Below are positions 1 through 64,000 of a DNA stretch of 64,000 bases, piece by piece. The DNA is from Flagellimonas sp. HMM57 (GTDB lineage Bacteria > Bacteroidota > Bacteroidia > Flavobacteriales > Flavobacteriaceae): contig NZ_CP090004.1 of NCBI RefSeq assembly GCF_021390175.1, forward strand, positions 2,657,001 through 2,721,000. The letters are read 5' to 3'. The notes beneath the pieces are model-generated. The model worked only from the letters and a program-made list of their open reading frames with translations, made no database searches and had not been told where the DNA came from. Made by a program: the position numbers and the translations under genes. The number at the start of each line of letters is the position of its first letter. The first letter of the stretch is position 1.

Positions 1-117
1 TTGGTACTTTTTTACACAGGAACCTCTTTCATGTGGATAGCGTTTTTAAATAATAAGGCGAGTAAATGTGAAAGACGTTTTATTAAAAAATTATTCAGAA
101 GACAGCAAAATGGGTAG
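1..117 (+). CDS. C-terminal tail of an upstream gene, possibly a membrane protein (partial)
   Basis: The window opens in an open frame that runs to a TAG at 115-117. It encodes about 38 residues: a hydrophobic stretch (LVLFYTGTSFMWIAFL) followed by a strongly basic tail (KCERRFIKKLFRRQQNG). That is what the end of an inner-membrane protein with a cytoplasmic basic tail looks like. No family can be named from so little sequence, and a chance open frame is possible. Confidence 0.3.
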   Translation: MVLFYTGTSFMWIAFLNNKASKCERRFIKKLFRRQQNG

Positions 118-159
118 GAATAAATTAATGATAGGAGTTCTTCCAATTTCCCAATGCGT

Positions 160-167
160 TATTTTTG
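160..167 (+). promoter_or_regulatory. Candidate -7 box (TATTTTTG) upstream of the LytS-type kinase
   Basis: The octamer fits the Bacteroidota TAnnTTTG -7 consensus and lies 24 bp before the kinase ATG. No clear TTG -33 element sits at the usual 17-23 bp spacing, so support is weak. Confidence 0.3.
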
Positions 168-191
168 AATTAAGATATTGACCAACTACAT

Positions 192-1250
192 ATGGAATTG
201 AACAGTAGAACCAACAATCTTGTTTTCTGGACCTTACAATTTTTGGGGTGGGGTTTTCTAAGCTGTCTGTCTTTGATTATGCTGAAGAATAGTAGTACGG
301 AATTCTTGGTGTTCAACGTATTTGGTGGTATGTTCATTGGTATCGTATCCACATCGCTATTAAGATATTATTTGAAGCATAACCTTGCTTTTGATGATTT
401 TGGAACCAAAGAGATTATCAAGATTTTGTTAGCCGCACTGGTTGCATCTGGTATCTATGCACTGTTGAATCTCTCCCTTGGATACCTATATCATGAATAC
501 GGCCCAAAGATATCTGACGATGAGCTACAGATGTTGAAAATGTATGATACAACTGGGCTATTAATTTTCAGTTCCTTATTAATGGTGTTTTCATGGGTCA
601 TTTGTTATTTGGTCATCAAACTTTTGCTAAAACTCAACAAGGACAGAATTGAGCGGCTAGAACTGAATACCAATTTAAAACAGGCACAACTTAATACCTT
701 GAAAGGCCAGATTAACCCTCACTTTATGTTTAACAGTCTCAACAATATTCGAGGTTTAATGCTTGAGGATGTTGAACGATCAAGAGAGATGTTGACCAAA
801 CTCTCCGAAATCCTTCGGTATTCGCTTACCAAAAATAATAGTAATGCCATTTCGGTAGAAGAAGAGCTGGAAATGGTGGACAACTATATTGACCTCTCCA
901 AAATTCAATTTGAGGACCGGCTGGAGTTTGTCAAGGATGTTGATGAAGATACTTTGTCACTTCATATCCCGCCAATGATTATCCAGCTTCTTATAGAAAA
1001 TGCGGCAAAACATGGTATCTCCAATCTCAAAAGAGGAGGCAGAATCGTCTTGAGCCTAAAAAAGGAAGAGGATCAATTGATCATAGAAGTTAAAAATACA
1101 GGGAAACTCCAAATAGGTAAAAATACCACACAGTTAGGACTGAAAAATATAAGACAGCGTTTAAAACTGCTGTATGCAGATAAAGCTTCTTTTAATTTGA
1201 ACGAGGTTGCTGGTGAGGTCGTTGCCCATATAAAAATCCCTATGGTATGA
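192..1250 (+). CDS. LytS/YehU-family sensor histidine kinase
   Basis: A membrane sensor kinase of 352 residues. The N-terminal half (about 12-145) has four hydrophobic segments. A His_kinase domain (PF06580 type) follows, with the phospho-acceptor in QINPHFMFNSLNN (His177), and then a HATPase_c domain whose N-box is LLIENAAKHG near residues 265-275. The G-box is short (LGLKNIRQRL), as usual in this class. The stop overlaps the start of the LytTR regulator by 4 bp (ATGA), so the two are translationally coupled and should be a phosphorelay pair. The stimulus is unknown. The sensor region is only membrane helices, without a PAS, GAF or 5TM-5TMR domain that I can recognise. Confidence 0.9.
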   Translation: MELNSRTNNLVFWTLQFLGWGFLSCLSLIMLKNSSTEFLVFNVFGGMFIGIVSTSLLRYYLKHNLAFDDFGTKEIIKILLAALVASGIYALLNLSLGYLYHEYGPKISDDELQMLKMYDTTGLLIFSSLLMVFSWVICYLVIKLLLKLNKDRIERLELNTNLKQAQLNTLKGQINPHFMFNSLNNIRGLMLEDVERSREMLTKLSEILRYSLTKNNSNAISVEEELEMVDNYIDLSKIQFEDRLEFVKDVDEDTLSLHIPPMIIQLLIENAAKHGISNLKRGGRIVLSLKKEEDQLIIEVKNTGKLQIGKNTTQLGLKNIRQRLKLLYADKASFNLNEVAGEVVAHIKIPMV

Positions 1251-1972
1251 AGATAAGAGCCGTAATAGTGGAAGACTCAAGATTGGCCCGTAATGAGCTA
1301 AAAGAACTCATAAAAAAACACAGTGAGATCGAGCTGGTAGGAGAAGCTGAAAATGTTGATTCAGGATTCGAATTGATTCAGAAAGAAACCCCGGATTTAT
1401 TGTTTTTGGATATCAATATGCCAGAAAAAGATGGTTTTGAGCTTCTTGAAATGCTGGATGAGGTTCCCATCACCATATTTACCACTGCTTTTGATGAATA
1501 CGCTATAAAATCCTTTGAGTACAATGCCTTGGATTACCTTCTTAAACCAATAAACGAAAAACGTTTTGCTGTTGCTTTTGATAAGGTAAAGGCAAAATTG
1601 ACAAGCAATCAAGAGGATACGGTAAAGACAAAACAACTTTCGCGCAACAGTCAGATTTTTATCAAGGACGGAGAATCCTGCTGGCTTGTTAAAATTGGAG
1701 ATATTTCACATTTTGAAATCGTGGGGAACTATACCAGGGTGTTTTTTGAAGATAAGAAACCGCTGCTTTATAAATCACTTAACCAAGTTGAAGAAAAACT
1801 TCCTGAACAGTCTTTTTTTAGGGCAAACCGGCAACAAATCGTTAATACCAACTACATAGCCAATGTAGTGCCTTGGTTCAATGGTAAGTTGAAGCTGCAA
1901 ATGTATAACGGAGAAGAAATTGAGGTGTCGCGTAGACAATCCTATATCTTTAAAGATAAAATGAGTTTGTAG
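1247..1972 (+). CDS. LytTR-family DNA-binding response regulator
   Basis: A response regulator of 241 residues. The receiver domain (1-120) shows the acidic pair Glu9-Asp10, the phospho-acceptor Asp55 in LLFLDINMPEKDG, a Thr in IFTTAFDEYA and a Lys in LLKPI near 103. The C-terminal LytTR domain (about 135-240) includes FFRANRQQIVN and a final VSRRQ segment, typical of the beta-rich LytTR DNA-binding fold. It overlaps the kinase by 4 bp. In Flavobacteriia such pairs often regulate neighbouring membrane genes, and the next gene, 35 bp downstream on the same strand, is a plausible but unproven target. Confidence 0.92.
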   Translation: MKIRAVIVEDSRLARNELKELIKKHSEIELVGEAENVDSGFELIQKETPDLLFLDINMPEKDGFELLEMLDEVPITIFTTAFDEYAIKSFEYNALDYLLKPINEKRFAVAFDKVKAKLTSNQEDTVKTKQLSRNSQIFIKDGESCWLVKIGDISHFEIVGNYTRVFFEDKKPLLYKSLNQVEEKLPEQSFFRANRQQIVNTNYIANVVPWFNGKLKLQMYNGEEIEVSRRQSYIFKDKMSL

Positions 1973-2007
1973 TTAGGTTGTTACGATTAACAGTAAAACA
2001 AAAACCA

Positions 2008-3021
2008 ATGGATAGAATAGAAATTTCCAAAATCGCAATGGTATTCACGTTACCATTATTGATTGTTGGTACTTTGGTATTGCTAGTGAAATCAATCTGG
2101 TTCCAGCAAAACCCAAATTTATTGGCATTGGGAGTTACAATTGATTTGTTATTGATTACACCCTTAGTGTATTTTTTACTGGTTAGAAAAACAAGGATTC
2201 CAACAACCACAATTGTCCCTTTTCTAATCTTTGTAACCGTAGTTTGTTCGGTTATCCTTCCCAAAGAAAATCAATTGTATTTAGGACTGTTCAAAACTTG
2301 GTTGCTTCCAGTCATAGAATTGTCCATTCTGTCTTTTGTGCTTTATAAACTATATGGGGCAATAAAACTGTACAATGTGGAGAAACAATATTCTCTTGAT
2401 TTCTTCTCTACCCTCAAAAAAGTCTGTACTGAAATCCTCCCTAAAGCCATGGTCATGCCCGTTGTTATGGAAATCTCGGTTTTCTACTATGGTTTTTTGT
2501 ATTGGAAGAAAAGGGATTTTAAGGAAAATGAGTTTTCATACCATAAAAATTCGGGGACGATAACCTTGTTGGTTGCCATAATTTTCATTGTGACCATTGA
2601 AACTGTTGTTCTTCATATTATCATTGGCAAATGGAACACTATCGCTGCTTGGGTATTGACGTTTTTAAGTACGTATTCTGGAATTCAGATTTTAGGATTT
2701 TTAAAATCCATGCTAAAAAGGCCTATATCCATTGAAGGCGATAAGCTCCACCTGAGATATGGAATTATGAATGAATCCATTATCGATTTGAGCAATATTG
2801 ACGTTATTGAGTTGTCATCCAAGGAAATTGAATCGAACCATGAAACAAGAAAACTATCCTTCTTAGGTGATTTAGAGTCTCACAATATAATCATCCGATT
2901 AAAAAACGAAAACATGCTGACAGGTCTTTATGGAATTAAAAAGTCCTACAAGAATCTAGTTCTGTTTATAGATAACCCAATTACTTTTAGGAATAGCATT
3001 GAGATTGCCCTAACAAAATAA
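2008..3021 (+). CDS. Multi-spanning membrane protein with C-terminal PH-like domain
   Basis: I place the start at the ATG at 2008 (MDRIEISKIAM); an in-frame TTG at 1978 would add ten polar residues. The protein is 337 residues. About seven hydrophobic segments occupy 8-235. A soluble tail of about 100 residues (from KRPISIEGDKLHLRYG onwards) has the alternating beta-strand pattern of bacterial PH-like domains. It follows the LytTR regulator by 35 bp and probably shares its transcript. Similar flavobacterial proteins are sometimes labelled beta-carotene monooxygenase without support; I see no enzyme motif. The function is unknown. Confidence 0.7.
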   Translation: MDRIEISKIAMVFTLPLLIVGTLVLLVKSIWFQQNPNLLALGVTIDLLLITPLVYFLLVRKTRIPTTTIVPFLIFVTVVCSVILPKENQLYLGLFKTWLLPVIELSILSFVLYKLYGAIKLYNVEKQYSLDFFSTLKKVCTEILPKAMVMPVVMEISVFYYGFLYWKKRDFKENEFSYHKNSGTITLLVAIIFIVTIETVVLHIIIGKWNTIAAWVLTFLSTYSGIQILGFLKSMLKRPISIEGDKLHLRYGIMNESIIDLSNIDVIELSSKEIESNHETRKLSFLGDLESHNIIIRLKNENMLTGLYGIKKSYKNLVLFIDNPITFRNSIEIALTK

Positions 3022-3049
3022 CCTGTAAAAACTGAAAAAAGATAATCCC

Positions 3050-3835
3050 CTAAAGTGATTTCAGAAGACCTCCATCGATTGGAATATTGGTGCCAGTAAT
3101 GTAAGCGGACTTTTCTGAAGCTAAAAATGTGACCAAAAAGCCGTATTCCTCAGGGTCGCCAATGCGTTTTGAAGGAACCTGATTTTCCATGTTCGACCGA
3201 ACTTCCAATGCTGTAATCCCTAGCTTTTCCGCTTTTTTTGCGTTAAGTTGGGTGATACGGTCGGTATCAAAATAACCTGTAAGCACGTTGTTTACGGTTA
3301 TTCCATCTTTTGCAACATCAATAGAAAGACTTTTTGCCCAAGTCACTACGGCAGCCCTAATCGAATTTGAAAGCGCTAAATAATTTAGAGGTTCCCTGAC
3401 GGATATCGATGCCACATTGATGATTCTTCCCCATTGCTTTTTTTGCATGTGCTTCAAGGCAAGTTCTGTAGTAAAAACAACTGATTTGAACAGTAAATCA
3501 AACGCTTGTTGGTAATCCTCAACATTTTTTTCCAAAGCTCCTCCTGCTTCCGGACCTTGCGTGTTGTTCACCAATATATCGATCGTGTTTTCTTGGAAAA
3601 ATTTGGAAATCGTTGGTTTGAAGGTTTCAAAACTGGAAAAATCGACAACTACATAGTTGTGTTCTTGTCCTTGGTCGACATCAAATTCTGCAATAAGCTC
3701 CTTCATTTTGGCTTCATTTCGTGCCATTAAGGTTACATTGGCCCCACTTGCGGCCAATTGCCTTGCGATAGCTTCACCAATACCTTTGCTGCTCCCGCCA
3801 ACAAGAGCATTTTTTCCTGCTAAAGAAATTTTCAT
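3050..3835 (-). CDS. SDR-family oxidoreductase with an atypical catalytic site
   Basis: A Rossmann-fold short-chain dehydrogenase/reductase of 261 residues, the usual classical SDR length. The cofactor loop is GGSSKGIG (13-20), the NNxxG structural motif is NNTQG (90-94) and the catalytic-region Ser is Ser143 (VASIS). Aligning AAVVTWAKSL with the usual segment after YxxxK puts Ser156 where the catalytic Tyr belongs and Arg160 where Lys belongs. This is the LSNxxRA subgroup of FabG-like proteins rather than a standard reductase. It starts 1 bp after the cupin gene ends and so forms a two-gene operon with it. The substrate is unknown. Confidence 0.88.
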   Translation of the reverse strand: MKISLAGKNALVGGSSKGIGEAIARQLAASGANVTLMARNEAKMKELIAEFDVDQGQEHNYVVVDFSSFETFKPTISKFFQENTIDILVNNTQGPEAGGALEKNVEDYQQAFDLLFKSVVFTTELALKHMQKKQWGRIINVASISVREPLNYLALSNSIRAAVVTWAKSLSIDVAKDGITVNNVLTGYFDTDRITQLNAKKAEKLGITALEVRSNMENQVPSKRIGDPEEYGFLVTFLASEKSAYITGTNIPIDGGLLKSL

Positions 3836-3836
3836 A

Positions 3837-4148
3837 TTACTTGTATTCTTCTCTTGCTGGACTAAATATATCCATTAATTTACACGTAGTCAGTGCTTTC
3901 CCGCTATGAGGTACATTGGATGGGACAATGACCACATCGCCAGGTTGATATATAGCCTTATTCCCTCCCAAGGTAAACTCAAAACTGCCTTCCAGAACAT
4001 GCATTATTTGTTCGTGTACATGATAATGTTCTGGTACTTCGGCACCTTTTTCGACATCCCAAAATGCCCATGTCATTGATTCTCCATGCACCATTTTTCC
4101 ATGATAACCGGGCATGATTTCCTGTGATTGTATTTCTGATAAATTCAT
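3837..4148 (-). CDS. Small single-domain cupin protein
   Basis: A compact cupin_2 protein of 103 residues. Motif 1 is PEHYHVHEQIMHVLEG, giving two His and one Glu metal ligands. Motif 2 is GDVVIVPSNVPHSG, giving the last His. The whole protein is a single beta-barrel without other domains, as in small dioxygenase-like, sugar-isomerase-like or sensor cupins. It is the first gene of a two-gene minus-strand unit with the SDR protein. The pair may modify a small carbonyl or sugar compound, but nothing in the sequence identifies it. Confidence 0.85.
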   Translation of the reverse strand: MNLSEIQSQEIMPGYHGKMVHGESMTWAFWDVEKGAEVPEHYHVHEQIMHVLEGSFEFTLGGNKAIYQPGDVVIVPSNVPHSGKALTTCKLMDIFSPAREEYK

Positions 4149-4217
4149 TACTATTATTTACTCGAAAAATAGCAATAAGTGGTGAATAGAAGGATAAAAA
4201 CAGTGTTTTTTAAGACA

Positions 4218-6284
4218 TTATTCCCAATTTACGATCACAAATTCACACCTTCTGTTCCATTCGTGGTCTTCTTCGGTACAGGCATCCACGGTTTCACACT
4301 TTACGATAGGTTGGGATTCTCCATAACCTTTTGCGATTACCCTATTTTCATCAATTCCCTTGCTTACCAAATATTCCTTGACCGAATCCGCCCGCTTTTG
4401 AGATAATTGTTTGTTATAGCTAGCTCTACCTCGAATATCTGTATGGCTACCGATCTCTATGGTCATATTTGGATTTTTTTGCATCACGTCCAGCACTACT
4501 TTCAGACGCTCTCTGGATTCTCTTCTAAGGTACCAAAGGCTATAATCAAAATGGATTTCCTTGGTTTTGATTATTGTTCTGTTTTTCTCTTTGACTACGG
4601 CATCCTCTTTTTTGATTGCCTCCGCTATCTTTTTCTTCTTTCTTTTTTCTGCTTCTTCTTTTGCCTTCTTTTCTTGTAACAGCTGTTTTTCTTTTTCTTT
4701 TTCCGCTTCTGCTTGTTGTTGCTTTTCAATTTCTTTTAAGGAGAGCAGTTGCAGTGACCCATCAAAAGTTTTTTTGCGTTCCTTGCTGCTTCGTATAGTT
4801 TTGTTGTTGTCTTTGTATCCGTTTTGACTTCCGTGTACTGTAAAAAAGGAAGCGCAGGAAATATCAAACTTAAATGCTGCATTTTGATCGGTCAATACTT
4901 CTTTTATCATTTTGCCATCACCGTCCAATAATCGTATTGTCCCGTTTGGGATAGGTTCGTTAGTTGTTATATCGGTAAGTGTACCAGCAATGAACTGACC
5001 GCAATCTTCGATTAAAAGAGGTTTGGTTTCAATAAAGGAATAAATGTCATCGCTACCTTTTCCCGAGGGGCGGTTGGATGAGAAAAAACCTTCCTTGTCG
5101 GAATGAAATGAAATGGAAAAATCATCATAACCACTATTGACGGGCAAACCTAAATTGTCTGGTTGACCGTAAGTTCCAGCGTCATATTTTGAAATGAAGA
5201 TATCCAAAAGACCAAAGCCCGGATGCCCATTTGAAGCAAAGTAGAGATTGTTCTCCGTGTCCAAATGCGGAAACTGCTCCTTTTTATCCGTGTTTATTGT
5301 TGCTCCCAAATTTATTGGGTTCCCAAAAAGTCCATCTGAAAGTATGGATACTTTATAAAGGTCAAATGAGCCATAACCACCTGGACGGTCCGAAGCAAAA
5401 TAAAGCTGTGTTTCGTCTTTGTTCAATGCTGGGTGTTCCGAAGAAAAACCATCGTCATTAAATGGTAATGCGGTAATATTTATCCATTCCGTACCAGACC
5501 ATTCTGCGCTGTAAATCTTTAAGTTGGTGATTTTTTTGGAATCTGTTTTTTTCTTGCCCTTATTGAAATTATTTCTAGTAAAATATAGCGTCTTTCGGTC
5601 TTTGGTAATTGCAAAGGAACCCTCGTGCATTTTGGTGTTGATGTTGGGAGAAAGACCTTTACTAAAATTATCTTTCTGGTCTATTTTGTCCAGTGGATGT
5701 GAGTAAATATCCAGATAGTTTTGATTGTTCCATCGGTACAGTTTTTTAGCCTTGTCGCTGTTTTTCCTTGAAGCTGTGTAAAGCAGGTTGGAATCTATTT
5801 TGGCTGCCCCAAATTCGGATGTCTTAGTGTTTAAGGCAAGGTTCTCTATCGTAAAACGGTTACCAATTGCACTTATGTTTTCTAAATATTGAATGTCTCT
5901 GTTTAGCTTTTCGATTGCTAATGAGTCGTTTAATCCTATATAATACTCCCTTAATGCATTGTCTGCTTCATCATACTTTCCAATAGCTTTTAAGGACTGG
6001 TTAAGTTTGAAATAATAAGAAACATCAATGGCATTTCCAGATCTGGAAGTAACAGTTTTGTACCATCTTGCAGCCGAGTGCATATCGAATGTACGATAAT
6101 AGGAGTCTGCCAAATTCTTTAAGACCTGTTGGCTTCTATTGCTGGATAATGCTTTTTCGTACAACGGAATGGCATCGCTATAAAATGCTCTTTCAAAATA
6201 GGTGTTGGCGCGCTCCAATTCTTGTTGTGCAAGCATTGGATGCAAACTTAAACCGATGGTGAGGAAGAAGATAAGTTTTTTCAT
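4218..6284 (-). CDS. OmpA-family protein with TPR-like, PD40 and CarboxypepD regulatory domains
   Basis: A 688-residue periplasmic or outer-membrane-associated protein with a signal peptide ending at about LSLHPMLAQ. Order of regions: TPR-like helices (20-150, with NLADSYYRTFD), WD40-like PD40 strands (about 215-415, with LYFTRNNF, LYFASDRPGGYG and GFFSSNRPSG), a CarboxypepD-regulatory-like beta domain (about 425-505), a Lys/Glu-rich coiled segment (about 515-565), and a C-terminal OmpA peptidoglycan-binding domain (HTDIRGRASYN, LSQKRADSVKEYL). This architecture is typical of the OmpA proteins found beside PorP/SprF proteins and resembles PorE. It is the last gene of a three-gene unit and starts 3 bp after the PorP/SprF gene. 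It probably anchors the complex to peptidoglycan. Confidence 0.9.
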   Translation of the reverse strand: MKKLIFFLTIGLSLHPMLAQQELERANTYFERAFYSDAIPLYEKALSSNRSQQVLKNLADSYYRTFDMHSAARWYKTVTSRSGNAIDVSYYFKLNQSLKAIGKYDEADNALREYYIGLNDSLAIEKLNRDIQYLENISAIGNRFTIENLALNTKTSEFGAAKIDSNLLYTASRKNSDKAKKLYRWNNQNYLDIYSHPLDKIDQKDNFSKGLSPNINTKMHEGSFAITKDRKTLYFTRNNFNKGKKKTDSKKITNLKIYSAEWSGTEWINITALPFNDDGFSSEHPALNKDETQLYFASDRPGGYGSFDLYKVSILSDGLFGNPINLGATINTDKKEQFPHLDTENNLYFASNGHPGFGLLDIFISKYDAGTYGQPDNLGLPVNSGYDDFSISFHSDKEGFFSSNRPSGKGSDDIYSFIETKPLLIEDCGQFIAGTLTDITTNEPIPNGTIRLLDGDGKMIKEVLTDQNAAFKFDISCASFFTVHGSQNGYKDNNKTIRSSKERKKTFDGSLQLLSLKEIEKQQQAEAEKEKEKQLLQEKKAKEEAEKRKKKKIAEAIKKEDAVVKEKNRTIIKTKEIHFDYSLWYLRRESRERLKVVLDVMQKNPNMTIEIGSHTDIRGRASYNKQLSQKRADSVKEYLVSKGIDENRVIAKGYGESQPIVKCETVDACTEEDHEWNRRCEFVIVNWE

Positions 6285-6287
6285 GGC

Positions 6288-7223
6288 TTAATAAAATCTA
6301 GGAGATTTATCATATCCTTTTTTCAGACCTAAAAGGTCAAGGTCAAAGAGTGCAAAAATTTCATGGGACCCTGCATTGAAACTTCCCAAGTTGGATAGCG
6401 TATAATCATAGGCATATCCAATACGTATTGCAGGTACAACGGATATGTTGAACATGGCACTCACTGCATCTTCCAATCTATAGGACAGTCCACCTTCGAA
6501 TCTGTTATTGAACAAAACATTCACTGAAGTATCCAACGAAATAGGAGAGCCTGCAACCATTTTTGTCATGATGGATGGCTTTATTTTCAAATTTGGATTC
6601 AATTCGTAGATGTAACCAGAGGTGAAGAAAAGGTGTATTTCTTCTGAACCTATCCTATTTATTCCATCCCGATTTTCAAGATGTTTTGAAGTCAATAAAT
6701 TAGGTGCGGATACTCCGGCATAAAAATTGGGCCTTGTGTAAAAAGCACCAACGCCAACATTGGGGAAAATACTATTGACATTTTCGTTGAATGCTGCATC
6801 ATCTTGAAACTCGGGCAACCTAAAACCAGTAAAATTGGTTTCAAAATTTGTAATCCCTCCCTTAAGTCCCAAGGATAGGTTACTATCAGCATTCAACTTT
6901 AAGATATAGGCAAAATCAACATAAACATTGTTCTCTTTTAAAACACCATCACCAATATTGTCCGTTATAAGGGATATTCCTGTCTCAACTTTATCACTCA
7001 AAGGTGCATGGGCAAAAAATGTAAGTGTCTCGGGTGCGCCCTCTGCATTTTGCCATTGCGAACGAAAAAGGGTTCCAAAATTTATCATTCCCGTTTCATT
7101 GGTCGTATATGCGGGATTAATAATGCTCATGTTATACATGTACTGCGTGTACTGAGGATCTTGCTGTGATTTTATTCCCAGCGAACACAATAAAAATAAG
7201 AGTGCTATATATAGTTTTTTCAT
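6288..7223 (-). CDS. PorP/SprF family type IX secretion membrane protein
   Basis: A 311-residue outer-membrane beta-barrel protein with a signal peptide (cut after SLGIKSQ). The hallmark start of the mature protein is QDPQYTQYMYNMSIINPAYT, diagnostic of the PorP/SprF family. Later strands include GVGAFYTRPNFYAGVSAPNL and IRIGYAYDYTLSNLG. In Flavobacterium johnsoniae, SprF is needed to export the adhesin SprB, and paralogues sit next to their own type B substrates. Here the gene lies between a type B CTD protein (8 bp upstream) and the OmpA protein, so it is probably a dedicated partner of that substrate. Confidence 0.93.
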   Translation of the reverse strand: MKKLYIALLFLLCSLGIKSQQDPQYTQYMYNMSIINPAYTTNETGMINFGTLFRSQWQNAEGAPETLTFFAHAPLSDKVETGISLITDNIGDGVLKENNVYVDFAYILKLNADSNLSLGLKGGITNFETNFTGFRLPEFQDDAAFNENVNSIFPNVGVGAFYTRPNFYAGVSAPNLLTSKHLENRDGINRIGSEEIHLFFTSGYIYELNPNLKIKPSIMTKMVAGSPISLDTSVNVLFNNRFEGGLSYRLEDAVSAMFNISVVPAIRIGYAYDYTLSNLGSFNAGSHEIFALFDLDLLGLKKGYDKSPRFY

Positions 7224-7231
7224 GTCTTTGT

Positions 7232-10099
7232 TTATTGGCTGAGATATAATCTACCTTGTTTTGGTTCGAAACCATCACGGTTAAACTCTATGACGTAGAA
7301 GTATACCCCATTGGGAGCCGTATTTCTTCCACCTTCCGAACCGTCCCATGCAGGATTATCCGCATCTCCTTTAAAGAGGGAATTTCCGTAGCGGTTAAAG
7401 ATTTCCAACGTGAAGTCAGGGAAAATGGTTTCTATATTAGGTATAAAAAAGGTGTCGTTTCTACCGTCACTATTTGGTGAAAATCCATCGGGGATGAAGA
7501 AATCGTATGCATCTGGATCACAATTGTTCAAGTCTACTGTAACTGGAATCCTATTTGGATTGATACAGCCTGTTTCGGGGTCATAGCTTTGGGCATAGTA
7601 CGTAGTATCATCAATCAGAAGTTCTGAACTAGATAGGACTTCGCCACCTTCTTCCGAAATAAACCATTCAACTTCGGCATCTATTATGTTTTCCAAATTG
7701 ATGAGTTCTGCAACAGTTGGATTGTCCAATCCACACAACGATAATTCTGTTGCGCTTAAATCTGGTGATGGAGGGTTTATCACTGTAGGAATCAATTCCA
7801 ATCGCATATCACTTTCACAGAATCCGTTCAATTGCTCTACGGCAAAATAGGACTGTCCGTCCACAATAACTTGATTGGAATCTATCAAAGTTCCGCCCGT
7901 AGCCGAAGTGTACCATAAAATACTTCCACCGTTTGTTGAATTGACATCCAAATCAGCTAAGGTCAGATTATCAGAACCACACAGAATTGGCATTGCGTTG
8001 TTGATAGTTGGAACATCAGCTGTTACGAAAGCAACCTGAACCCGTATTCTGGAGGAGCTTATACAATTATTGTCTGGATTGGTGCTTAAAATAAAATAAT
8101 CTTCCCCATCTACCAGAGGTGTGTTCAAAGGTAGGGGCACATCATCGGTATTGGTTTCAAAAAAGGAAAGTGCTCCAGAAGCACTGACTGAAATATTTTC
8201 CAAGGTCGGGTTTCCATCATTTAGACAGAAAAATTGCTCAGGTACAGCTTCGATAACTTCAGGTGTTCCGCCAATGGAAAAGTTTTCTTGAAGCTCAAAA
8301 TCGAACACTGTCCGGCAAGGCGTAGTATCATCTTGAGTGCTTGTTAGGTTAACGGTATAGTTTCCATCGGCCAAGGTAGAGATGTCTATTTCATATTCGG
8401 CAGACCCTCCTGTAAAGTTTATTGTATTGTCTGTTAGTACGGTCATTGAGTTTTGTTCAACAACCTCATAGTCTATGGTATAGCTTCCGTCAGATAGTGC
8501 TGGTGCGTTTACCAATACATCGATGGCAGTGGCATCACAATTGTTGTCCACCACTATGGCTAAATCTATTTCTTCTGGGGTTGGTAGCACCTCAACAGTT
8601 GTGCTTAGCATGCAGTCTATGAGAAAACTCCCGGTTACTTCGATAGCGACATTGTAATTACCATCAGTATCAAAGTTGGCTGAAGGAATATCAAAAGTTG
8701 CGGATCCATTGGAAAAATCAATGTTCTGTGCAATAAGGTCGGTGGTGGAATTATCGGGATTTGTTATGGTATAATCAATGTTATAGGTTTCGTTGGAAAG
8801 GTTTCCAGCAATATCCAATATATTATCCAGTTGGATAGTAGCGTCTGTATCAGGACAAATAGTCGCTGATGAGGCCATAGGATCGGAGACCAGAAAAAGT
8901 ACCTGCGGCACATTAATATTGGGGCATACAAATTCTTCAGGGTCAGGATCTGTAATCCCTACGATATCCAATTCCACAAATTCGTTGATAGGAACTGCAT
9001 CCGGTGAAATGGTAAATGTTCCTGTTCCATTGTTCAATTCAACGGTTATAGCGGCATTGCTAATGCCATTGCTGCTGGTAACGGTGTATGCAATATCATA
9101 TTGATCGTCGGGTAAAATGGATTGGTCATAAGTAATGGTGACGTCATAGGGCTCCCCCAAACAGTAGTTCGGAGCCGTCAAGTTTCCTTCAAGCACAGGC
9201 AGTATAATAATTTCTACCCTGGTAAACTGTATGGAACAAACAGGATGAGATGGAAAGACCGAATAGGTAAAAATATAAGTGCCATAACCAAAATTAGTAT
9301 TGATTTCCTCTACATTTATAACACTATCTGTTAAATCATCTATTTGGTTGGTCACACCTTCGGACCAAGTTCCATTGGGATCTTCGCCAACCAGTAAACT
9401 GTTCAGGTCAAGGTTGGTGTAACTTGATAAGTCTTCGTTGGTACATACCACTAAATCTATTGGTTGTCCGGGATCTGCAGCTGGATGAATCTCTAGAATA
9501 ACAGTGGATTGTTTGCTCGTGCATATATCTACATCTGGTACGGTATAGGTAAAGGTATATTCTCCTGGTCCTGCCAAAAGGGCATTGAAGAAATTGTTGT
9601 TCAGAAAACCTGTAGGCGCAACCTCTGTCCATACCCCATTAAAATCGGGGATTTTTCCATTGACATTACTACCAAGAAAACCAAAAAGATTGACTGCCGG
9701 GTTTTCACTGCAAGCATTGGCACTACCATCTATATTGTCCTCACCGGCATATCCGCCCAGGTTAATGGTAACCACGGCAGATTCGCCACAGTTATTGTTG
9801 GTGTATGTAAACTCATGAACGCCATAATTGTTGATTTGCCACAAGTCCACAATACCCGTGTTCATGTCCAACGCAAAAAAATTGGCAGGGTCTGTTGTAG
9901 ACCATACACCACCAACGACAGGCAGTCCATTTAAATTTGCGAACAGGTCGAAAGTTCTATTGGCTATATCGTCGTGTTTATCACAAACAGTAACGGTATT
10001 GTCTGAACCTGCGCATTGAGAATATGCAACGGAAACAGTGGCTAAAAAGCCAATGGAAAATGCAAATAGATGTTTGATAAAAGTAGTTCTAAACCCCAT
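7232..10099 (-). CDS. Large secreted protein with gliding-motility-associated type B C-terminal domain (T9SS substrate)
   Basis: A 955-residue secreted protein with an N-terminal signal peptide (to about VSVAYSQ). The body is a chain of acidic, Thr/Asn/Val-rich Ig-like beta modules containing spaced cysteines, as in flavobacterial surface adhesins. The last 90 residues form the type B T9SS sorting domain (TIGR04131 type): FFIPDGFSPNSDGRNDTFFI, FTLEIFNRYGNSLF, WDG and NGVYFYVIEF. It heads the unit with PorP/SprF and OmpA genes downstream. The expected role is a cell-surface adhesin exported by T9SS; the ligand is unknown. Confidence 0.92.
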   Translation of the reverse strand: MGFRTTFIKHLFAFSIGFLATVSVAYSQCAGSDNTVTVCDKHDDIANRTFDLFANLNGLPVVGGVWSTTDPANFFALDMNTGIVDLWQINNYGVHEFTYTNNNCGESAVVTINLGGYAGEDNIDGSANACSENPAVNLFGFLGSNVNGKIPDFNGVWTEVAPTGFLNNNFFNALLAGPGEYTFTYTVPDVDICTSKQSTVILEIHPAADPGQPIDLVVCTNEDLSSYTNLDLNSLLVGEDPNGTWSEGVTNQIDDLTDSVINVEEINTNFGYGTYIFTYSVFPSHPVCSIQFTRVEIIILPVLEGNLTAPNYCLGEPYDVTITYDQSILPDDQYDIAYTVTSSNGISNAAITVELNNGTGTFTISPDAVPINEFVELDIVGITDPDPEEFVCPNINVPQVLFLVSDPMASSATICPDTDATIQLDNILDIAGNLSNETYNIDYTITNPDNSTTDLIAQNIDFSNGSATFDIPSANFDTDGNYNVAIEVTGSFLIDCMLSTTVEVLPTPEEIDLAIVVDNNCDATAIDVLVNAPALSDGSYTIDYEVVEQNSMTVLTDNTINFTGGSAEYEIDISTLADGNYTVNLTSTQDDTTPCRTVFDFELQENFSIGGTPEVIEAVPEQFFCLNDGNPTLENISVSASGALSFFETNTDDVPLPLNTPLVDGEDYFILSTNPDNNCISSSRIRVQVAFVTADVPTINNAMPILCGSDNLTLADLDVNSTNGGSILWYTSATGGTLIDSNQVIVDGQSYFAVEQLNGFCESDMRLELIPTVINPPSPDLSATELSLCGLDNPTVAELINLENIIDAEVEWFISEEGGEVLSSSELLIDDTTYYAQSYDPETGCINPNRIPVTVDLNNCDPDAYDFFIPDGFSPNSDGRNDTFFIPNIETIFPDFTLEIFNRYGNSLFKGDADNPAWDGSEGGRNTAPNGVYFYVIEFNRDGFEPKQGRLYLSQ

Positions 10100-10417
10100 A
10101 GAAGTTTTCTATTAATTCAAATTTATAGGTTGTACTATCCTCTTTTAAATCATGAGAGCATGCAAAGTATTATAGTACAATACAAAAAAACAGATAGTTT
10201 AGTGCGAATGACACCCAAATATCTGCTGAGGTTTAGATGCGCAAAACTACTGAATTTTCTTATCATCTGAATGATTTTAGTCATAAATACAAAACGTATT
10301 TTCTGATGCTGTCCAATGATTCATTTTACTTATAAGTAGTCCTGTCAAGTATCAATAACTACAAAAGCTACTTTTTAGTCTTTTAGCGTTATGATTTTTG
10401 CAGATTATGTTGTGTAA
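10100..10417. other. AT-rich intergenic region between divergent units
   Basis: This 318-bp region separates the minus-strand gliding cluster from the plus-strand micro-ORF/mpl unit. It contains the minus-strand TAAATTTG box. I see no coding frame with family features, RNA gene or repeat. Confidence 0.6.
10119..10126 (-). promoter_or_regulatory. Candidate -7 box (TAAATTTG, minus strand) for the gliding cluster
   Basis: On the minus strand the octamer matches TAnnTTTG perfectly and lies 19 bp before the ATG of the type B CTD protein, which would give a very short leader. No TTG occurs at the expected -33 distance. Confidence 0.4.
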
Positions 10418-10498
10418 ATGGTAAAAAGCGTCCTTAGCATTTTGTTTCTGATTAGTTTAATGGCTATGGTTATCTTTATCCTGAAAATAGATTTTTGA
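10418..10498 (+). CDS. 26-residue single-helix membrane micropeptide overlapping mpl
   Basis: An ATG at 10418 opens a 26-codon frame that ends in a TGA at 10496-10498. The last base of the stop is the A of the mpl ATG (TGATG overlap), a classic arrangement for translational coupling. The peptide begins MVKSVLSILFLISLMAMV and ends in a Lys-Ile-Asp-Phe tail. It is one hydrophobic helix with a Lys at each end, as expected for a small inner-membrane peptide. It could also be a leader whose translation controls mpl. Conservation is untested. Confidence 0.4.
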   Translation: MVKSVLSILFLISLMAMVIFILKIDF

Positions 10499-11852
10499 TG
10501 CAAATACATTTTATAGCCATAGGAGGGAGTGCTATGCACAACTTGGCCTTGGCTTTGGAACATAAGGGATATACTGTAACAGGAAGTGATGATGTAATTT
10601 TTGAACCTTCCAAAAGTCGCTTGAAACAAAAAGGTTTATTGCCCGAGACATTTGGGTGGTTTCCTGAAAAAATACATGATAAATTGGACGCAGTGATTTT
10701 AGGAATGCATGCCAAACCAGATAATCCTGAATTGGATAAAGCAAAAGAGTTGGGCTTAAAGATATATTCGTATCCTGAATTTCTTTACGAGCAGTCCAAA
10801 TACAAAACTAGAGTGGTTATTGGAGGTAGTCATGGTAAGACCACTATTACTTCGATGATTCTACATGTATTAAATTATCATGATATCGAGGTGGATTATA
10901 TGGTTGGGGCACAACTAGAGGGTTTTGACAGAATGGTACATTTAACAGAGGATAATGATTTTATTGTTTTGGAAGGTGATGAATATCTGTCGTCTCCTAT
11001 CGATAGAAGGCCAAAATTTCATCTATACCAACCCAATATTGCACTGTTGAGCGGTATTGCTTGGGATCATATCAATGTTTTTCCAACGTTCGAAAATTAC
11101 GTGGAACAGTTTCAAATTTTTGTGGATGGTATTGTACGTGGAGGAAGCATTACCTATAACGAGGAAGATGTAGAGGTGAAAAAAGTAGTTGAGAAAACGG
11201 AAAATTCAATTCGGAAGTTTCCTTATAGCACGCCAGATTATAGAGTGGAGGATGGAGAGACTCTTTTGGATACCCCGAAGGTGATATGCCCATCGAGGTT
11301 TTTGGTAAGCACAATTTGAACAATCTTGCCGGCGCCAAATGGATATGTCAAAACATGGGTGTGGATGAAGATGATTTCTACGAGGCCATCGCATCTTTTA
11401 AAGGGGCATCCAAACGATTGGAAAAGATTGCGGAAAGCTCAGGAAAAGTAGCCTACAAAGATTTTGCACATTCGCCGAGCAAGGTAAGGGCAACAACCAA
11501 GGCAGTAAGGGAGCAGTATCCGAATCGAAAACTGATTGCCTGTTTGGAGCTACATACCTATAGTAGTTTAAATGCCAATTTTTTAAAGGAATATGACGGA
11601 GCTTTGAACGCCGCAGACGAAGCATTGGTCTTTTATTCTCCAGAAGCTGTTAAAATAAAACAGTTGGAAGAAGTTACTTCTACACAAATTGAAAATGCAT
11701 TGAATCGGCAAGATGTCAAAATCTTTACTGATGCGGACGCTTTTAAGACGTATCTATTTGATAAAGAATTTGATGATTCGGTTTTGTTGCTAATGAGTTC
11801 AGGCAATTATGGCGGATTGGATTTTGAGAAAATAGAATCAGTATTCGGGTAA
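10498..11852 (+). pseudogene. mpl: UDP-N-acetylmuramate:L-alanyl-gamma-D-glutamyl-meso-diaminopimelate ligase, frameshifted
   Basis: Mpl recycles the cell-wall tripeptide onto UDP-MurNAc in the cytoplasm. The first frame (10498-11319) has the Mur N-terminal motif HFIAIGGSAMHNLALAL and the ATP loop GGSHGKTTITSM. The rest of the ligase continues one frame away: MPIEVFGKHNLNNLAGAKW at 11286, then FKGASKRLEKI, DFAHSPSKVRATTKAV and ELHTYSSLN, to the stop at 11852. Homology passes from one frame to the other at the CCCC run at 11273-11276, and one extra C would give a continuous 451-residue protein of normal length. It is either a real one-base deletion or a sequencing error. Without repair, the first frame ends at 11319 and lacks the C-terminal domain. 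Confidence 0.88.
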
Positions 11853-11917
11853 AGAGTAAATCAATAAGCGGGATTCGATTTTCTGTAAAAATCTAAATCC
11901 AAGTAATTGCTAATAGT

Positions 11918-13039
11918 TCAGTTTCCATATTCTATCTTGGATATTACTTTGCCTCTTTGATATATGATTTCTTTAATGGGTTTTCCTGCCAGATTATAGA
12001 ATTCCCATTTGCCATCTTTAGCGCCATTCAGATAATTGCCTTTGTGGGAAGGCCTCTCGGCTTCACTGTACTTGATATATAATCCGTTCTTAACGTTATT
12101 TTTAAAAGTGGTTTTTTCTACGATTGTTCCATTGTCTAAGTCAAAGTTCTTCCAAATACCATTCTTGTAACCGTCCATATAGTTGCCAGATAAAATTTTT
12201 GTTCCGTTTTCGTGGTATAGCTCATAAAGACCGTTCTTTTTACCATGCTCGTAATGTTGAATCTCTTTCTTGGCTTCATTTTCATAAAACAATTCGCTGA
12301 GTAGTAATTGGTCTTCCACAAACTTCATTCTCATCAATAATACCCCATCTTGATTATATTCCAATTTATCCCCATCAAGCTTTCCATCTTTCAGCTGTTT
12401 AAGAAAGTGAAGTTTTCCATTTGGAAAATACTCCTTTTGTACATAGCTGTCGTTTGAGGTATGGTCTCTTTCCCAAATTAACGTTCCATCCTCATATTTT
12501 TCTTTCCAATGACCAGTGGGTTCATTGTTTTTATAAAACTCGGTTCTAATTCCTGAAGCATTTTGATTACTGTAATACAGTCTCTTTGTCCATTTACCGT
12601 TTTTCAGTCCATTCTTGTAATTTTCAAGAGTCATTAATTCACCCGTATCATTGAACGTTTTCCATTCCCCTTCTTCTTCTCCTGTTAAAAAAAGCCCTTG
12701 TTTTTGTACTTCGCCATTTTGGTGGTAAGTAGTGAACGTTCCGTTTGCAATCCCATCCTCATAACTCATTGTCTTTAAAATACGATCTTTATAATCGTAT
12801 TCTGTAGATTTTCCGTGCTTCTTTCCCTTCAAGAAGTTCAAATCAGAATAATTCCCTCGTTCGTCAGAAATCTTATAGTGACCTTCAAGTAAATTGTTCG
12901 TATTGTCTTTAAAGAAAATTTCTCTTCCAAATTGTTGCTTTTCCACCTCGTACCAGGTAAGATACTTTTGGGCAACGATTGAATTTCCCATCAAAATCAA
13001 TACTATTTGAGTGAGAATTAATTTATCGGATTTGAACAT
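11918..13039 (-). CDS. Secreted YwqK/MORN-repeat protein
   Basis: I choose the Met at 13039 (MFKSDKLILTQIVLILMG), which gives a signal peptide ending at about SIVAQ; the longer frame adds 14 residues. The 373-residue protein is mostly repeated units of about 22-25 residues built around the pattern G-x-W/Y-x-x-Y/F-x-x-x-G-x-x-x-x-x-x-x-Y-x-x-G, for example NGTFTTYHQNGEVQKQG and NGKWTKRLYY. These are MORN-like beta hairpins of the YwqK antitoxin-like family. I see no toxin gene beside it. Such secreted copies are common in Flavobacteriia and have no known role. Confidence 0.8.
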   Translation of the reverse strand: MFKSDKLILTQIVLILMGNSIVAQKYLTWYEVEKQQFGREIFFKDNTNNLLEGHYKISDERGNYSDLNFLKGKKHGKSTEYDYKDRILKTMSYEDGIANGTFTTYHQNGEVQKQGLFLTGEEEGEWKTFNDTGELMTLENYKNGLKNGKWTKRLYYSNQNASGIRTEFYKNNEPTGHWKEKYEDGTLIWERDHTSNDSYVQKEYFPNGKLHFLKQLKDGKLDGDKLEYNQDGVLLMRMKFVEDQLLLSELFYENEAKKEIQHYEHGKKNGLYELYHENGTKILSGNYMDGYKNGIWKNFDLDNGTIVEKTTFKNNVKNGLYIKYSEAERPSHKGNYLNGAKDGKWEFYNLAGKPIKEIIYQRGKVISKIEYGN

Positions 13040-13118
13040 AGGTTTATATTTTTTGAGAGTGTAGACAAGAAAGGCCCACATAAATGGGCCATTACTTTTT
13101 TTGGCTGGTACTTTATTC

Positions 13119-13523
13119 TTAAGAATTCAACCCAGAACCAGTGTTCACAGTATTTTTCTTGCTAAGTAAAGTTTTAGCAGATAATAGAACACCCAAAAAA
13201 ATCAGAATATACATTCCGTAGGTGGAAAGGAGATTGCCAAACTTGGTTTCTACCAATACAGGATTACTTTTTCTGTATTTTATGGAAATGGTATCTCCTT
13301 CAGATTTCATACTTCCAAGGAAAGGAACTCTAAAAAGTTCGGTAATACCAATTTGTTCACTACCATCTTCCAATTTAAATGCTATAGTGGCCGTTTCTCT
13401 AGTTTTTTTTCCTCTATGAAAAGTAATCTCGGTAATTTTTCCTTCGGTTTCGACCCAATCATCATTTTGGCTATAACCAATAAGATAGGAAAACAAGAGT
13501 ATTATTAAGTATATGTATTTCAT
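13119..13523 (-). CDS. DUF3592-like membrane protein
   Basis: A 134-residue protein with an N-terminal signal-like helix (MKYIYLIILLFSYLIGYSQ), an exported beta-rich domain (about 20-95, with EGKITEITFHRGKK and ISIKYRKSNPVLVET) and one transmembrane helix (about 100-118), followed by a short polar tail. The pattern of an oligonucleotide/beta-barrel-like domain between two helices resembles DUF3592. It starts 3 bp after the 117-residue gene ends and probably shares its transcript. The function is unknown. Confidence 0.6.
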   Translation of the reverse strand: MKYIYLIILLFSYLIGYSQNDDWVETEGKITEITFHRGKKTRETATIAFKLEDGSEQIGITELFRVPFLGSMKSEGDTISIKYRKSNPVLVETKFGNLLSTYGMYILIFLGVLLSAKTLLSKKNTVNTGSGLNS

Positions 13524-13526
13524 AGT

Positions 13527-13880
13527 CTAAGCGATTTTTTTAAGGATTGCAATGTTTTCATTAACTAGTTTTTCTTGTTTGGAAGCCAATAGCGAGCGAA
13601 CTATCATGGGAGCGATTCCCCTTGACTTGGAATAGTACCCATTGACAATATGATTTGTGACAACAGGCATTAATTTCAATGTATTTTTATCCAGAAATCT
13701 TAAAATAACAGCATATACTCCGCTTTTTTTAATGAGAACGCATTTTTCCATCGTATTTCCCGATGGAACCTCCCAATTATTCCAAGTTTTGGTGCACTCA
13801 TATTCACTTTCTGTTTTTAAAAAGTCCAATACCTTGTCCAAGGAATTATAGGATTCATTGATCTTGATTTGTTTTTCCAT
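13527..13880 (-). CDS. Hypothetical cytoplasmic protein
   Basis: A 117-residue soluble protein without a signal peptide or membrane helix, with mixed alpha/beta composition. A Trp-Asn-Asn-Trp patch (KTWNNWEVPSG) and a Lys-rich C-terminus are its only notable features. I do not recognise the family. It is the first gene of a minus-strand trio with the DUF3592-like and YwqK-like genes. A TAGATTTG box lies about 180 bp upstream. Confidence 0.55.
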   Translation of the reverse strand: MEKQIKINESYNSLDKVLDFLKTESEYECTKTWNNWEVPSGNTMEKCVLIKKSGVYAVILRFLDKNTLKLMPVVTNHIVNGYYSKSRGIAPMIVRSLLASKQEKLVNENIAILKKIA

Positions 13881-14282
13881 ATATTGATTTGATTAAAGGC
13901 AGATGATAGGTGCAATAACTTTTGTCCCTGTATTACCAATAAGAAAATTGGATTGAAATAGTTTCGGTTAAATAAAACATAGGATGGTTCTACCTATTTT
14001 TTAAAGTATTAGGATTTCAATTTATTGGTGCTATTTGAATAAATTCGTGCTACAACCAAATCTAAATTAATGTACCCATCCAAATGATAGATGTCAAAAA
14101 GTCAATTTTATCACGATTGGTCAGAATTGATTAGATAAAATTCAATTTATATTGTGAATAGTTGTAAAGTAGTTTATCCTTCATGATTTTGTCTATGTTG
14201 TTACAATAAAAGAAGAAGCTCGGTACAAATACAGGGGATAAAGGATAGCTTGTAGATATATTGCTTAGGTGTGTTTTCCTTT
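13881..14282. other. AT-rich intergenic region without genes
   Basis: This 402-bp stretch lies between two minus-strand units. Beyond the candidate promoter at 14057-14084, I see no coding frame, RNA gene or repeat. Confidence 0.55.
14057..14084 (-). promoter_or_regulatory. Candidate promoter, TTTG-16 bp-TAGATTTG (minus strand)
   Basis: On the minus strand TTTG (14084-14081) and TAGATTTG (14064-14057) are separated by 16 bp, close to the flavobacterial 17-23 bp spacing. It would give a leader of about 170 nt for the 13880 gene. Confidence 0.3.
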
Positions 14283-14471
14283 TTAAGTTTTCACAACCCT
14301 ATAATTACAAGTTTCATTTTCTACATATTTTATTTTATGTTCAGATAGTAATAAAGAAATTATGTGCCTGGTTTCTGTATCGTTAAAGCCCAACTGATTC
14401 CCTAAATCCAATTCATTTAATACGCCATTGTTTTTCCTTAAGGCTCTTAGGTAGTATTCTTTGTCTTCCAT
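14283..14471 (-). CDS. Small protein with winged-helix-like sequence
   Basis: A 62-residue protein. The sequence reads as a short helix-turn-helix or winged-helix unit: ALRKNNGVLNELDLGNQLGF (helix-turn-helix), then TETRHIISLLLSEHKIKYV (recognition helix plus wing). It begins 5 bp after the methyltransferase stop, so the two are probably cotranscribed. It could bind DNA or regulate its neighbour, but at this length that is inference. Confidence 0.55.
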   Translation of the reverse strand: MEDKEYYLRALRKNNGVLNELDLGNQLGFNDTETRHIISLLLSEHKIKYVENETCNYRVVKT

Positions 14472-14476
14472 GAATT

Positions 14477-15298
14477 TTATTTTTTTACGACAATCATTAT
14501 ATGCGGGCTAAAAGGGAGAAGATATTCATCGTTTTCGGTAGTTTGGACAAGTTGCATAAGATTTTCTTTTTTGCGTACACTGCTCATGCTCGAAAAATAA
14601 TCTTTATCCAACCAAGCCATCCCTTCAACAGCATAGGTGTTAATGTGAGTTAGTCCTTGTTGTAAAAATTCTGTTTTGAGTTCTCCCGGTTTGTGGTAAA
14701 AAGCTTCGGCCAAAAGCCATGGAAAGTCATCGGGTGGATTGTGGATTCCCGTTGTAAGTTCTTCTTTGCACATCTTAAAAAATGGAATTTTATGTATAAG
14801 TCCGTTCAACAGACCTGCCAAAGTGGAAGCAGTGTAACTAATGGCAAAACCTAATATGATTCCATCCTTTTTTATAACGCGTTTGGCTTCGCTTATGGCT
14901 TTTGCACGTTCTTTGCTTTCCTGAAGATGATAAAGTGGTCCATGCAAGATTACAATATCGGCAAAGTTATTGGGGAGGTTTAGCTCCTGTGCTTTACCTA
15001 GATTTACTGAAAACCTGTTCTTTAATTTATTCGCTCTGTTTTGAGCTATTTGGATATGCTTGGGTATAGGTTCTATCAAATGAACCTCATGGCCTTTTTT
15101 TGAGAGCCATTCGGAGTATTTTCCAGTGCCACCCCCAACATCGATTATTTTGCAATTGGAAGATGGGATATATTTCTCGATCAATGACTTAATCCTTTCA
15201 AATTCAAAGACGCCCATACCTTTGTCCAATCTGGTTTCTTCGGATGCCTTATTGTAGAAAAGTTCAATATTTCTACTTATTAACTGTTTACTGTTCAT
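14477..15298 (-). CDS. Class I SAM-dependent methyltransferase
   Basis: I use the internal Met at 15298 (MNSKQLISRNIELFYNK); the longer frame to 15340 adds 14 residues and fits poorly. The 273-residue protein has the methyltransferase motif I CKIIDVGGGTGKYS, an acidic motif II end (VHLIEP), motif post-II LGKAQELNLPNNFADIVI and the LHGPLYHL segment. This is the Methyltransf_11/25 fold. The substrate is unknown; the C-terminal half lacks a recognisable accessory domain. The winged-helix-like small gene follows at 5 bp. Confidence 0.85.
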   Translation of the reverse strand: MNSKQLISRNIELFYNKASEETRLDKGMGVFEFERIKSLIEKYIPSSNCKIIDVGGGTGKYSEWLSKKGHEVHLIEPIPKHIQIAQNRANKLKNRFSVNLGKAQELNLPNNFADIVILHGPLYHLQESKERAKAISEAKRVIKKDGIILGFAISYTASTLAGLLNGLIHKIPFFKMCKEELTTGIHNPPDDFPWLLAEAFYHKPGELKTEFLQQGLTHINTYAVEGMAWLDKDYFSSMSSVRKKENLMQLVQTTENDEYLLPFSPHIMIVVKK

Positions 15299-15447
15299 TT
15301 TTACTTTTTTGAACTTTATCGCATAGCAAAGTATAGCCACTCTCTAAGCGATAAAGAAATCGATTTGATTTTTTTGATAAAATAATTTGGATTTTTAAAG
15401 CACGTGTATCCTTATTGCATCGTGAATTTGGAAATAACGATGCATGT

Positions 15448-15467
15448 AACGCCCATTAATGGGCGTT
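15448..15467. repeat. 20-bp perfect palindrome
   Basis: AACGCCCATTAATGGGCGTT is a perfect palindrome in the gap between the methyltransferase and the DUF1569 gene. A short T run follows on the plus strand (15471-15475), but no plus-strand gene precedes it. It may be an operator or a terminator-like hairpin. Confidence 0.5.
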
Positions 15468-15585
15468 CGTCTTTTTAGAAAAGACTTGGATACTATGTTT
15501 GAACTAGTAAATCAGACTGTAAAGATAAGCCATACTTTAATATCAGCAGTATACTTTTACAGTACTAAAATGGTAGTGCGATTTC

Positions 15586-16035
15586 TTAAACGCCAAATTG
15601 TCTCAGATGGTGATCTAGATGTTTGTATTGCATCTGTCCCCATTGTTTTGGTGTGAAAGCGCCAAAAGCTGGATGCGGTTCCCAAGATGTTTTGTCCTTT
15701 TGTTGATGAAATTCATTAACAAGGGAAACTAATTTTTCTTTTTCTGGACCAAACTCTTTTACATTTTCTACTTTGAACGGTTTTGGTGTTGGCAATCCTT
15801 GTTTCCATAGCTTATCATTGTACATGCTCTTTTTAAAGCTTTGGTACAATAACTTCATAACAGGGTTTGGTTTTTTCATCTTGTAATTCCCCAATGCTAG
15901 GTTTAGAGGAAACTGACAGTGGCAAAGCATTTGAGCCACCTGCATTTTGCCCCATTCTGCATTGGTGGATTCGTTTAACTTTTCAATACGTTCAATGACT
16001 TCCGTAAATGTGTCAATTTCAAGAAGAGATTTCAT
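15586..16035 (-). CDS. DUF1569 (DinB-like) protein
   Basis: I choose the Met at 16035 (MKSLLEIDTFTEVIERI) rather than the one eight residues upstream. The 149-residue protein matches DUF1569: AEWGKMQVAQMLCHCQFPL near the N-terminus, HPAFGAFTPKQWG, and the C-terminal HLDHHLRQF. The His residues of the first and last motifs form a DinB-like four-helix metal site. The family is widespread in Bacteroidota with unknown activity, possibly thiol-dependent transfer. It appears monocistronic. Confidence 0.82.
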   Translation of the reverse strand: MKSLLEIDTFTEVIERIEKLNESTNAEWGKMQVAQMLCHCQFPLNLALGNYKMKKPNPVMKLLYQSFKKSMYNDKLWKQGLPTPKPFKVENVKEFGPEKEKLVSLVNEFHQQKDKTSWEPHPAFGAFTPKQWGQMQYKHLDHHLRQFGV

Positions 16036-16196
16036 AAGAAATGATTTGATGACTTTCAATATACGATGTTTAGGTTTTTATTTCAAGTCAACAGAATACT
16101 TAGATATAAAACTTGAGGCATTAAACACTATAAGCTATTATATGTTAAACCAATTGTAATTTGAATGTGATTGGCACAATTTTTTATAAAAATAAA

Positions 16197-17057
16197 TTAC
16201 TCCACCATTTTCTTTAATACCGCTATTTCTTTTTTTAGAGTCTGAATTTCTTTTTGCTGTTCAATAGTGTAGAGCATGAGTTCCTCTATCTTTTGCAAAA
16301 GTTTGGAATTCATCTCACCGAGTTTGATGCCATTTTCCTTAACTTCTTTAGCACTTGGGATATTCTGAAGGTGCCCTTTTTCAGCAATGTAGTTTTCTAC
16401 TTCTTTTAAAGTTGGAAGCTCGTATTCTTTTTCAAAAACATAGTCAGGCCAATCTACCAAATCAACCTTTACTTCCCGAGTATGTATATTGCCGTTCACC
16501 GCCAGTTTTGCATCTGGTGAAGATGTGCCAATTCCTAATTCACCTGCATTGGTAAAGACAAAATCAGGATTGCCTGACTGTCCATATCTAAAATATAAAT
16601 CTTTTCCTGTATGGTTGTATGAATGATAAATGCTCCAGCCTGAATATGAAGGACCAAAACCTGCCGTACCACCTGCTATTTCAAGTTTGGCAATACCATT
16701 ATGTTGATTTGTGTAGATACGGGCATGAGAAGAACCATCGTACTTATATATATCTAAATTTGATGATGGGTTAGTTATGCCTATACCTACACTGCCTTTA
16801 AAATACCATGCTCTGTTATAAGAGTGATAGCCAAATTCTTGTGCCCAATCCCAACCAGAATCATCACTTTTTCTAGGGGCAAGATAATTTCTATGATCGT
16901 TTACTCCTACATGCTTTGATGACCAATACAAAGCCTCGGTTCCTGTTAAGAATTGTAGATTTCCGTTAACAGTTAGTTTACCATTTATAGTCTCATCTTG
17001 AGCGTATGTTACTAAATTAAATCCAGCGAAAATAGTTAAAAAAATGCTCTTCCACAT
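16197..17057 (-). CDS. Secreted tail-fibre-like protein with C-terminal coiled coil
   Basis: A 286-residue protein with a signal peptide (MWKSIFLTIFAGFNLVTYAQ). A beta-rich body carries repeated phrases such as GSVGIGITNPSSNLDIY and GELGIGTSSPDAKLAVNG, typical of phage-tail-fibre-like structural proteins. The conserved segment WPDYVFEKEYELPTLKEVE follows, and then a coiled coil (about 235-286, IEELMLYTIEQQKEIQTLKK). Flavobacteria carry many such proteins, often as surface or secreted fibres. There is no complete peptidase S74 chaperone domain and no visible T9SS tail. Confidence 0.75.
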   Translation of the reverse strand: MWKSIFLTIFAGFNLVTYAQDETINGKLTVNGNLQFLTGTEALYWSSKHVGVNDHRNYLAPRKSDDSGWDWAQEFGYHSYNRAWYFKGSVGIGITNPSSNLDIYKYDGSSHARIYTNQHNGIAKLEIAGGTAGFGPSYSGWSIYHSYNHTGKDLYFRYGQSGNPDFVFTNAGELGIGTSSPDAKLAVNGNIHTREVKVDLVDWPDYVFEKEYELPTLKEVENYIAEKGHLQNIPSAKEVKENGIKLGEMNSKLLQKIEELMLYTIEQQKEIQTLKKEIAVLKKMVE

Positions 17058-17265
17058 AGTGTATAATGTTTACAAGAAATGTAAGAATATTTTGTTAAAT
17101 ATTAAAAAACATAAGATTTAAAAATGTAAATATTTTGATAAGATTGGATAACGGAAAGTAGTATGGAAAAATCTAGAATCTTGAAAAGCTCTTTGAATAC
17201 TGTTACATTACGCTCTTGGATTACTTTAAGTGACTTACTTTAAATTATTCTGCTATATTTAGACC

Positions 17266-17964
17266 ATGCAAGAAAAGACTGTTTCCTTTTCCATTAAAAA
17301 TTGGGCAGATGACGATAAACCAAGAGAGAAATTGGTTCAAAAAGGACGTTCGGCACTTTCAGATGCTGAACTTATTGCAATTTTGATAGGGTCTGGAAAT
17401 AAGGAAGAGAGCGCAGTACAGCTTTCAAAGCGTATTCTTGCTTCCGTAAACCACAACTTGAACGAACTAGGTAAGCTCTCAGTAAATCAGCTCATGCATT
17501 TTAAAGGTATTGGAGAGGCAAAAGCAGTGACCATTGCCGCAGCTTTGGAAATGGGGCGTAGAAGAAGGGGAGAGGAAGGTGAGAAGGTTTCCAAAGTTTG
17601 TAGTAGTAAAGATGTTTTTGAGCTTTTACATCCATTGGTTGGAGATTTGGAACATGAAGAATTCTGGGTGGTCTATCTTAATAACTCTAACAAGGTGATT
17701 CATAAATCTCAATTGAGTAAAGGTGGTATTACGGGAACTTTGGTTGATGTAAGGTTAGTAATGAAGCGGGCATTGGAGCTAGGTGCGGTTGGGATAATAC
17801 TTGCGCACAATCATCCATCCGGTACAGTGAGGCCAAGTTCGGCAGATAAACAGATTACCCAAAAACTTAAGATGGCTTCTGAAGCTCTGGACATAAAAAT
17901 ATTAGACCACCTTATTTTGGCGGAACAGGACTATTTTAGTTTTGCAGACCAAGGAATACTTTAG
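17266..17964 (+). CDS. radC: RadC family JAB1/MPN-type protein
   Basis: A 232-residue protein, the usual RadC length. An N-terminal UPF0758/helix-hairpin-helix region (about 20-95, with LSVNQLMHFKGIGEAKAVTI) is followed by a JAMM metalloprotease-like domain. The metal site is complete: Glu in LEHEEFW, His181-x-His183 in HNHPSG, and Asp194. RadC was named for DNA repair, but its true activity is unsettled. It starts a plus-strand run, with the deacetylase-like gene 13 bp downstream. Confidence 0.93.
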   Translation: MQEKTVSFSIKNWADDDKPREKLVQKGRSALSDAELIAILIGSGNKEESAVQLSKRILASVNHNLNELGKLSVNQLMHFKGIGEAKAVTIAAALEMGRRRRGEEGEKVSKVCSSKDVFELLHPLVGDLEHEEFWVVYLNNSNKVIHKSQLSKGGITGTLVDVRLVMKRALELGAVGIILAHNHPSGTVRPSSADKQITQKLKMASEALDIKILDHLILAEQDYFSFADQGIL

Positions 17965-17977
17965 TTGAAAAGTAACT

Positions 17978-19273
17978 ATGTTATTGATATACACACATAA
18001 AATCACGAATCGGTTAACCTATACGGCGAAGCAGATTTTCGAAAAGATTTTAGGTGTAGAAATAACATTTACAACTAAAGTTGAAGATTTTATAAAGCAT
18101 TCGGGCCCTAAAATTACATATTCCAAACAACCTTTGCAGAACGAGTTTTTTGTTCGCAGCAACGACCTCTTGTTTGAACAGGGCATAAACGATTTGGAAA
18201 TCAAAATGTCTGATTGGGAAGGCATTCCATGTTTTTTTGCTACAGGTGAGAAAAGTTCCATTCCCTATGATATTTTCTCGGCAAGTTTTTTTCTGTTAAG
18301 TCGATATGAGGAATATCTTCCCCATGTAAAAGATAGTGTAGGGAGGTTTCCGGCAAAAGAGAGTTTAGCATATCAACATAAGTTTCTTGAGTTACCCGTT
18401 GTGGACCTTTGGGCCTATAAATTAATGGCCGCCTTAAAGCAAAGGTTTCCAGATATCAATAATACCCAAAGGGCATACAAGTTTACATCCATAATAAATG
18501 TGACGACTTCACACAGTTATGCATATCGTGGTTGGACCAGAAGTTTGGGAGGATTCTTTTTGGATTTAGGAAGTTTAAAACTGAAAAGCTTGGTGTACAG
18601 GGTGTCCGTTCTTTTGGGCTTAAAAAAAGATCCATATGACAACTTTGACGAATTGATCAGGATTCATAAAAAGTTCCCTATAAAGACGATGTTTTTCTTT
18701 CAGTTTGCAAAATATTCTGCGCACGATAAAAATATTTCACCCAATAATAACAAGTTTGGGTACCTTATAAAGTCGGTTGCGGATTATAGTGTGGTTTCCT
18801 TGAGCACTTCATTTCTATCATCTATGGACAAAGTGGTTTTGAAAGAAGAAAAAAGACAACTTAGCAATTTAATCAATAGACCTATAAACTATTCAAGACT
18901 ACGATATAATAAAGTCAACGTTCCAACTACATATCGCAATCTTATAGAAGCGGAATTTAACGAGGACTTTTCTATGGGATACACCCATGAGATTGGTTTT
19001 AGAGCCGGTACCTGCACACCTTTCGGTTTTTATGATATTAATATGGAAGCAAAACAGCCGCTTAAAATCCATCCCTTTGCTATACATGACTATGCACTTG
19101 TCAATTACAGAAATGATTCAGAAATTTTTGAAATAATGGATAGAATCTATAGGCAAATCAAACAGGTAAACGGAAATTTCACAGCTATTTTTTCCAATGA
19201 ATTGTTGGGGGGCAATCATAAATTGAATTGGTTGAAACTCTATCAATCTTTTTTAAAGCGATACTATGTTTAA
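17978..19273 (+). CDS. DUF7033/polysaccharide-deacetylase-like protein with lost metal ligands
   Basis: A 431-residue protein. The N-terminal part (about 1-165) matches the DUF7033 pattern (FSASFFLLSRYEEY, FLELPVVDLWAYKL), and the C-terminal part has the NodB-like layout (YKFTSIINVTTSHSYAYRGW, KTMFFFQFAKYSAHDKN, VPTTYRNL, GYTHEIGFRAGTCTPF). In relatives as I recall them the first NodB motif is D-I-D-N-A-Y, the second is G-I-H-P-S and later His residues complete the site. Here they read VTTSH (175-179), SLSTS (275-279) and FSNE (about 411). All expected metal ligands appear to be missing, so it may be a non-catalytic paralogue. It overlaps the HAD gene by 8 bp. Confidence 0.72.
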   Translation: MLLIYTHKITNRLTYTAKQIFEKILGVEITFTTKVEDFIKHSGPKITYSKQPLQNEFFVRSNDLLFEQGINDLEIKMSDWEGIPCFFATGEKSSIPYDIFSASFFLLSRYEEYLPHVKDSVGRFPAKESLAYQHKFLELPVVDLWAYKLMAALKQRFPDINNTQRAYKFTSIINVTTSHSYAYRGWTRSLGGFFLDLGSLKLKSLVYRVSVLLGLKKDPYDNFDELIRIHKKFPIKTMFFFQFAKYSAHDKNISPNNNKFGYLIKSVADYSVVSLSTSFLSSMDKVVLKEEKRQLSNLINRPINYSRLRYNKVNVPTTYRNLIEAEFNEDFSMGYTHEIGFRAGTCTPFGFYDINMEAKQPLKIHPFAIHDYALVNYRNDSEIFEIMDRIYRQIKQVNGNFTAIFSNELLGGNHKLNWLKLYQSFLKRYYV

Positions 19274-19955
19274 GGAAAGAGTTACCGATGTTTTCTTTGA
19301 TTTGGACCACACACTCTGGGATTTTGAAAAGAACTCTGCTTTAACATTCGAGAAGATTCTAGACAAAAATAAGGTAGATGTATCCTTAGACGATTTTTTA
19401 GAAGTTTACGTACCCATAAATTTTGAATACTGGAAACTGTATCGCGAAAATAAAATAGGCAAATCTGAACTTCGTTATCAAAGGTTGAAAAAAACTTTTG
19501 ATGCTATTGGTAAAGACGTTGCGGATGATTCCATACATATTTTGGCCCACGAATATATTGAATACCTTTCTTCTTTTACCCATCTCTTCCCCGATACCAT
19601 TGAGATCTTAGAATACTTAAAACCACAGTATAGGCTACATATTATTACCAATGGATTTCAAGAAATTCAGGAGAAAAAGCTAAAAGGCTCAAAGATTCAT
19701 CACTATTTTAATCACATCATAGATTCAGAAAAAGCAGGGGTAAAAAAACCACATCCTTATATTTTTGAATTAGCATTGACAGAAGCCAATGTAGATGCTA
19801 AAAATGCCTTAATGATAGGAGATAGTCTTGAAGCAGATATCATAGGGGCCATATCCGTAGGAATACAGGCGGTGCATTTCAACTCACATAAAGAGCAACA
19901 GCACGATTTATGTAGAATCATCGACGAGCTTATTGAAATAAAAAGTATTTTGTAG
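19266..19955 (+). CDS. YjjG-family HAD hydrolase (noncanonical pyrimidine nucleotidase)
   Basis: A 229-residue HAD phosphatase. Motif I is FFDLDHTLWDF (nucleophile Asp12, acid Asp14), a helical cap follows, motif II is IITNGF, motif III is the Lys in KAGVKKPHPYIF, and motif IV is MIGDSLEADIIGA. The length and the DHTLWDFE start match the YjjG group, which dephosphorylates noncanonical pyrimidine nucleotides and protects the nucleotide pool. It overlaps the preceding gene by 8 bp, so it is translated from the same message. Confidence 0.88.
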   Translation: MFKERVTDVFFDLDHTLWDFEKNSALTFEKILDKNKVDVSLDDFLEVYVPINFEYWKLYRENKIGKSELRYQRLKKTFDAIGKDVADDSIHILAHEYIEYLSSFTHLFPDTIEILEYLKPQYRLHIITNGFQEIQEKKLKGSKIHHYFNHIIDSEKAGVKKPHPYIFELALTEANVDAKNALMIGDSLEADIIGAISVGIQAVHFNSHKEQQHDLCRIIDELIEIKSIL

Positions 19956-20007
19956 AGTTATAGTATAGTATTAAAGCAGCTTATAATTCTTAGAAAACTT
20001 TATCATT

Positions 20008-20559
20008 ATGCAACGATTGTTTTTCAATTGCCTCCTTGCATTTAATTGTTTTTTTGTTTTTTTCGGATGTTCCGAAGAGCAAGATTTTGACCAGTTTGAT
20101 GATTTAAGCGTCACCCCCTTAGTTGCATCCAGTATTTTTTATCTAGAGTCGGATGAACAGTTCATAAACACAGCTGCTACATTTAGCTCTTTTTATACTG
20201 AAACTTTCAATTTTGATGCTTTCAATGAACAGTTTGTAGCTGAACGTTTGATAGAAGGAACAATTACTTATGAGATTGAAAATACAACCAGTAAGCGATT
20301 GAATATCGCAGTTGAGTTTTTGGATGATACGGAGGCTACCTTGGATTTTGAACTTTTTGAAGTCGAACCGGCCCCATCAGAGATACAAACTATTGAGGTT
20401 CCTTATGGCCCTGGAGGTAAAAGTTTGGACATCTTGGCAGCAACATCGAATATTAGAGTGACCGGTAATAATTTAGGGGATAACACAAGCGTGTCTTCAA
20501 GTGAAGAATCTAAAATAATCATGCGATCTGCTGCAGAATTCTTATTCCGTTTAAAATGA
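20008..20559 (+). CDS. Hypothetical lipoprotein
   Basis: A 183-residue protein with a lipoprotein signal peptide ending in the lipobox FFG-Cys21, followed by Ser-Glu-Glu. The mature part is acidic and beta-rich (GTITYEIENTTSKRLNIAVEFL). It overlaps the next gene by 4 bp (ATGA), which indicates that this lipoprotein and the DUF5723-like outer-membrane protein work together. I do not recognise the family. Confidence 0.7.
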   Translation: MQRLFFNCLLAFNCFFVFFGCSEEQDFDQFDDLSVTPLVASSIFYLESDEQFINTAATFSSFYTETFNFDAFNEQFVAERLIEGTITYEIENTTSKRLNIAVEFLDDTEATLDFELFEVEPAPSEIQTIEVPYGPGGKSLDILAATSNIRVTGNNLGDNTSVSSSEESKIIMRSAAEFLFRLK

Positions 20560-22022
20560 GGCTACATTGCTTATTATTTTTAGCCACTTTTTTAGGTGTT
20601 TCTTTCCTGCACTCCCAAAACAAGCAGTTGCTATATGATTTCTATGAGATTCCACAATCGCTAATGGTAAACCCTGGTGTCAAAACCATGGAAAAGTGGC
20701 ATGTGGGAGTTCCGGTTTTGTCGGGATTATCCTTACAGGCAAGTACGAGTGGGGTAACCGTTAATGACCTTTTTGCCAACGATGGCATTGATTTCACGAC
20801 CAAAGTAAGGGAGCGGTTGTTGGATGTGATGAACCGAAAAGATGATTTTAGCACAACCAGTCAGATAGAAGGTTTCAATATTGGCTTTAGGGGGAGAAAC
20901 AGGCCAGACGATTATTATTCTTTTGGAATGTATGGAGAGACCGATATTATTGTATACTGGCCCAAAGATTTAGCCATACTGGCTTTTGAGGGTAATGGTG
21001 GAGCAAATATTGGAAGAAGTTTTGACCTTGGTGATTTAAGCCTTAGGGGCGAAATGGTCAGCGTATTCCATTTTGGCGTTAACCGGAAGATTAGCAACAC
21101 ATTGATTGTTGGGGCAAGGGCAAAAATCTACTCCAGTATCTTTCACTTTAGGTCTACGAAGAATTCCGGTTCGTTTAGTACAACAGAAGGACAGAACAAT
21201 ATCTATGCGAATTCCATCACTTCAGATATGCAATTACAAACATCTGGCATCGATGGTTTTTTGGATATTATAGATGACGATACTTCGGGCAACAGAAGAG
21301 AACGGCTAGAGCGTTTGTTTACCAAAAAAGTATTGTTTGGGGGTAATCTAGGTTTGGGATTTGATTTGGGCTTCACCCATAATTTGAATCCGCAAACTAC
21401 AATTACAGGTAGTTTGTTGGATGTAGGATTTATTTATAATTCAAAAGATATAAGAAACTTTACGCTCAACGGAAGTGCTACTAATGAAGGTGTTTCTATT
21501 GTTTTGCCTGATGACATCTCAAATACTGGAACTGATATATGGCAAGACCTCGTAGATGAAATTGAAGAATCCGTTCCATTTAATGAAAATGAATCCGGTT
21601 ATATTTCTTTTAGACCTGTGAAGGCTTATGGTTCAATACGATATGACTTTGGTGAGGGTAAAACCAAAACAACAAGGAGGAACTGCGGTGGGTGTCTGGT
21701 TAACAATGTGTCCAGGCCCAACGAGGATTTCTACAGAAACAGTGTTGGCGGTCAATTGTTCTTAATGAAAAGACCAAGGGGAATACAGGGGGCACTTACA
21801 GGTTTTTACCAGAGAAGACTGGGCAGGTCACTTGCTTTAAAAACCACATATACGGTAGATAAATATTCATTTTCCAATGTTGGGTTGGGCCTTAACCTTC
21901 AAGCTGGTCCCGTAAATTTTTATGTTTTGGCAGATAATCTTTTGGCCTATAGAAATATAGCGGACAGCCATTATGCTTCTTTACAGTTCGGATTTAATAT
22001 TATATCTTGGAACGGTAATTGA
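20556..22022 (+). CDS. DUF5723-like outer-membrane protein
   Basis: A 488-residue secreted protein with a signal peptide (to about VSFLHSQ). The start of the mature part (LLYDFYEIPQSLMVNPG) and the later strands (FHFGVNRKISNTLIVGARAK, NLGLGFDLGFTHNLNPQTT) have the alternating pattern of an outer-membrane barrel of the DUF5723 or PorP-like type. The C-terminus resembles a final barrel strand (HYASLQFGFNIISW). It is coupled to the upstream lipoprotein by a 4-bp overlap. A role in surface assembly is a guess. Confidence 0.72.
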   Translation: MRLHCLLFLATFLGVSFLHSQNKQLLYDFYEIPQSLMVNPGVKTMEKWHVGVPVLSGLSLQASTSGVTVNDLFANDGIDFTTKVRERLLDVMNRKDDFSTTSQIEGFNIGFRGRNRPDDYYSFGMYGETDIIVYWPKDLAILAFEGNGGANIGRSFDLGDLSLRGEMVSVFHFGVNRKISNTLIVGARAKIYSSIFHFRSTKNSGSFSTTEGQNNIYANSITSDMQLQTSGIDGFLDIIDDDTSGNRRERLERLFTKKVLFGGNLGLGFDLGFTHNLNPQTTITGSLLDVGFIYNSKDIRNFTLNGSATNEGVSIVLPDDISNTGTDIWQDLVDEIEESVPFNENESGYISFRPVKAYGSIRYDFGEGKTKTTRRNCGGCLVNNVSRPNEDFYRNSVGGQLFLMKRPRGIQGALTGFYQRRLGRSLALKTTYTVDKYSFSNVGLGLNLQAGPVNFYVLADNLLAYRNIADSHYASLQFGFNIISWNGN

Positions 22023-22035
22023 TTATCTTTTCAAT

Positions 22036-22875
22036 ATGAAATCTAGACTTTTATTTTTAGTAATGTTTGCAGCAGTTTTGGGCGGTTCTTTGTACGGTCA
22101 ACTTAATGATTATAAATATATTATAGTCCCCAAGAAATTTGATTCGTATAAAGAAGAAAACAAATATCAGACGAGTACGACCATAAAACACTTGTTCACG
22201 CAACGAGGTTTTAATGTAGTGTACGATGATGCTTTGCCAACAGAGTTGAGTAAAGACAGGTGTATGGGACTGTTGGTCAATCTAGAAGATATTTCCTCTA
22301 TGTTTAGCACAAAGACTATTGTGGTATTAAAAGATTGTCAGTCCAATGAGGTTTTTAGAACTGTTGAAGGGAGAAGTAAAATAAAAGAATTTAGGGCTGC
22401 TTATTCCGATGCGTTAAAGAAATCGTTTTCCTCATTTGATGGAATACAATACAAGTATACACCAAAAGAGAAACAGAATATGACCGAAGAACCCATAACG
22501 GTCAGTTTCGAAAATGATGTAAAGTCTTTGGATGAAAAACCAAAAGCTAAGATGGTGGTCCAAGAAGCTACTCCGGAAAATCAAAGTTTTAAAAGTATGG
22601 AGCCGAGACCTTCGGACTTTCAAAAGGCGGTTATGCCCGCTGCTGAAGCACTAACTTCTGTTTTGTTGTATGCCCAACCAATTGAAAATGGCTATCAGCT
22701 AGTGGACAGCTCTCCTAAAGTAAGATTAAAACTTATGGAGACATCTCTTGAAAATGTGTTCTTGGTAAATTTTGAAGGTAGAAATGGTGTTGTTCTTAAA
22801 GACAACGATAAGTGGTTTCTTGAGTTCGTGGAAAATGGAAAAAAGAAGGTAGAGGAACTTACCATTAAATTTTAG
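22036..22875 (+). CDS. Secreted hypothetical protein
   Basis: I start at the ATG at 22036 (MKSRLLFLVMFAAVLGGSLYGQ), which gives a clear signal peptide; a longer frame begins inside the previous gene. The 279-residue protein has a conserved-looking N-terminal domain (YKYIIVPKKFDSYKEENKYQ, STTIKHLFTQRGFNVVYDD), a linker and a small C-terminal beta domain (VFLVNFEGRNGVVLKDNDKW). Similar proteins are common in Flavobacteriia without known function. Its 3' end overlaps the convergent rarA gene by 4 bp. Confidence 0.7.
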   Translation: MKSRLLFLVMFAAVLGGSLYGQLNDYKYIIVPKKFDSYKEENKYQTSTTIKHLFTQRGFNVVYDDALPTELSKDRCMGLLVNLEDISSMFSTKTIVVLKDCQSNEVFRTVEGRSKIKEFRAAYSDALKKSFSSFDGIQYKYTPKEKQNMTEEPITVSFENDVKSLDEKPKAKMVVQEATPENQSFKSMEPRPSDFQKAVMPAAEALTSVLLYAQPIENGYQLVDSSPKVRLKLMETSLENVFLVNFEGRNGVVLKDNDKWFLEFVENGKKKVEELTIKF

Positions 22876-24149
22876 TATTCATATTTGCCCTTCCAGCGTT
22901 TTTTTAGAAAATCCTTTATTGCCTTTTCTCGTGGATTCTCTCCTGGTCGGTAAAACGTTGTACCAGAAATTTCCTTTGGGAGAAATTCAAAGTCTACGAA
23001 GTTATTCTTGTGGTCATGGGCATAATCATATCCCTTTCCGTAACCCAGGTCTTTCATTAACTTGGTAGGTGCATTTCGTATAGCTAAAGGAACGGATAGA
23101 TCTCCGGTTTCTTTCACTTTTTGCTGTGCGTCTTTAATAGCAACGTAGCTGGCATTGCTTTTTGCCGAACTTGCCAGGTATGTAGCACATTGGCTAAGAA
23201 TTATCCGCGCCTCGGGATATCCAATAGTATTTACGGCCTGAAAAGCCGAGGTGGCCATGACAAGCGCTGTGGGGTTTGCATTGCCAATATCTTCAGAAGC
23301 TAAAATAACCAATCTTCGGGCAATGAACTTTACATCTTCGCCACCTTCTATCATTCTTGCCAACCAATATACTGCAGCATTGGGGTCACTTCCCCTAATA
23401 GACTTTATAAAAGCGGAAACAATGTCATAATGTTGCTCTCCCGTCTTATCATAAAGTACTGTGTTCTTTTGTATCTTATTTAGAACAAGTTCGTTTGTAA
23501 TTGTCACTTCGTCACTTGGCTCAGAATTAATGATGAGCTCAAAAATGTTCAATAGTTTCCTTCCATCTCCCCCAGAAAGCCGCAGTAATGCCTCGGTTTC
23601 TTTAAGAATTATTTTCTTGGATTTAAGCGCATTATCCGTATTCATCGCTCTGCTTATTAGCGCTTCCAAATCTTCTTTTTCAAAAGGATTCAATACATAT
23701 ACCTGACATCTTGATAGAAGGGCAGGAATAACTTCAAAACTTGGATTTTCTGTTGTTGCACCGATTAAAGTGACCCAGCCTTTTTCCACCGCACCAAGCA
23801 AAGAATCTTGTTGCGATTTGCTAAAACGATGAATTTCATCTATGAACAGGATAGGATTTTTAGAAGTAAACAGCCCTCCGCTTTGTTTTGCTTTTTCAAT
23901 AACCTCCCGTACGTCTTTTACACCACTGCTCACTGCACTTAACGTATAAAAAGGTCTTTGGCTTTGGTTGGCGATAATATTTGCCAGCGTAGTTTTTCCG
24001 GTTCCAGGAGGCCCCCACAAAATCAAGGACGGAATGATGCCATTCTTTATTTGATTTGTTAAAGAACCATGTTCGCCCACCAAATGGTTTTGGCTAATAT
24101 ACTCATCAAGCGTTTTTGGACGTATGCGTTCAGCGAGAGGTTCATTCAT
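22872..24149 (-). CDS. rarA: Replication-associated recombination protein A (MgsA/WRIP1 family)
   Basis: A 425-residue AAA+ ATPase that acts at stalled replication forks. The N-terminus [20 protein letters not shown] is typical of RarA. Walker A is GPPGTGKTT (46-54) and Walker B is [16 protein letters not shown]; sensor 1 is GATTENPSF and the arginine-finger region is LLSRCQVYV. The C-terminal half has the MgsA tetramerisation domain ([32 protein letters not shown]). The length is normal. It converges with the secreted hypothetical. Confidence 0.95.
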
Positions 24150-24283
24150 AACGATAAAAATAAGATAAATTTATAGTATTGTTTTGTTGGTTATTTTTCA
24201 TCTAACTTAGAAATACAATCTCTCCTAACATGACAATTTGTGCGTATTTTAAGTAATGGTCACATAATTGCTTTTATTTTGTT

Positions 24284-25012
24284 ATGCTAGAAAAGAATCA
24301 TTTTAAATACTCTAATTGGGTTTTATTTGCACCTTTGATGGCGGTTTTATCAATTTGGACCGTATTTTGGGTGGAAGTTCAATTTGATATCAATTTGAAT
24401 AAATATGGTATTTATCCACAGCGGCTTTCGGGTTTGAAAGGCATTCTATTTAGCCCTTTCATACATGGTTCAGTAGCACATTTGTACAACAATACTATTC
24501 CACTTGCAGTTTTGACAGCCTTTCTGGTATATTTTTATAGATACGCCTCGTTAAGAATACTTTTTTTTGGGATGCTTTTATCGGGTTCTCTTACATGGCT
24601 GATAGGTAGACCATCATATCATATTGGAGCTAGTGGTATCATTTATGTACTTGCAAGTTTTATATTTTTTAAGGGTGTTTTTGCCAAACATTTTAGGTTA
24701 GTAGCGTTATCATTGGTAGTGGTTTTTGTGTATGGAAGTATGATTTGGTACATATTTCCGGTTAAAGATGGTATTTCTTGGGAAGGACATCTTTCCGGTT
24801 TTCTTACAGGATTGTTGTTGGCGATTTTTGCCAAAATCAGGATTCCGGTCGAAAAAAAGTTCGAATGGGAGAAAGAGGGTTACAACGAAGAAGAGGATGC
24901 CTTTTTAAAACATTTTGATGAAGACGGTAATTTTATTGAAAGCGATTTAGATGAAGAAACCTCCGAAAAAATAAAAATCAAATATCACTATAAAAAAAAT
25001 CCCAGCGAGTAA
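24284..25012 (+). CDS. Rhomboid family intramembrane serine protease
   Basis: A 242-residue inner-membrane protein with about six helices. The catalytic serine is Ser117 in GASG, with the His partner His169 in WEGHLSGFLTG, and the loop motif HGSVAHLYNN (His66, Asn70) provides the oxyanion-side residues. The cytoplasmic tail (about 190-242) is acidic and ends in a Lys-rich stretch. Substrates are unknown. It lies between rarA and rlmB, facing rlmB tail to tail with 3 bp between. Confidence 0.9.
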   Translation: MLEKNHFKYSNWVLFAPLMAVLSIWTVFWVEVQFDINLNKYGIYPQRLSGLKGILFSPFIHGSVAHLYNNTIPLAVLTAFLVYFYRYASLRILFFGMLLSGSLTWLIGRPSYHIGASGIIYVLASFIFFKGVFAKHFRLVALSLVVVFVYGSMIWYIFPVKDGISWEGHLSGFLTGLLLAIFAKIRIPVEKKFEWEKEGYNEEEDAFLKHFDEDGNFIESDLDEETSEKIKIKYHYKKNPSE

Positions 25013-25015
25013 GAA

Positions 25016-25753
25016 TTACCCCATTCTTTGCCTTACCACTTCATATAAAAACACGCCACAAGCCACTGAAACGTTTAGTGAATCTATTTCACCTAAAAGA
25101 GGTAGCTTTGCTGTAGCATCTACCAAATTCAAAATCGATGATGAGATGCCCTTATCTTCAGACCCCATAAGTATGGTACAAGGCTGTTTAAAATCTGTAG
25201 TATAGACATTATTATCAGATTTTTCAGTAGCGGCAATTACATGGATGCCAGAAGACTGAAGATAAAATATTGCATCTTTCAGGTGGTCCACTTTAGTAAT
25301 AGGGACTTTAAAAGCAGCTCCAGCAGAAGTTTTTACAGTATCGTCTGTAATAGGTGCAGCACCACTTTTTGGGATTATGATACCATCCACACCAGTACAT
25401 TCAGCTGTTCTGATCATAGCTCCAAAATTTCTTACATCGGAAATTTGATCCAACATCAGAAAAAGAGGAATTTTCTTTTGTTCAAGAACTTGTTCCACCA
25501 AGCTCTCAAAACTCTGAAATTGGACAGGTGAAATATTTGCTACAGCCCCTTGATGATTGTTTCTGGTCAGTCGGTTTAGCTTTTCGACAGGAACATAAGA
25601 TGCGCTGATACTGTTTTTACGAATCAAAGCTTCCAGTTCTTTGAATAGCTCGCCACTCAATCCTCTTTGAAGAAAAATTTTATTTATCGGCTGTTGGGAA
25701 TCTATGGCTTCTATTACAGCTCGGATACCATAGATTTGATTGGGTTTTTGCAT
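25016..25753 (-). CDS. rlmB: 23S rRNA (guanosine-2'-O-)-methyltransferase RlmB (TrmH/SpoU family)
   Basis: A 245-residue SPOUT methyltransferase. The N-terminal substrate-binding domain contains IYGIRAVIEAIDSQQPI. The knotted catalytic domain shows motif 1 DVRNFGAMIRTAECTGVDGI, motif 2 ILMGSEDKGIS and motif 3 LNVSVACGVFLYEVVRQR. It methylates a conserved 23S rRNA guanosine (G2251 in E. coli numbering) using S-adenosylmethionine. The length and all three motifs are normal. Confidence 0.93.
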   Translation of the reverse strand: MQKPNQIYGIRAVIEAIDSQQPINKIFLQRGLSGELFKELEALIRKNSISASYVPVEKLNRLTRNNHQGAVANISPVQFQSFESLVEQVLEQKKIPLFLMLDQISDVRNFGAMIRTAECTGVDGIIIPKSGAAPITDDTVKTSAGAAFKVPITKVDHLKDAIFYLQSSGIHVIAATEKSDNNVYTTDFKQPCTILMGSEDKGISSSILNLVDATAKLPLLGEIDSLNVSVACGVFLYEVVRQRMG

Positions 25754-25982
25754 AGCAGCAAAAGTAGGTAAAAAGACAGGTTTCCAAATATTGAAATACT
25801 AAAAGTTAGAGTAGGGTTTTATATACGACCATTAAAATGTGAAAAATTACCAAATGTTCTAAAATAAAACTTCATATCTTCAGTATTCGTAAAAATAAAC
25901 CTACATTTAATTTTTATGTTCACTTATTTTTATCTTTAAGGATAAATATCATAATCAATTAAATAACAAACAAATATCAATC

Positions 25983-26723
25983 ATGAAACGTAGTTTTTTT
26001 TACCCAGCGCTTGGGTTATTGCTTGGCCAGTCTATAATAGCACAAGCTCCTGCTAATTATAATGCTGATAATGAATCTTTTGGAAATCAACCTATGTTGC
26101 AGTATGCATTTCAGCAACTTAATAGTAAAACGGCCAAAAAATTTGATGAAACCAATATTAGGGGATCTCGTTTTTACCGAAGAGGTTTTTTAGAGGGCAG
26201 TATTTACAGTAAAGATGGCCTTGAAGGTAAAAATCTTATGCGTTATGATGGTTATAACGATGAAGTACAGATAAAAATCAGCCCATCCGATACAACAATT
26301 GTAATGTTAACACAGAACAAAGATATATATTGTGTTTTGGGAAGGGAGAAAATAGTTTATAGAGAATATTTTGATAAGGATGGCGAAGCCATATATGGTC
26401 ATTTATTTAAATTGGCTGAGACCGATGATTTAGCTTTGTTTGAACGTAGAATAAAAAAATATAAAGAAGGGAAAGCGGCCACAACATCTTTTGAGGTTCC
26501 TGTGGCAAGCCGTTTTGTTTTACAAACAGAATTATACTACTTGGATAAAAAAGACAATAAAATACAGTTTTTTAAGCCTTCTAAAAAGAATTTGGTGGCA
26601 ATGTTCGAAACTGATGACAAAACCAAAAATGACAAACTAAAAAAGTTTATCTCTAGTTCTAGGTTGAATTATAAGGATACTAAAGATATTGTACAGGTTT
26701 TGTACTACTACAATAACTTATGA
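25983..26723 (+). CDS. Secreted hypothetical protein
   Basis: A 246-residue protein with a signal peptide (MKRSFFYPALGLLLGQSIIAQ). The mature part is charged, with beta segments (GRSRFYRRGF-like near 55 and EVQIKISPSDTTIVML) and a Lys-rich C-terminal half (KKNLVAMFETDDKTKNDKLK). I do not recognise the family. It stands alone and is followed by a strong bidirectional terminator. Confidence 0.65.
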   Translation: MKRSFFYPALGLLLGQSIIAQAPANYNADNESFGNQPMLQYAFQQLNSKTAKKFDETNIRGSRFYRRGFLEGSIYSKDGLEGKNLMRYDGYNDEVQIKISPSDTTIVMLTQNKDIYCVLGREKIVYREYFDKDGEAIYGHLFKLAETDDLALFERRIKKYKEGKAATTSFEVPVASRFVLQTELYYLDKKDNKIQFFKPSKKNLVAMFETDDKTKNDKLKKFISSSRLNYKDTKDIVQVLYYYNNL

Positions 26724-26756
26724 AAATCATCAATAATTATTAATATTATTGATATA

Positions 26757-26785
26757 AAAAACCGCGCTATAAGCGCGGTTTTTTG
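26757..26785. terminator. Bidirectional rho-independent terminator
   Basis: ACCGCGCT and AGCGCGGT form a GC-rich stem with an ATA loop at 26770-26772. A runs precede it and T runs follow it, so it can end transcription from both the plus-strand secreted gene and the minus-strand SusC operon. Confidence 0.88.
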
Positions 26786-26806
26786 TTTTAAACTTTAAAT
26801 CTATTC

Positions 26807-27883
26807 TTATTCAGGATTGTTTCCTAAAAAGATAGCTGGCCAATCTTCACCACCTTCTCTTGTAAGAACGACAGTTCCCGTATCTCCGAGAGAGTTTGAA
26901 AAGCTAATGGTCATTTCTGCACCGGCAACACTTGTAATTGTATATCCATACGTGAAATCTGTGTCTTCATCGTCATCATTTGGAACCACTACACTGTTCT
27001 TCAGATAAACTTCACCATCAGGATTTAAGCTAATACAATCCCATATGATAGTTACATCTTCACCAGTAGCTGGGCCTCTACCAGGATAACAACTTTCAAA
27101 CTGGCCAAAGCTCATATCTGAAGAAGTGTATTCACCAGATATTGGACTTCCATCACCACCAGCAACCTGTTCCCAAGTAACATCTCCTGCAACAACTGTT
27201 CCTGCGGTACAAGCAACAGGTACGTCCTCTCCTGGAGGTAATTGGCCAGGTGCAGATGTAAGAATAGTGGTTACGTAAGAGTGCGTGCCGGATAAATCAT
27301 CTGTTATGGAACAAGCAATTACAGGAAAGTACTCAAACGGCGCTGAGAAATAAGCGCCACCACTTACAGGGCCTCCAACATCAGCATTGGTATAAGTTTC
27401 ACCATTGGTTAGGGATAAAACCAAACGAAATTCAAAACGATCTTTACCTACAATCATTGATTCATCAATGCTGGTTGCGGTAATCAATTCATCTGAAGTG
27501 TATGAAATAGTTGCTACAGGCAGACCTCTTTCACCATCTGTAAAGTCACTTGCGGCTAATGTTTGAAGCAATACTTCTGTAGTTGACATGTCGTCACCAT
27601 TATCAGAATTATCATCAAAATTAACATAAACCTCAACACTTTCAAGAAGGTCTCCCCCCTCTTCGTCTTGTTCTTCCAAATCAATCGTGTAAGATGAGCC
27701 ACTTTCGAATAGATTGGTATCAAAATTGTATACCAAATCGTTAGTCTCATCTATGGTTCTTATAACAGCTCCGGTACCCACCTGTGCTAGAATCTGGTCA
27801 ACGACTTTTTCATCATCATCACAGGCAAATAGAGTGGCGAGTGCCAAACCTAAAATTGCAATTTTATTATTATATGTTTTCAT
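26807..27883 (-). CDS. SusE/F-position lipoprotein of a SusCD operon
   Basis: I start at the Met at 27883 (MKTYNNKIAILGLALATLFAC); the longer frame adds five residues. The lipobox is LFA-Cys, followed by an Asp-rich stretch (DDDEKV) typical of surface-exposed Bacteroidota lipoproteins. The 358-residue mature protein is acidic and beta-rich, with Ig-like segments and a Cys-containing region. It is the third gene after susC and susD, 20 bp after susD, the position of SusE/SusF-type ligand-binding lipoproteins. The ligand is unknown. Confidence 0.78.
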   Translation of the reverse strand: MKTYNNKIAILGLALATLFACDDDEKVVDQILAQVGTGAVIRTIDETNDLVYNFDTNLFESGSSYTIDLEEQDEEGGDLLESVEVYVNFDDNSDNGDDMSTTEVLLQTLAASDFTDGERGLPVATISYTSDELITATSIDESMIVGKDRFEFRLVLSLTNGETYTNADVGGPVSGGAYFSAPFEYFPVIACSITDDLSGTHSYVTTILTSAPGQLPPGEDVPVACTAGTVVAGDVTWEQVAGGDGSPISGEYTSSDMSFGQFESCYPGRGPATGEDVTIIWDCISLNPDGEVYLKNSVVVPNDDDEDTDFTYGYTITSVAGAEMTISFSNSLGDTGTVVLTREGGEDWPAIFLGNNPE

Positions 27884-27903
27884 ATTTCTGTATATCAAAA
27901 TTA

Positions 27904-29622
27904 TTAGTTTGCAGGTGGAAATTCAGGAAAGTCTCCATTGGTATCCCAAAAAACTTTAACAGTTTGGTTGGGTTTGGGATCTTGGGATGAATTGTTGTTT
28001 ACAAAGTCTGCTGGATAGTTCAGTGACCTTATGAACGCTCCTGGATCTGGCTCAAAGTTTGGCTGCAAAGTAGTAGGGTAACCGGTTCTTCTGTAATAAT
28101 TATAACCATCTATACCATTTCCAAACAGTGCTACGAAATATTGCTCCGCTACAAGATCCCATTTGTCATCATCATCAGTTTTGCTATCAAATTCTGCGTC
28201 AATCTGGTTTACAAAATTTGTAACGTCAGCGTCTGAAGCAGCGAATGAATTATCTGCTCCACTATCCAATGAACCAAAAGATCTTACCTTGGTCATCGAT
28301 TTTTGAATACCATCTAGCATAAAGGCCTTACCATCATCTATATTTGAAAGCATTGCATCCTCAGCTTTCCAGAAATCTACCCAAGAAGCCAATAGAATAG
28401 GGGTGACGCCGGCACCGGCACCTCCTGATCCGACCGATAACCCTTCAAAACTACTGTCATCAAACTTACCTCCCGAGGGGTAAACACCATATACCGTTCT
28501 AAGAAAGCCATCTGGCGGGATACCTGCATTTTGTCCATGATCTCTTCCCCAATATCCATTAGGAAGAAAACAGAAAGTAAACCCACCGTCTATATAATGC
28601 GCTGGAACAGGTTCTAAAGAACACGCCAAAGTTTCTTCATTTGTTGGTGCTTCTGCACCGGGTGTAGCTGAATTTTGACGATAGAAATAGTAACGAATTC
28701 TTGGATCATCACTTTCGTTCATATAGTTAATCAGCCAGTTAGGTAGATAATCTGCACCACCTGATGGTGTATAGTTTGCAGCGTATCTTGGATGTCTTGC
28801 ATCTGGCTGAACTGCATTGGTACCCCACTGAAACTCAAAATCTTCTGAACCATCAGCTGCATCTATATAGTCTCCCGAAGCAACGATTGCATCAAAACTT
28901 GCAATAGCTGTTGGGTCAACCAATCGTCTTTGCAAATGAATTTTCATTTTCAACGTATTGGCCGCCTTAATCCAGTTGTCCCAATCACCATTGTAATAAA
29001 AATCATTGGCCGGATCATTAGGAGCATCAAGACCAAAGTTTACGATAGCATCATCTAAAAGTGACAAGGCTGCATCATAAATACTAGAACCTGAATCTAC
29101 ATTTGGATTAAGTATAGGTGTCTCAGCATTTCCTTGTAGCGCTTCTGAATAAGGAATGTCGCCAAAAAAGTCCACCAAAGTTACAATAGTGTATGCTTCT
29201 ATAACTTCGCCCATACCAATGTGGTAAAAAAGATCGCCTTCAACCGCAGCTGGAGTCATTGCTCTTATATCTGCTAAAATACCGTTGAACTCAAGACCAC
29301 TTGGTATAGTTGCATTAGCATCCGCCTGATAGGCGATTTGCCACTCATTATTAAGCTGATTTGGGTTATAGTTGGTGATATTTTGGTAGTTACGTCCGTT
29401 CATGTAACCGATTCGGACCAAATCCGCCCCATTTTGCCCCATTAATTCCGTAAATAATGCAAAATCTACCTGAATGGAGTTCAAAAATAAATCTGGACTC
29501 GATTGGTCTGGTCGCAGTTGATTTGGATTTTCTGTTAGATCTAGTTCTATAGTCTCACAGGAAGTCATGAATAATACTCCTGAAAACAACACCAAACCTA
29601 GATATTTATATATGTTTTTCAT
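27904..29622 (-). CDS. SusD/RagB family outer-membrane lipoprotein (SusD-like_2)
   Basis: I start at the Met at 29622 (MKNIYKYLGLVLFSGVLFM). The lipobox is FMTS-Cys. The 572-residue protein has the SusD-like_2 (PF12771) layout: LDLTENPNQLRPDQSSPDLF near the N-terminus, TPAAVEGDLFYHIGMGEVIE, DFFGDIPYSEALQ, and TLKMKIHLQRRLVDP in the tetratricopeptide-like helices. It caps the SusC barrel and binds the imported ligand at the cell surface. It lies 27 bp after susC. SusD-like_2 members often serve non-starch substrates, including peptides. Confidence 0.93.
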   Translation of the reverse strand: MKNIYKYLGLVLFSGVLFMTSCETIELDLTENPNQLRPDQSSPDLFLNSIQVDFALFTELMGQNGADLVRIGYMNGRNYQNITNYNPNQLNNEWQIAYQADANATIPSGLEFNGILADIRAMTPAAVEGDLFYHIGMGEVIEAYTIVTLVDFFGDIPYSEALQGNAETPILNPNVDSGSSIYDAALSLLDDAIVNFGLDAPNDPANDFYYNGDWDNWIKAANTLKMKIHLQRRLVDPTAIASFDAIVASGDYIDAADGSEDFEFQWGTNAVQPDARHPRYAANYTPSGGADYLPNWLINYMNESDDPRIRYYFYRQNSATPGAEAPTNEETLACSLEPVPAHYIDGGFTFCFLPNGYWGRDHGQNAGIPPDGFLRTVYGVYPSGGKFDDSSFEGLSVGSGGAGAGVTPILLASWVDFWKAEDAMLSNIDDGKAFMLDGIQKSMTKVRSFGSLDSGADNSFAASDADVTNFVNQIDAEFDSKTDDDDKWDLVAEQYFVALFGNGIDGYNYYRRTGYPTTLQPNFEPDPGAFIRSLNYPADFVNNNSSQDPKPNQTVKVFWDTNGDFPEFPPAN

Positions 29623-29649
29623 CGTCATAATTTTTTACTGTTGTTTTAC

Positions 29650-32600
29650 TTAAAAGGTAGCTTTTATACTTAAACCATATCTTCTACCACTTGGACCTGC
29701 CAAGTAATCAAAACCTCTACCGTTACCAACACCCAAACCAGCTTGGTTAGGGTCAAAGTTAGTGCCGTCAGGAACATTTAAGGCTTTGTAAAATAAATTT
29801 TGACCAGATACCGTAAAGCTCACCGCTCCAAATGGAGTTTTGTCCAATAATTTTGAAGGTATGGAATAGCCCAAGGAAATTTCTTGTAAGCGAATCACCG
29901 TACCATCATATATTCCCAATTCATCTGGCCCGAACAATACGTTGTTAAAATAAAATGTAGAATTGTTGATTTGCTTTGTATTCACGCTACCATCCGATTC
30001 TTGAACACCTGGCAAAATAAAGGTGTTGATACGGTCAACTGTATCTGTTGTTAAACCTCTACCCAATAATGTAGATACTGTTCTTGAATAGATGTCACCA
30101 CCTTGCGTATAATTCAATAAGAAAGAGAAGTTGAAGTTTTTATAGGAGAGATTATTGTTAACGTTCAATATCCAATCTGGATTAGGGTCTCCAATTACAA
30201 ATTGTCCTTGTTCAACGACGTAATCTCCACCACTATCCACTAAAAACTCACCTGCTTCATTCCTTGCAATTCTATTTCCAACGATGACACCCAATTGTTC
30301 TCCTTCGATAGCTGCATTACCTAAACTATTCAAGGTGCTAGCTCCAGCGTATACAATGATATCGGTGTCTTGTCCCAAGTCATCTACAACTGCATTATTG
30401 GTTGTGAAGTTTCCGTTTACAGACCAGTTAACACCGTCAGAATCACTTCTGAAGACATCCACGCCTAGATCTATTTCCAATCCATCTCCACTAATCTGTC
30501 CAACATTGGTTTGTTGAGCATAAAATCCTGTAGAAGGATCAAGAGGGCGTTGAACAATCAAATCTGTAGTGGTTCTATTGTAATATGAAGCTTCTAATGA
30601 CACTCTATTATTAAGGAAACGTGATTCTATACCTACTTCAAATTCAGTAAGTAATTCTGGTTGTAAATTAGGATTTCCTAGAAGATCTCCAACAGAGTTT
30701 GTTACAACGTCATTTCCACCATTTTGGAAGAACTGTGTGTTTATGTTTAAGATAGAAACTGTAGGATATCCAGTTGGGAAATTAGCAGAAGTACCATAAC
30801 CTGCTCTAACTTTTAGATAGTTAAGTCCTTTCTCACTTTTAAGCCCATCTATAACCGTAGTAGGTATAAAAGATAAACTAGCACTAGGATAAAAAGCTGA
30901 TCTGTTTTCGGTAATCAAATTTGAAACCCAGTCATTTCTTGCAGCTAGTGTTAAATAGACCCAACGATCGTAATCGATATCAGCTTGGGCAAAAACACCT
31001 GCAATATTTCGTTCTTGGAAAGACTGAATTTCATTTTGATTTGCAAAGTTTACATGTCTAAGCACGTTGAATACTTGTTGTCCATTACTGGCAACACCGG
31101 TTTGATCAAAAACTTCTCTTCTGGAGGTTAAACCTGCATTAAAGGTTAATCCCATCTTGTCAGAAAGGTCATAGTCACCGTTCAAAATCAAATCATGGTT
31201 CTGAATGGTGTTGGTATTGTTCCAAGTTTGGTAGATACCACTAACCAAGGCAGCATCTTCTTGTCCACGCCCACCTTTATTCTGAAAGTTGGTATTATTT
31301 TCACTATAAACATCTAAACCAAAACGATACAGGATATTAAGGTTGTCATTAATGTTATAAGTAATCGATGACTGTCCAAACACTCTATTTACATTCTGTC
31401 TAAAGCCTGAATTGGCTACTGTCCAAAGTGGATGCTGAATACTATTGTTCTGTCTGTAGTAGGTACTCGAACCATCTATAGGGTTTTGAAAAGGTAAACC
31501 TTGGATGTCCACACTTCGTGGTGTAAAGAACAATTCCCCAAAAATTGATGAACCTGTTCCAGTTGCACCGTTACCTTCACTGGCCGCAACTGGAGGTGAT
31601 CTAAAATTAGTGTTAGAGAAGTTAAGTGTGCCCGCTACTGTAAATTTATTCGATAGAATTGCTCTACCACCTACACCTAAAGTATATCTCTTAAGATTAT
31701 TGCCAGGAGTAAATCCTGTATCATCCAAATGTCCAAAGTTGGCATTGTAAGAAACCTTTCCATCTTCAGAAGAACCTCGTACGTTGACAGAATTACTTGT
31801 AACTGCACCTGTTCTAAAGAAATTTTTCACACTATCGTAAGGTCTCCAATCATAACGAGCCCCGGCAAATTCCGGAAACGCTGCAGGAATACCTGTTGCA
31901 CTTGCAGCTGTGGAATAAGGGTGTGCTAAGGTTCCATTTTCATCAAAACCTACATTTGGTCTAGAATCTATACCATTGCCCCAACCTGCTACACCATCTC
32001 TTTCGAAACCTGGTCCCCAGTTACTGAAGAACCAGCCAAAAGCTTGGTCAAAACCGTTACCGAATTCATCTTGGTAATCTGGTAAAGAAGCGATTTCGTT
32101 AAAGAACAGAGAAGAATTAACTGTTATCTCAGTTTTCTTTGCAGCTCCGGTAGAAGCACCATTTTTGGTAGTAATTAAGATTACACCATTACGACCTTGT
32201 GTACCGTATAGGGTAGCAGCGGCTAATCCTTTAAGGATATTTACACTTTCGATGTTGTTTGGATCTAAATCCAAAAATCTACTTGAGCCCGAGTTACCAT
32301 TAAGGAAATCGTCACCAGCAGCTCCTGTTGCAGCTCCTGAAGAATTCGTCTCACTAGAAAAAGGAACCCCATCCACAATGAATAATGGTTGGTTACTACC
32401 ACTAAAAGAACTAAAACCCCTAATAACGATATTTGTTCCTGATCCCGAAAGACCACTTTGTTGGGTAATATTAAGACCAGATGCTTTACCTGTCAAGACC
32501 CTTCCCACGTCTCCTTCTGGACGTTGTTCAAGTTCTTCACTGGCAACTTCGGAGACTGCATACCCCAGTGCTTGCTTCTCACGCTTTATACCTTGAGCGG

Positions 32601-32922
32601 TTACAATAACCTCCTCAAGCGCCTGGGCATCCTCGGACATCTGTACATTAATTGTACTGTCGGCACCGATTGTTCGCCTTGCTTCTTTTTGTCCTATATA
32701 AGTAAAAAGAAGTGTTTGACCTGTACTGGCCATGATGGTGTAGTTTCCATCGAAATCTGTTTGGGTACCGTTAGTGGTGCCTTCAACGACAATGTTGACC
32801 CCAGGTAGTGGTAAGCCATCGGCATCCGTAACCGTACCTGAAATCGTCTTGTCTTGTGCAAAGGTTACCTGCACAACAAACGCCAATAACAGCGTTAACA
32901 ATCCATTAAGTTTTGTTCTCAT
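29650..32922 (-). CDS. SusC/RagA family TonB-linked outer-membrane protein
   Basis: I start at the Met at 32922 (MRTKLNGLLTLLLAFVVQVT), which begins the signal peptide; the longer frame adds 12 residues. The 1090-residue protein has a CarboxypepD_reg-like domain (about 25-100, SGTVTDADGLPLPGVNIVVE), a TonB-dependent plug (VGRVLTGKASGLNI, VIRGFSSFSGSNQPLFIVDG, AATLYGTQGRNGVILITTK) and a long beta barrel ending in a C-terminal aromatic (KATF). It imports ligands over the outer membrane with energy from TonB. It heads the susC-susD-lipoprotein operon. No sigma/anti-sigma pair, hybrid sensor or glycosidase is nearby. Confidence 0.95.
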   Translation of the reverse strand: MRTKLNGLLTLLLAFVVQVTFAQDKTISGTVTDADGLPLPGVNIVVEGTTNGTQTDFDGNYTIMASTGQTLLFTYIGQKEARRTIGADSTINVQMSEDAQALEEVIVTAQGIKREKQALGYAVSEVASEELEQRPEGDVGRVLTGKASGLNITQQSGLSGSGTNIVIRGFSSFSGSNQPLFIVDGVPFSSETNSSGAATGAAGDDFLNGNSGSSRFLDLDPNNIESVNILKGLAAATLYGTQGRNGVILITTKNGASTGAAKKTEITVNSSLFFNEIASLPDYQDEFGNGFDQAFGWFFSNWGPGFERDGVAGWGNGIDSRPNVGFDENGTLAHPYSTAASATGIPAAFPEFAGARYDWRPYDSVKNFFRTGAVTSNSVNVRGSSEDGKVSYNANFGHLDDTGFTPGNNLKRYTLGVGGRAILSNKFTVAGTLNFSNTNFRSPPVAASEGNGATGTGSSIFGELFFTPRSVDIQGLPFQNPIDGSSTYYRQNNSIQHPLWTVANSGFRQNVNRVFGQSSITYNINDNLNILYRFGLDVYSENNTNFQNKGGRGQEDAALVSGIYQTWNNTNTIQNHDLILNGDYDLSDKMGLTFNAGLTSRREVFDQTGVASNGQQVFNVLRHVNFANQNEIQSFQERNIAGVFAQADIDYDRWVYLTLAARNDWVSNLITENRSAFYPSASLSFIPTTVIDGLKSEKGLNYLKVRAGYGTSANFPTGYPTVSILNINTQFFQNGGNDVVTNSVGDLLGNPNLQPELLTEFEVGIESRFLNNRVSLEASYYNRTTTDLIVQRPLDPSTGFYAQQTNVGQISGDGLEIDLGVDVFRSDSDGVNWSVNGNFTTNNAVVDDLGQDTDIIVYAGASTLNSLGNAAIEGEQLGVIVGNRIARNEAGEFLVDSGGDYVVEQGQFVIGDPNPDWILNVNNNLSYKNFNFSFLLNYTQGGDIYSRTVSTLLGRGLTTDTVDRINTFILPGVQESDGSVNTKQINNSTFYFNNVLFGPDELGIYDGTVIRLQEISLGYSIPSKLLDKTPFGAVSFTVSGQNLFYKALNVPDGTNFDPNQAGLGVGNGRGFDYLAGPSGRRYGLSIKATF

Positions 32923-33390
32923 TTTTAAATTATTTGAATTAGCTGGGTCTAAAATCACAATTTCATGTTAATAATCCAAACTAATACTAGTAATTTTTTA
33001 AGAAATCTTTAGTAAATGTATTTTAATCAAAATGTGTTTGTCTTTTTGAAGACTATCTATGTAAGGTTGATTTTTATTATGAATATGATAAAAAAGACAA
33101 TATTTTTGATATAGGGAAAAAGAATATTTCACATAGTTGTTGCATAAGCCATATATGTTAACTTTTTTACAAAATTTAACGTATTTGCCCTGTATCTTTA
33201 ATAATTGATAAATATGGTTACTTGTTTTAACATATGGGGTCTTTTTTCATAATATGAATTTACTTAGAGGTAGAGATTGCTCACAGTGTTGGGGTTTGAA
33301 AAATCATTCTGTTTTCCGATAGTTTTAATAGTCAAACTATAATTGATTTAACCCTTGTTTTTTATCTAAAATAAAATTAATCCCGAGTGA

Positions 33391-33421
33391 TTTGAATTAT
33401 TCCGAAATATCACTACATTTG
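33391..33421 (+). promoter_or_regulatory. Promoter of the str-S10-spc-alpha supercluster
   Basis: TTTG (33391-33394) and TACATTTG (33414-33421) are spaced by 19 bp, a textbook match to the Bacteroidota sigma-A promoter (TTTG, 17-23 bp, TAnnTTTG). It lies 47 bp before the rpsL ATG. Confidence 0.78.
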
Positions 33422-33442
33422 CAGCCCTCAAAATGAGGGTTG
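33422..33442 (+). promoter_or_regulatory. Hairpin at the start of the rpsL leader
   Basis: CAGCCCTCA and TGAGGGTTG pair over nine positions (one G-U) around an AAA loop, directly after the -7 box. Depending on the true start point, the message may carry all or part of it. No T run follows, so it is not a terminator. Confidence 0.45.
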
Positions 33443-33467
33443 TTTTGATTTTTTAATAGAAATTTTA

Positions 33468-33842
33468 ATGCCAACAATTTCACAATTAGTACGAAAAGGA
33501 AGAGTCACAATTACCAAGAAGAGTAAATCGGCTGCTTTGGATTCGTGTCCTCAAAGACGAGGGGTATGTACGCGTGTATATACGACTACGCCAAAAAAAC
33601 CAAACTCAGCAATGCGTAAAGTTGCAAGGGTTAGGCTTACAAATGGTAAGGAAGTAAACGCATATATCCCTGGTGAAGGTCACAACCTCCAAGAGCACTC
33701 GATAGTATTGGTTAGAGGTGGTAGAGTAAAGGATTTGCCAGGGGTTAGATATCATATCGTCCGTGGCGCATTGGATACTGCAGGTGTTGCAGGTAGAACG
33801 CAGCGTAGATCAAAATACGGTGCAAAACGTCCAAAAAAATAA
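33468..33842 (+). CDS. rpsL: 30S ribosomal protein S12
   Basis: S12 of 124 residues, positioned at the decoding centre. Sequence landmarks are [24 protein letters not shown] and [15 protein letters not shown]. The Lys residues at the two positions where streptomycin-resistance changes arise (43/44 and 88) are wild type. First gene of the cluster. The ATG follows an AT-rich leader without a Shine-Dalgarno site, as usual for Bacteroidota ribosomal genes. Confidence 0.98.
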
Positions 33843-33848
33843 GAAGAG

Positions 33849-34325
33849 ATGAGAAAAAGACAGGCAAAGAAAAGACCGCTTTTACCAGATCCAAGATTTA
33901 ACGATCAGCTTGTTACACGTTTTGTTAACATGATGATGTGGGATGGTAAGAAATCAGTTGCTTTTAAAGTTTTTTATGATGCGATTGATATTGTTGAGGA
34001 AAAGAATACCGACGAAGAAAAAACTGCTTTGGAATTATGGAAAGATGCACTTTCCAATGTAATGCCACATGTGGAGGTTAGAAGTAGAAGAGTTGGTGGT
34101 GCAACATTTCAAATTCCAATGCAAATCCGTCCAGATAGAAAAATATCTACCGCAATGAAATGGTTGATCAGTTATGCGAGAAAGCGTAATGAAAAATCAA
34201 TGGCGCAAAAATTGGCTGCAGAAGTTTTGGCTGCTGCAAAAGAAGAAGGTGCAGCGGTTAAGAAAAGAGTGGATACCCACAAAATGGCGGAAGCAAATAA
34301 AGCATTCTCTCACTTTAGATTCTAG
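33849..34325 (+). CDS. rpsG: 30S ribosomal protein S7
   Basis: S7 of 158 residues, the primary binder of the 3' major domain of 16S rRNA. Recognised by [31 protein letters not shown] and [14 protein letters not shown], and by its position 6 bp after rpsL. Its ATG follows an A/G-rich stretch. Confidence 0.98.
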
Positions 34326-34333
34326 TTGGTAAA

Positions 34334-36460
34334 ATGGCAAGAGATTTAAAATTTACAAGGAATATTGGTATTGCAGCTCATATTGATGCTGGAAAAACCA
34401 CTACTACAGAGCGTATTCTTTTTTATACTGGTGTAAGTCATAAAATAGGTGAGGTACATGATGGTGCCGCTACCATGGACTGGATGGAGCAAGAACAAGA
34501 GCGTGGTATTACCATTACCTCTGCTGCTACAACCTGTACATGGCAATTCCCAACTGAGAATGGGAAGCCTACTGCCGATGCAAAAGGATACCACTTTAAT
34601 ATAATAGATACTCCCGGACACGTTGACTTTACCGTTGAGGTAAACCGTTCATTGCGTGTTTTGGATGGATTGGTCTTCTTGTTCAGTGCGGTTGATGGTG
34701 TTGAGCCTCAATCTGAAACGAACTGGAGATTGGCCGATAACTACAAAGTGCCACGTATTGGCTTCGTAAATAAAATGGATCGTCAAGGATCTAATTTCCT
34801 GATGGTTTGTAACCAGGTTAAAACAATGTTAGGCTCTAATGCAGTTCCTATCGTCTTGCCTATTGGTGAAGAAGCAGATTTCAAGGGAATCGTCGATTTG
34901 GCAAAAAATAGAGCTATTGTATGGCATGATGAGAACTTTGGTTCCACATTTGACGTCATCGATATCCCTGAGGAAATGCAGGCGGAGGTTAAGGAGTACA
35001 GAGCTGCCTTGATTGAAGCGGTTGCTGAATATGATGAGGAGTTGATGGAAAAATTCTTCGAGGACGAAGATTCCATCACTGAAGAAGAGGTGCATGCTGC
35101 ATTAAGGGCTGCTGTTATGGATAGAGCTATCATTCCTATGGTTTGTGGTTCGTCGTTCAAAAACAAAGGAGTTCAATTCTTGTTGGATGCCGTTTGTCGT
35201 TACTTGCCATCTCCTGTAGATAAGGATGATATTGTAGGTACCGATCCAAATACTGGAAACGAGATTACAAGAAAACCAGATCCTAAAGAGCCATTCTCCG
35301 CTTTGGCGTTTAAGATTGCTACGGATCCTTTTGTTGGTCGTTTGGCATTCTTTAGAGCATATTCTGGCCGTTTGGATGCAGGTTCATACATCTTGAATAA
35401 TCGTTCTGGTAAAAAAGAACGGATTTCCCGTATCTACCAAATGCATTCAAACAAGCAAAATGCTATTGAATATATAGAAGCAGGTGATATTGGTGCTGCT
35501 GTTGGATTTAAAGATATCAAGACTGGTGATACCATGTCTGCGGAGAAACATCCAATTGTATTGGAAAGTATGGATTTCCCTGATCCGGTAATCGGTATTG
35601 CAGTGGAACCTAAAACCAAAGCTGATGTAGATAAATTGGGTATGTCTTTGGCTAAATTGGCTGAAGAAGATCCAACGTTCCAAGTGAAAACGGATGAAGC
35701 ATCAGGGCAGACTATTATATCTGGTATGGGTGAGCTTCACTTGGATATTATCGTTGACCGTTTACGTCGCGAATTTAAGGTTGAGGTTAATCAAGGTCAG
35801 CCTCAAGTGGAATACAAAGAAGCGATTACGCAATCTGCAGATCATAGAGAAGTTTACAAGAAACAGTCTGGTGGTCGTGGTAAGTTTGCGGATATTGTCT
35901 TTACTATGGAGCCAGCTGGTGATGAAGTAGTGGGATTGGAATTTGTGAACGTTATTAAAGGGGGTAATATTCCTAAAGAATATATTCCATCAGTAGAAAA
36001 AGGATTTAAAGAAGCCATGAAGAATGGTCCTTTAGCTGGATTCGAAATGGATAGTATGAAGGTTACCTTAAAGGATGGTTCTTTCCACCCTGTAGATTCA
36101 GATTCACTATCTTTTGAATTGGCAGCTAAAATGGGATACAAAGCGGCTGCAAAAGCTGCAAGATCTGTATTGATGGAGCCTATTATGAAGATTGAGGTGT
36201 TGACGCCTGAAGAAAACATGGGTGATATTGTTGGGGATCTTAACAGGCGTAGAGGAACTATTAGCGACATGAGCGATAGGGCTGGTTCAAAGGTGGTTAA
36301 AGGTGAAGTCCCTTTATCGGAAATGTTTGGTTATGTAACATCATTGAGAACATTGTCTTCTGGTAGGGCCACTTCAACTATGGAATTTTCCCACTACGCA
36401 GAAACCCCAAGTAATATTTCAGAAGAAGTTATCAAAACGGTTAAAGGAGTAACCGCTTAA
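34334..36460 (+). CDS. fusA: Elongation factor G
   Basis: EF-G of 708 residues, the GTPase that drives ribosome translocation. GTP motifs are [14 protein letters not shown] (G1), [11 protein letters not shown] (G2), DTPGHVDF (G3) and NKMDR (G4). Domains II-V follow, including the conserved [21 protein letters not shown] region. It lies 8 bp after rpsG. The tuf gene that usually follows fusA in Proteobacteria is absent, and rpsJ comes next. Confidence 0.98.
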
Positions 36461-36472
36461 TTTTTCAGCAAG

Positions 36473-36778
36473 ATGAGTCAAAAAATTAGAATAAAACTTA
36501 AATCTTACGATCACAATTTGGTGGATAAATCTGCCGAGAAGATTGTAAAGACTGTTAAGACGACAGGTGCTGTGGTTACTGGTCCAATTCCGTTGCCAAC
36601 GCATAAAAAGATATTTACGGTTTTGCGTTCACCTCACGTGAACAAGAAATCAAGAGAGCAATTCCAATTGAGTTCTTATAAGAGATTATTGGATATTTAT
36701 AGCTCTTCTTCAAAAACTATCGATGCTTTAATGAAATTAGAGCTTCCAAGTGGTGTTGAAGTCGAAATAAAAGTGTAA
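36473..36778 (+). CDS. rpsJ: 30S ribosomal protein S10
   Basis: S10 of 101 residues, in the 30S head and (as NusE) a partner of NusB in antitermination. Landmarks: [20 protein letters not shown] and [20 protein letters not shown]. Its TAA stop is also the start of a TAAATTTG promoter box for rplC, and a 160-bp gap follows, the largest in the cluster. Confidence 0.98.
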
Positions 36779-36783
36779 ATTTG
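36756..36783 (+). promoter_or_regulatory. Internal promoter for rplC, overlapping the rpsJ stop codon
   Basis: TTG (36756-36758), a 17-bp spacer and TAAATTTG (36776-36783) fit the flavobacterial promoter consensus. The first three bases of the -7 box are the TAA stop of rpsJ. The start point would be at about 36788-36791. Confidence 0.55.
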
Positions 36784-36826
36784 CACGCCTTTTGAGAGAA
36801 AGGTGGACATGTCCGGAGCTGCGTGC
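36783..36826 (+). ncRNA. Candidate structured leader element upstream of rplC
   Basis: GCACGC (36783-36788) and GCGTGC (36821-36826) form an outer stem. Inside it lie a CTTT/AAAG mini-hairpin and the palindrome GGACATGTCC (36805-36814). The layout suggests a small multi-branched RNA. It could serve ribosomal-protein feedback; no binding site was matched to a known family. Confidence 0.35.
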
Positions 36827-36855
36827 GATGGAAAAACGGGAAAAAGAAAAATATC

Positions 36856-36891
36856 TGGGTCACAGAATCTTTTCTTTGACCCAATTTTTTT
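36856..36891 (+). terminator. Terminator-like or attenuator hairpin within the rpsJ-rplC gap
   Basis: TGGGTCA (36856-36862) and TGACCCA (36877-36883) form a 7-bp stem with a 14-nt loop, followed by seven T residues (36885-36891). A second short hairpin (GCCAA, GAAA loop, TTGGC; 36892-36905) follows at once. In the middle of an essential operon this is better read as an attenuator than a full stop. Confidence 0.5.
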
Positions 36892-36938
36892 GCCAAGAAA
36901 TTGGCGTAACAAAATGTAATTAATTAATAAGTATAAAT

Positions 36939-37556
36939 ATGTCTGGGTTAATAGGAAGAAAAATCGGTATGACCAGCATCTTCGACGAGAATGGAAAGAA
37001 CATTCCATGTACCGTTCTTGAGGCTGGACCATGCGTGGTTACCCAAGTCAGAACCGAAGAGGTTGACGGGTACAGTGCCCTTCAGCTTGGTTTCGATGAC
37101 AAGGCAGAAAAACGTGCAAACAAGGCTGAAATAGGCCATGTTAAAAAAGCAGGTGCTTCTCCAAAAAAGAAGGTCATTGAATTCCGAGATTTTGAAGGTG
37201 AATACAAATTGGGTGACACTGTAGGTGTTGACCTTTTTGTGGAAGGTGAATTTGTTGATGTTATTGGTACATCAAAAGGAAAAGGTTTTCAGGGTGTTGT
37301 TAAAAGACATGGCTTCGGTGGTGTTGGACAAGCGACCCATGGTCAACACAACAGGTTAAGGGCTCCCGGTTCTATTGGTGCGGCTTCTTATCCAGCTCGT
37401 GTATTCAAGGGAATGAAAATGGCCGGTAGAATGGGTGGAGAAAGAGTAACGGTTCAAAACTTAAGAGTGTTGAAAGTGGTTGCTGAAAAAAATCTTATCG
37501 TAGTTAAAGGTTGTGTTCCAGGTCATAAAAACGCTTACGTAACAATTGAGAAGTAA
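36939..37556 (+). CDS. rplC: 50S ribosomal protein L3
   Basis: L3 of 205 residues. Landmarks are [40 protein letters not shown] and [20 protein letters not shown]. It contacts the peptidyl-transferase region of 23S rRNA. The start is the ATG at 36939 after the structured gap, so its expression may be set separately from rpsL-rpsJ. It overlaps rplD by one base. Confidence 0.98.
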
Positions 37557-38185
37557 TGAAGGTTGCAGTTTTAGATATTAAAGGAAAAGAAACAGGAAGA
37601 AAGGTGGACCTTTCTGATGATGTTTTCGCCATAGAGCCTAATGAGCATGCCATCTATCTAGATGTGAAGCAATATTTGGCACACCAAAGACAAGGTACGC
37701 ACAAGGCTAAAGAAAGAGCTGAAATTGCAGGAAGTACCAGAAAGATTAAAAAACAAAAAGGTACGGGTACGGCAAGGGCTGGTAGTATCAAGTCTCCAAT
37801 ATTTAGGGGTGGTGGTAGAATTTTTGGTCCAAGACCAAGAGATTACCAGCAAAAATTGAACAAAAATGTGAAGCGTTTGGCTCGTAAATCTGCACTGACA
37901 TTAAAATCGAAAGAGAAAGCTGTCGTGGTGGTCGAGGACTTCAACTTTGAAGCTCCAAAGACGAAAGATTTTAAAGCGTTTTTATCGTCTCTTGGAATAG
38001 AAAATAAAAAGTCTCTTATCGTGTTGGGCGATTCAAATAATAATGTATATTTGTCGTCGCGCAATTTGGAGCGTTCTGAAGTTGTAACAAACTCAGAATT
38101 AAGTACTTACAAGATAGTAAACGCGAATAGTGTGGTGTTGACTGAAAGTGCTTTGGAAGGAATAGAATCGAACCTTAAGAAATAA
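37556..38185 (+). CDS. rplD: 50S ribosomal protein L4
   Basis: L4 of 209 residues. The basic extended loop that lines the exit tunnel is visible ([31 protein letters not shown]). In E. coli, L4 represses its own S10 operon through the leader. Here the structured gap just upstream of rplC is the only candidate target in the S10 part. Its first base is the last base of rplC. Confidence 0.98.
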
Positions 38186-38192
38186 GAATAGC

Positions 38193-38483
38193 ATGAGTGT
38201 GTTGATAAAACCAATCATTACGGAAAAAATGACCGCAGACAGCGAGCTTTTCAATCGTTATGGTTTCTACGTTGACCCAACGGCCAACAAACTTCAGATC
38301 AAGGAAGCGGTTGAGGCTACTTATGGTGTTTCTGTGGAAAAGGTAAGAACCATGAATTATGGTCCAAATCGTAAGAGTCGTTATACGAAAACAGGAATCC
38401 AGCACGGAAAGACCAATTCCTTGAAAAAGGCAATTGTTGACGTAGCTGAAGGAGATATTATTGATTTTTACAGTAATCTATAA
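38193..38483 (+). CDS. rplW: 50S ribosomal protein L23
   Basis: L23 of 96 residues, located at the tunnel exit where it docks trigger factor and SRP. Landmarks: IKPIITEKMTADSE, YGFYVDPTANKLQIKEAVE and VRTMNYGPNRKSRYTKTG. 7 bp after rplD, 9 bp before rplB. Confidence 0.97.
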   Translation: MSVLIKPIITEKMTADSELFNRYGFYVDPTANKLQIKEAVEATYGVSVEKVRTMNYGPNRKSRYTKTGIQHGKTNSLKKAIVDVAEGDIIDFYSNL

Positions 38484-38492
38484 AGACAAGGA

Positions 38493-39317
38493 ATGTCAGT
38501 TAGAAAATTAAAACCGATAACCCCTGGACAGCGTTTTAGAGTAGTGAACGGATTTGACGCCATCACTACTGATAAGCCGGAGAAAAGCTTGCTTGCTCCG
38601 TTAAAAAAGTCAGGTGGTAGGAACAGTCAAGGAAAAATGACCATTCGCCATAGAGGTGGTGGACATAAAAGAAGGTATCGTGTTATCGATTTCAAAAGAG
38701 ATAAACAAGGAGTGGATGCTACCATTGTGTCAATCCAGTACGATCCTAACAGAACTGCATTTATTGCTTTGGTTGAATATAAGGATGGCGAAAAGAGATA
38801 TGTGGTTGCTCAAAATGGAATGCAGGTAGGTCAGAAAATATCTTCTGGTTCAAAATCTGCTCCAGAAATTGGAAATGCACTTCCATTAAGTGAAATTCCA
38901 TTGGGTACTATTATTTCATGTATTGAGTTAAGACCCGGTCAAGGTGCCGTTATGGCGCGAAGTGCAGGTACTTTTGCGCAATTAATGGCCAAGGATGGAA
39001 AATTTGTCACTATTAAATTGCCATCTGGTGAAACACGTATGATTTTAGCCAATTGTTTGGCTACTATTGGAGCTGTTTCCAATTCTGATCATCAATTGTT
39101 GGTATCTGGTAAAGCAGGTAGAAGCAGATGGTTGGGTAGAAGACCAAGAACTAGGCCAGTAGCTATGAACCCTGTTGATCATCCAATGGGTGGTGGTGAA
39201 GGTAGAGCCTCAGGTGGTCATCCAAGATCTAAGAACGGTATTCCTGCTAAAGGATTTAGAACACGCTCTAAGACCAAGGATACAAATAGATATATTATAG
39301 AACGTAGAAAGAAATAA
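38493..39317 (+). CDS. rplB: 50S ribosomal protein L2
   Basis: L2 of 274 residues, needed for subunit joining and peptidyl transfer. Landmarks are [19 protein letters not shown], the SH3-like segment [18 protein letters not shown] and the C-terminal [19 protein letters not shown] with the conserved His. Length is normal for the family. Confidence 0.98.
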
Positions 39318-39329
39318 AAGAAAAAGTAA

Positions 39330-39608
39330 ATGGCACGTTCATTAAAAAAAGGACCTTACGTTCATCATAGTCTGGAAAAGAAAGTCCAGAACAATATAGA
39401 TTCAGGTAAGAAATCAGTTATCAAAACATGGTCTAGAGCCTCAATGATAACTCCGGATTTCGTAGGACAAACCATAGCGGTGCATAACGGAAGACAATTT
39501 GTCCCTGTTTACGTCACAGAAAACATGGTGGGTCATAAGCTTGGAGAATTTTCACCTACACGATCTTTTAGGGGTCATGCAGGAGCTAAAAACAAAGGTA
39601 AAAAGTAA
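39330..39608 (+). CDS. rpsS: 30S ribosomal protein S19
   Basis: S19 of 92 residues, in the 30S head. Landmarks: [39 protein letters not shown] and [17 protein letters not shown]. 12 bp after rplB. Confidence 0.98.
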
Positions 39609-39615
39609 GTAAGCT

Positions 39616-40023
39616 ATGGGAGTTCGTAAAAGACAAATGGCCGAAAGGTTGAAGGAAGAAAAAAAGCAGCTTGCTATTGCAAAGTTGAACAATTGCCCAA
39701 CCTCGCCAAGAAAAATGCGTTTGGTCGCTGACTTGGTAAGGGGAAAACAGGTGGAGATGGCACTTGCAATTTTAAGGTTCAATCCTAAAGAGGCTTCAAG
39801 AAAGTTGGAGAAATTGTTGCTTTCTGCAATTGCCAACTGGGAAGCAAAAAATGAGGAAGCAAGTATTGAAGATGCTGACCTTATCATTAAAGAAATTCGT
39901 GTGGACGGAGGAACTATGTTGAAAAGACTGCGTCCTGCCCCACAAGGAAGAGCGCATAGAATAAGAAAACGTTCCAACCATGTTACCATGATCTTGGAAG
40001 CTAATAACAACGTTCAAAGCTAG
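39616..40023 (+). CDS. rplV: 50S ribosomal protein L22
   Basis: L22 of 135 residues, with its beta-hairpin lining the exit tunnel. Landmarks: [32 protein letters not shown] and [20 protein letters not shown]. The N-terminus carries an extra basic stretch ([18 protein letters not shown]), as is usual in Bacteroidota. Confidence 0.97.
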
Positions 40024-40031
40024 AGTATAAT

Positions 40032-40748
40032 ATGGGACAAAAGACCAATCCGATAGGAAATCGCTTAGGAATCATCAGAGGATGGGAATCTAACTGGTAC
40101 GGCGGTAACGATTACGGCGATAAGCTGGCTGAGGATGATAAAATAAGAAAATATATCCACGCGCGTTTGGCAAAGGCCAGTGTGTCTAGGGTAATTATTG
40201 AGAGAACCTTAAAATTGATTACCATCACCATTACTACGGCTAGACCTGGTATTATTATTGGTAAAGGGGGACAAGAGGTTGATAAACTTAAGGAAGAGCT
40301 TAAGAAAATCACCAACAAAGAGGTTCAAATCAATATTCATGAAATAAAGAGACCTGAACTTGACGCCAATTTGGTTGCTGCAAGTGTTGCAAGACAAATT
40401 GAAAGCAGAATTTCATACAGAAGAGCTATTAAGATGGCCATTGCAGCTGCAATACGTATGAACGCTGAGGGAATCAAAATTCAGATTTCTGGACGTTTGA
40501 ACGGGGCTGAAATGGCACGTTCCGAATCTTATAAGGAAGGAAGGATTCCATTGTCAACTTTCCGTGCAGATGTGGATTATGCTTTGCATGAAGCGCATAC
40601 CACTTATGGAAGATTGGGAATCAAAGTTTGGATCATGAAGGGCGAAGTCTATGGTAAAAGAGAGCTTTCCCCATTAGTAGGATTGTCCAAAGGTCAAGGA
40701 AAAGGCGACAAGCGTGATGGTAAGAAACCACAACGTCGTAGAAAGTAA
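40032..40748 (+). CDS. rpsC: 30S ribosomal protein S3
   Basis: S3 of 238 residues. The KH domain motif is [20 protein letters not shown]; the C-terminal domain has [14 protein letters not shown] and [19 protein letters not shown]. The C-terminal tail is basic (KPQRRRK). It forms part of the mRNA entry channel. 8 bp after rplV. Confidence 0.98.
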
Positions 40749-40768
40749 TAAGATAAAGTAAAGGTAGA

Positions 40769-41188
40769 ATGTTACAGCCAAAAAGAACAAAATTTCGTAA
40801 AGCCCAGAAGGGACGTATGAAAGGGAATTCCCAAAGAGGACACCAACTTTCCAATGGAATGTTCGGTATCAAGTCCTTGGATTCACATTTCATTACTTCC
40901 CGTCAAATAGAGGCTGCACGTATCGCTGCGACAAGGTATATGAAAAGGCAGGGTCAGCTATGGATTAAAATATTTCCGGATAAGCCTATCACAAAAAAGC
41001 CTTTGGAAGTACGTATGGGTAAAGGTAAAGGTGCTCCTGAGTATTGGGTAGCTGTGGTTAAACCGGGAAGAATCATGTTCGAGGTTGCCGGTGTTCCTAT
41101 GGATATCGCAAAGGAAGCATTAAGACTAGCGGCTCAAAAGCTTCCAGTTAAAACTAAGTTTATCGTAGCAAGGGATTATTCCGCTTAA
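40769..41188 (+). CDS. rplP: 50S ribosomal protein L16
   Basis: L16 of 139 residues, organising the A-site region of the 50S subunit. Landmarks: [38 protein letters not shown] and [20 protein letters not shown]. Normal length. 20 bp after rpsC. Confidence 0.98.
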
Positions 41189-41207
41189 TATTTAATTGAG
41201 AAGAAAG

Positions 41208-41399
41208 ATGAAACAGTCAGAGATAAAAGAACTTTCAATTGAAGAGCTAAAGGAAAGATTGTCCGAGTTCAAGAAGCAACATGCTGATTTGAAGATGGCA
41301 CACTCAGTAACTCCTCTGGAAAACCCTTTACAGATAAGAAAAACTAGAAGGACGGTAGCAAGACTTGCAACAGAAATAACTAAAAGGGAATTACAATAA
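41208..41399 (+). CDS. rpmC: 50S ribosomal protein L29
   Basis: L29 of 63 residues, a two-helix protein near the tunnel exit beside L23. I start at the ATG at 41208 ([18 protein letters not shown]); an in-frame start 12 bp upstream gives a non-homologous MRRK extension. Landmark at the C-terminus: [18 protein letters not shown]. Confidence 0.95.
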
Positions 41400-41412
41400 T
41401 TGGTTTTGCCTT

Positions 41413-41670
41413 ATGGAAAAAAGAAATTTAAGAAAAGAAAGAATAGGCGTTGTTACAAGCAACAAAATGGAGAAATCTATTGTGGTTGCCGAGGTAAAGC
41501 GAGTTAAGCACCCTATGTACGGTAAGTTCGTTTTAAAGACCAAGAAGTATGTTGCCCATGATGAAAAGAATGATTGCAACGAAGGTGATACGGTTAAAAT
41601 AATGGAAACCAGACCATTGAGTAAGACAAAGTGTTGGAGATTGGTTGAAATCCTTGAAAGAGCTAAATAA
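41413..41670 (+). CDS. rpsQ: 30S ribosomal protein S17
   Basis: S17 of 85 residues, an OB-fold primary rRNA binder. Landmarks: [39 protein letters not shown] and [18 protein letters not shown]. 13 bp after rpmC and 2 bp before rplN. Confidence 0.98.
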
Positions 41671-41672
41671 TT

Positions 41673-42041
41673 ATGTTACAGCAAGAATCAAGATTAAAGG
41701 TTGCGGATAATACAGGTGCAAAAGAAGTTTTGACCATTCGTGTACTCGGGGGAACAAAAAGAAGATATGCTTCATTGGGTGATAAAATTGTTGTCACTAT
41801 TAAGGAGGCTTCTCCAAACGGAACAGTTAAAAAAGGTTCTGTTTCTACGGCTGTTGTAGTTCGTACGAAAAAAGAAGTAAGAAGACCTGATGGCTCTTAT
41901 ATTCGTTTTGACGATAATGCATGCGTACTATTGAATCCTACAGGTGAAATGAGGGGAACCAGGGTTTTTGGACCTGTTGCCCGTGAGCTTAGGGACAAGC
42001 AGTTTATGAAGATAGTTTCATTAGCCCCAGAGGTACTTTAA
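41673..42041 (+). CDS. rplN: 50S ribosomal protein L14
   Basis: L14 of 122 residues, at the subunit interface. Landmarks: [40 protein letters not shown] and [20 protein letters not shown]. Normal length, no insertions. Confidence 0.98.
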
Positions 42042-42054
42042 AAGAAAGATCAAG

Positions 42055-42366
42055 ATGAAGTTGAAAATTAAAACAGGAGATACCGTTAAGATAATCGCAG
42101 GTGACCATAAAGGAACCGAAGGTAAAGTGCTTAAGGTTGACCGTGAAAAGAACAAAGCTATCGTAGAAGGGGCCAATATGGTTTCCAAACACGAAAAGCC
42201 AAGTGCAAATAACCCTCAAGGCGGAATTGTAAAAAAGGAAGCTTTTATTCATATTTCCAATCTCTCTTTGATCGATTCTAAATCGGGAGAAGCTACAAGA
42301 GTGGGGTACGAATTGAGAGATGGAAAAAAAGTTAGGTTTTCTAAAAAATCCAATGAAGTAATTTAG
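42055..42366 (+). CDS. rplX: 50S ribosomal protein L24
   Basis: L24 of 103 residues, an assembly initiator. The KOW motif is [20 protein letters not shown]; further landmarks are [14 protein letters not shown] and [17 protein letters not shown]. 2 bp before rplE. Confidence 0.98.
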
Positions 42367-42368
42367 TT

Positions 42369-42920
42369 ATGAGTTACATTCCAAGATTAAAATCAGAATA
42401 TAAAGAGCGTGTTATTAAAGCGCTATCGGAAGAATTCGGTTACAAAAACGTAATGCAAGTTCCTAAATTGGAAAAGATTGTGGTTAGCCGAGGCGTTGGT
42501 GCTGCAGTTTCTGACAAAAAGCTTATTGACCATGCAGTGGATGAGTTGACCAATATCACCGGACAAAAAGCAGTTGCTACCATATCTAAAAAGGATGTCG
42601 CTAGCTTCAAGCTGAGAAAAGGTATGCCTATAGGTGCCAAGGTTACTCTGAGAGGTGAGCGCATGTATGAATTTTTAGATAGATTGATTACTTCGGCATT
42701 GCCTAGGGTACGAGATTTTCAAGGTATAAAAGCCACTGGTTTTGATGGTAGGGGCAATTACAATCTTGGAGTTACCGAACAAATTATCTTTCCAGAGATA
42801 AATATTGACAAAATCAACAGAATTAACGGAATGGATATCACATTTGTTACTTCTGCCGATACAGATAAAGAAGCAAAATCATTATTAACCCAATTGGGAC
42901 TACCCTTTAAAAAGAACTAA
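42369..42920 (+). CDS. rplE: 50S ribosomal protein L5
   Basis: L5 of 183 residues, a binder of 5S rRNA in the central protuberance. Landmarks: [40 protein letters not shown] and [20 protein letters not shown]. Only 1 bp separates it from rpsN. Confidence 0.98.
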
Positions 42921-42921
42921 T

Positions 42922-43191
42922 ATGGCTAAAGAATCAATGAAGGCCCGTGAGGTAAAAAGGGCTAAAATGGTTGCGAAGTATGCGGAAAAGAGAAAAGCTT
43001 TAAAAGAAGCTGGAGATTATGAAGCTTTGCAAAAACTTCCTAAAAATGCATCTCCGGTACGTATGCGCAATCGTTGCAAATTGACCGGTAGACCAAGAGG
43101 ATATATGAGAACATTTGGTATATCTAGGGTGACTTTTAGGGAAATGGCCAATCAAGGCTTGATTCCAGGAGTTAAAAAAGCAAGTTGGTAA
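42922..43191 (+). CDS. rpsN: 30S ribosomal protein S14, zinc-independent long form
   Basis: S14 of 89 residues. It is the long type without the CxxC...CxxC zinc site; the only Cys lies in [20 protein letters not shown]. The C-terminus [11 protein letters not shown] is typical. Its independence from zinc fits the single-Cys L36 in the same cluster. Confidence 0.98.
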
Positions 43192-43208
43192 ACAGATAAA
43201 GAAAAGAA

Positions 43209-43607
43209 ATGCTTACAGATCCAATTTCAGATTATTTGACCAGAATTAGAAACGCTAGTAGCGCCGGTCATAGGGTGGTAGATATTCCTGCTTCCAATCT
43301 TAAAAGACAGATTACTAAAATATTGTTCGACCAAGGATATATTTTGAGTTACAAGTTCGAGGATAACAAAGTTCAGGGAAACATCAAGATTGCCTTGAAA
43401 TATGACAAGTTTACCAAAGAACCTGTAATAAAGAAATTACAAAGGGTGAGTAAACCTGGACTACGTAAGTATGCAGGTTCAGATGAATTGCCACGAGTGC
43501 TTAACGGATTGGGTGTTGCCATCGTCTCAACATCACATGGTGTTATGACAAGCAAGCAAGCTAAGCAAGATAACGTAGGTGGCGAAGTATTGTGCTACGT
43601 TTATTAA
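43209..43607 (+). CDS. rpsH: 30S ribosomal protein S8
   Basis: S8 of 132 residues, which in E. coli also represses the spc operon near rplE. Landmarks: MLTDPISDYLTRIRNASSAG, RVSKPGLRKYAGSDELPRVL and ATS-like VSTSHGVMTSKQAK. 17 bp after rpsN. Confidence 0.98.
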   Translation: MLTDPISDYLTRIRNASSAGHRVVDIPASNLKRQITKILFDQGYILSYKFEDNKVQGNIKIALKYDKFTKEPVIKKLQRVSKPGLRKYAGSDELPRVLNGLGVAIVSTSHGVMTSKQAKQDNVGGEVLCYVY

Positions 43608-43626
43608 TTGAGTAAAGAGAAAAGAA

Positions 43627-44169
43627 ATGTCTAGAATAGGTAACAATCCAGTTGCAATACCAGAAGGAGTCACTGTAGATGTGAACGAAAATGTGGTTAC
43701 CGTAAAAGGTAAATTGGGAGAGCTTTCCCAGGAATTTTCAGGAGTTGCTATAAAAGTTGAGGAAGGTAACGTTCATATAAGCCGTCCTTCCGATTCAAAG
43801 GAGCACAAGGCTAAGCATGGACTATATCGTTCCTTGGTAAACAATATGGTAGATGGTGTCTCTAAAGGGTGGACAAAAGAATTGGAATTGGTTGGAGTTG
43901 GATACCGAGCTAGTAACCAAGGACAAAAATTGGATTTAGCTTTAGGTTTCTCGCACAATATTGTTTTGAATGTTGCACCAGAGGTGAAAATTGAAACTAT
44001 CTCTGAGAAAGGGAAGAACCCTATTGTGAAATTGACCTCGCACGACAAACAATTGGTAGGTCAAGTTGCTGCCAAAATCAGAGCTTTCCGTAAGCCTGAA
44101 CCTTACAAAGGAAAGGGAATCAAGTTTGTTGGTGAACAATTGAGAAGAAAAGCAGGTAAATCAGCATAA
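43627..44169 (+). CDS. rplF: 50S ribosomal protein L6
   Basis: L6 of 180 residues, with two repeats of the same fold near the factor-binding site. Landmarks: [39 protein letters not shown] and [20 protein letters not shown]. Normal length. Confidence 0.98.
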
Positions 44170-44180
44170 TTAACAGTACA

Positions 44181-44534
44181 ATGGGATTATCTAAAACGGA
44201 AAGAAAATTACGAATCAGAAGAAGAATACGAAAAGTTTCTGCTGGTACTGAAGCAAGACCAAGATTGTCTGTTTTCAGAAGTAATAAAGAGATATATGCT
44301 CAATTGATCAATGACGAGAATGGGGTTACATTGGCCGCAGCATCATCACGGGACAAGGGAGTTGAAACAAAAGGAACAAAAATTGAAGTTGCTGCCCAAG
44401 TGGGTAAAGTAATTGCGGAAAAAGCTCAAAAGCTAGGAATTGAAGCTGTTGCTTTTGATAGAGGTGGAAACCTTTACCACGGTAGAGTAAAATCATTGGC
44501 TGAAGGAGCAAGGGAAGCCGGACTTAAATTCTAA
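44181..44534 (+). CDS. rplR: 50S ribosomal protein L18
   Basis: L18 of 117 residues, another 5S rRNA binder. Landmarks: [20 protein letters not shown] and the C-terminal [28 protein letters not shown] segment. 11 bp after rplF, 6 bp before rpsE. Confidence 0.98.
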
Positions 44535-44540
44535 TATACT

Positions 44541-45065
44541 ATGTACCAGAAATACAAAAACGTAGAAACAGTTAAGCCAGGTGGACTGGAGTTGAAAGAT
44601 CGTTTGGTAGGAGTCCAAAGGGTTACTAAAGTTACAAAAGGTGGTAGAGCATTCGGATTTTCAGCAATAGTAGTTGTTGGTGATGAGAATGGCGTAGTAG
44701 GTCATGGTTTAGGAAAATCAAAAGAAGTTGCAACGGCAATCGCCAAGGCTATTGAGGACGCAAAGAAGAATTTGATAAGGATTCCACTTAACAAAGCAAC
44801 ACTGCCTCACGAACAAAAAGGTAAATATGGTGGTGCACGCGTATATATCCAACCAGCATCGACAGGTACAGGGGTTATCGCAGGTGGAGCCGTTAGAGCG
44901 GTATTGGAAGCAGTTGGTGTGCACGATGTTTTATCAAAGTCCCAAGGTTCTTCCAATCCACACAATGTTGTTAAGGCAACTTTCGATGCGCTTTTACAAT
45001 TAAGAGGTGCACAAACCGTAGCAAATCAAAGAGGTATTTCTTTGGAAAAAGTCTTTAAGGGATAA
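44541..45065 (+). CDS. rpsE: 30S ribosomal protein S5
   Basis: S5 of 174 residues, a fidelity protein of the mRNA channel. Landmarks: [39 protein letters not shown] and [20 protein letters not shown]. The spectinomycin loop region (KVTKGGR) looks wild type. Confidence 0.98.
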
Positions 45066-45078
45066 ATAAGAGGATATT

Positions 45079-45258
45079 ATGTCGAAAATTAAGGTTAAAC
45101 AAGTAAAGAGCGCTATCAAAAGAACCCAAAATCAAAAAAGAACTTTGGAAGCTTTGGGTTTGCGTAAAATTGGGCATGTTGTTGAGCATGATGCAACGCC
45201 TAATATCCTTGGAATGATAAATAAGGTAAAACACTTGGTTTCCACTGAGGAAGCTTAA
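45079..45258 (+). CDS. rpmD: 50S ribosomal protein L30
   Basis: L30 of 59 residues, a compact ferredoxin-like protein. It reads MSKIKVKQVKSAIKRTQNQ, then TLEALGLRKIGHVVEHDATP, and ends HLVSTEEA. The LGLRKIG segment and the position between rpsE (13 bp) and rplO (13 bp) fix the identity. Confidence 0.96.
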   Translation: MSKIKVKQVKSAIKRTQNQKRTLEALGLRKIGHVVEHDATPNILGMINKVKHLVSTEEA

Positions 45259-45271
45259 AATATAACGGTAA

Positions 45272-45724
45272 ATGGATTTACATAATCTTAAACCAGCAGA
45301 AGGCGCTGTAAACAGAGACGGAAAACGATTGGGTAGAGGAGAAGGTTCTGGAAAAGGGGGCACTTCTGCAAGAGGACATAAAGGTGCCAAGTCTAGATCT
45401 GGATACTCAAAAAAGATTGGATTCGAAGGAGGTCAAATGCCTTTACAGCGAAGAGTCCCCAAATTTGGTTTCAAAAACATCAATAGGAAGGAATATCAGG
45501 GTATCAATCTTAATAAACTGCAGGAGTTGGTGGACAACGGTGTAGTAAAAAAAGAAATTACCTTGGAAACACTTGTTGAAAATAGATTGGCAGGTAAGAA
45601 TGATTTAGTGAAAATTTTGGGTAATGGTGAGTTAAAAGCATCCCTAAAAGTTTCAGTACATAAATTTACAGCTTCTGCTAAAGCAGCTATTGAAGCCGCA
45701 GGAGGAGAAGCAATAAGTTTATAA
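45272..45724 (+). CDS. rplO: 50S ribosomal protein L15
   Basis: L15 of 150 residues. The Gly/Arg-rich N-terminal arm (KRLGRGEGSGKGGTSARGHK) threads into 23S rRNA, followed by GFEGGQMPLQRRVPKFGFKN and a C-terminal globular domain (HKFTASAKAAIEAAGGE). 9 bp before secY. Confidence 0.98.
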   Translation: MDLHNLKPAEGAVNRDGKRLGRGEGSGKGGTSARGHKGAKSRSGYSKKIGFEGGQMPLQRRVPKFGFKNINRKEYQGINLNKLQELVDNGVVKKEITLETLVENRLAGKNDLVKILGNGELKASLKVSVHKFTASAKAAIEAAGGEAISL

Positions 45725-45733
45725 GGAAATAGC

Positions 45734-47077
45734 ATGAAGAAAGTAGTCGAGACCATATCAAATATTTGGAAGATAGAAGAACTAAGACAACGCATACTTA
45801 TAACATTAGGCTTGTTATTGGTATATCGTTTTGGTGCTCAAGTTGTACTTCCGGGTATTGATACCTCACAATTGGCGCAATTGACCTCAAATACAGAGCA
45901 AGGTATTTTAGGTATTCTTAATGCGTTTACAGGAGGTGCTTTTGCTAATGCTTCTGTATTTGCTTTAGGTATTATGCCTTACATTTCAGCTTCGATTGTA
46001 GTACAGTTAATGGGTATTGCTATTCCTTATCTTCAAAAACTACAGAAAGAGGGAGAAAGTGGTAGAAAGACTATTAATCAAATTACCCGTTGGTTGACAA
46101 TAGCGATATGTATTGTTCAGGCTCCAGCATATTTGTTTGGTTTAGGAGCACTGGGTGTTCCTGATAGTGCTTTTGTTTTAGGTAAAGGACTTGATTTTAT
46201 AGTACCTGCGGTAATCATTTTGGTGACAGGATGTGTTTTTGCCATGTGGTTAGGAGAAAAGATTACGGATAAAGGTATTGGAAACGGTATCTCTTTATTG
46301 ATTATGATCGGTATTATCGCCACTATGCCGCAATCCTTTGTTCAAGAATTTATTTCAAGAACAACTAACAATACTGGTGGCATTATGTTTATGCTAATCG
46401 AGGTTATCATCTGGTTCTTGGTTATTTTGGCCAGTGTACTTTTGGTAATGGCGGTAAGACAGATACCAGTACAGTATGCAAGAAGGACAGCATCTGGCGG
46501 TTATGAGAAAAATATCATGGGATCTAGACAATATATCCCGTTAAAGCTGAATGCATCTGGTGTAATGCCAATCATTTTTGCTCAAGCTATAATGTTTGCA
46601 CCAAGTTTGCTTGGAAAAACATTTAATAATACTGCGGTTGGACAATGGATGGAAGTGCAATTTGCTGATATTTTTGGATTGGCCTACAACATTCTTTTCG
46701 CCGTATTGATCATCATTTTCACATATTTCTACACCGCTATAACGGTTCCTACGAACAAAATGGCAGATGATTTAAAACGAAGTGGTGGTTTTATTCCAGG
46801 AATTCGTCCCGGAAAGGAAACAGGTGATTTTTTGGATAAAATAATGTCCTTAATAACACTTCCTGGTTCTGTTTTTCTCGCCCTACTGGCAGTTTTACCT
46901 GCAGTAGTTGTGAAATTAATGGATGTACAGGCAGGTTGGGCACTTTTTTATGGAGGTACATCACTATTAATTATGGTCGGTGTTGCAATCGATACAGTAC
47001 AGCAAGTAAATTCTTATTTGTTGAATAGACATTATGACGGTTTGATGAAGACCGGGAAAAATAGAAAAGTAGCGTAA
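45734..47077 (+). CDS. secY: Protein translocase subunit SecY
   Basis: SecY of 447 residues, the ten-helix channel of the Sec translocon in the inner membrane. Landmarks: RIL-ITLGLLLVYRFGAQVVLPGID, PYISASIVVQLM, the cytoplasmic loop VRQIPVQYARRTASGGY and the C-terminal LLNRHYDGLMKTGKNRKVA. It sits in its usual place after rplO. The adk and map genes that often follow in other phyla are missing, and a repeat-rich gap leads to infA. Confidence 0.98.
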   Translation: MKKVVETISNIWKIEELRQRILITLGLLLVYRFGAQVVLPGIDTSQLAQLTSNTEQGILGILNAFTGGAFANASVFALGIMPYISASIVVQLMGIAIPYLQKLQKEGESGRKTINQITRWLTIAICIVQAPAYLFGLGALGVPDSAFVLGKGLDFIVPAVIILVTGCVFAMWLGEKITDKGIGNGISLLIMIGIIATMPQSFVQEFISRTTNNTGGIMFMLIEVIIWFLVILASVLLVMAVRQIPVQYARRTASGGYEKNIMGSRQYIPLKLNASGVMPIIFAQAIMFAPSLLGKTFNNTAVGQWMEVQFADIFGLAYNILFAVLIIIFTYFYTAITVPTNKMADDLKRSGGFIPGIRPGKETGDFLDKIMSLITLPGSVFLALLAVLPAVVVKLMDVQAGWALFYGGTSLLIMVGVAIDTVQQVNSYLLNRHYDGLMKTGKNRKVA

Positions 47078-47081
47078 AATA

Positions 47082-47184
47082 GAAGTTAGAAGCAAGAAGT
47101 TAGAGGTTAGATGACCGTTGCGGTGAAGGATGTCAAAAGAGATGGAAAAACTTATAACTTATAACTGAAAACTAATTACTAAAA
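47082..47184. repeat. Paired inverted heptamer arrays in the secY-infA gap
   Basis: The left array (47082-47109) reads GAAGTTA, GAAGCAA, GAAGTTA, GAGGTTA. The right array (47150-47184) reads ACTTATA, ACTTATA, ACTGAAA, ACTAATT, ACTAAAA. Both have an exact 7-nt period, and the right unit is roughly the reverse complement of the left. The right array ends one base before the infA ATG. The core (47110-47149) is not repetitive. Confidence 0.7.
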
Positions 47185-47185
47185 T

Positions 47186-47401
47186 ATGGCAAAGCAGCCA
47201 GCAATAGAACAAGACGGAACAATTATAGAAGCATTGTCAAATGCTATGTTTCGGGTGGAATTAGAAAATGGGCATGTGGTTACCGCACATATCTCTGGAA
47301 AAATGCGTATGCACTATATAAAATTGCTTCCAGGAGATAAGGTTAAGCTAGAAATGAGCCCATACGATTTAACAAAAGCAAGAATTACTTACAGATACTA
47401 A
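47186..47401 (+). CDS. infA: Translation initiation factor IF-1
   Basis: IF-1 of 71 residues, an OB-fold protein that binds the 30S A site during initiation. Landmarks: [40 protein letters not shown] and the C-terminal [10 protein letters not shown]. It sits between secY and rpmJ, as in many bacteria. A heptamer array directly abuts its start codon, so the array forms the whole ribosome-binding region. Confidence 0.98.
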
Positions 47402-47405
47402 TACG

Positions 47406-47522
47406 ATGAAAGTAAGAGCATCAATAAAGAAGAGAAGCGCCGAATGCAAGATAGTTCGCAGAAAAGGCAGATTATACGTAATCAACAAAAAGAATCCTAG
47501 ATTTAAACAAAGACAAGGGTAA
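47406..47522 (+). CDS. rpmJ: 50S ribosomal protein L36, zinc-independent form
   Basis: L36 of 38 residues, from the ATG at 47406 to the TAA at 47520-47522. It reads [20 protein letters not shown] and ends NPRFKQRQG. Zinc-binding L36 has three Cys and one His; here a single Cys remains and the His position is Arg/Phe, so this is the C-minus type. It lies 4 bp after infA and 2 bp before rpsM. Confidence 0.96.
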
Positions 47523-47524
47523 TT

Positions 47525-47899
47525 ATGGCAAGAATCGCAGGTGTAGATATACCTAAACAAAAGCGTGGAGTTATTTCACTTACCTACATTTACGGAATTG
47601 GTAAAAGTAGGGCAGAAGAAATTTTGGAAAAAGCCCAAGTAAGCGTGGATACCAAAGTTTCTGATTGGAATGATGACGAAATAGGAAGAATTAGGGAGGC
47701 AGTTTCATCTTATACCATAGAAGGTGAACTTCGTTCAGAAACGCAATTGAACATCAAGCGATTGATGGATATTGGTTGCTACCGTGGAATTCGTCATAGA
47801 TCAGGATTGCCACTTAGAGGCCAGCGTACCAAGAATAACTCTAGGACAAGAAAAGGAAAGCGTAAAACAGTTGCCAACAAGAAAAAAGCAACTAAATAA
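47525..47899 (+). CDS. rpsM: 30S ribosomal protein S13
   Basis: S13 of 124 residues, in the 30S head where it contacts the P-site tRNA. Landmarks: [54 protein letters not shown] and a Lys/Arg-rich tail. A heptamer-array gap follows before rpsK. Confidence 0.98.
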
Positions 47900-47908
47900 T
47901 TAATAAGA

Positions 47909-47997
47909 TTAGTCATTAGTATTTAGAAGTTAGAAGAATCTGTTTGAAATGTAAAAGTCTAGGATTCCAATAACTAAAAACTAACAACTAGAAACTA
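47909..47997. repeat. Paired inverted heptamer arrays in the rpsM-rpsK gap
   Basis: The left array (47909-47936) reads TTAGTCA, TTAGTAT, TTAGAAG, TTAGAAG. The right array (47970-47997) reads ATAACTA, AAAACTA, ACAACTA, GAAACTA. The period is exactly 7 nt and the two arms are approximately reverse complements around TTAG/CTAA cores. The right array ends 6 bp before the rpsK ATG. The architecture is the same as in the secY-infA gap. Confidence 0.7.
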
Positions 47998-48003
47998 AAA
48001 GAT

Positions 48004-48396
48004 ATGGCAAAAGCAAATACTAAAACAGCCAAAAAACGCAAAGTAGTTGTAGAATCTACTGGCGAGGCTCATGTAGTAGCATCCTTTAATAACATCATCA
48101 TTTCTTTGACCAATAAAAAGGGGGATGTTATCTCTTGGTCATCTGCAGGAAAGATGGGCTTTAGAGGCTCTAAAAAGAATACTCCTTATGCAGCCCAAGT
48201 TGCTGCTGAAGATTGTGCAAAGGTTGCGCATGAGGCAGGACTTAGAAAAGTAAAGGTTTACGTAAAGGGACCGGGAAATGGTAGAGAGTCTGCTATTCGT
48301 TCCATTCATAATGCAGGAATAGAAGTAACGGAAATAGTTGATGTAACACCACTACCCCACAACGGTTGTAGACCACCAAAAAGAAGAAGAGTTTAA
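48004..48396 (+). CDS. rpsK: 30S ribosomal protein S11
   Basis: S11 of 130 residues, on the 30S platform. Landmarks: [39 protein letters not shown] and the C-terminal [17 protein letters not shown]. Normal length. Its leader is formed by the heptamer array just upstream. Confidence 0.98.
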
Positions 48397-48436
48397 TAAT
48401 CATTTATAAATCGGCCCATTTTAGGGTCTTCACGAG

Positions 48437-48484
48437 AGTGCAGTATAGATTATCGAAGGATAAGCCTTAATTCATAGTCGCACT
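48437..48484 (+). promoter_or_regulatory. Candidate two-level hairpin in the rpsK-rpsD gap
   Basis: AGTGC (48437-48441) pairs with GCACT (48480-48484), enclosing a second hairpin, TTATC with a GAAG loop and GATAA (48450-48463). It lies 17 bp before rpsD. S4, the product of rpsD, represses the alpha operon in E. coli, so a feedback role is possible but not shown. Confidence 0.3.
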
Positions 48485-48501
48485 TTCCAATTTAAAAGAA
48501 G

Positions 48502-49107
48502 ATGGCAAGATACACAGGACCAAAATCAAAAATCGCTAGAAAATTTGGAGAAGCGATTTTCGGAGGCGATAAAGCCTTCGAGAAGAAAAGTTACCCTCCA
48601 GGACAACACGGTAACAACAGACGCCGTGGAAAGAAATCTGAATATGCAATCCAATTAATGGAGAAGCAAAAAGCCAAGTATACTTATGGTATCTTGGAGA
48701 AGCAGTTTAGAAATCTTTTTGATAAAGCAAACCGCAGCAAAGATGTTACTGGTGAGGTTTTACTTCAATTATGTGAGTCCCGTTTAGATAATGTAGTTTA
48801 CAGAATGGGAATCTCCCCATCAAGAAGCGGAGCTAGGCAATTGGTTTCCCATAGACATATAACCGTTAATGGTGAGATTGTAAATATCCCATCTTACTCA
48901 TTAAAGCCAGGTGACGTTGTTGGAGTAAGGGAAAAATCCAAATCTGTTCAAGCAATCCAAGATTCTTTGGACAATAATAGTAGTGTTTACGAATGGATTA
49001 CCTGGAATTCTGAAAAGAAAGAAGGTACATACGTAGCTATCCCAGAAAGAATGCAGATTCCTGAAAATATCAAGGAACAATTAATCGTCGAGTTATACTC
49101 TAAATAA
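48502..49107 (+). CDS. rpsD: 30S ribosomal protein S4
   Basis: S4 of 201 residues, a primary assembly protein. Landmarks: [40 protein letters not shown] and the S4 RNA-binding fold [20 protein letters not shown] followed by [20 protein letters not shown]. No zinc-binding Cys cluster in the N-terminus. 105-bp gap upstream with a possible hairpin. Confidence 0.98.
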
Positions 49108-49125
49108 AATCAACATTAATCCAAT

Positions 49126-50118
49126 ATGGCATTACTTAATTTTCAGAAGCCCGATAAAGTTATAATGATAGATTCTACAGATTTCGAAGGGAAATTTGAA
49201 TTTCGCCCTTTGGAACCTGGTTATGGATTAACAGTTGGAAATGCACTTAGAAGAGTTTTACTTTCCTCTTTGGAGGGTTTTGCGATTACTTCTGTGCGTA
49301 TCGATGGAGTTGAACATGAATTCTCTGTCATTCCTGGCGTAGTAGAAGACGTTACAGAAATGATTTTGAACCTTAAACAAGTTCGTTTCAAAAGACAGAT
49401 AGATGATGTTGAGAGTGAAACAGTTTCTGTTTCAGTAAGTGGAAAAGAACAATTGACCGCTGGAGATTTCCAAAAATTCATCTCTGGTTATCAAGTACTC
49501 AATCCAGATTTGGTTATTTGTAACATGAACTCCAAAGTAAGTATTAACCTAGAGGTTATTATTGAAAAAGGAAGAGGTTACGTGCCTGCCGAAGAGAATA
49601 AAAAATCCAATGCACCTATAGGGAGTATTGCTGTAGATTCTGTTTACACTCCGGTTAAGAACGTAAAATATAGTATAGAAAACTTTAGGGTTGAACAAAA
49701 GACCGATTATGAGAAATTGGTTTTCGAAATCGTAACTGACGGTTCTATTCACCCTAAAGATGCATTGACCGAAGCTGCTAAGGTTTTGATTCACCACTTT
49801 ATGTTGTTCTCTGATGAGCGCATTACATTGGAAGCCGATGAAATCGCACAAACAGAAACATACGATGAGGAATCATTGCACATGCGCCAATTGTTGAAGA
49901 CCAAATTGGTAGACATGGATTTGTCCGTTAGGGCGTTGAATTGTCTTAAAGCTGCCGAGGTGGATACTTTGGGAGATTTGGTATCCTTCAATAAGAACGA
50001 CTTAATGAAGTTTAGAAACTTTGGTAAAAAATCATTGACCGAATTGGAAGAGTTGGTCATCAACAAAGGCCTTCAATTTGGAATGGACTTATCCAAATAT
50101 AAATTGGACAAAGATTAA
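49126..50118 (+). CDS. rpoA: DNA-directed RNA polymerase subunit alpha
   Basis: The alpha subunit of 330 residues. The N-terminal assembly domain has [20 protein letters not shown] and [20 protein letters not shown]. The C-terminal domain, joined by a linker near 245-255, has [24 protein letters not shown] helices and [15 protein letters not shown], which contact UP elements and activators. 18 bp after rpsD. Confidence 0.98.
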
Positions 50119-50135
50119 ATAATCATATTTTGCTC

Positions 50136-50153
50136 TCCCGATAGCTATCGGGA
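50136..50153. repeat. 18-bp perfect palindrome between rpoA and rplQ
   Basis: TCCCGATAGCTATCGGGA is a perfect palindrome with no unpaired centre, in the 63-bp gap between rpoA and rplQ. No T run follows. I recall similar sequences as dispersed palindromes in flavobacterial genomes, so a REP-like origin is likely. Confidence 0.6.
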
Positions 50154-50181
50154 TTTGGAAGCAAGATGATAAAATAAAAAC

Positions 50182-50685
50182 ATGAGACACGGAAAAAAGT
50201 TTAATCATTTAGGGAGAACGGCAGCGCACAGAAAAGCAATGTTGGCCAACATGGCATGTTCCCTAATAGAGCATAAAAGAATCAACACAACAGTTGCTAA
50301 GGCAAAAGCTTTAAAGCAATTTGTAGAGCCGTTGATTACCAAGTCTAAAACCGATAACAATCAAACTACCGAAAAGGGTACGCACAACAGAAGGATTGTA
50401 TTTAGCAATCTTAGAAGTAAAGAAGCGGTTACCGAACTTTTTGGAACGGTTGCAGAGAAGGTTGGCGATAGACCAGGAGGATACACAAGAATCATAAAGT
50501 TGGGTAATCGTCTTGGTGATAACGCGGACATGGCAATGATCGAGTTGGTAGACTTTAATGAAACCTATAACGCTGGAAAACCTGCCAAGAAAACTACAAG
50601 AAGAAGTAGAAGGGGCGGAGGTAAGAAAGCTGAAGCTGTTGCTCCAGTAGCGGAGACAAAAACTACTGATGATTCAGAAGAGTAG
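50182..50685 (+). CDS. rplQ: 50S ribosomal protein L17
   Basis: L17 of 167 residues. The core has [40 protein letters not shown] and [20 protein letters not shown]. The C-terminal extension (about 125-167) is Lys/Arg- then Ala/Glu-rich, typical of Bacteroidota L17. It ends the ribosomal cluster and is followed by a strong terminator. Confidence 0.97.
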
Positions 50686-50715
50686 AAGATGTTATTAACT
50701 ATTGTATTAGTAAAG

Positions 50716-50745
50716 AAAGGATAAGTGAAAACTTATCCTTTTTTT
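50716..50745 (+). terminator. Rho-independent terminator after rplQ
   Basis: AAAGGATAAGT and ACTTATCCTTT form an 11-bp stem with a GAAA tetraloop (50727-50730), followed by a T run to 50745. It closes the ribosomal supercluster. Confidence 0.9.
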
Positions 50746-50778
50746 ATGTTTTTTTGTCAAATCGAAATATAAAACCAA

Positions 50779-51891
50779 ATGAAGTATCACTCAAAGAAAA
50801 GAGCACTAATATTATTAGCAGATGGTACTATTTTTTATGGTAAGGCCATAGGAAACAAAGAAGGTACCGCCGTAGGAGAAGTATGTTTCAATACGGGAAT
50901 GACAGGATATCAAGAGATCTTTACCGACCCATCCTACTTTGGACAATTGATGGTGACCACCAATGCACATATTGGAAATTATGGAACCAATGCCGATGAG
51001 GTGGAATCTGATTCCATTAAAATAGCTGGACTTATCTGTAAAAATTTTAGCTACGAGTATTCAAGGCCCAGTGCAAATATGAGTCTGTTGGAATTTTTGG
51101 ACCAAAACAATCTCTTTGCCATTTCAGATGTGGATACAAGGGCGTTGGTTAGTTACATCCGGGATAATGGTGCCATGAACGCTTTAATTTCTACCAGGGT
51201 TGATGAGATTGATGAGTTGAAAAGGGAACTTGCAGAAGTGCCCAGTATGGAAGGTCTGGAACTTTCCTCTAAAGTCTCTACAACCGAGCCCTATTATTTT
51301 GGTGACGAAAATTCAGAATACAAAATATCAGCTTTAGATATTGGAATAAAAAAGAATATTCTAAGAAATCTTGCTAAGCGAGGAGCGTATATAAAGGTGT
51401 TTCCCTACAACACACCATTTGAAGAAATGGAGAAATGGAATCCGGATGGTTATTTCATATCCAATGGACCGGGTGATCCAGAACCCCTGACCGATGCTAT
51501 TTCTACAACGAAAAAGATGATTGCATCCAACAAACCGCTATTTGGAATATGTTTGGGACACCAAGTACTTGCGTTGGCAAATGGCGTTTCAACCTATAAA
51601 ATGCACAATGGGCATAGGGGCATCAACCACCCAATTTTGAATTTGGTTACGGGAAAAGGAGAAATAACTTCTCAAAACCACGGTTTTGCTGTAAATAGGG
51701 AAGAAACGGAGGCCAATTCAGATTTAGAGATAACCCATCTGCACTTGAACGATGATACCGTTGCAGGAATAAAAATGAAAGATAAAGAAGTGTTTTCGGT
51801 TCAGTACCACCCAGAAGCAAGCCCGGGACCACATGACGCCGATTATTTATTCGACCAATTTTTTGATGCCATAAAAACTGGGCGCAACTAA
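50779..51891 (+). CDS. carA: Carbamoyl-phosphate synthase small subunit
   Basis: CarA of 370 residues, the glutaminase that supplies ammonia to CarB for arginine and pyrimidine synthesis. The N-terminal domain has FYGKAIGNKEGTAVGEVCFN and NTGMTGYQEIFTDPSYFGQL. The class I amidotransferase domain has SNGPGDPEP, the nucleophile elbow FGICLGHQVLALA, and the His/Glu pair in VQYHPEASPGPHD. carB is not adjacent. The gene lies just beyond the rplQ terminator and is followed by a 161-bp inverted-repeat element. Confidence 0.96.
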   Translation: MKYHSKKRALILLADGTIFYGKAIGNKEGTAVGEVCFNTGMTGYQEIFTDPSYFGQLMVTTNAHIGNYGTNADEVESDSIKIAGLICKNFSYEYSRPSANMSLLEFLDQNNLFAISDVDTRALVSYIRDNGAMNALISTRVDEIDELKRELAEVPSMEGLELSSKVSTTEPYYFGDENSEYKISALDIGIKKNILRNLAKRGAYIKVFPYNTPFEEMEKWNPDGYFISNGPGDPEPLTDAISTTKKMIASNKPLFGICLGHQVLALANGVSTYKMHNGHRGINHPILNLVTGKGEITSQNHGFAVNREETEANSDLEITHLHLNDDTVAGIKMKDKEVFSVQYHPEASPGPHDADYLFDQFFDAIKTGRN

Positions 51892-51892
51892 T

Positions 51893-52053
51893 GAGACTGT
51901 TTTGAAATTTGTGATTAGAATTTTTACAGTTTATTTTTCATGCACTTTTAGGCAAAATTTTCGAACATAGCCGTAGCTATGGTCTAAAATTTTAACGACA
52001 AGGGGCGCAAAAAGGGGCATAAAAAAATAATTGGCATATTTCAAAACAGTCTC
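51893..52053. mobile_element. 161-bp MITE/REP-like element with 16-bp perfect terminal inverted repeats
   Basis: GAGACTGTTTTGAAAT (51893-51908) and ATTTCAAAACAGTCTC (52038-52053) are perfect inverted repeats. Nested symmetric pairs share the same centre near 51973: AAAATTTT at 51954-51961 and 51986-51993, and CATAGC/GCTATG (51966-51981) around CGTA. The arms between are imperfectly complementary. No coding frame and no obvious target-site duplication. It begins 2 bp after the carA stop. Confidence 0.65.
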
Positions 52054-52132
52054 TAAAACGTTATAGTTTATTTTTAGGTTATTATGTTTGTTTTTATGAC
52101 GCTTGTCATGAAGCATACAGCGTCTCCTTTTG

Positions 52133-52140
52133 TATCTTCG
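52133..52140 (+). promoter_or_regulatory. Candidate -7 box (TATCTTCG) of eno
   Basis: TATCTTCG resembles the TAnnTTTG consensus with one change and lies 34 bp before the eno ATG. No TTG at 17-23 bp upstream was found. Confidence 0.4.
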
Positions 52141-52144
52141 CTGA

Positions 52145-53467
<1,323 letters not shown>

Positions 53468-53494
53468 TTCATAAAGATTTTTTAGCATACAATT

Positions 53495-53526
53495 AAGCCT
53501 TTCTTATCCAAGAAAGGCTTTTTTTT
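53495..53526 (+). terminator. Rho-independent terminator after eno
   Basis: AAGCCTTTCTT (53495-53505) and AAGAAAGGCTT (53510-53520) form an 11-bp stem with an ATCC loop, followed by a T run to 53526. Confidence 0.92.
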
Positions 53527-53591
53527 GTCTTCGTAATAAACTTTGGTTAACTTAATAGAGTAAACCAATGTAACTTATCAAAACTAACTTA

Positions 53592-55139
53592 ATGAACAAT
53601 TTTCTTTTTGTCGCGGCTGAGAATGATGCCTTGGCCAATTGTAAAGCAGGAGGAATGGGAGATGTGGTCAGAGACGTTCCAAGACAAATTTCCGAACGCG
53701 GCGATAAGGTGCATGTAATAGTCCCTTCTTACAGTAGACTTCATAAGGATGGTCTTTTTAAAACAGACCTAAAATTTAGTCTCAGAGGCCTTACCTACAA
53801 TGCAGAACTTTATGAAGTAAAGCCCAAAAAAGAGTTTTCCAACATTGTCCATTACGTGCTTCACCATCCAGAGATTGAAGCCGGTGATATAGCACATATC
53901 TATCATAACGATCCAGAGGAACCTTTTTACACAGATGCCATAAAGTACTTCATTTTTTGTACTGCAGTGGCCGAAGCCATTAAACAAGGGGCTTTTGGGC
54001 AACTGGATATTATTCATCTACATGATTGGCATTCAAGTTTACTTTTATTTTTAAGGGAATACCATGAAAACTATAAAAATCTCAAGGATATCCGAACGGT
54101 ATATAGCATCCATAATCTGGCTATTCAAGGAATTCGGCCATTTGCAGACAATTACTCTTCGGTAAAAAATTGGTTTCCCCATGTGGATTTTGATTATATG
54201 TCCCTGATGGATTATCGATATCAGGATTGTATCAATTTAATGGCAGTGGGAATCCGTTTTGCGGATGCGGTGCACACGGTTTCCCCATCGTACAAAGAAG
54301 ATGTGCTTTTGCCAAGTTCTCCACCAGAATTTATTGGAGGGGAAGGTCTTGAAAAAGATTTGCTCAAAGCGGATGAAGAAGGTAGGTTGTTTGGTATTTT
54401 AAATGGATGTAACTATAAAAACATCAACAAAGAAGAAAAGGGACTGATTTATAGAAACACCGTCAAAGCACTTTTTAGATGGCTGCAAGAGGAATCTAAA
54501 AAATACAAAGCAGATTTTTTGGCGCATACCGGTGAAAAGATAATGGAGTTTGTGGATGAGAGGCCCAAATTCATTGTATCCAGTGTGGCTAGGCTAACGG
54601 AGCAGAAGTTTTATTTTTTTAGACGTTCACCAGAAGCCTTTGTCTCCATTCTAAAAAAATTAAAAAAAGTAGATGGTATTTTTATGCTCTTGGGAACAGG
54701 TGCTCCAGAATATGAAGAGCTTTTCAGGAAACTGAGTTACGAGCATAAGAATTTTATTTTCACAAATGGCCAATCAGAAAATCTTATAGACTCCATTTAT
54801 TTGGAATCGGACCTTTACTTCATGCCCAGTCTTTTTGAACCCTGTGGAATAAGTCAGATGTTGGCCATGCGCAATGGAAATCCGTGTTTGGTGCACCATA
54901 CAGGAGGATTAAAGGATACCGTTTCGCATTTAAAGACAGGCTTTAGTTTTGACGGGGATACCTATGAAGAGAAAATTAAAAGTATGTTGGACTCCTTTGA
55001 TTTGGCATTGGATACCTATGCGAACGATAAAGCAACTTGGAAAAAAATACAAGCTGCGGCCAAGAAAAAGCGTTTTACATGGGCAAAATCAGTAGATAAC
55101 TACTACAGGTACCTGTACAATTTTGACAAGGACCAATAA
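53592..55139 (+). CDS. Glycogen/starch synthase-like glycosyltransferase (GT5 family)
   Basis: A 515-residue GT-B glycosyltransferase. The GT5 N-terminal domain begins FLFVAAENDALANCKAGGMG, with KAGGMGDVV where glycogen synthases usually have KxGGLxDV, and includes IIHLHDWHSSLL and TVYSIHNLAIQG. The C-terminal domain has SVARLTEQKFYFF and the E-x7-E nucleotide-sugar motif FEPCGISQMLAMRNGNP, followed by HHTGGLKDTV. It probably transfers glucose from ADP- or UDP-glucose to an alpha-glucan. No glgC or glgB is adjacent. It stands between eno and citrate synthase. The upstream gap contains an inverted repeat GGTTAACT...AGTAAACC (53545-53566) that could be an operator. Confidence 0.85.
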   Translation: MNNFLFVAAENDALANCKAGGMGDVVRDVPRQISERGDKVHVIVPSYSRLHKDGLFKTDLKFSLRGLTYNAELYEVKPKKEFSNIVHYVLHHPEIEAGDIAHIYHNDPEEPFYTDAIKYFIFCTAVAEAIKQGAFGQLDIIHLHDWHSSLLLFLREYHENYKNLKDIRTVYSIHNLAIQGIRPFADNYSSVKNWFPHVDFDYMSLMDYRYQDCINLMAVGIRFADAVHTVSPSYKEDVLLPSSPPEFIGGEGLEKDLLKADEEGRLFGILNGCNYKNINKEEKGLIYRNTVKALFRWLQEESKKYKADFLAHTGEKIMEFVDERPKFIVSSVARLTEQKFYFFRRSPEAFVSILKKLKKVDGIFMLLGTGAPEYEELFRKLSYEHKNFIFTNGQSENLIDSIYLESDLYFMPSLFEPCGISQMLAMRNGNPCLVHHTGGLKDTVSHLKTGFSFDGDTYEEKIKSMLDSFDLALDTYANDKATWKKIQAAAKKKRFTWAKSVDNYYRYLYNFDKDQ

Positions 55140-55260
55140 AACAGTTACTTAACATTTATTTGTGCTTTTGTACCTGTAGAAATAAACAACAGAAATTGTT
55201 AATGGCTCTGCTTTTTCGTAATTTCCCCCTCCTATTTTTATTAAACTCTTAAATTATACA

Positions 55261-56544
55261 ATGTCGGATAAAGCTATACTCGAATATGAAGGTAAAAGAT
55301 ATGAATTCCCAGTTATAAAAGGTACTGAGGACGAACTGGCCATAGATATTAAAACACTGCGGTCCGTTAGTAATATGGTGACCATTGATCCTGGGTATAA
55401 GAATACAGGCTCTTGTGAAAGTGCCATTACTTTCTTGGACGGGGAAAAGGGCATATTGCGCTATAGAGGGTATTCCATAGAAGAATTAGCCGAAAAAGCA
55501 GATTTTCTAGAGGTGGCCTATCTCTTAATTTTTGGTGAATTGCCTAATAAAGAACAGCTTGCCAATTTTCATAACGATATAAAAGAAGAGTCCCAAGTAG
55601 ACGAGGAAATGAAAAAGATTTTGGATGGTTTTCCAAAGTCAGCGCATCCTATGGGGGTACTATCGTCATTGACAAGTGCTCTGGTCGCTTTCAATCCAAC
55701 CTCTGTAGATGTTTCTTCGGAAACGGCGATGTATAATTCTATCGTCCGTATTCTGGCCAAGTTCCCTGTATTGGTAGCATGGGCACAGCGAAAAAAGAAA
55801 GGATTGCCATTGGATTATGGTGATGATAGTTTGGGGTATGTGGAAAACATCCACAAAATGATGTTTAAAAAACCCAATCAAGAGTACAAAAGAGATTCAA
55901 TAGCCATAGATGCATTGGATAAATTATTGATTTTGCATGCGGACCACGAGCAAAATTGTTCCACTTCCACAGTGCGTATTGTAGGTTCATCACACGCTGG
56001 ACTTTTTGCTTCGCTCTCTGCGGGAATATCAGCATTATGGGGACCGCTTCATGGTGGTGCCAACCAAGCGGTTTTGGAAATGTTGGAAGCGATTCAGGCA
56101 GATGGTGGTGATACCAAAAAATATATGGCTAAGGCCAAGGATAAAGATGACCCTTTCAGGCTAATGGGCTTTGGTCACAGAGTGTACAAAAACTTTGATC
56201 CCAGAGCTAAGATTATTAAGAAATCTGCAGATGAAGTTTTGGGGAATCTAGGCATACAAGACCCTATTTTGGATATTGCCAAAGGCTTGGAGAAAGAAGC
56301 CTTGGAAGATGAGTACTTCGTAAAGAGAAAACTATATCCAAATGTAGATTTCTATTCTGGAATCATCTATCGCGCGTTGGGAATCCCAACAGAAATGTTT
56401 ACGGTAATGTTTGCTTTAGGAAGATTGCCAGGTTGGATTGCACAATGGAGAGAGATGCGTCTTAAAGGTGAACCCATAGGAAGGCCAAGACAAGTTTATA
56501 CTGGCGAAAACCTTAGATCTTTCGTCAAAGTGGAGAATAGATAA
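55261..56544 (+). CDS. gltA: Citrate synthase
   Basis: Citrate synthase of 427 residues, condensing oxaloacetate and acetyl-CoA in the TCA cycle. It has the beta-rich N-terminal extension of type II enzymes (AILEYEGKRYEFPVIKGTED). Catalytic landmarks: VRIVGSSHAGLFASLSAGIS, LWGPLHGGANQAVLEML (His), GFGHRVYKNFDPRA (His) and YPNVDFYSGIIYRALGIP (Asp). All are intact. The gene follows the glycosyltransferase by 121 bp and converges with a small hypothetical. Confidence 0.97.
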   Translation: MSDKAILEYEGKRYEFPVIKGTEDELAIDIKTLRSVSNMVTIDPGYKNTGSCESAITFLDGEKGILRYRGYSIEELAEKADFLEVAYLLIFGELPNKEQLANFHNDIKEESQVDEEMKKILDGFPKSAHPMGVLSSLTSALVAFNPTSVDVSSETAMYNSIVRILAKFPVLVAWAQRKKKGLPLDYGDDSLGYVENIHKMMFKKPNQEYKRDSIAIDALDKLLILHADHEQNCSTSTVRIVGSSHAGLFASLSAGISALWGPLHGGANQAVLEMLEAIQADGGDTKKYMAKAKDKDDPFRLMGFGHRVYKNFDPRAKIIKKSADEVLGNLGIQDPILDIAKGLEKEALEDEYFVKRKLYPNVDFYSGIIYRALGIPTEMFTVMFALGRLPGWIAQWREMRLKGEPIGRPRQVYTGENLRSFVKVENR

Positions 56545-56545
56545 C

Positions 56546-57073
56546 TTATCTCTTAAAGTCTATAGGAAAAGGCGGTATTTCGATAGAATTGCCGCCTTCT
56601 CTCTTTAATACTTTTGCAATACTATTGCTAGAGATTAGATTCAATTCTTTGTCTTTCTCATAACATATGCGCATAATGCCTAGATGGTAATAGGTTTTTA
56701 TTTCTGACAATGAATTGTTACTGATCTTATTTTTACTTCTCTGGTATTCTTTATGTAAAAATTCATGCGAATCCAAAGTATTTAGATTTTTTATAGTGTC
56801 GTCCAATGTGTTTTTGTATTGGCTCAAGCATCTGTTCATCTCCTTGTGCAACGTAGGCTGCTTCTTTAATAATTGACTGATGTCCACTGGAGAAAATTGC
56901 GATAAGTCTGTGTCATGAATGCAATCGGAATATTTTGTGTCATATTCTTCAAGCTTATTATTCTTAAAATCGAAAGTATGGTAAAATGAAATACCGCTAG
57001 GTAAAGAATCTGTGGACAATAAAACAATACATACCGTAATCACAAAACAAAAAGAGAAAACAACTTTTTTCAT
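56546..57073 (-). CDS. Hypothetical exported protein
   Basis: A 175-residue protein with an N-terminal hydrophobic helix (MKKVVFSFCFVITVCIVLLS), which may be a signal peptide or anchor. The rest is charged and mostly helical, with four Cys, suggesting disulfides in the periplasm. It ends in a Pro-rich stretch (EIPPFPIDFKR). I do not recognise the family. The stop lies 1 bp from the convergent citrate synthase stop. Confidence 0.55.
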   Translation of the reverse strand: MKKVVFSFCFVITVCIVLLSTDSLPSGISFYHTFDFKNNKLEEYDTKYSDCIHDTDLSQFSPVDISQLLKKQPTLHKEMNRCLSQYKNTLDDTIKNLNTLDSHEFLHKEYQRSKNKISNNSLSEIKTYYHLGIMRICYEKDKELNLISSNSIAKVLKREGGNSIEIPPFPIDFKR

Positions 57074-57281
57074 AGCTAAAGTTCTTTGTTATTTAAATGT
57101 AGTAATTACAATGATTTTTTTGCACTTTTAAAGTAGAAAAATCATGATAAATATAAATTTTAAATCATTGAAAATCAAACAGTTGTAAAATAATTTATTT
57201 AATATAGCAAGTCTGGTATAAACCTTTGGATATACTGATTTTTTTTCTTTTTTTGTCAAAGGTAAATCGGTAGTAAAGCAC

Positions 57282-57289
57282 TAGTTTTG
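57282..57289 (+). promoter_or_regulatory. Candidate -7 box (TAGTTTTG) for the guanidine-enzyme operon
   Basis: A perfect TAnnTTTG match 67 bp before the first ATG. A TTTG lies 26 bp upstream, slightly beyond the normal spacing. Confidence 0.42.
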
Positions 57290-57356
57290 CCGTACATTTT
57301 TTAAGGATTATCTCCTATTGGGCAGAATAGGTCTTTTAATCATCAAGTATATTTTT

Positions 57357-58271
57357 ATGATGCAGTTGCATATTCAAAATGAAACAGACTCGTTGAGGGC
57401 TGTAATTTTAGGAACAGCAAAAAGCTGTGGGCCAATACCGAGTCCCGAAGAAGCTTATGATCCAAAGTCGTTGGAGCATATTTTGGCAGGAACCTATCCA
57501 AAGGAAGAGGATATGGTCAAAGAAATGGAAGCATTTGCCCAAGTTTTTGAAAAACATGGAGTACAAGTTTTTAGGCCTGAAGTGCTGACAGATTGTAATC
57601 AGATTTTTTCACGCGATATTGCTTTTGTAATAGAGGATAAACTGTTTCACGCCAATATTCTTCCAGATAGGGAACGAGAATTTGAGGCAATCCATGCTGT
57701 TCTGGAAAAAATAGACCCTAATAAAATTGTTCGACCGCCCGAAGAAGTCCACATAGAAGGCGGGGATGTGATGCCGTGGAACGAATATATTTTTGTAGGC
57801 ACGTACACTGCTGATGACTATCCTGATTATATAACTGCGAGAACCAATAAAGCAGCGGTAACCTATTTGGAGGAACAGTTTCCGAACAAGACCGTAAAGT
57901 CTTTTGAGCTGAGAAAATCCAATACAAATGCAAAAGAAAATGCACTTCATTTGGATTGCTGCTTTCAGCCCGTGGGCAAGGATAAGGCCATTCTACATAA
58001 AAATGGGTTTTTGGTAGAAGAGGAATACCAGTGGTTGGTAGACTTTTTTGGCAAGGACAACATTTTTGAAATCACAAAAGATGAAATGTACCAGATGTTC
58101 AGCAATGTATTTTCCATTTCACCAGAAGTAGTTGTTTCAGAACAAAATTTTACACGGTTGAACAATTGGCTACGAGAAAAAGGTTTTACCGTAGAAGAAA
58201 TACCGTATGCGGAAATTGCAAAACAAGAAGGTCTGCTTAGATGCAGCACATTACCATTAATAAGAGAATAA
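57357..58271 (+). CDS. Arginine deiminase-related / amidinotransferase family protein
   Basis: I start at the ATG pair at 57357/57360 (MMQLHIQNETDSLRAVILG). The 304-residue protein has the guanidine-modifying (GME) fold: FSRDIAFVIEDKLFHANI (substrate Asp), VHIEGGDVMPWNEYIFVG (Glu/Asp-Gly-Gly-Asp core), the His in ALHLDCCFQPVG, and a C-terminal Cys in LLRCSTLPL, the expected nucleophile. Members deiminate or transfer the amidino group of arginine-type compounds. It lies 12 bp before ctlX, so both probably process a guanidino or ureido amino acid together. Confidence 0.82.
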   Translation: MMQLHIQNETDSLRAVILGTAKSCGPIPSPEEAYDPKSLEHILAGTYPKEEDMVKEMEAFAQVFEKHGVQVFRPEVLTDCNQIFSRDIAFVIEDKLFHANILPDREREFEAIHAVLEKIDPNKIVRPPEEVHIEGGDVMPWNEYIFVGTYTADDYPDYITARTNKAAVTYLEEQFPNKTVKSFELRKSNTNAKENALHLDCCFQPVGKDKAILHKNGFLVEEEYQWLVDFFGKDNIFEITKDEMYQMFSNVFSISPEVVVSEQNFTRLNNWLREKGFTVEEIPYAEIAKQEGLLRCSTLPLIRE

Positions 58272-58283
58272 ATTTAGTTTTTA

Positions 58284-59213
58284 ATGCAGGTTACCAATAC
58301 CATTTTAATGATAAGACCGGTCAACTTCAGGATGAACGAGCAGACAGCGGTCAACAATTATTTTCAAGAAGACTTGAGCTTAAAGAACAATGAAATAAAC
58401 AAAAAAGCCCAGAAAGAGTTTGATGATTTTGTAGCTACACTTAGAAATCATGGGGTCAATGTGATTGTTGTTGATGATAAAAAAGAAACAGATACTCCAG
58501 ATTCTATCTTCCCCAATAATTGGATTTCGTTTCATGATAGTGGTACAATCTGCGTGTATCCCATGTTTGCCCCAAACCGACGAAAAGAACGAAGGGAAGA
58601 TATCTTTGATGTACTCGAAGAACACGGTTTTCATATAGACAACATTGTTGATTATACAGCTGCGGAAGAGGACGGTATCTTTTTAGAAGGTACTGGCAGT
58701 ATCCTAAAGGATAGGGTTAATCAAAAAGCCTATTGTGCTTTAGGGGAACGAGCAGATGAGGGGCTCTTTATAGAGTTTTGTGAAGATTTTGACTGTTTTC
58801 CCGTTATTTTTACGGCCAACCAAGCAGTAGATGGTAAAAGACTCCCAATCTATCATACCAATGTAATGATGGCCATGGGCGAGACCTTTGCCGTAATCTG
58901 TTCAGATACCATTGACGATAAAAAAGAACGCAAAAATGTAATCGAGCACCTTAAAAAAGATGGTAGGGAGATAATTACCATTACAGAAGAACAGATGTAC
59001 CAATTTGCGGGAAACATGCTTCAGGTCATTGGTGCCAATGATCAACGTTTTATGGTCATGAGTTCTGCCGCATTTAAAAGTTTGAAACAATCCCAAATTG
59101 AAGCTATCGAAAAGCACTGTGAAATCATCCATAGCCCCTTGGATACCATTGAGACCTGTGGTGGGGGCAGCGCACGTTGTATGATGGCCGAAGTGTTTTT
59201 ACCGAAGGCTTAA
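58284..59213 (+). CDS. ctlX: Citrulline utilization hydrolase CtlX
   Basis: A 309-residue GME-superfamily protein. Landmarks: MIRPVNFRMNEQTAVNNYF, DSIFPNNWISFHD, FLEGTGSILKD (acidic core), the His in PIYHTNVMMAMGETF and the C-terminal ETCGGGSARCMMAEVF with the presumed nucleophile Cys. CtlX of Francisella supports growth on citrulline, and flavobacterial homologues carry the name. Placed after an arginine-deiminase-like gene, it suggests arginine to citrulline and on to ornithine or glutamate, which is inference. Confidence 0.85.
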   Translation: MQVTNTILMIRPVNFRMNEQTAVNNYFQEDLSLKNNEINKKAQKEFDDFVATLRNHGVNVIVVDDKKETDTPDSIFPNNWISFHDSGTICVYPMFAPNRRKERREDIFDVLEEHGFHIDNIVDYTAAEEDGIFLEGTGSILKDRVNQKAYCALGERADEGLFIEFCEDFDCFPVIFTANQAVDGKRLPIYHTNVMMAMGETFAVICSDTIDDKKERKNVIEHLKKDGREIITITEEQMYQFAGNMLQVIGANDQRFMVMSSAAFKSLKQSQIEAIEKHCEIIHSPLDTIETCGGGSARCMMAEVFLPKA

Positions 59214-59217
59214 TTTA

Positions 59218-59280
59218 GGTGAAAGGTGAAAGGTGAAAGGTGAAAGGTGACGGTTGACAGTAGACAGGTAACGGTTGATG
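59218..59280. repeat. Array of nine consecutive degenerate heptamers
   Basis: Reading from 59218 in exact 7-nt steps: GGTGAAA four times, then GGTGACG, GTTGACA, GTAGACA, GGTAACG, GTTGATG. The array begins 5 bp after the ctlX stop. A different hexamer-like run of TTGAGT/TTGAAC units follows at about 59293-59345, ending in the inverted CTCAACT at 59362-59368. Confidence 0.75.
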
Positions 59281-59351
59281 GTTTTCCTTTGTAGTTGAGT
59301 TTGAGTTTGTCACTTGAACTTGAGCTTGATTTTTGAATTTGAGTTTGGACT

Positions 59352-59537
59352 TCAACCTCTCAACTCAACTATTAATCCTCTTATTGCCGAAACCACTTCT
59401 CGTACTTCTTTAGGGTCGAAAGAATCCGGTTCTAAATAGAATAGCATTTCTATACCATAATCCAACACTTTTCCTAATTCTTCAGGACTGCCATACGTGT
59501 CCTCAATCCATTGTATTAAAGTTTTATCATTGACCAT
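59352..59537 (-). CDS. Small acidic hypothetical protein
   Basis: A 61-residue acidic, helical protein (IQWIEDTYGSPEELGKVLD, FDPKEVREVVSAIRGLIVEL). The composition and the lack of low-complexity bias suggest a real gene. I do not recognise the family. It lies between two short-repeat arrays (59218-59280 and 59748-59775) and its 3' end runs into the hexamer-like repeat. Confidence 0.5.
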   Translation of the reverse strand: MVNDKTLIQWIEDTYGSPEELGKVLDYGIEMLFYLEPDSFDPKEVREVVSAIRGLIVELRG

Positions 59538-59747
59538 ACTTACTTATTTGACAAGCAAGGAAGTGTATTTCTAAAAAGTTTTGAATGTCATATACGGCAA
59601 GTTCGAAAAGTATTTATCTAATGTGAGTTCGAAATAAATCAATTCATAAATATTTGATACTACTAATATTCTTAGAATAGAAAAGGGTCGTACTAATGCA
59701 ACTATTCATACATTGTTCTGTATTAGTCAAGCCTTAGAAGTACCTCT

Positions 59748-59775
59748 ATCTGCAATCTGCAATCTAAAATCTATT
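59748..59775. repeat. Short heptamer array overlapping a stop codon
   Basis: Four units in exact 7-nt steps: ATCTGCA, ATCTGCA, ATCTAAA, ATCTATT. The last overlaps the stop codon (59771-59773, minus strand) of the 500-residue gene. Confidence 0.6.
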
Positions 59776-61273
59776 CAGTTACTGTAAACTCCCGTATCGC
59801 CTGATTGGGTTCCATGATGTTGTACCCTTTCCAGAACTCAGGGTTATAGGCGGATAGGTATGTTGCTTTTATCGTTTCGTCTTCCGTAATACCTTCTAAA
59901 CTAGATTTAGGTATCGTATTGGAATCAAAAACCACCATCTCAAATTTTTCGGTATTGTAATTAATGACATCAAGGGCTAAAGACAGTTCATTCTGCTTTC
60001 TTCGCCCTTTTACATGTTTATTCTTTTCAATCACTTTTAAAGGCCTATCCACACCCATCTTACGCCCAAAGGTCAGGGCCATAAACTTAATGCTGTACTT
60101 GTCTTTTCCAAATTTAGAGAAGACCGTACTTCCCTTATAGGTTTGTTCCCTGTAGCTGAACCCCAAAAGTTTAATGCTCTTCAATGGATTTACATTGGTG
60201 TAATCAATGCGCATGATGGCAAAGTCTTCAATATTTACAAAGAGCTTACCTCTAAAATCCCCTCTTCTGGAAGGTTCATAACCAATGATATACACGCCTT
60301 GGTTTTCCAGTTCTGAATACCCAAGCAACTCAAAATCGTAGCGATTCAGCTTTTTAACAACATCCAGCTTGGTTTTTTTTCCAAAGAGTTGGTTGTGGAT
60401 TTCATTGAGAACATATTTTCGGTTTCCCAGAAAATCACTTTTTTTCGGTTCTTTGAGTTCCGCCTCCAGCTCGTCCGTATCTTCCTCAGCATCCAAAATG
60501 GAATCTACTTGTACTTTTTGCCCAAATATCCCTGATTTTATTTTTAGATAGGAATCGGGCTTAACGTTTGCCTTGAAGATGGTCTCAAGCTTATCCGAAA
60601 GTGCCTCCATAGAACCTTCGTTGCTTTTATCGTACAGTTCCGCTGCTTTAATGACCTCTAATTTGTTTTGTTCATCCGAACGGTAAAAATCGCCCAAAGT
60701 CTCGGTGTAGTATTGTGAATTTCTCGGAAGAATAGTAACAATACTGTCTATAAGTTTTTTATCAAGTTCTTGGATAGTGGATTTTTTGAATTCGATATCG
60801 AGTTTTTGTAAGGTATTGAAACTGGATTGTCTTAGAAAAAAGCGCTGTTTCAAAGGAGCACTATTATAGTTCATGGGCAGGCGCTCTTCAACCTTTTCCA
60901 TAATATCGTCCACGCTGAGCTCTTTATCAAAAAGATAGATGCCGCTAAGTTCAATGGCCTTTGGAGTAATTGGAATAACACTATCTAAAACCTGTTCGAA
61001 GGAAATACCGGTTTTGGCATACCCCATGCTCGACACATAAATAGAATCCAATCGTTGCTCCGATTCATTCAGTTCAAAGCTAAAGCGGCCTTCTTCATTG
61101 GTAATAACACCTTGGTTTTCCCCATACTGAACTGTTGCATAGGGAATAGGTTGCTTGGTCTTACTGTCTATTATTTTTGAGGTGATGGTCTGTGCGGATG
61201 TGTTTAATTGAAAAAAAAAGAAACTAAAGGTGAATGCGACAAACTTGATGTATTGCATAGTTATATTTTTCAT
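59771..61273 (-). CDS. Exported CarboxypepD_reg-like domain protein
   Basis: A 500-residue protein with a signal peptide (ending at about QLNTSAQ; a second Met at 61258 is also possible). Residues about 28-105 form a CarboxypepD_reg-like beta domain (SKIIDSKTKQPIPYATVQYG, GVITNEEGRFSFEL). The rest (about 120-500) is a large domain without motifs that I can name; similar proteins occur near outer-membrane transport genes. It is probably periplasmic or outer-membrane-associated. Its stop codon lies inside a heptamer repeat array. Confidence 0.75.
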   Translation of the reverse strand: MKNITMQYIKFVAFTFSFFFFQLNTSAQTITSKIIDSKTKQPIPYATVQYGENQGVITNEEGRFSFELNESEQRLDSIYVSSMGYAKTGISFEQVLDSVIPITPKAIELSGIYLFDKELSVDDIMEKVEERLPMNYNSAPLKQRFFLRQSSFNTLQKLDIEFKKSTIQELDKKLIDSIVTILPRNSQYYTETLGDFYRSDEQNKLEVIKAAELYDKSNEGSMEALSDKLETIFKANVKPDSYLKIKSGIFGQKVQVDSILDAEEDTDELEAELKEPKKSDFLGNRKYVLNEIHNQLFGKKTKLDVVKKLNRYDFELLGYSELENQGVYIIGYEPSRRGDFRGKLFVNIEDFAIMRIDYTNVNPLKSIKLLGFSYREQTYKGSTVFSKFGKDKYSIKFMALTFGRKMGVDRPLKVIEKNKHVKGRRKQNELSLALDVINYNTEKFEMVVFDSNTIPKSSLEGITEDETIKATYLSAYNPEFWKGYNIMEPNQAIREFTVTE

Positions 61274-61374
61274 GGTCGTTTAAAGAAAAGACACCTTTTT
61301 ATGGTAAAAGGTTGCTTATCGCTCTAAATTTTTGAATTTATTCAAGTAAGTTTCTCAAAGTTTAGGCCAGAATG

Positions 61375-62799
61375 CTAGGTTTTGGAAATATTTCTGATCA
61401 TACCTCCAAAAATAAAATAGTGAAAAGGTAAAACACTATACCAGTACAACCTTCCCCTAAGTCCTTTTGGCCTAAATGTTGCCACTTGGTGAAGGGTATT
61501 GTTGTTATCTATCTTAAACTCCAGCCAAGCTTCTCCCGGCATGCGCATTTCGGAAAAAAGCAAAAGACGTTTAGATTTTTTATCGGCAAGAAGTACGCGC
61601 CAGAAATCCAATGCGTCCCCAGGGAATATTTTATCAGGATTGGTGCGCCCACGTCGTAAACCCGGCCCTCCATTGAGCTTATCCAAGAATCCACGGATTT
61701 TCCAGAGCCAGTCACCGTAATACCAACCTTGCTTTCCACCAATTCGCCATATATTTTCCAGAACCTCATCTTCATCTGTAATGGACATCTTCTTTACATC
61801 TTTCAGAACCCCATATTTTGGTACTTGTATGTATTTTTCTAGATCATCACTTGTTCGGCCGCTGGCAATACTGTCTTTCCAACTGCTCAACACCAAATTC
61901 TGCTCAATTTTTTTAAAGGCCATTTCAATGGCTTGTGGATAGGTGTGGGTTTTAATGCCCAGCAGTTGCTGTAACCTATCATCTTTGGCAACGACTTCCA
62001 TCTTCATGCTATCTACTAGGTTAACGGCTAGTTTGTATGAGGTTGAGGTTACAAAATAGAGCCAATAGGAAGACAGCTTTGGTGTCATAATGGGCACGGT
62101 AAGTATCCAGTTTTTGAATCCTCTTACTTCAGCATATCTATGGAGCATTTCTTTATAGGTGAGCACATCTGGTCCACCAACGTCAAAAGATGCTTTGTAG
62201 GTTGCTTTGTTGCCCAATACACCGGTAAGAAAATTGATGACGTCCCTAATGGCAATAGGTTGAGACTTTGTCAACACCCATTTTGGAGTAATCATAAAGG
62301 GAAGTTTTTCGCAAAGATCTCGAATTATCTCAAAAGAAGAGCTTCCAGAACCTACAATGATACCAGCTCTTAAAACCGTTAAATTGAACTTTCCTTGGTA
62401 TAAAATGTCCTCTACGTTTTTTCTGGAGCTCAAATGTTTGGAAAGTTTTTCGTCATTTACGATGCCGCTCAGATAAATAACCTGCTGTATCGATGTTTCC
62501 GATACATATTCATTGAAACTTTTAGCCGTAATGGCTTCTTTTTCATCAAAATCATCAATAGACGAGGTCATGGAATGGATAAGGTAATAGGCGGCATCAA
62601 TATCTTTAGGGATTTTAGTGGAATCGACCTCTTCCAAAAAATCAATTTCGACTACTTGAATCTTTTCCCTTGTTTTCTTATCGACGGACAAACGCTTTTC
62701 ATCACGAACGGCACAGACAATCTCGTGGCCAAGTTCCAACAAACGTGGCAATAAGCGCATTCCAATGTAACCGTTGGCACCGGTAAGGAGGATTTTCAT
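61375..62799 (-). CDS. SDR-family NAD(P)-binding protein with C-terminal DUF2867
   Basis: A 474-residue protein. The N-terminal extended/atypical SDR domain (1-about 290) begins MKILLTGANGYIGMRLLPRL with the cofactor motif TGANGYIG, followed by DAAYYLIHSMTSS and VIYLSGIV. The C-terminal DUF2867 domain (about 325-470) includes GWYYGDWLWKIRGFLDKLNG, GDALDFWRVL and the MPGEAWLEFKI segment. The two-domain layout is well known, with an unknown substrate. It overlaps the upstream gene by 4 bp. Confidence 0.88.
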   Translation of the reverse strand: MKILLTGANGYIGMRLLPRLLELGHEIVCAVRDEKRLSVDKKTREKIQVVEIDFLEEVDSTKIPKDIDAAYYLIHSMTSSIDDFDEKEAITAKSFNEYVSETSIQQVIYLSGIVNDEKLSKHLSSRKNVEDILYQGKFNLTVLRAGIIVGSGSSSFEIIRDLCEKLPFMITPKWVLTKSQPIAIRDVINFLTGVLGNKATYKASFDVGGPDVLTYKEMLHRYAEVRGFKNWILTVPIMTPKLSSYWLYFVTSTSYKLAVNLVDSMKMEVVAKDDRLQQLLGIKTHTYPQAIEMAFKKIEQNLVLSSWKDSIASGRTSDDLEKYIQVPKYGVLKDVKKMSITDEDEVLENIWRIGGKQGWYYGDWLWKIRGFLDKLNGGPGLRRGRTNPDKIFPGDALDFWRVLLADKKSKRLLLFSEMRMPGEAWLEFKIDNNNTLHQVATFRPKGLRGRLYWYSVLPFHYFIFGGMIRNISKT

Positions 62800-63221
62800 A
62801 AATCTTCGATTGAAGTGGGTGCGTTGTCCGCTTTATAATCCAATAGCTTTTTAAAAAACTTTTGAATTGCCTTGGTGTCGGATTTGACCTTTATAAAATA
62901 ATTGTCCCTATATATGGAATAGATTGCAAAGTCACCTTTGTAGATGGTGAGTTTATAGTAGGGGATAATCAAGCCATAGGTTTCCAACAATGACCGAAAG
63001 CGCACGATGATGCCTTTTGGACGCATTTCAATATTGCAAGTATTCAGGTTGTTGTCCAAAATCAATAGATTCTGGATTTCTGTGCTGGTCTCTGTAATAA
63101 AAAGTTTTGGAGAACCTATTCCTTTTAAGGCAAAACGCTCTTTTAGGGTGAACGGCTTACCGACCGCCTCGTCAATTTTTTTAATAATCTTTTTATCGTT
63201 GTAAGAAACATTTAAAAGCAT
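62796..63221 (-). CDS. Hypothetical cytoplasmic protein coupled to the SDR/DUF2867 gene
   Basis: A 141-residue basic protein without signal peptide or membrane helix. Segments such as PFTLKERFALKGIGSPKLFI, LETYGLIIPYYKLTIYKGDF and YSIYRDNYFIKVKSDTKAIQ suggest an alpha/beta fold like a small PH-like domain. I do not recognise the family. Its stop overlaps the start of the SDR/DUF2867 gene by 4 bp, so they are translated together. Confidence 0.65.
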   Translation of the reverse strand: MLLNVSYNDKKIIKKIDEAVGKPFTLKERFALKGIGSPKLFITETSTEIQNLLILDNNLNTCNIEMRPKGIIVRFRSLLETYGLIIPYYKLTIYKGDFAIYSIYRDNYFIKVKSDTKAIQKFFKKLLDYKADNAPTSIEDL

Positions 63222-63553
63222 AGCAAAAGTTTTTTCAATTTTAAAACAATGCTTATGGGATATATAAATAAGTATGGTAGTCTGTACATTTCTAATGGAT
63301 TTTACTACTTCACTACCAAAAAAAGAGGTCTACTTGGTTACGACCATCACCACGTGTGTATCAACTTTAATCTTCCTAATACGGGTAATAGTTTTGCGGA
63401 TAGCAAAATAGACCAATACAAGGATGTTACCTTGTAAACGTTCCATAGCATTGTTTTCCATAAAAATAATCATAATAAGAGGTTTAGCCACTTATATCTA
63501 CTTAGAAAAGGGTAAAAAATATGTAGTTTTGCTGGCTGAAAAAGGCTTTCTAC
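63222..63553. other. Intergenic region before argS with ambiguous small frames
   Basis: This 332-bp region contains a 62-codon plus-strand frame (63249-63437) and a 47-codon minus-strand frame (63330-63473), which overlap each other; neither has a recognisable family. A TAGTTTTG box for argS lies at its right end. Confidence 0.5.
63524..63531 (+). promoter_or_regulatory. Candidate -7 box (TAGTTTTG) of argS
   Basis: A perfect TAnnTTTG match 22 bp before the argS ATG. No TTG at the normal -33 distance was found. Confidence 0.42.
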
Positions 63554-64000
63554 ATGAGTTTACAAAATGAATTGTCCAAAAAGGTTATCACTGCGTTAAC
63601 CGAATTATATGGTGCGGAATTATCATCCGTAGAATTTCAGCCCACTCGCAAAGACTTTGAAGGCGATATTACGGTAGTGGTTTTCCCTATGTTGCGGGTG
63701 GTGAAAGGAAATCCTGTTGAAATAGGTACTAAGATCGGGGAATATCTTGTAGAAAACGTCGCAGCGATCGAGAAATTCAATGTGGTAAAAGGTTTTTTGA
63801 ACTTGGTGATTCATGATGAATTTTACATCAATTTCTTCAATACGATTGTTGATGAGAACGACTACGGATTTGTAAAAACGACAACCAAAGATGCGGTTAT
63901 GGTGGAATACTCTTCACCAAACACCAACAAACCTTTGCATTTGGGCCATATCCGAAATAATTTATTGGGCTATTCGGTAGCGGAAATCTTGAAAGCTTCG
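63554..64000 (+). CDS. argS: Arginyl-tRNA synthetase, N-terminal part (cut by the window end)
   Basis: The frame opens at the ATG at 63554 and stays open to the window end (149 codons). It starts MSLQNELSKKVITALTELYG, the additional N-terminal domain of class Ia ArgRS that contacts the tRNA D loop, with the conserved FEGDITVVVFPM segment. The catalytic domain follows with VEYSSPNTNKPLHLGHIRNN, which holds the HIGH-type motif HLGH. It charges tRNA-Arg with arginine. The KMSK-like region and anticodon domain lie outside the window. Confidence 0.95.
   Translation, partial: MSLQNELSKKVITALTELYGAELSSVEFQPTRKDFEGDITVVVFPMLRVVKGNPVEIGTKIGEYLVENVAAIEKFNVVKGFLNLVIHDEFYINFFNTIVDENDYGFVKTTTKDAVMVEYSSPNTNKPLHLGHIRNNLLGYSVAEILKAS

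Follow-up and report, generated by a model that had tools for sequence, protein, structure and literature searches.

What are the tandem heptamers that fill two intergenic gaps, secY-infA and rpsM-rpsK, in a 64,000-nt stretch of the genome of Flagellimonas sp. HMM57 (NZ_CP090004.1, positions 2,657,001 to 2,721,000; here called the window)? A first-pass annotation described them as paired arrays around a core and offered two readings, mobile or replicating repeats, or structured leaders that replace lost regulatory gaps. Our analysis leads to the conclusion that both inserts are probably ORF-less members of a class of insertion element whose full members encode the 23S rRNA-intervening sequence protein (IVP; PF05635).

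Paired heptamer arrays in two operon gaps and elsewhere in the genome

A gap of 108 nt separates the end of secY (47077) from the start of infA (47186), and one of 104 nt separates the end of rpsM (47899) from the start of rpsK (48004). Both gaps are organized as array, core, and array (Table 1), and the first-pass annotation was correct in assigning them one architecture with different cores and in placing the right arrays 1 and 6 nt from the infA and rpsK start codons.

Table 1. Heptamer arrays and associated features of the window (window coordinates).
Feature	Position	Strand	Description
secY-infA insert (whole gap)	47078..47185	+	ORF-less array/core/array, "type A"
secY-infA left heptamer array	47082..47109	+	AGAAGTT-like, four units
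secY-infA core	47110..47149	+	Variable among relatives with similar arms (by eye)
secY-infA right heptamer array	47150..47184	+	AACTTAT/AACTGAA-like; 1 nt before infA
rpsM-rpsK insert (whole gap)	47900..48003	+	ORF-less array/core/array element
rpsM-rpsK left array	47909..47936	+	TTAGNNN, 7-nt steps
rpsM-rpsK conserved core	47937..47967	+	AATCTGTTTGAAATGTAAAAGTCTAGGATTC; closed by a 6-bp stem that includes the base preceding the core
rpsM-rpsK right array	47970..47997	+	ACTAANN units; 6 nt before rpsK
Further heptamer tract	59214..59280	+	AGGTGAA x4.9, then degenerate units

The period was evaluated in each half of each gap by permutation at lags 5 to 11 and 14. At lag 7, the best 21-nt window held 16 to 17 matches, a value reached by none of 2000 permutations (p 0.0005 in all four halves), confirming the 7-nt period of the paired arrays. 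Lags 5, 6, 8, 9, 10, and 11 gave no period (p 0.07 to 1.0), and lag 14 was significant in three of the four halves. Tandem Repeats Finder reported period 7 at 47080-47111, 47149-47166, 47147-47173, and 47972-48000 and period 14 at 47156-47184, missing the left rpsM-rpsK array because it is too degenerate. Its scores for the two gaps (33 to 44) are unremarkable, since other-period rows among the 37 returned for the window reach 45 to 52. A strict autocorrelation scan of the window yielded two arrays at lag 7 and none at lags 4 to 6 and 8 to 14, and picked up neither the secY-infA nor the rpsM-rpsK gap. The further tract in Table 1 begins directly 3' of a stop codon ending at 59213.

The description of the arms as roughly reverse complementary holds in part. 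RNA folding predicts modest hairpins (secY-infA, -15.4 kcal/mol, z -1.78; rpsM-rpsK, -14.2 kcal/mol, z -1.14), and the rpsM-rpsK alignment presented below supports only the 6-bp core stem. STRRs are heptamer repeats of cyanobacteria, and the likeness drawn to them was apt: the window units, AGAAGTT- and TTAGNNN-like, form tandem heptanucleotide intergenic arrays as STRRs do.

The same strict scan, applied to 20 evenly spaced 20-kb stretches of this genome, found four arrays at lag 7 and none at lags 4 to 6 and 8 to 14; three of the four share one 2-kb stretch of the trp operon. At a looser threshold, lag 7 gave six arrays versus zero to two in five first-order Markov shuffles, and lags 6, 12, 14, and 15 were about as common as lag 7 (7, 6, 6, and 4 arrays). 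Array/core/array structure is present in the trpD-trpC gap, which carries AGTTTAG x12.1, a core, and ACAACTG x9.6 running up to the trpC start codon; the trpG-trpD gap pairs a left array of TCAGTAG x7.6 with a weaker right array, also of period 7. The architecture therefore extends beyond the two gaps of the window, and the absence from the rest of the genome that would have refuted the first-pass description is not what we observe.

IVP genes are bracketed by matching arrays

The trpG-trpD and trpD-trpC gaps of relatives contain a small ORF between similar arrays. This ORF is a member of PF05635, the 23S rRNA-intervening sequence protein or four helix bundle protein (TIGR02436). That such arrays bracket IVP genes is absent from the first-pass annotation and is the strongest pointer to their nature. 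Within the genus, 38 of 40 genomes have a match to the family, as do 116 of 148 genomes drawn from the phylum (113 above the cut-off); none of 14 control genomes does. This genome has seven matches, one with internal stops. The window gaps (108 and 104 nt) carry no IVP/S23p ORF. No other full copy of the secY-infA insert was found in this genome; its arms are echoed in a complex heptamer tract at 3631082-3631353 and in the DNA beside an IVP gene at 3305121.

Flanking DNA was analyzed at 144 of 149 fetched IVP loci (66 genus, 68 phylum, and 10 plasmid, nine of the last cyanobacterial), which represent the better-scoring matches and 55 sites, the largest with 24 loci. L227, L251, L252, L264, and L311 were left out for truncation, lack of a start codon, or the length filter; ORF starts were assigned by a simple rule, and a few may be off. 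As controls, we used 214 mechanically found ORFs of this genome. IVP genes are co-directional with both neighbors at 24/29 genus, 20/28 phylum, and 3/10 plasmid loci. Where a neighbor is co-directional, they start a median of 58 nt past the upstream stop codon (58 loci) and end a median of 43 nt before the next start codon (49 loci).

In the genus (67), phylum (28), and plasmid (10) sets alike, lag spectra of the 90 nt on either side of the gene have their maximum at 7, and those of the IVP ORF and of DNA farther out are flat. At p ≤ 0.05, lag 7 was significant upstream at 78, downstream at 77, and on both sides at 56 of the 144 loci, versus 10, 11, and 2 of the 214 control ORFs. Lag 8 was significant at 32, 24, and 16 loci, respectively, and each other lag at 1 to 10 loci on one side and at none or one on both. 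With one locus per site, period 7 was detected upstream at 36, downstream at 31, and on both sides at 27 of the 55 sites; 50 of 55 had a period of 7 or 8 nt on one side or both, versus about 10 expected by chance from four tests at 0.05. Chance as the source of the arrays is rejected by these comparisons with control ORFs, together with the gap period tests and the genome scan.

The pattern extends to plasmids. Six further plasmid IVP loci showed period 7 upstream in five, an alphaproteobacterium among them, and downstream in two. On two Nostoc plasmids, arrays of GGGAGTA/TCCCTAC flank an IVP gene between the two ribonucleotide reductase genes and arrays of GGGAACA/CTGTTCC flank one after a TraM-domain gene; on two other plasmids IVP lies between cas6 and cas4. 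Plasmid loci L324, L328, and L409 had lag 7 above p 0.05 on both sides. The plasmid locus L329 has period 8, as does the Gemmatirosa locus, which is not heptameric.

The two arms of a locus match each other. Left arms scored against the reverse complement of their own right arm gave a mean of 25.0, compared with 14.9 when paired with arms of other loci and 14.7 with more distant DNA, and own arms exceeded 95% of cross pairs at 91 of 144 loci (7.2 expected). Predicted RNA duplex energies behaved likewise (-24.0 for own arms versus -15.5 for cross pairs), the own duplex beating 95% of 40 cross pairs at 69 of 144 loci. The left arm is G-biased and the right arm C-biased at 94 of 144 loci, with the reverse at 4. 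The arms of L322 and L326 read as direct rather than inverted, which counts against an insertion element.

Array sequence and unit length (7 or 8 nt) track IVP subfamily. A 7-nt period was found on some side at 98 of the 144 loci, only an 8-nt period at 31, and neither at 15. Mapped onto the IVP tree with 110 of the 144 loci labeled, unit length required 7 changes versus 25.8 when shuffled, and after thinning by site and subfamily (65 rows) it required 6 versus 12.0, with none of 500 shuffles as low in either test; both trees are poorly resolved. Flank similarity between sites rose with IVP identity from 30.6 (identity 0.3 to 0.4) through 34.7 (0.5 to 0.6) to 45.1 (0.6 to 0.7), a rise that rests on few pairs, the last class holding 26. 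A Mantel test across sites gave r 0.17 (p 0.001). Only 31 of 9,759 sampled different-site IVP pairs reach 60% identity, and one reaches 80%, which we count against the insertion-element interpretation.

These data bear on plain microsatellite slippage, according to which 7-nt polymerase steps grow heptamers in intergenic DNA and the pairing with IVP is secondary. Heptamers have been described as the commonest long simple repeats, with polymerase slippage proposed as their origin (an earlier study, as cited in excerpts of PMC4679880 and PMC4692102), and perfect long arrays such as AGTTTAG x12 probably did grow by slippage. It leaves unexplained, however, the inverted, mutually matching pairs of arrays, the bracketing of one gene family, and the fit of unit length and sequence to the IVP tree; clustering of unit length on that tree would not readily arise from slippage and is expected of a protein footprint. 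Slippage as the primary cause is thus highly improbable, and in its pure form we reject it on account of the paired arms and the fit to the IVP tree.

Occupancy of operon gaps among relatives

Among 80 named relatives taken from a SecY scan, 69 have a secY-infA gap of ≤20 nt and 11 have one of >50 nt. For rpsM-rpsK, 45 relatives have ≤20 nt, 8 have 21 to 80 nt, and 27 have >80 nt, and 25 of these last 27 contain the conserved core. Within the genus we compared the best 30 of 60 genomes searched, so the counts from this set are not those of a random draw. Among these 30, secY-infA is 1 to 4 nt long in 20 and filled in 10, and rpsM-rpsK has an insert in 22 and 8 to 12 nt in 8. The 10 filled secY-infA gaps hold three types of insert, A (6), B (2), and C (2). 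By eye, type A members have common arms and differing cores; the relatives with similar arms whose cores vary are L161, L167, L173, L184, L185, and L188. On the genus tree the sister of this genome is G331, whose S13 is identical; it has a type B insert where this genome has type A.

The fadB-fadA gap occurs empty, with an ORF-less insert, and with an IVP-bearing insert. In the best 30 of 60 genus genomes it is empty in 9 (TAGAATG-like), holds a short ORF-less insert of 40 to 83 nt in 11, an IVP-bearing insert of 423 to 440 nt in 9, and another ORF in 1. The arrays of the 11 short inserts were identified by eye, those of L398, L391, L397, and L400 being doubtful. The nine IVP-bearing inserts belong to three IVP subfamilies with different arrays. 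Presence and absence between relatives at a single gap is thus seen for the class of IVP-array elements. On a genus tree of 2,490 coding columns and 30 rows, the minimum number of state changes is 10 for secY-infA, 5 for fadB-fadA (state known for 21 rows), and 4 for rpsM-rpsK.

We compared 40 ORF-less inserts from five gaps, orthologues included, with IVP flanks from other sites, using as the null the same flanks reversed, which preserves composition and period. The inserts scored a mean of 50.9 versus 41.9 for reversed flanks (p 1.9e-6), with 33 of 40 higher, 1 tied, and 6 lower, the 6 including the long trpD-trpC insert of this genome. Best scores against the reversed null were 55 versus 45 for the rpsM-rpsK insert and 51 versus 43 for secY-infA. 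The rpsM-rpsK insert matched best to L362, where IVP is bracketed by TTAGTGG TTAGTCC ... ACTAAGG ACTAACA ACTAACC. Folded as RNA, the 40 ORF-less inserts had a mean z of -2.35 versus shuffles, with 22 below -2. Occupancy of secY-infA and rpsM-rpsK by ORF-less inserts correlates with IVP copy number (Spearman 0.75 across 20 genomes, kinship uncontrolled). Against the insertion-element interpretation, an IVP gene lies within 1.5 kb of AGAAGTT arrays at only 2 of 30 loci; most such arrays therefore have no adjoining IVP.

If IVP were instead a host RNA-binding regulator and the arrays its operon-control sites, acting as a translation or processing switch rather than as the ends of a mobile element, arrays would be expected where they lie, ahead of start codons in operons. 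The co-directional counts for IVP genes given above and the conserved rpsM-rpsK core also fit such a regulator, and TAACTGA heptamers before start codons have been interpreted as possible regulator sites (excerpts of PMC4679880). It is harder to reconcile with the placement of the IVP gene itself between the arrays, with sites that are empty in close relatives, with three IVP subfamilies in the fadB-fadA gap, each with its own arrays, or with a secY-infA state that changes at least 10 times among the best 30 of 60 genus genomes. We regard this alternative as improbable.

We also considered that the inserts are old, vertically inherited, and only ever lost, their patchiness reflecting deletion between arms and homologous exchange. 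Consistent with this, each of the secY-infA types A, B, and C turns up on widely separated branches of the genus tree, and the IVP loci collapse into far fewer sites. Loss alone would nevertheless require many losses, and it must accommodate both the different inserts at a single gap of about 3 nt and the sisters, this genome and G331, with unrelated secY-infA inserts. A history of loss alone is rather unlikely.

Structured leaders fare poorly as a general account of the arrays: 69 of 80 named relatives and 20 of the best 30 genus loci have a short gap between secY and infA, and the cores of the secY-infA inserts differ among near relatives. What stands of the earlier interpretation is the likeness to STRRs and the reading of the arrays as repeats that are probably mobile or spreading.

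The rpsM-rpsK insert deserves separate consideration. Allowing up to three mismatches, its 31-nt core occurs in 25 of 299 family genomes, and 25 of the 26 matches lie in the rpsM-rpsK gap, the remaining one at rpmJ-rpsM in one genome. In an alignment of 52 of the 58 distinct inserts (the other 6, which carry an additional nested segment, were excluded), 33 columns are invariant, of which 20 are in the core and 3 are the start codon. This invariance looks like selection on the core. RNAalifold placed six consensus pairs in the 52 inserts, all in the core stem, and detected no compensatory changes in that stem; support from covariation for an RNA leader is accordingly rejected. No Rfam match was obtained at the insert at gathering scores, the sole match in the window being S4-Flavobacteria (48448-48479), just downstream of rpsM-rpsK.

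These observations could describe a ribosomal-protein leader whose core RNA binds an r-protein and controls rpsK-rpsD-rpoA. The invariant columns, the near restriction of the core to one gap, and the adjacent S4-Flavobacteria leader favor it; the absence of Rfam matches and compensatory changes, the lack of the insert at 8 of the best 30 genus loci, and arms of the same kind as those of secY-infA and IVP speak against it. As an explanation of the insert, a leader seems unlikely on balance. A regulatory role is possible for the core, as it is kept across genera, and the core may have been put to host use. The insert may in fact be both things, an element that was then put to use as a leader.

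Relation to known systems and a proposed element class

Both heptamer repeats and 23S rRNA intervening sequences (IVSs) are already published. MITEs and REP sequences are short, ORF-less, have inverted ends, and are served in trans. The window inserts resemble them in these features, in the last by analogy; IVP-array elements differ in that they carry no transposase and terminate in arrays instead of single inverted repeats.

A close published parallel is a 428-nt 23S rRNA IVS with an S23p ORF and sporadic distribution, in which three tandem heptamers and a degenerate fourth precede the S23p start, unit number varies among strains, and RNase III excises at the start of the first repeat (excerpts of PMC4990558). 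The two have in common an ORF of the same family, a length close to that of the 423- to 440-nt fadB-fadA IVP inserts, a sporadic distribution, and tandem heptamers before the ORF. They differ in that the window inserts are located between protein-coding genes of operons and not within rRNA helices, and in that IVP-array elements have arrays on both sides and many ORF-less members. The window inserts lie outside the 23S rRNA gene and lack IVP, and their sister elements in fadB-fadA and trpG-trpD encode it; located in secY-infA and rpsM-rpsK, they can therefore be said to work like an IVS, not to be one. Judged from that one paper, 23S rRNA IVSs look like the same kind of element, and cyanobacterial STRR arrays may be as well.

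Heptamers of the form GGGAATC or GGGGA(C/T)T in Xanthomonas and Nostoc are intergenic, mainly between aligned ORFs, with 70 to 75 inverted pairs per Xanthomonas genome and few in Nostoc; they are called simple repeats or G-quadruplex formers, generally apart from mobile elements (excerpts of PMC4692102). Such arrays bracket IVP genes on the Nostoc plasmids described here, and the excerpts of that paper tie no protein to them. TAACTGA direct repeats occur in Beggiatoaceae, cyanobacteria, and five Bacteroidetes, with hosts that include Gramella and Aequorivita; they end just before start codons, including those of ribosomal genes, in gaps that hold other heptamers alongside and are shorter in relatives (excerpts of PMC4679880). 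They differ, in the same excerpts, in having one fixed sequence, nearly always direct, and no tied ORF. In the searched literature, which excluded most subscription journals and all preprints, we found no publication joining IVP outside rRNA with heptamer arrays or unit length with IVP subfamily. We file as new an IVS-type element that occupies operon gaps, often without its gene. Elements of this class appear to be widespread and little noticed.

A full element comprises a 5' array of 7-nt units (8-nt in some subfamilies), then an IVP gene some 120 codons long, and finally a 3' array that approximates the reverse complement of the 5' one; it occupies the space between the stop codon of one operon gene and the start codon of the following gene. 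Each of the solved IVP relatives, 2gsc and 2rld, has five chains, the fold here being assigned by sequence, and the one from Xanthomonas is described as a homopentamer of four-helix bundles (excerpts of PMC4990558). We infer that IVP binds the repeats, that the elements move, and that RNase III removes them. An IVP pentamer may bind the array as RNA or DNA, with each subunit contacting one unit, and so mark the element for copying by another enzyme that would supply catalysis, with ORF-less copies served in trans. IVP matched no catalytic family, no target-site duplication was recognized by eye at secY-infA, fadB-fadA, or trpD-trpC, and we observed no transposition. These results count against the element, as do the single full copy of the secY-infA insert in this genome, the weak hairpins of the two window inserts, the 15 IVP loci lacking a 7- or 8-nt period, and a G/C bias of the arms that holds at 94 of 144 loci.

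Models of Avd showed below-cutoff similarity to three of five IVPs, and homology of IVP and Avd has been stated, Avd being essential for retrohoming of diversity-generating retroelements (excerpts of PMC10053308). Avd acts beside a reverse transcriptase, whereas the IVP inserts that we read have room for IVP alone. Kinship with Avd makes an RNA-based route a reasonable guess, no more. The host might tolerate the element as it does 23S rRNA IVSs: it lies between cistrons, with a G-poor 3' arm ahead of the next start codon, and RNase III could cut its hairpin harmlessly. The rpsM-rpsK copy probably acquired a host role through its conserved core.

More broadly, and tentatively, inverted 7- and 8-mer arrays across bacteria, including STRRs and the heptamers of 23S IVSs, might all be the termini of a single element class whose defining feature is the IVP pentamer, which would read one unit per subunit, with unit length and sequence set by IVP. 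Such elements would insert in transcribed DNA, perhaps via an RNA intermediate with a reverse transcriptase acting in trans as for Avd, and would be made harmless by RNase III. We think this generalization possible but doubtful as a whole.

The link between IVP and the arrays gives the arrays a candidate protein and IVP a likely substrate. If it is true, a class of insertion element shapes the start-codon regions of essential operons, and simple repeats in such regions should not be taken as neutral slippage unexamined.

Variants of the rpsM-rpsK insert and conserved stretches in neighboring gaps

The rpsM-rpsK insert is an ORF-less element in which two arrays enclose a conserved core. At loci L037, L042, L165, L166, L167, and L172, its right array holds a nested GC-rich hairpin-like stretch of ∼30 nt (CCGCGTGCCGCTGAAGC...GGCGGAGGCGCA type). 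Genome G288 (L135/L140) has the element twice: 477 bp upstream of the first copy, the rpmJ-rpsM gap contains another that also has the core, and the arms of this second copy are unlike those of the first.

Downstream of rpsK, the rpsK-rpsD gap of the window holds a ribosomal leader of a known family (see table). The rpsD-rpoA gap carries a conserved insert of ∼95 nt (ATTGGTATTTGGCCAAAGG ... CGCGCAACTAAATAACAATTAAAACGAAGA type) at loci L083, L088, L095, L098, L101, L103, L104, L106, L110, and L111; some genera have it and others do not. In the rpoA-rplQ gap, many of loci L035 to L111 share a conserved hairpin-like stretch before rplQ (TAATCATATTTTGCTC ... GCAAGATGATAA type) that swaps between species with other short sequences. 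This stretch is a candidate L17 leader.

Other inserts in the trp and fad gaps and IVP genes on plasmids

Several of the trp gaps read (L195 to L220) hold a separate insert family with hairpin ends, GTCATTCC...GGAATGACA. At two of these loci (trpD-trpC of L211 and L219), the insert also carries an ORF, which we take to resemble a GIY-YIG nuclease. In the fadB-fadA gap of genome G323 (L392), a different small ORF sits where other genomes have elements encoding the 23S rRNA-intervening sequence protein (IVP); repeat arrays were not evident around it.

On two cyanobacterial plasmids (L326 and L328), cas6 and cas4 flank an IVP gene. Arrays are clear at L326, and the lag-7 signal in the flanks of L328 fell short of significance.

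Further heptamer tracts of this genome

The mosaic elsewhere in the genome is built from GAGGTAC, GAAGTTA, GGAATCA, ACTGAAA, and ACTGACA, with blocks repeated. The AGGTGAA tract in the window looks like another array element.

Leader and heptamer tracts located in the Flagellimonas sp. HMM57 genome
Feature	Coordinates	Position
S4-Flavobacteria ribosomal leader (RF03141)	window 48448-48479	rpsK-rpsD gap
Heptamer tract: AGGTGAA x5, then degenerate G-rich, then C-rich units	window 59214-59372	3' of gene ending at 59213
Long mosaic of several heptamers, one stretch	G000:C1:3631082-3631353	loci L371-L377
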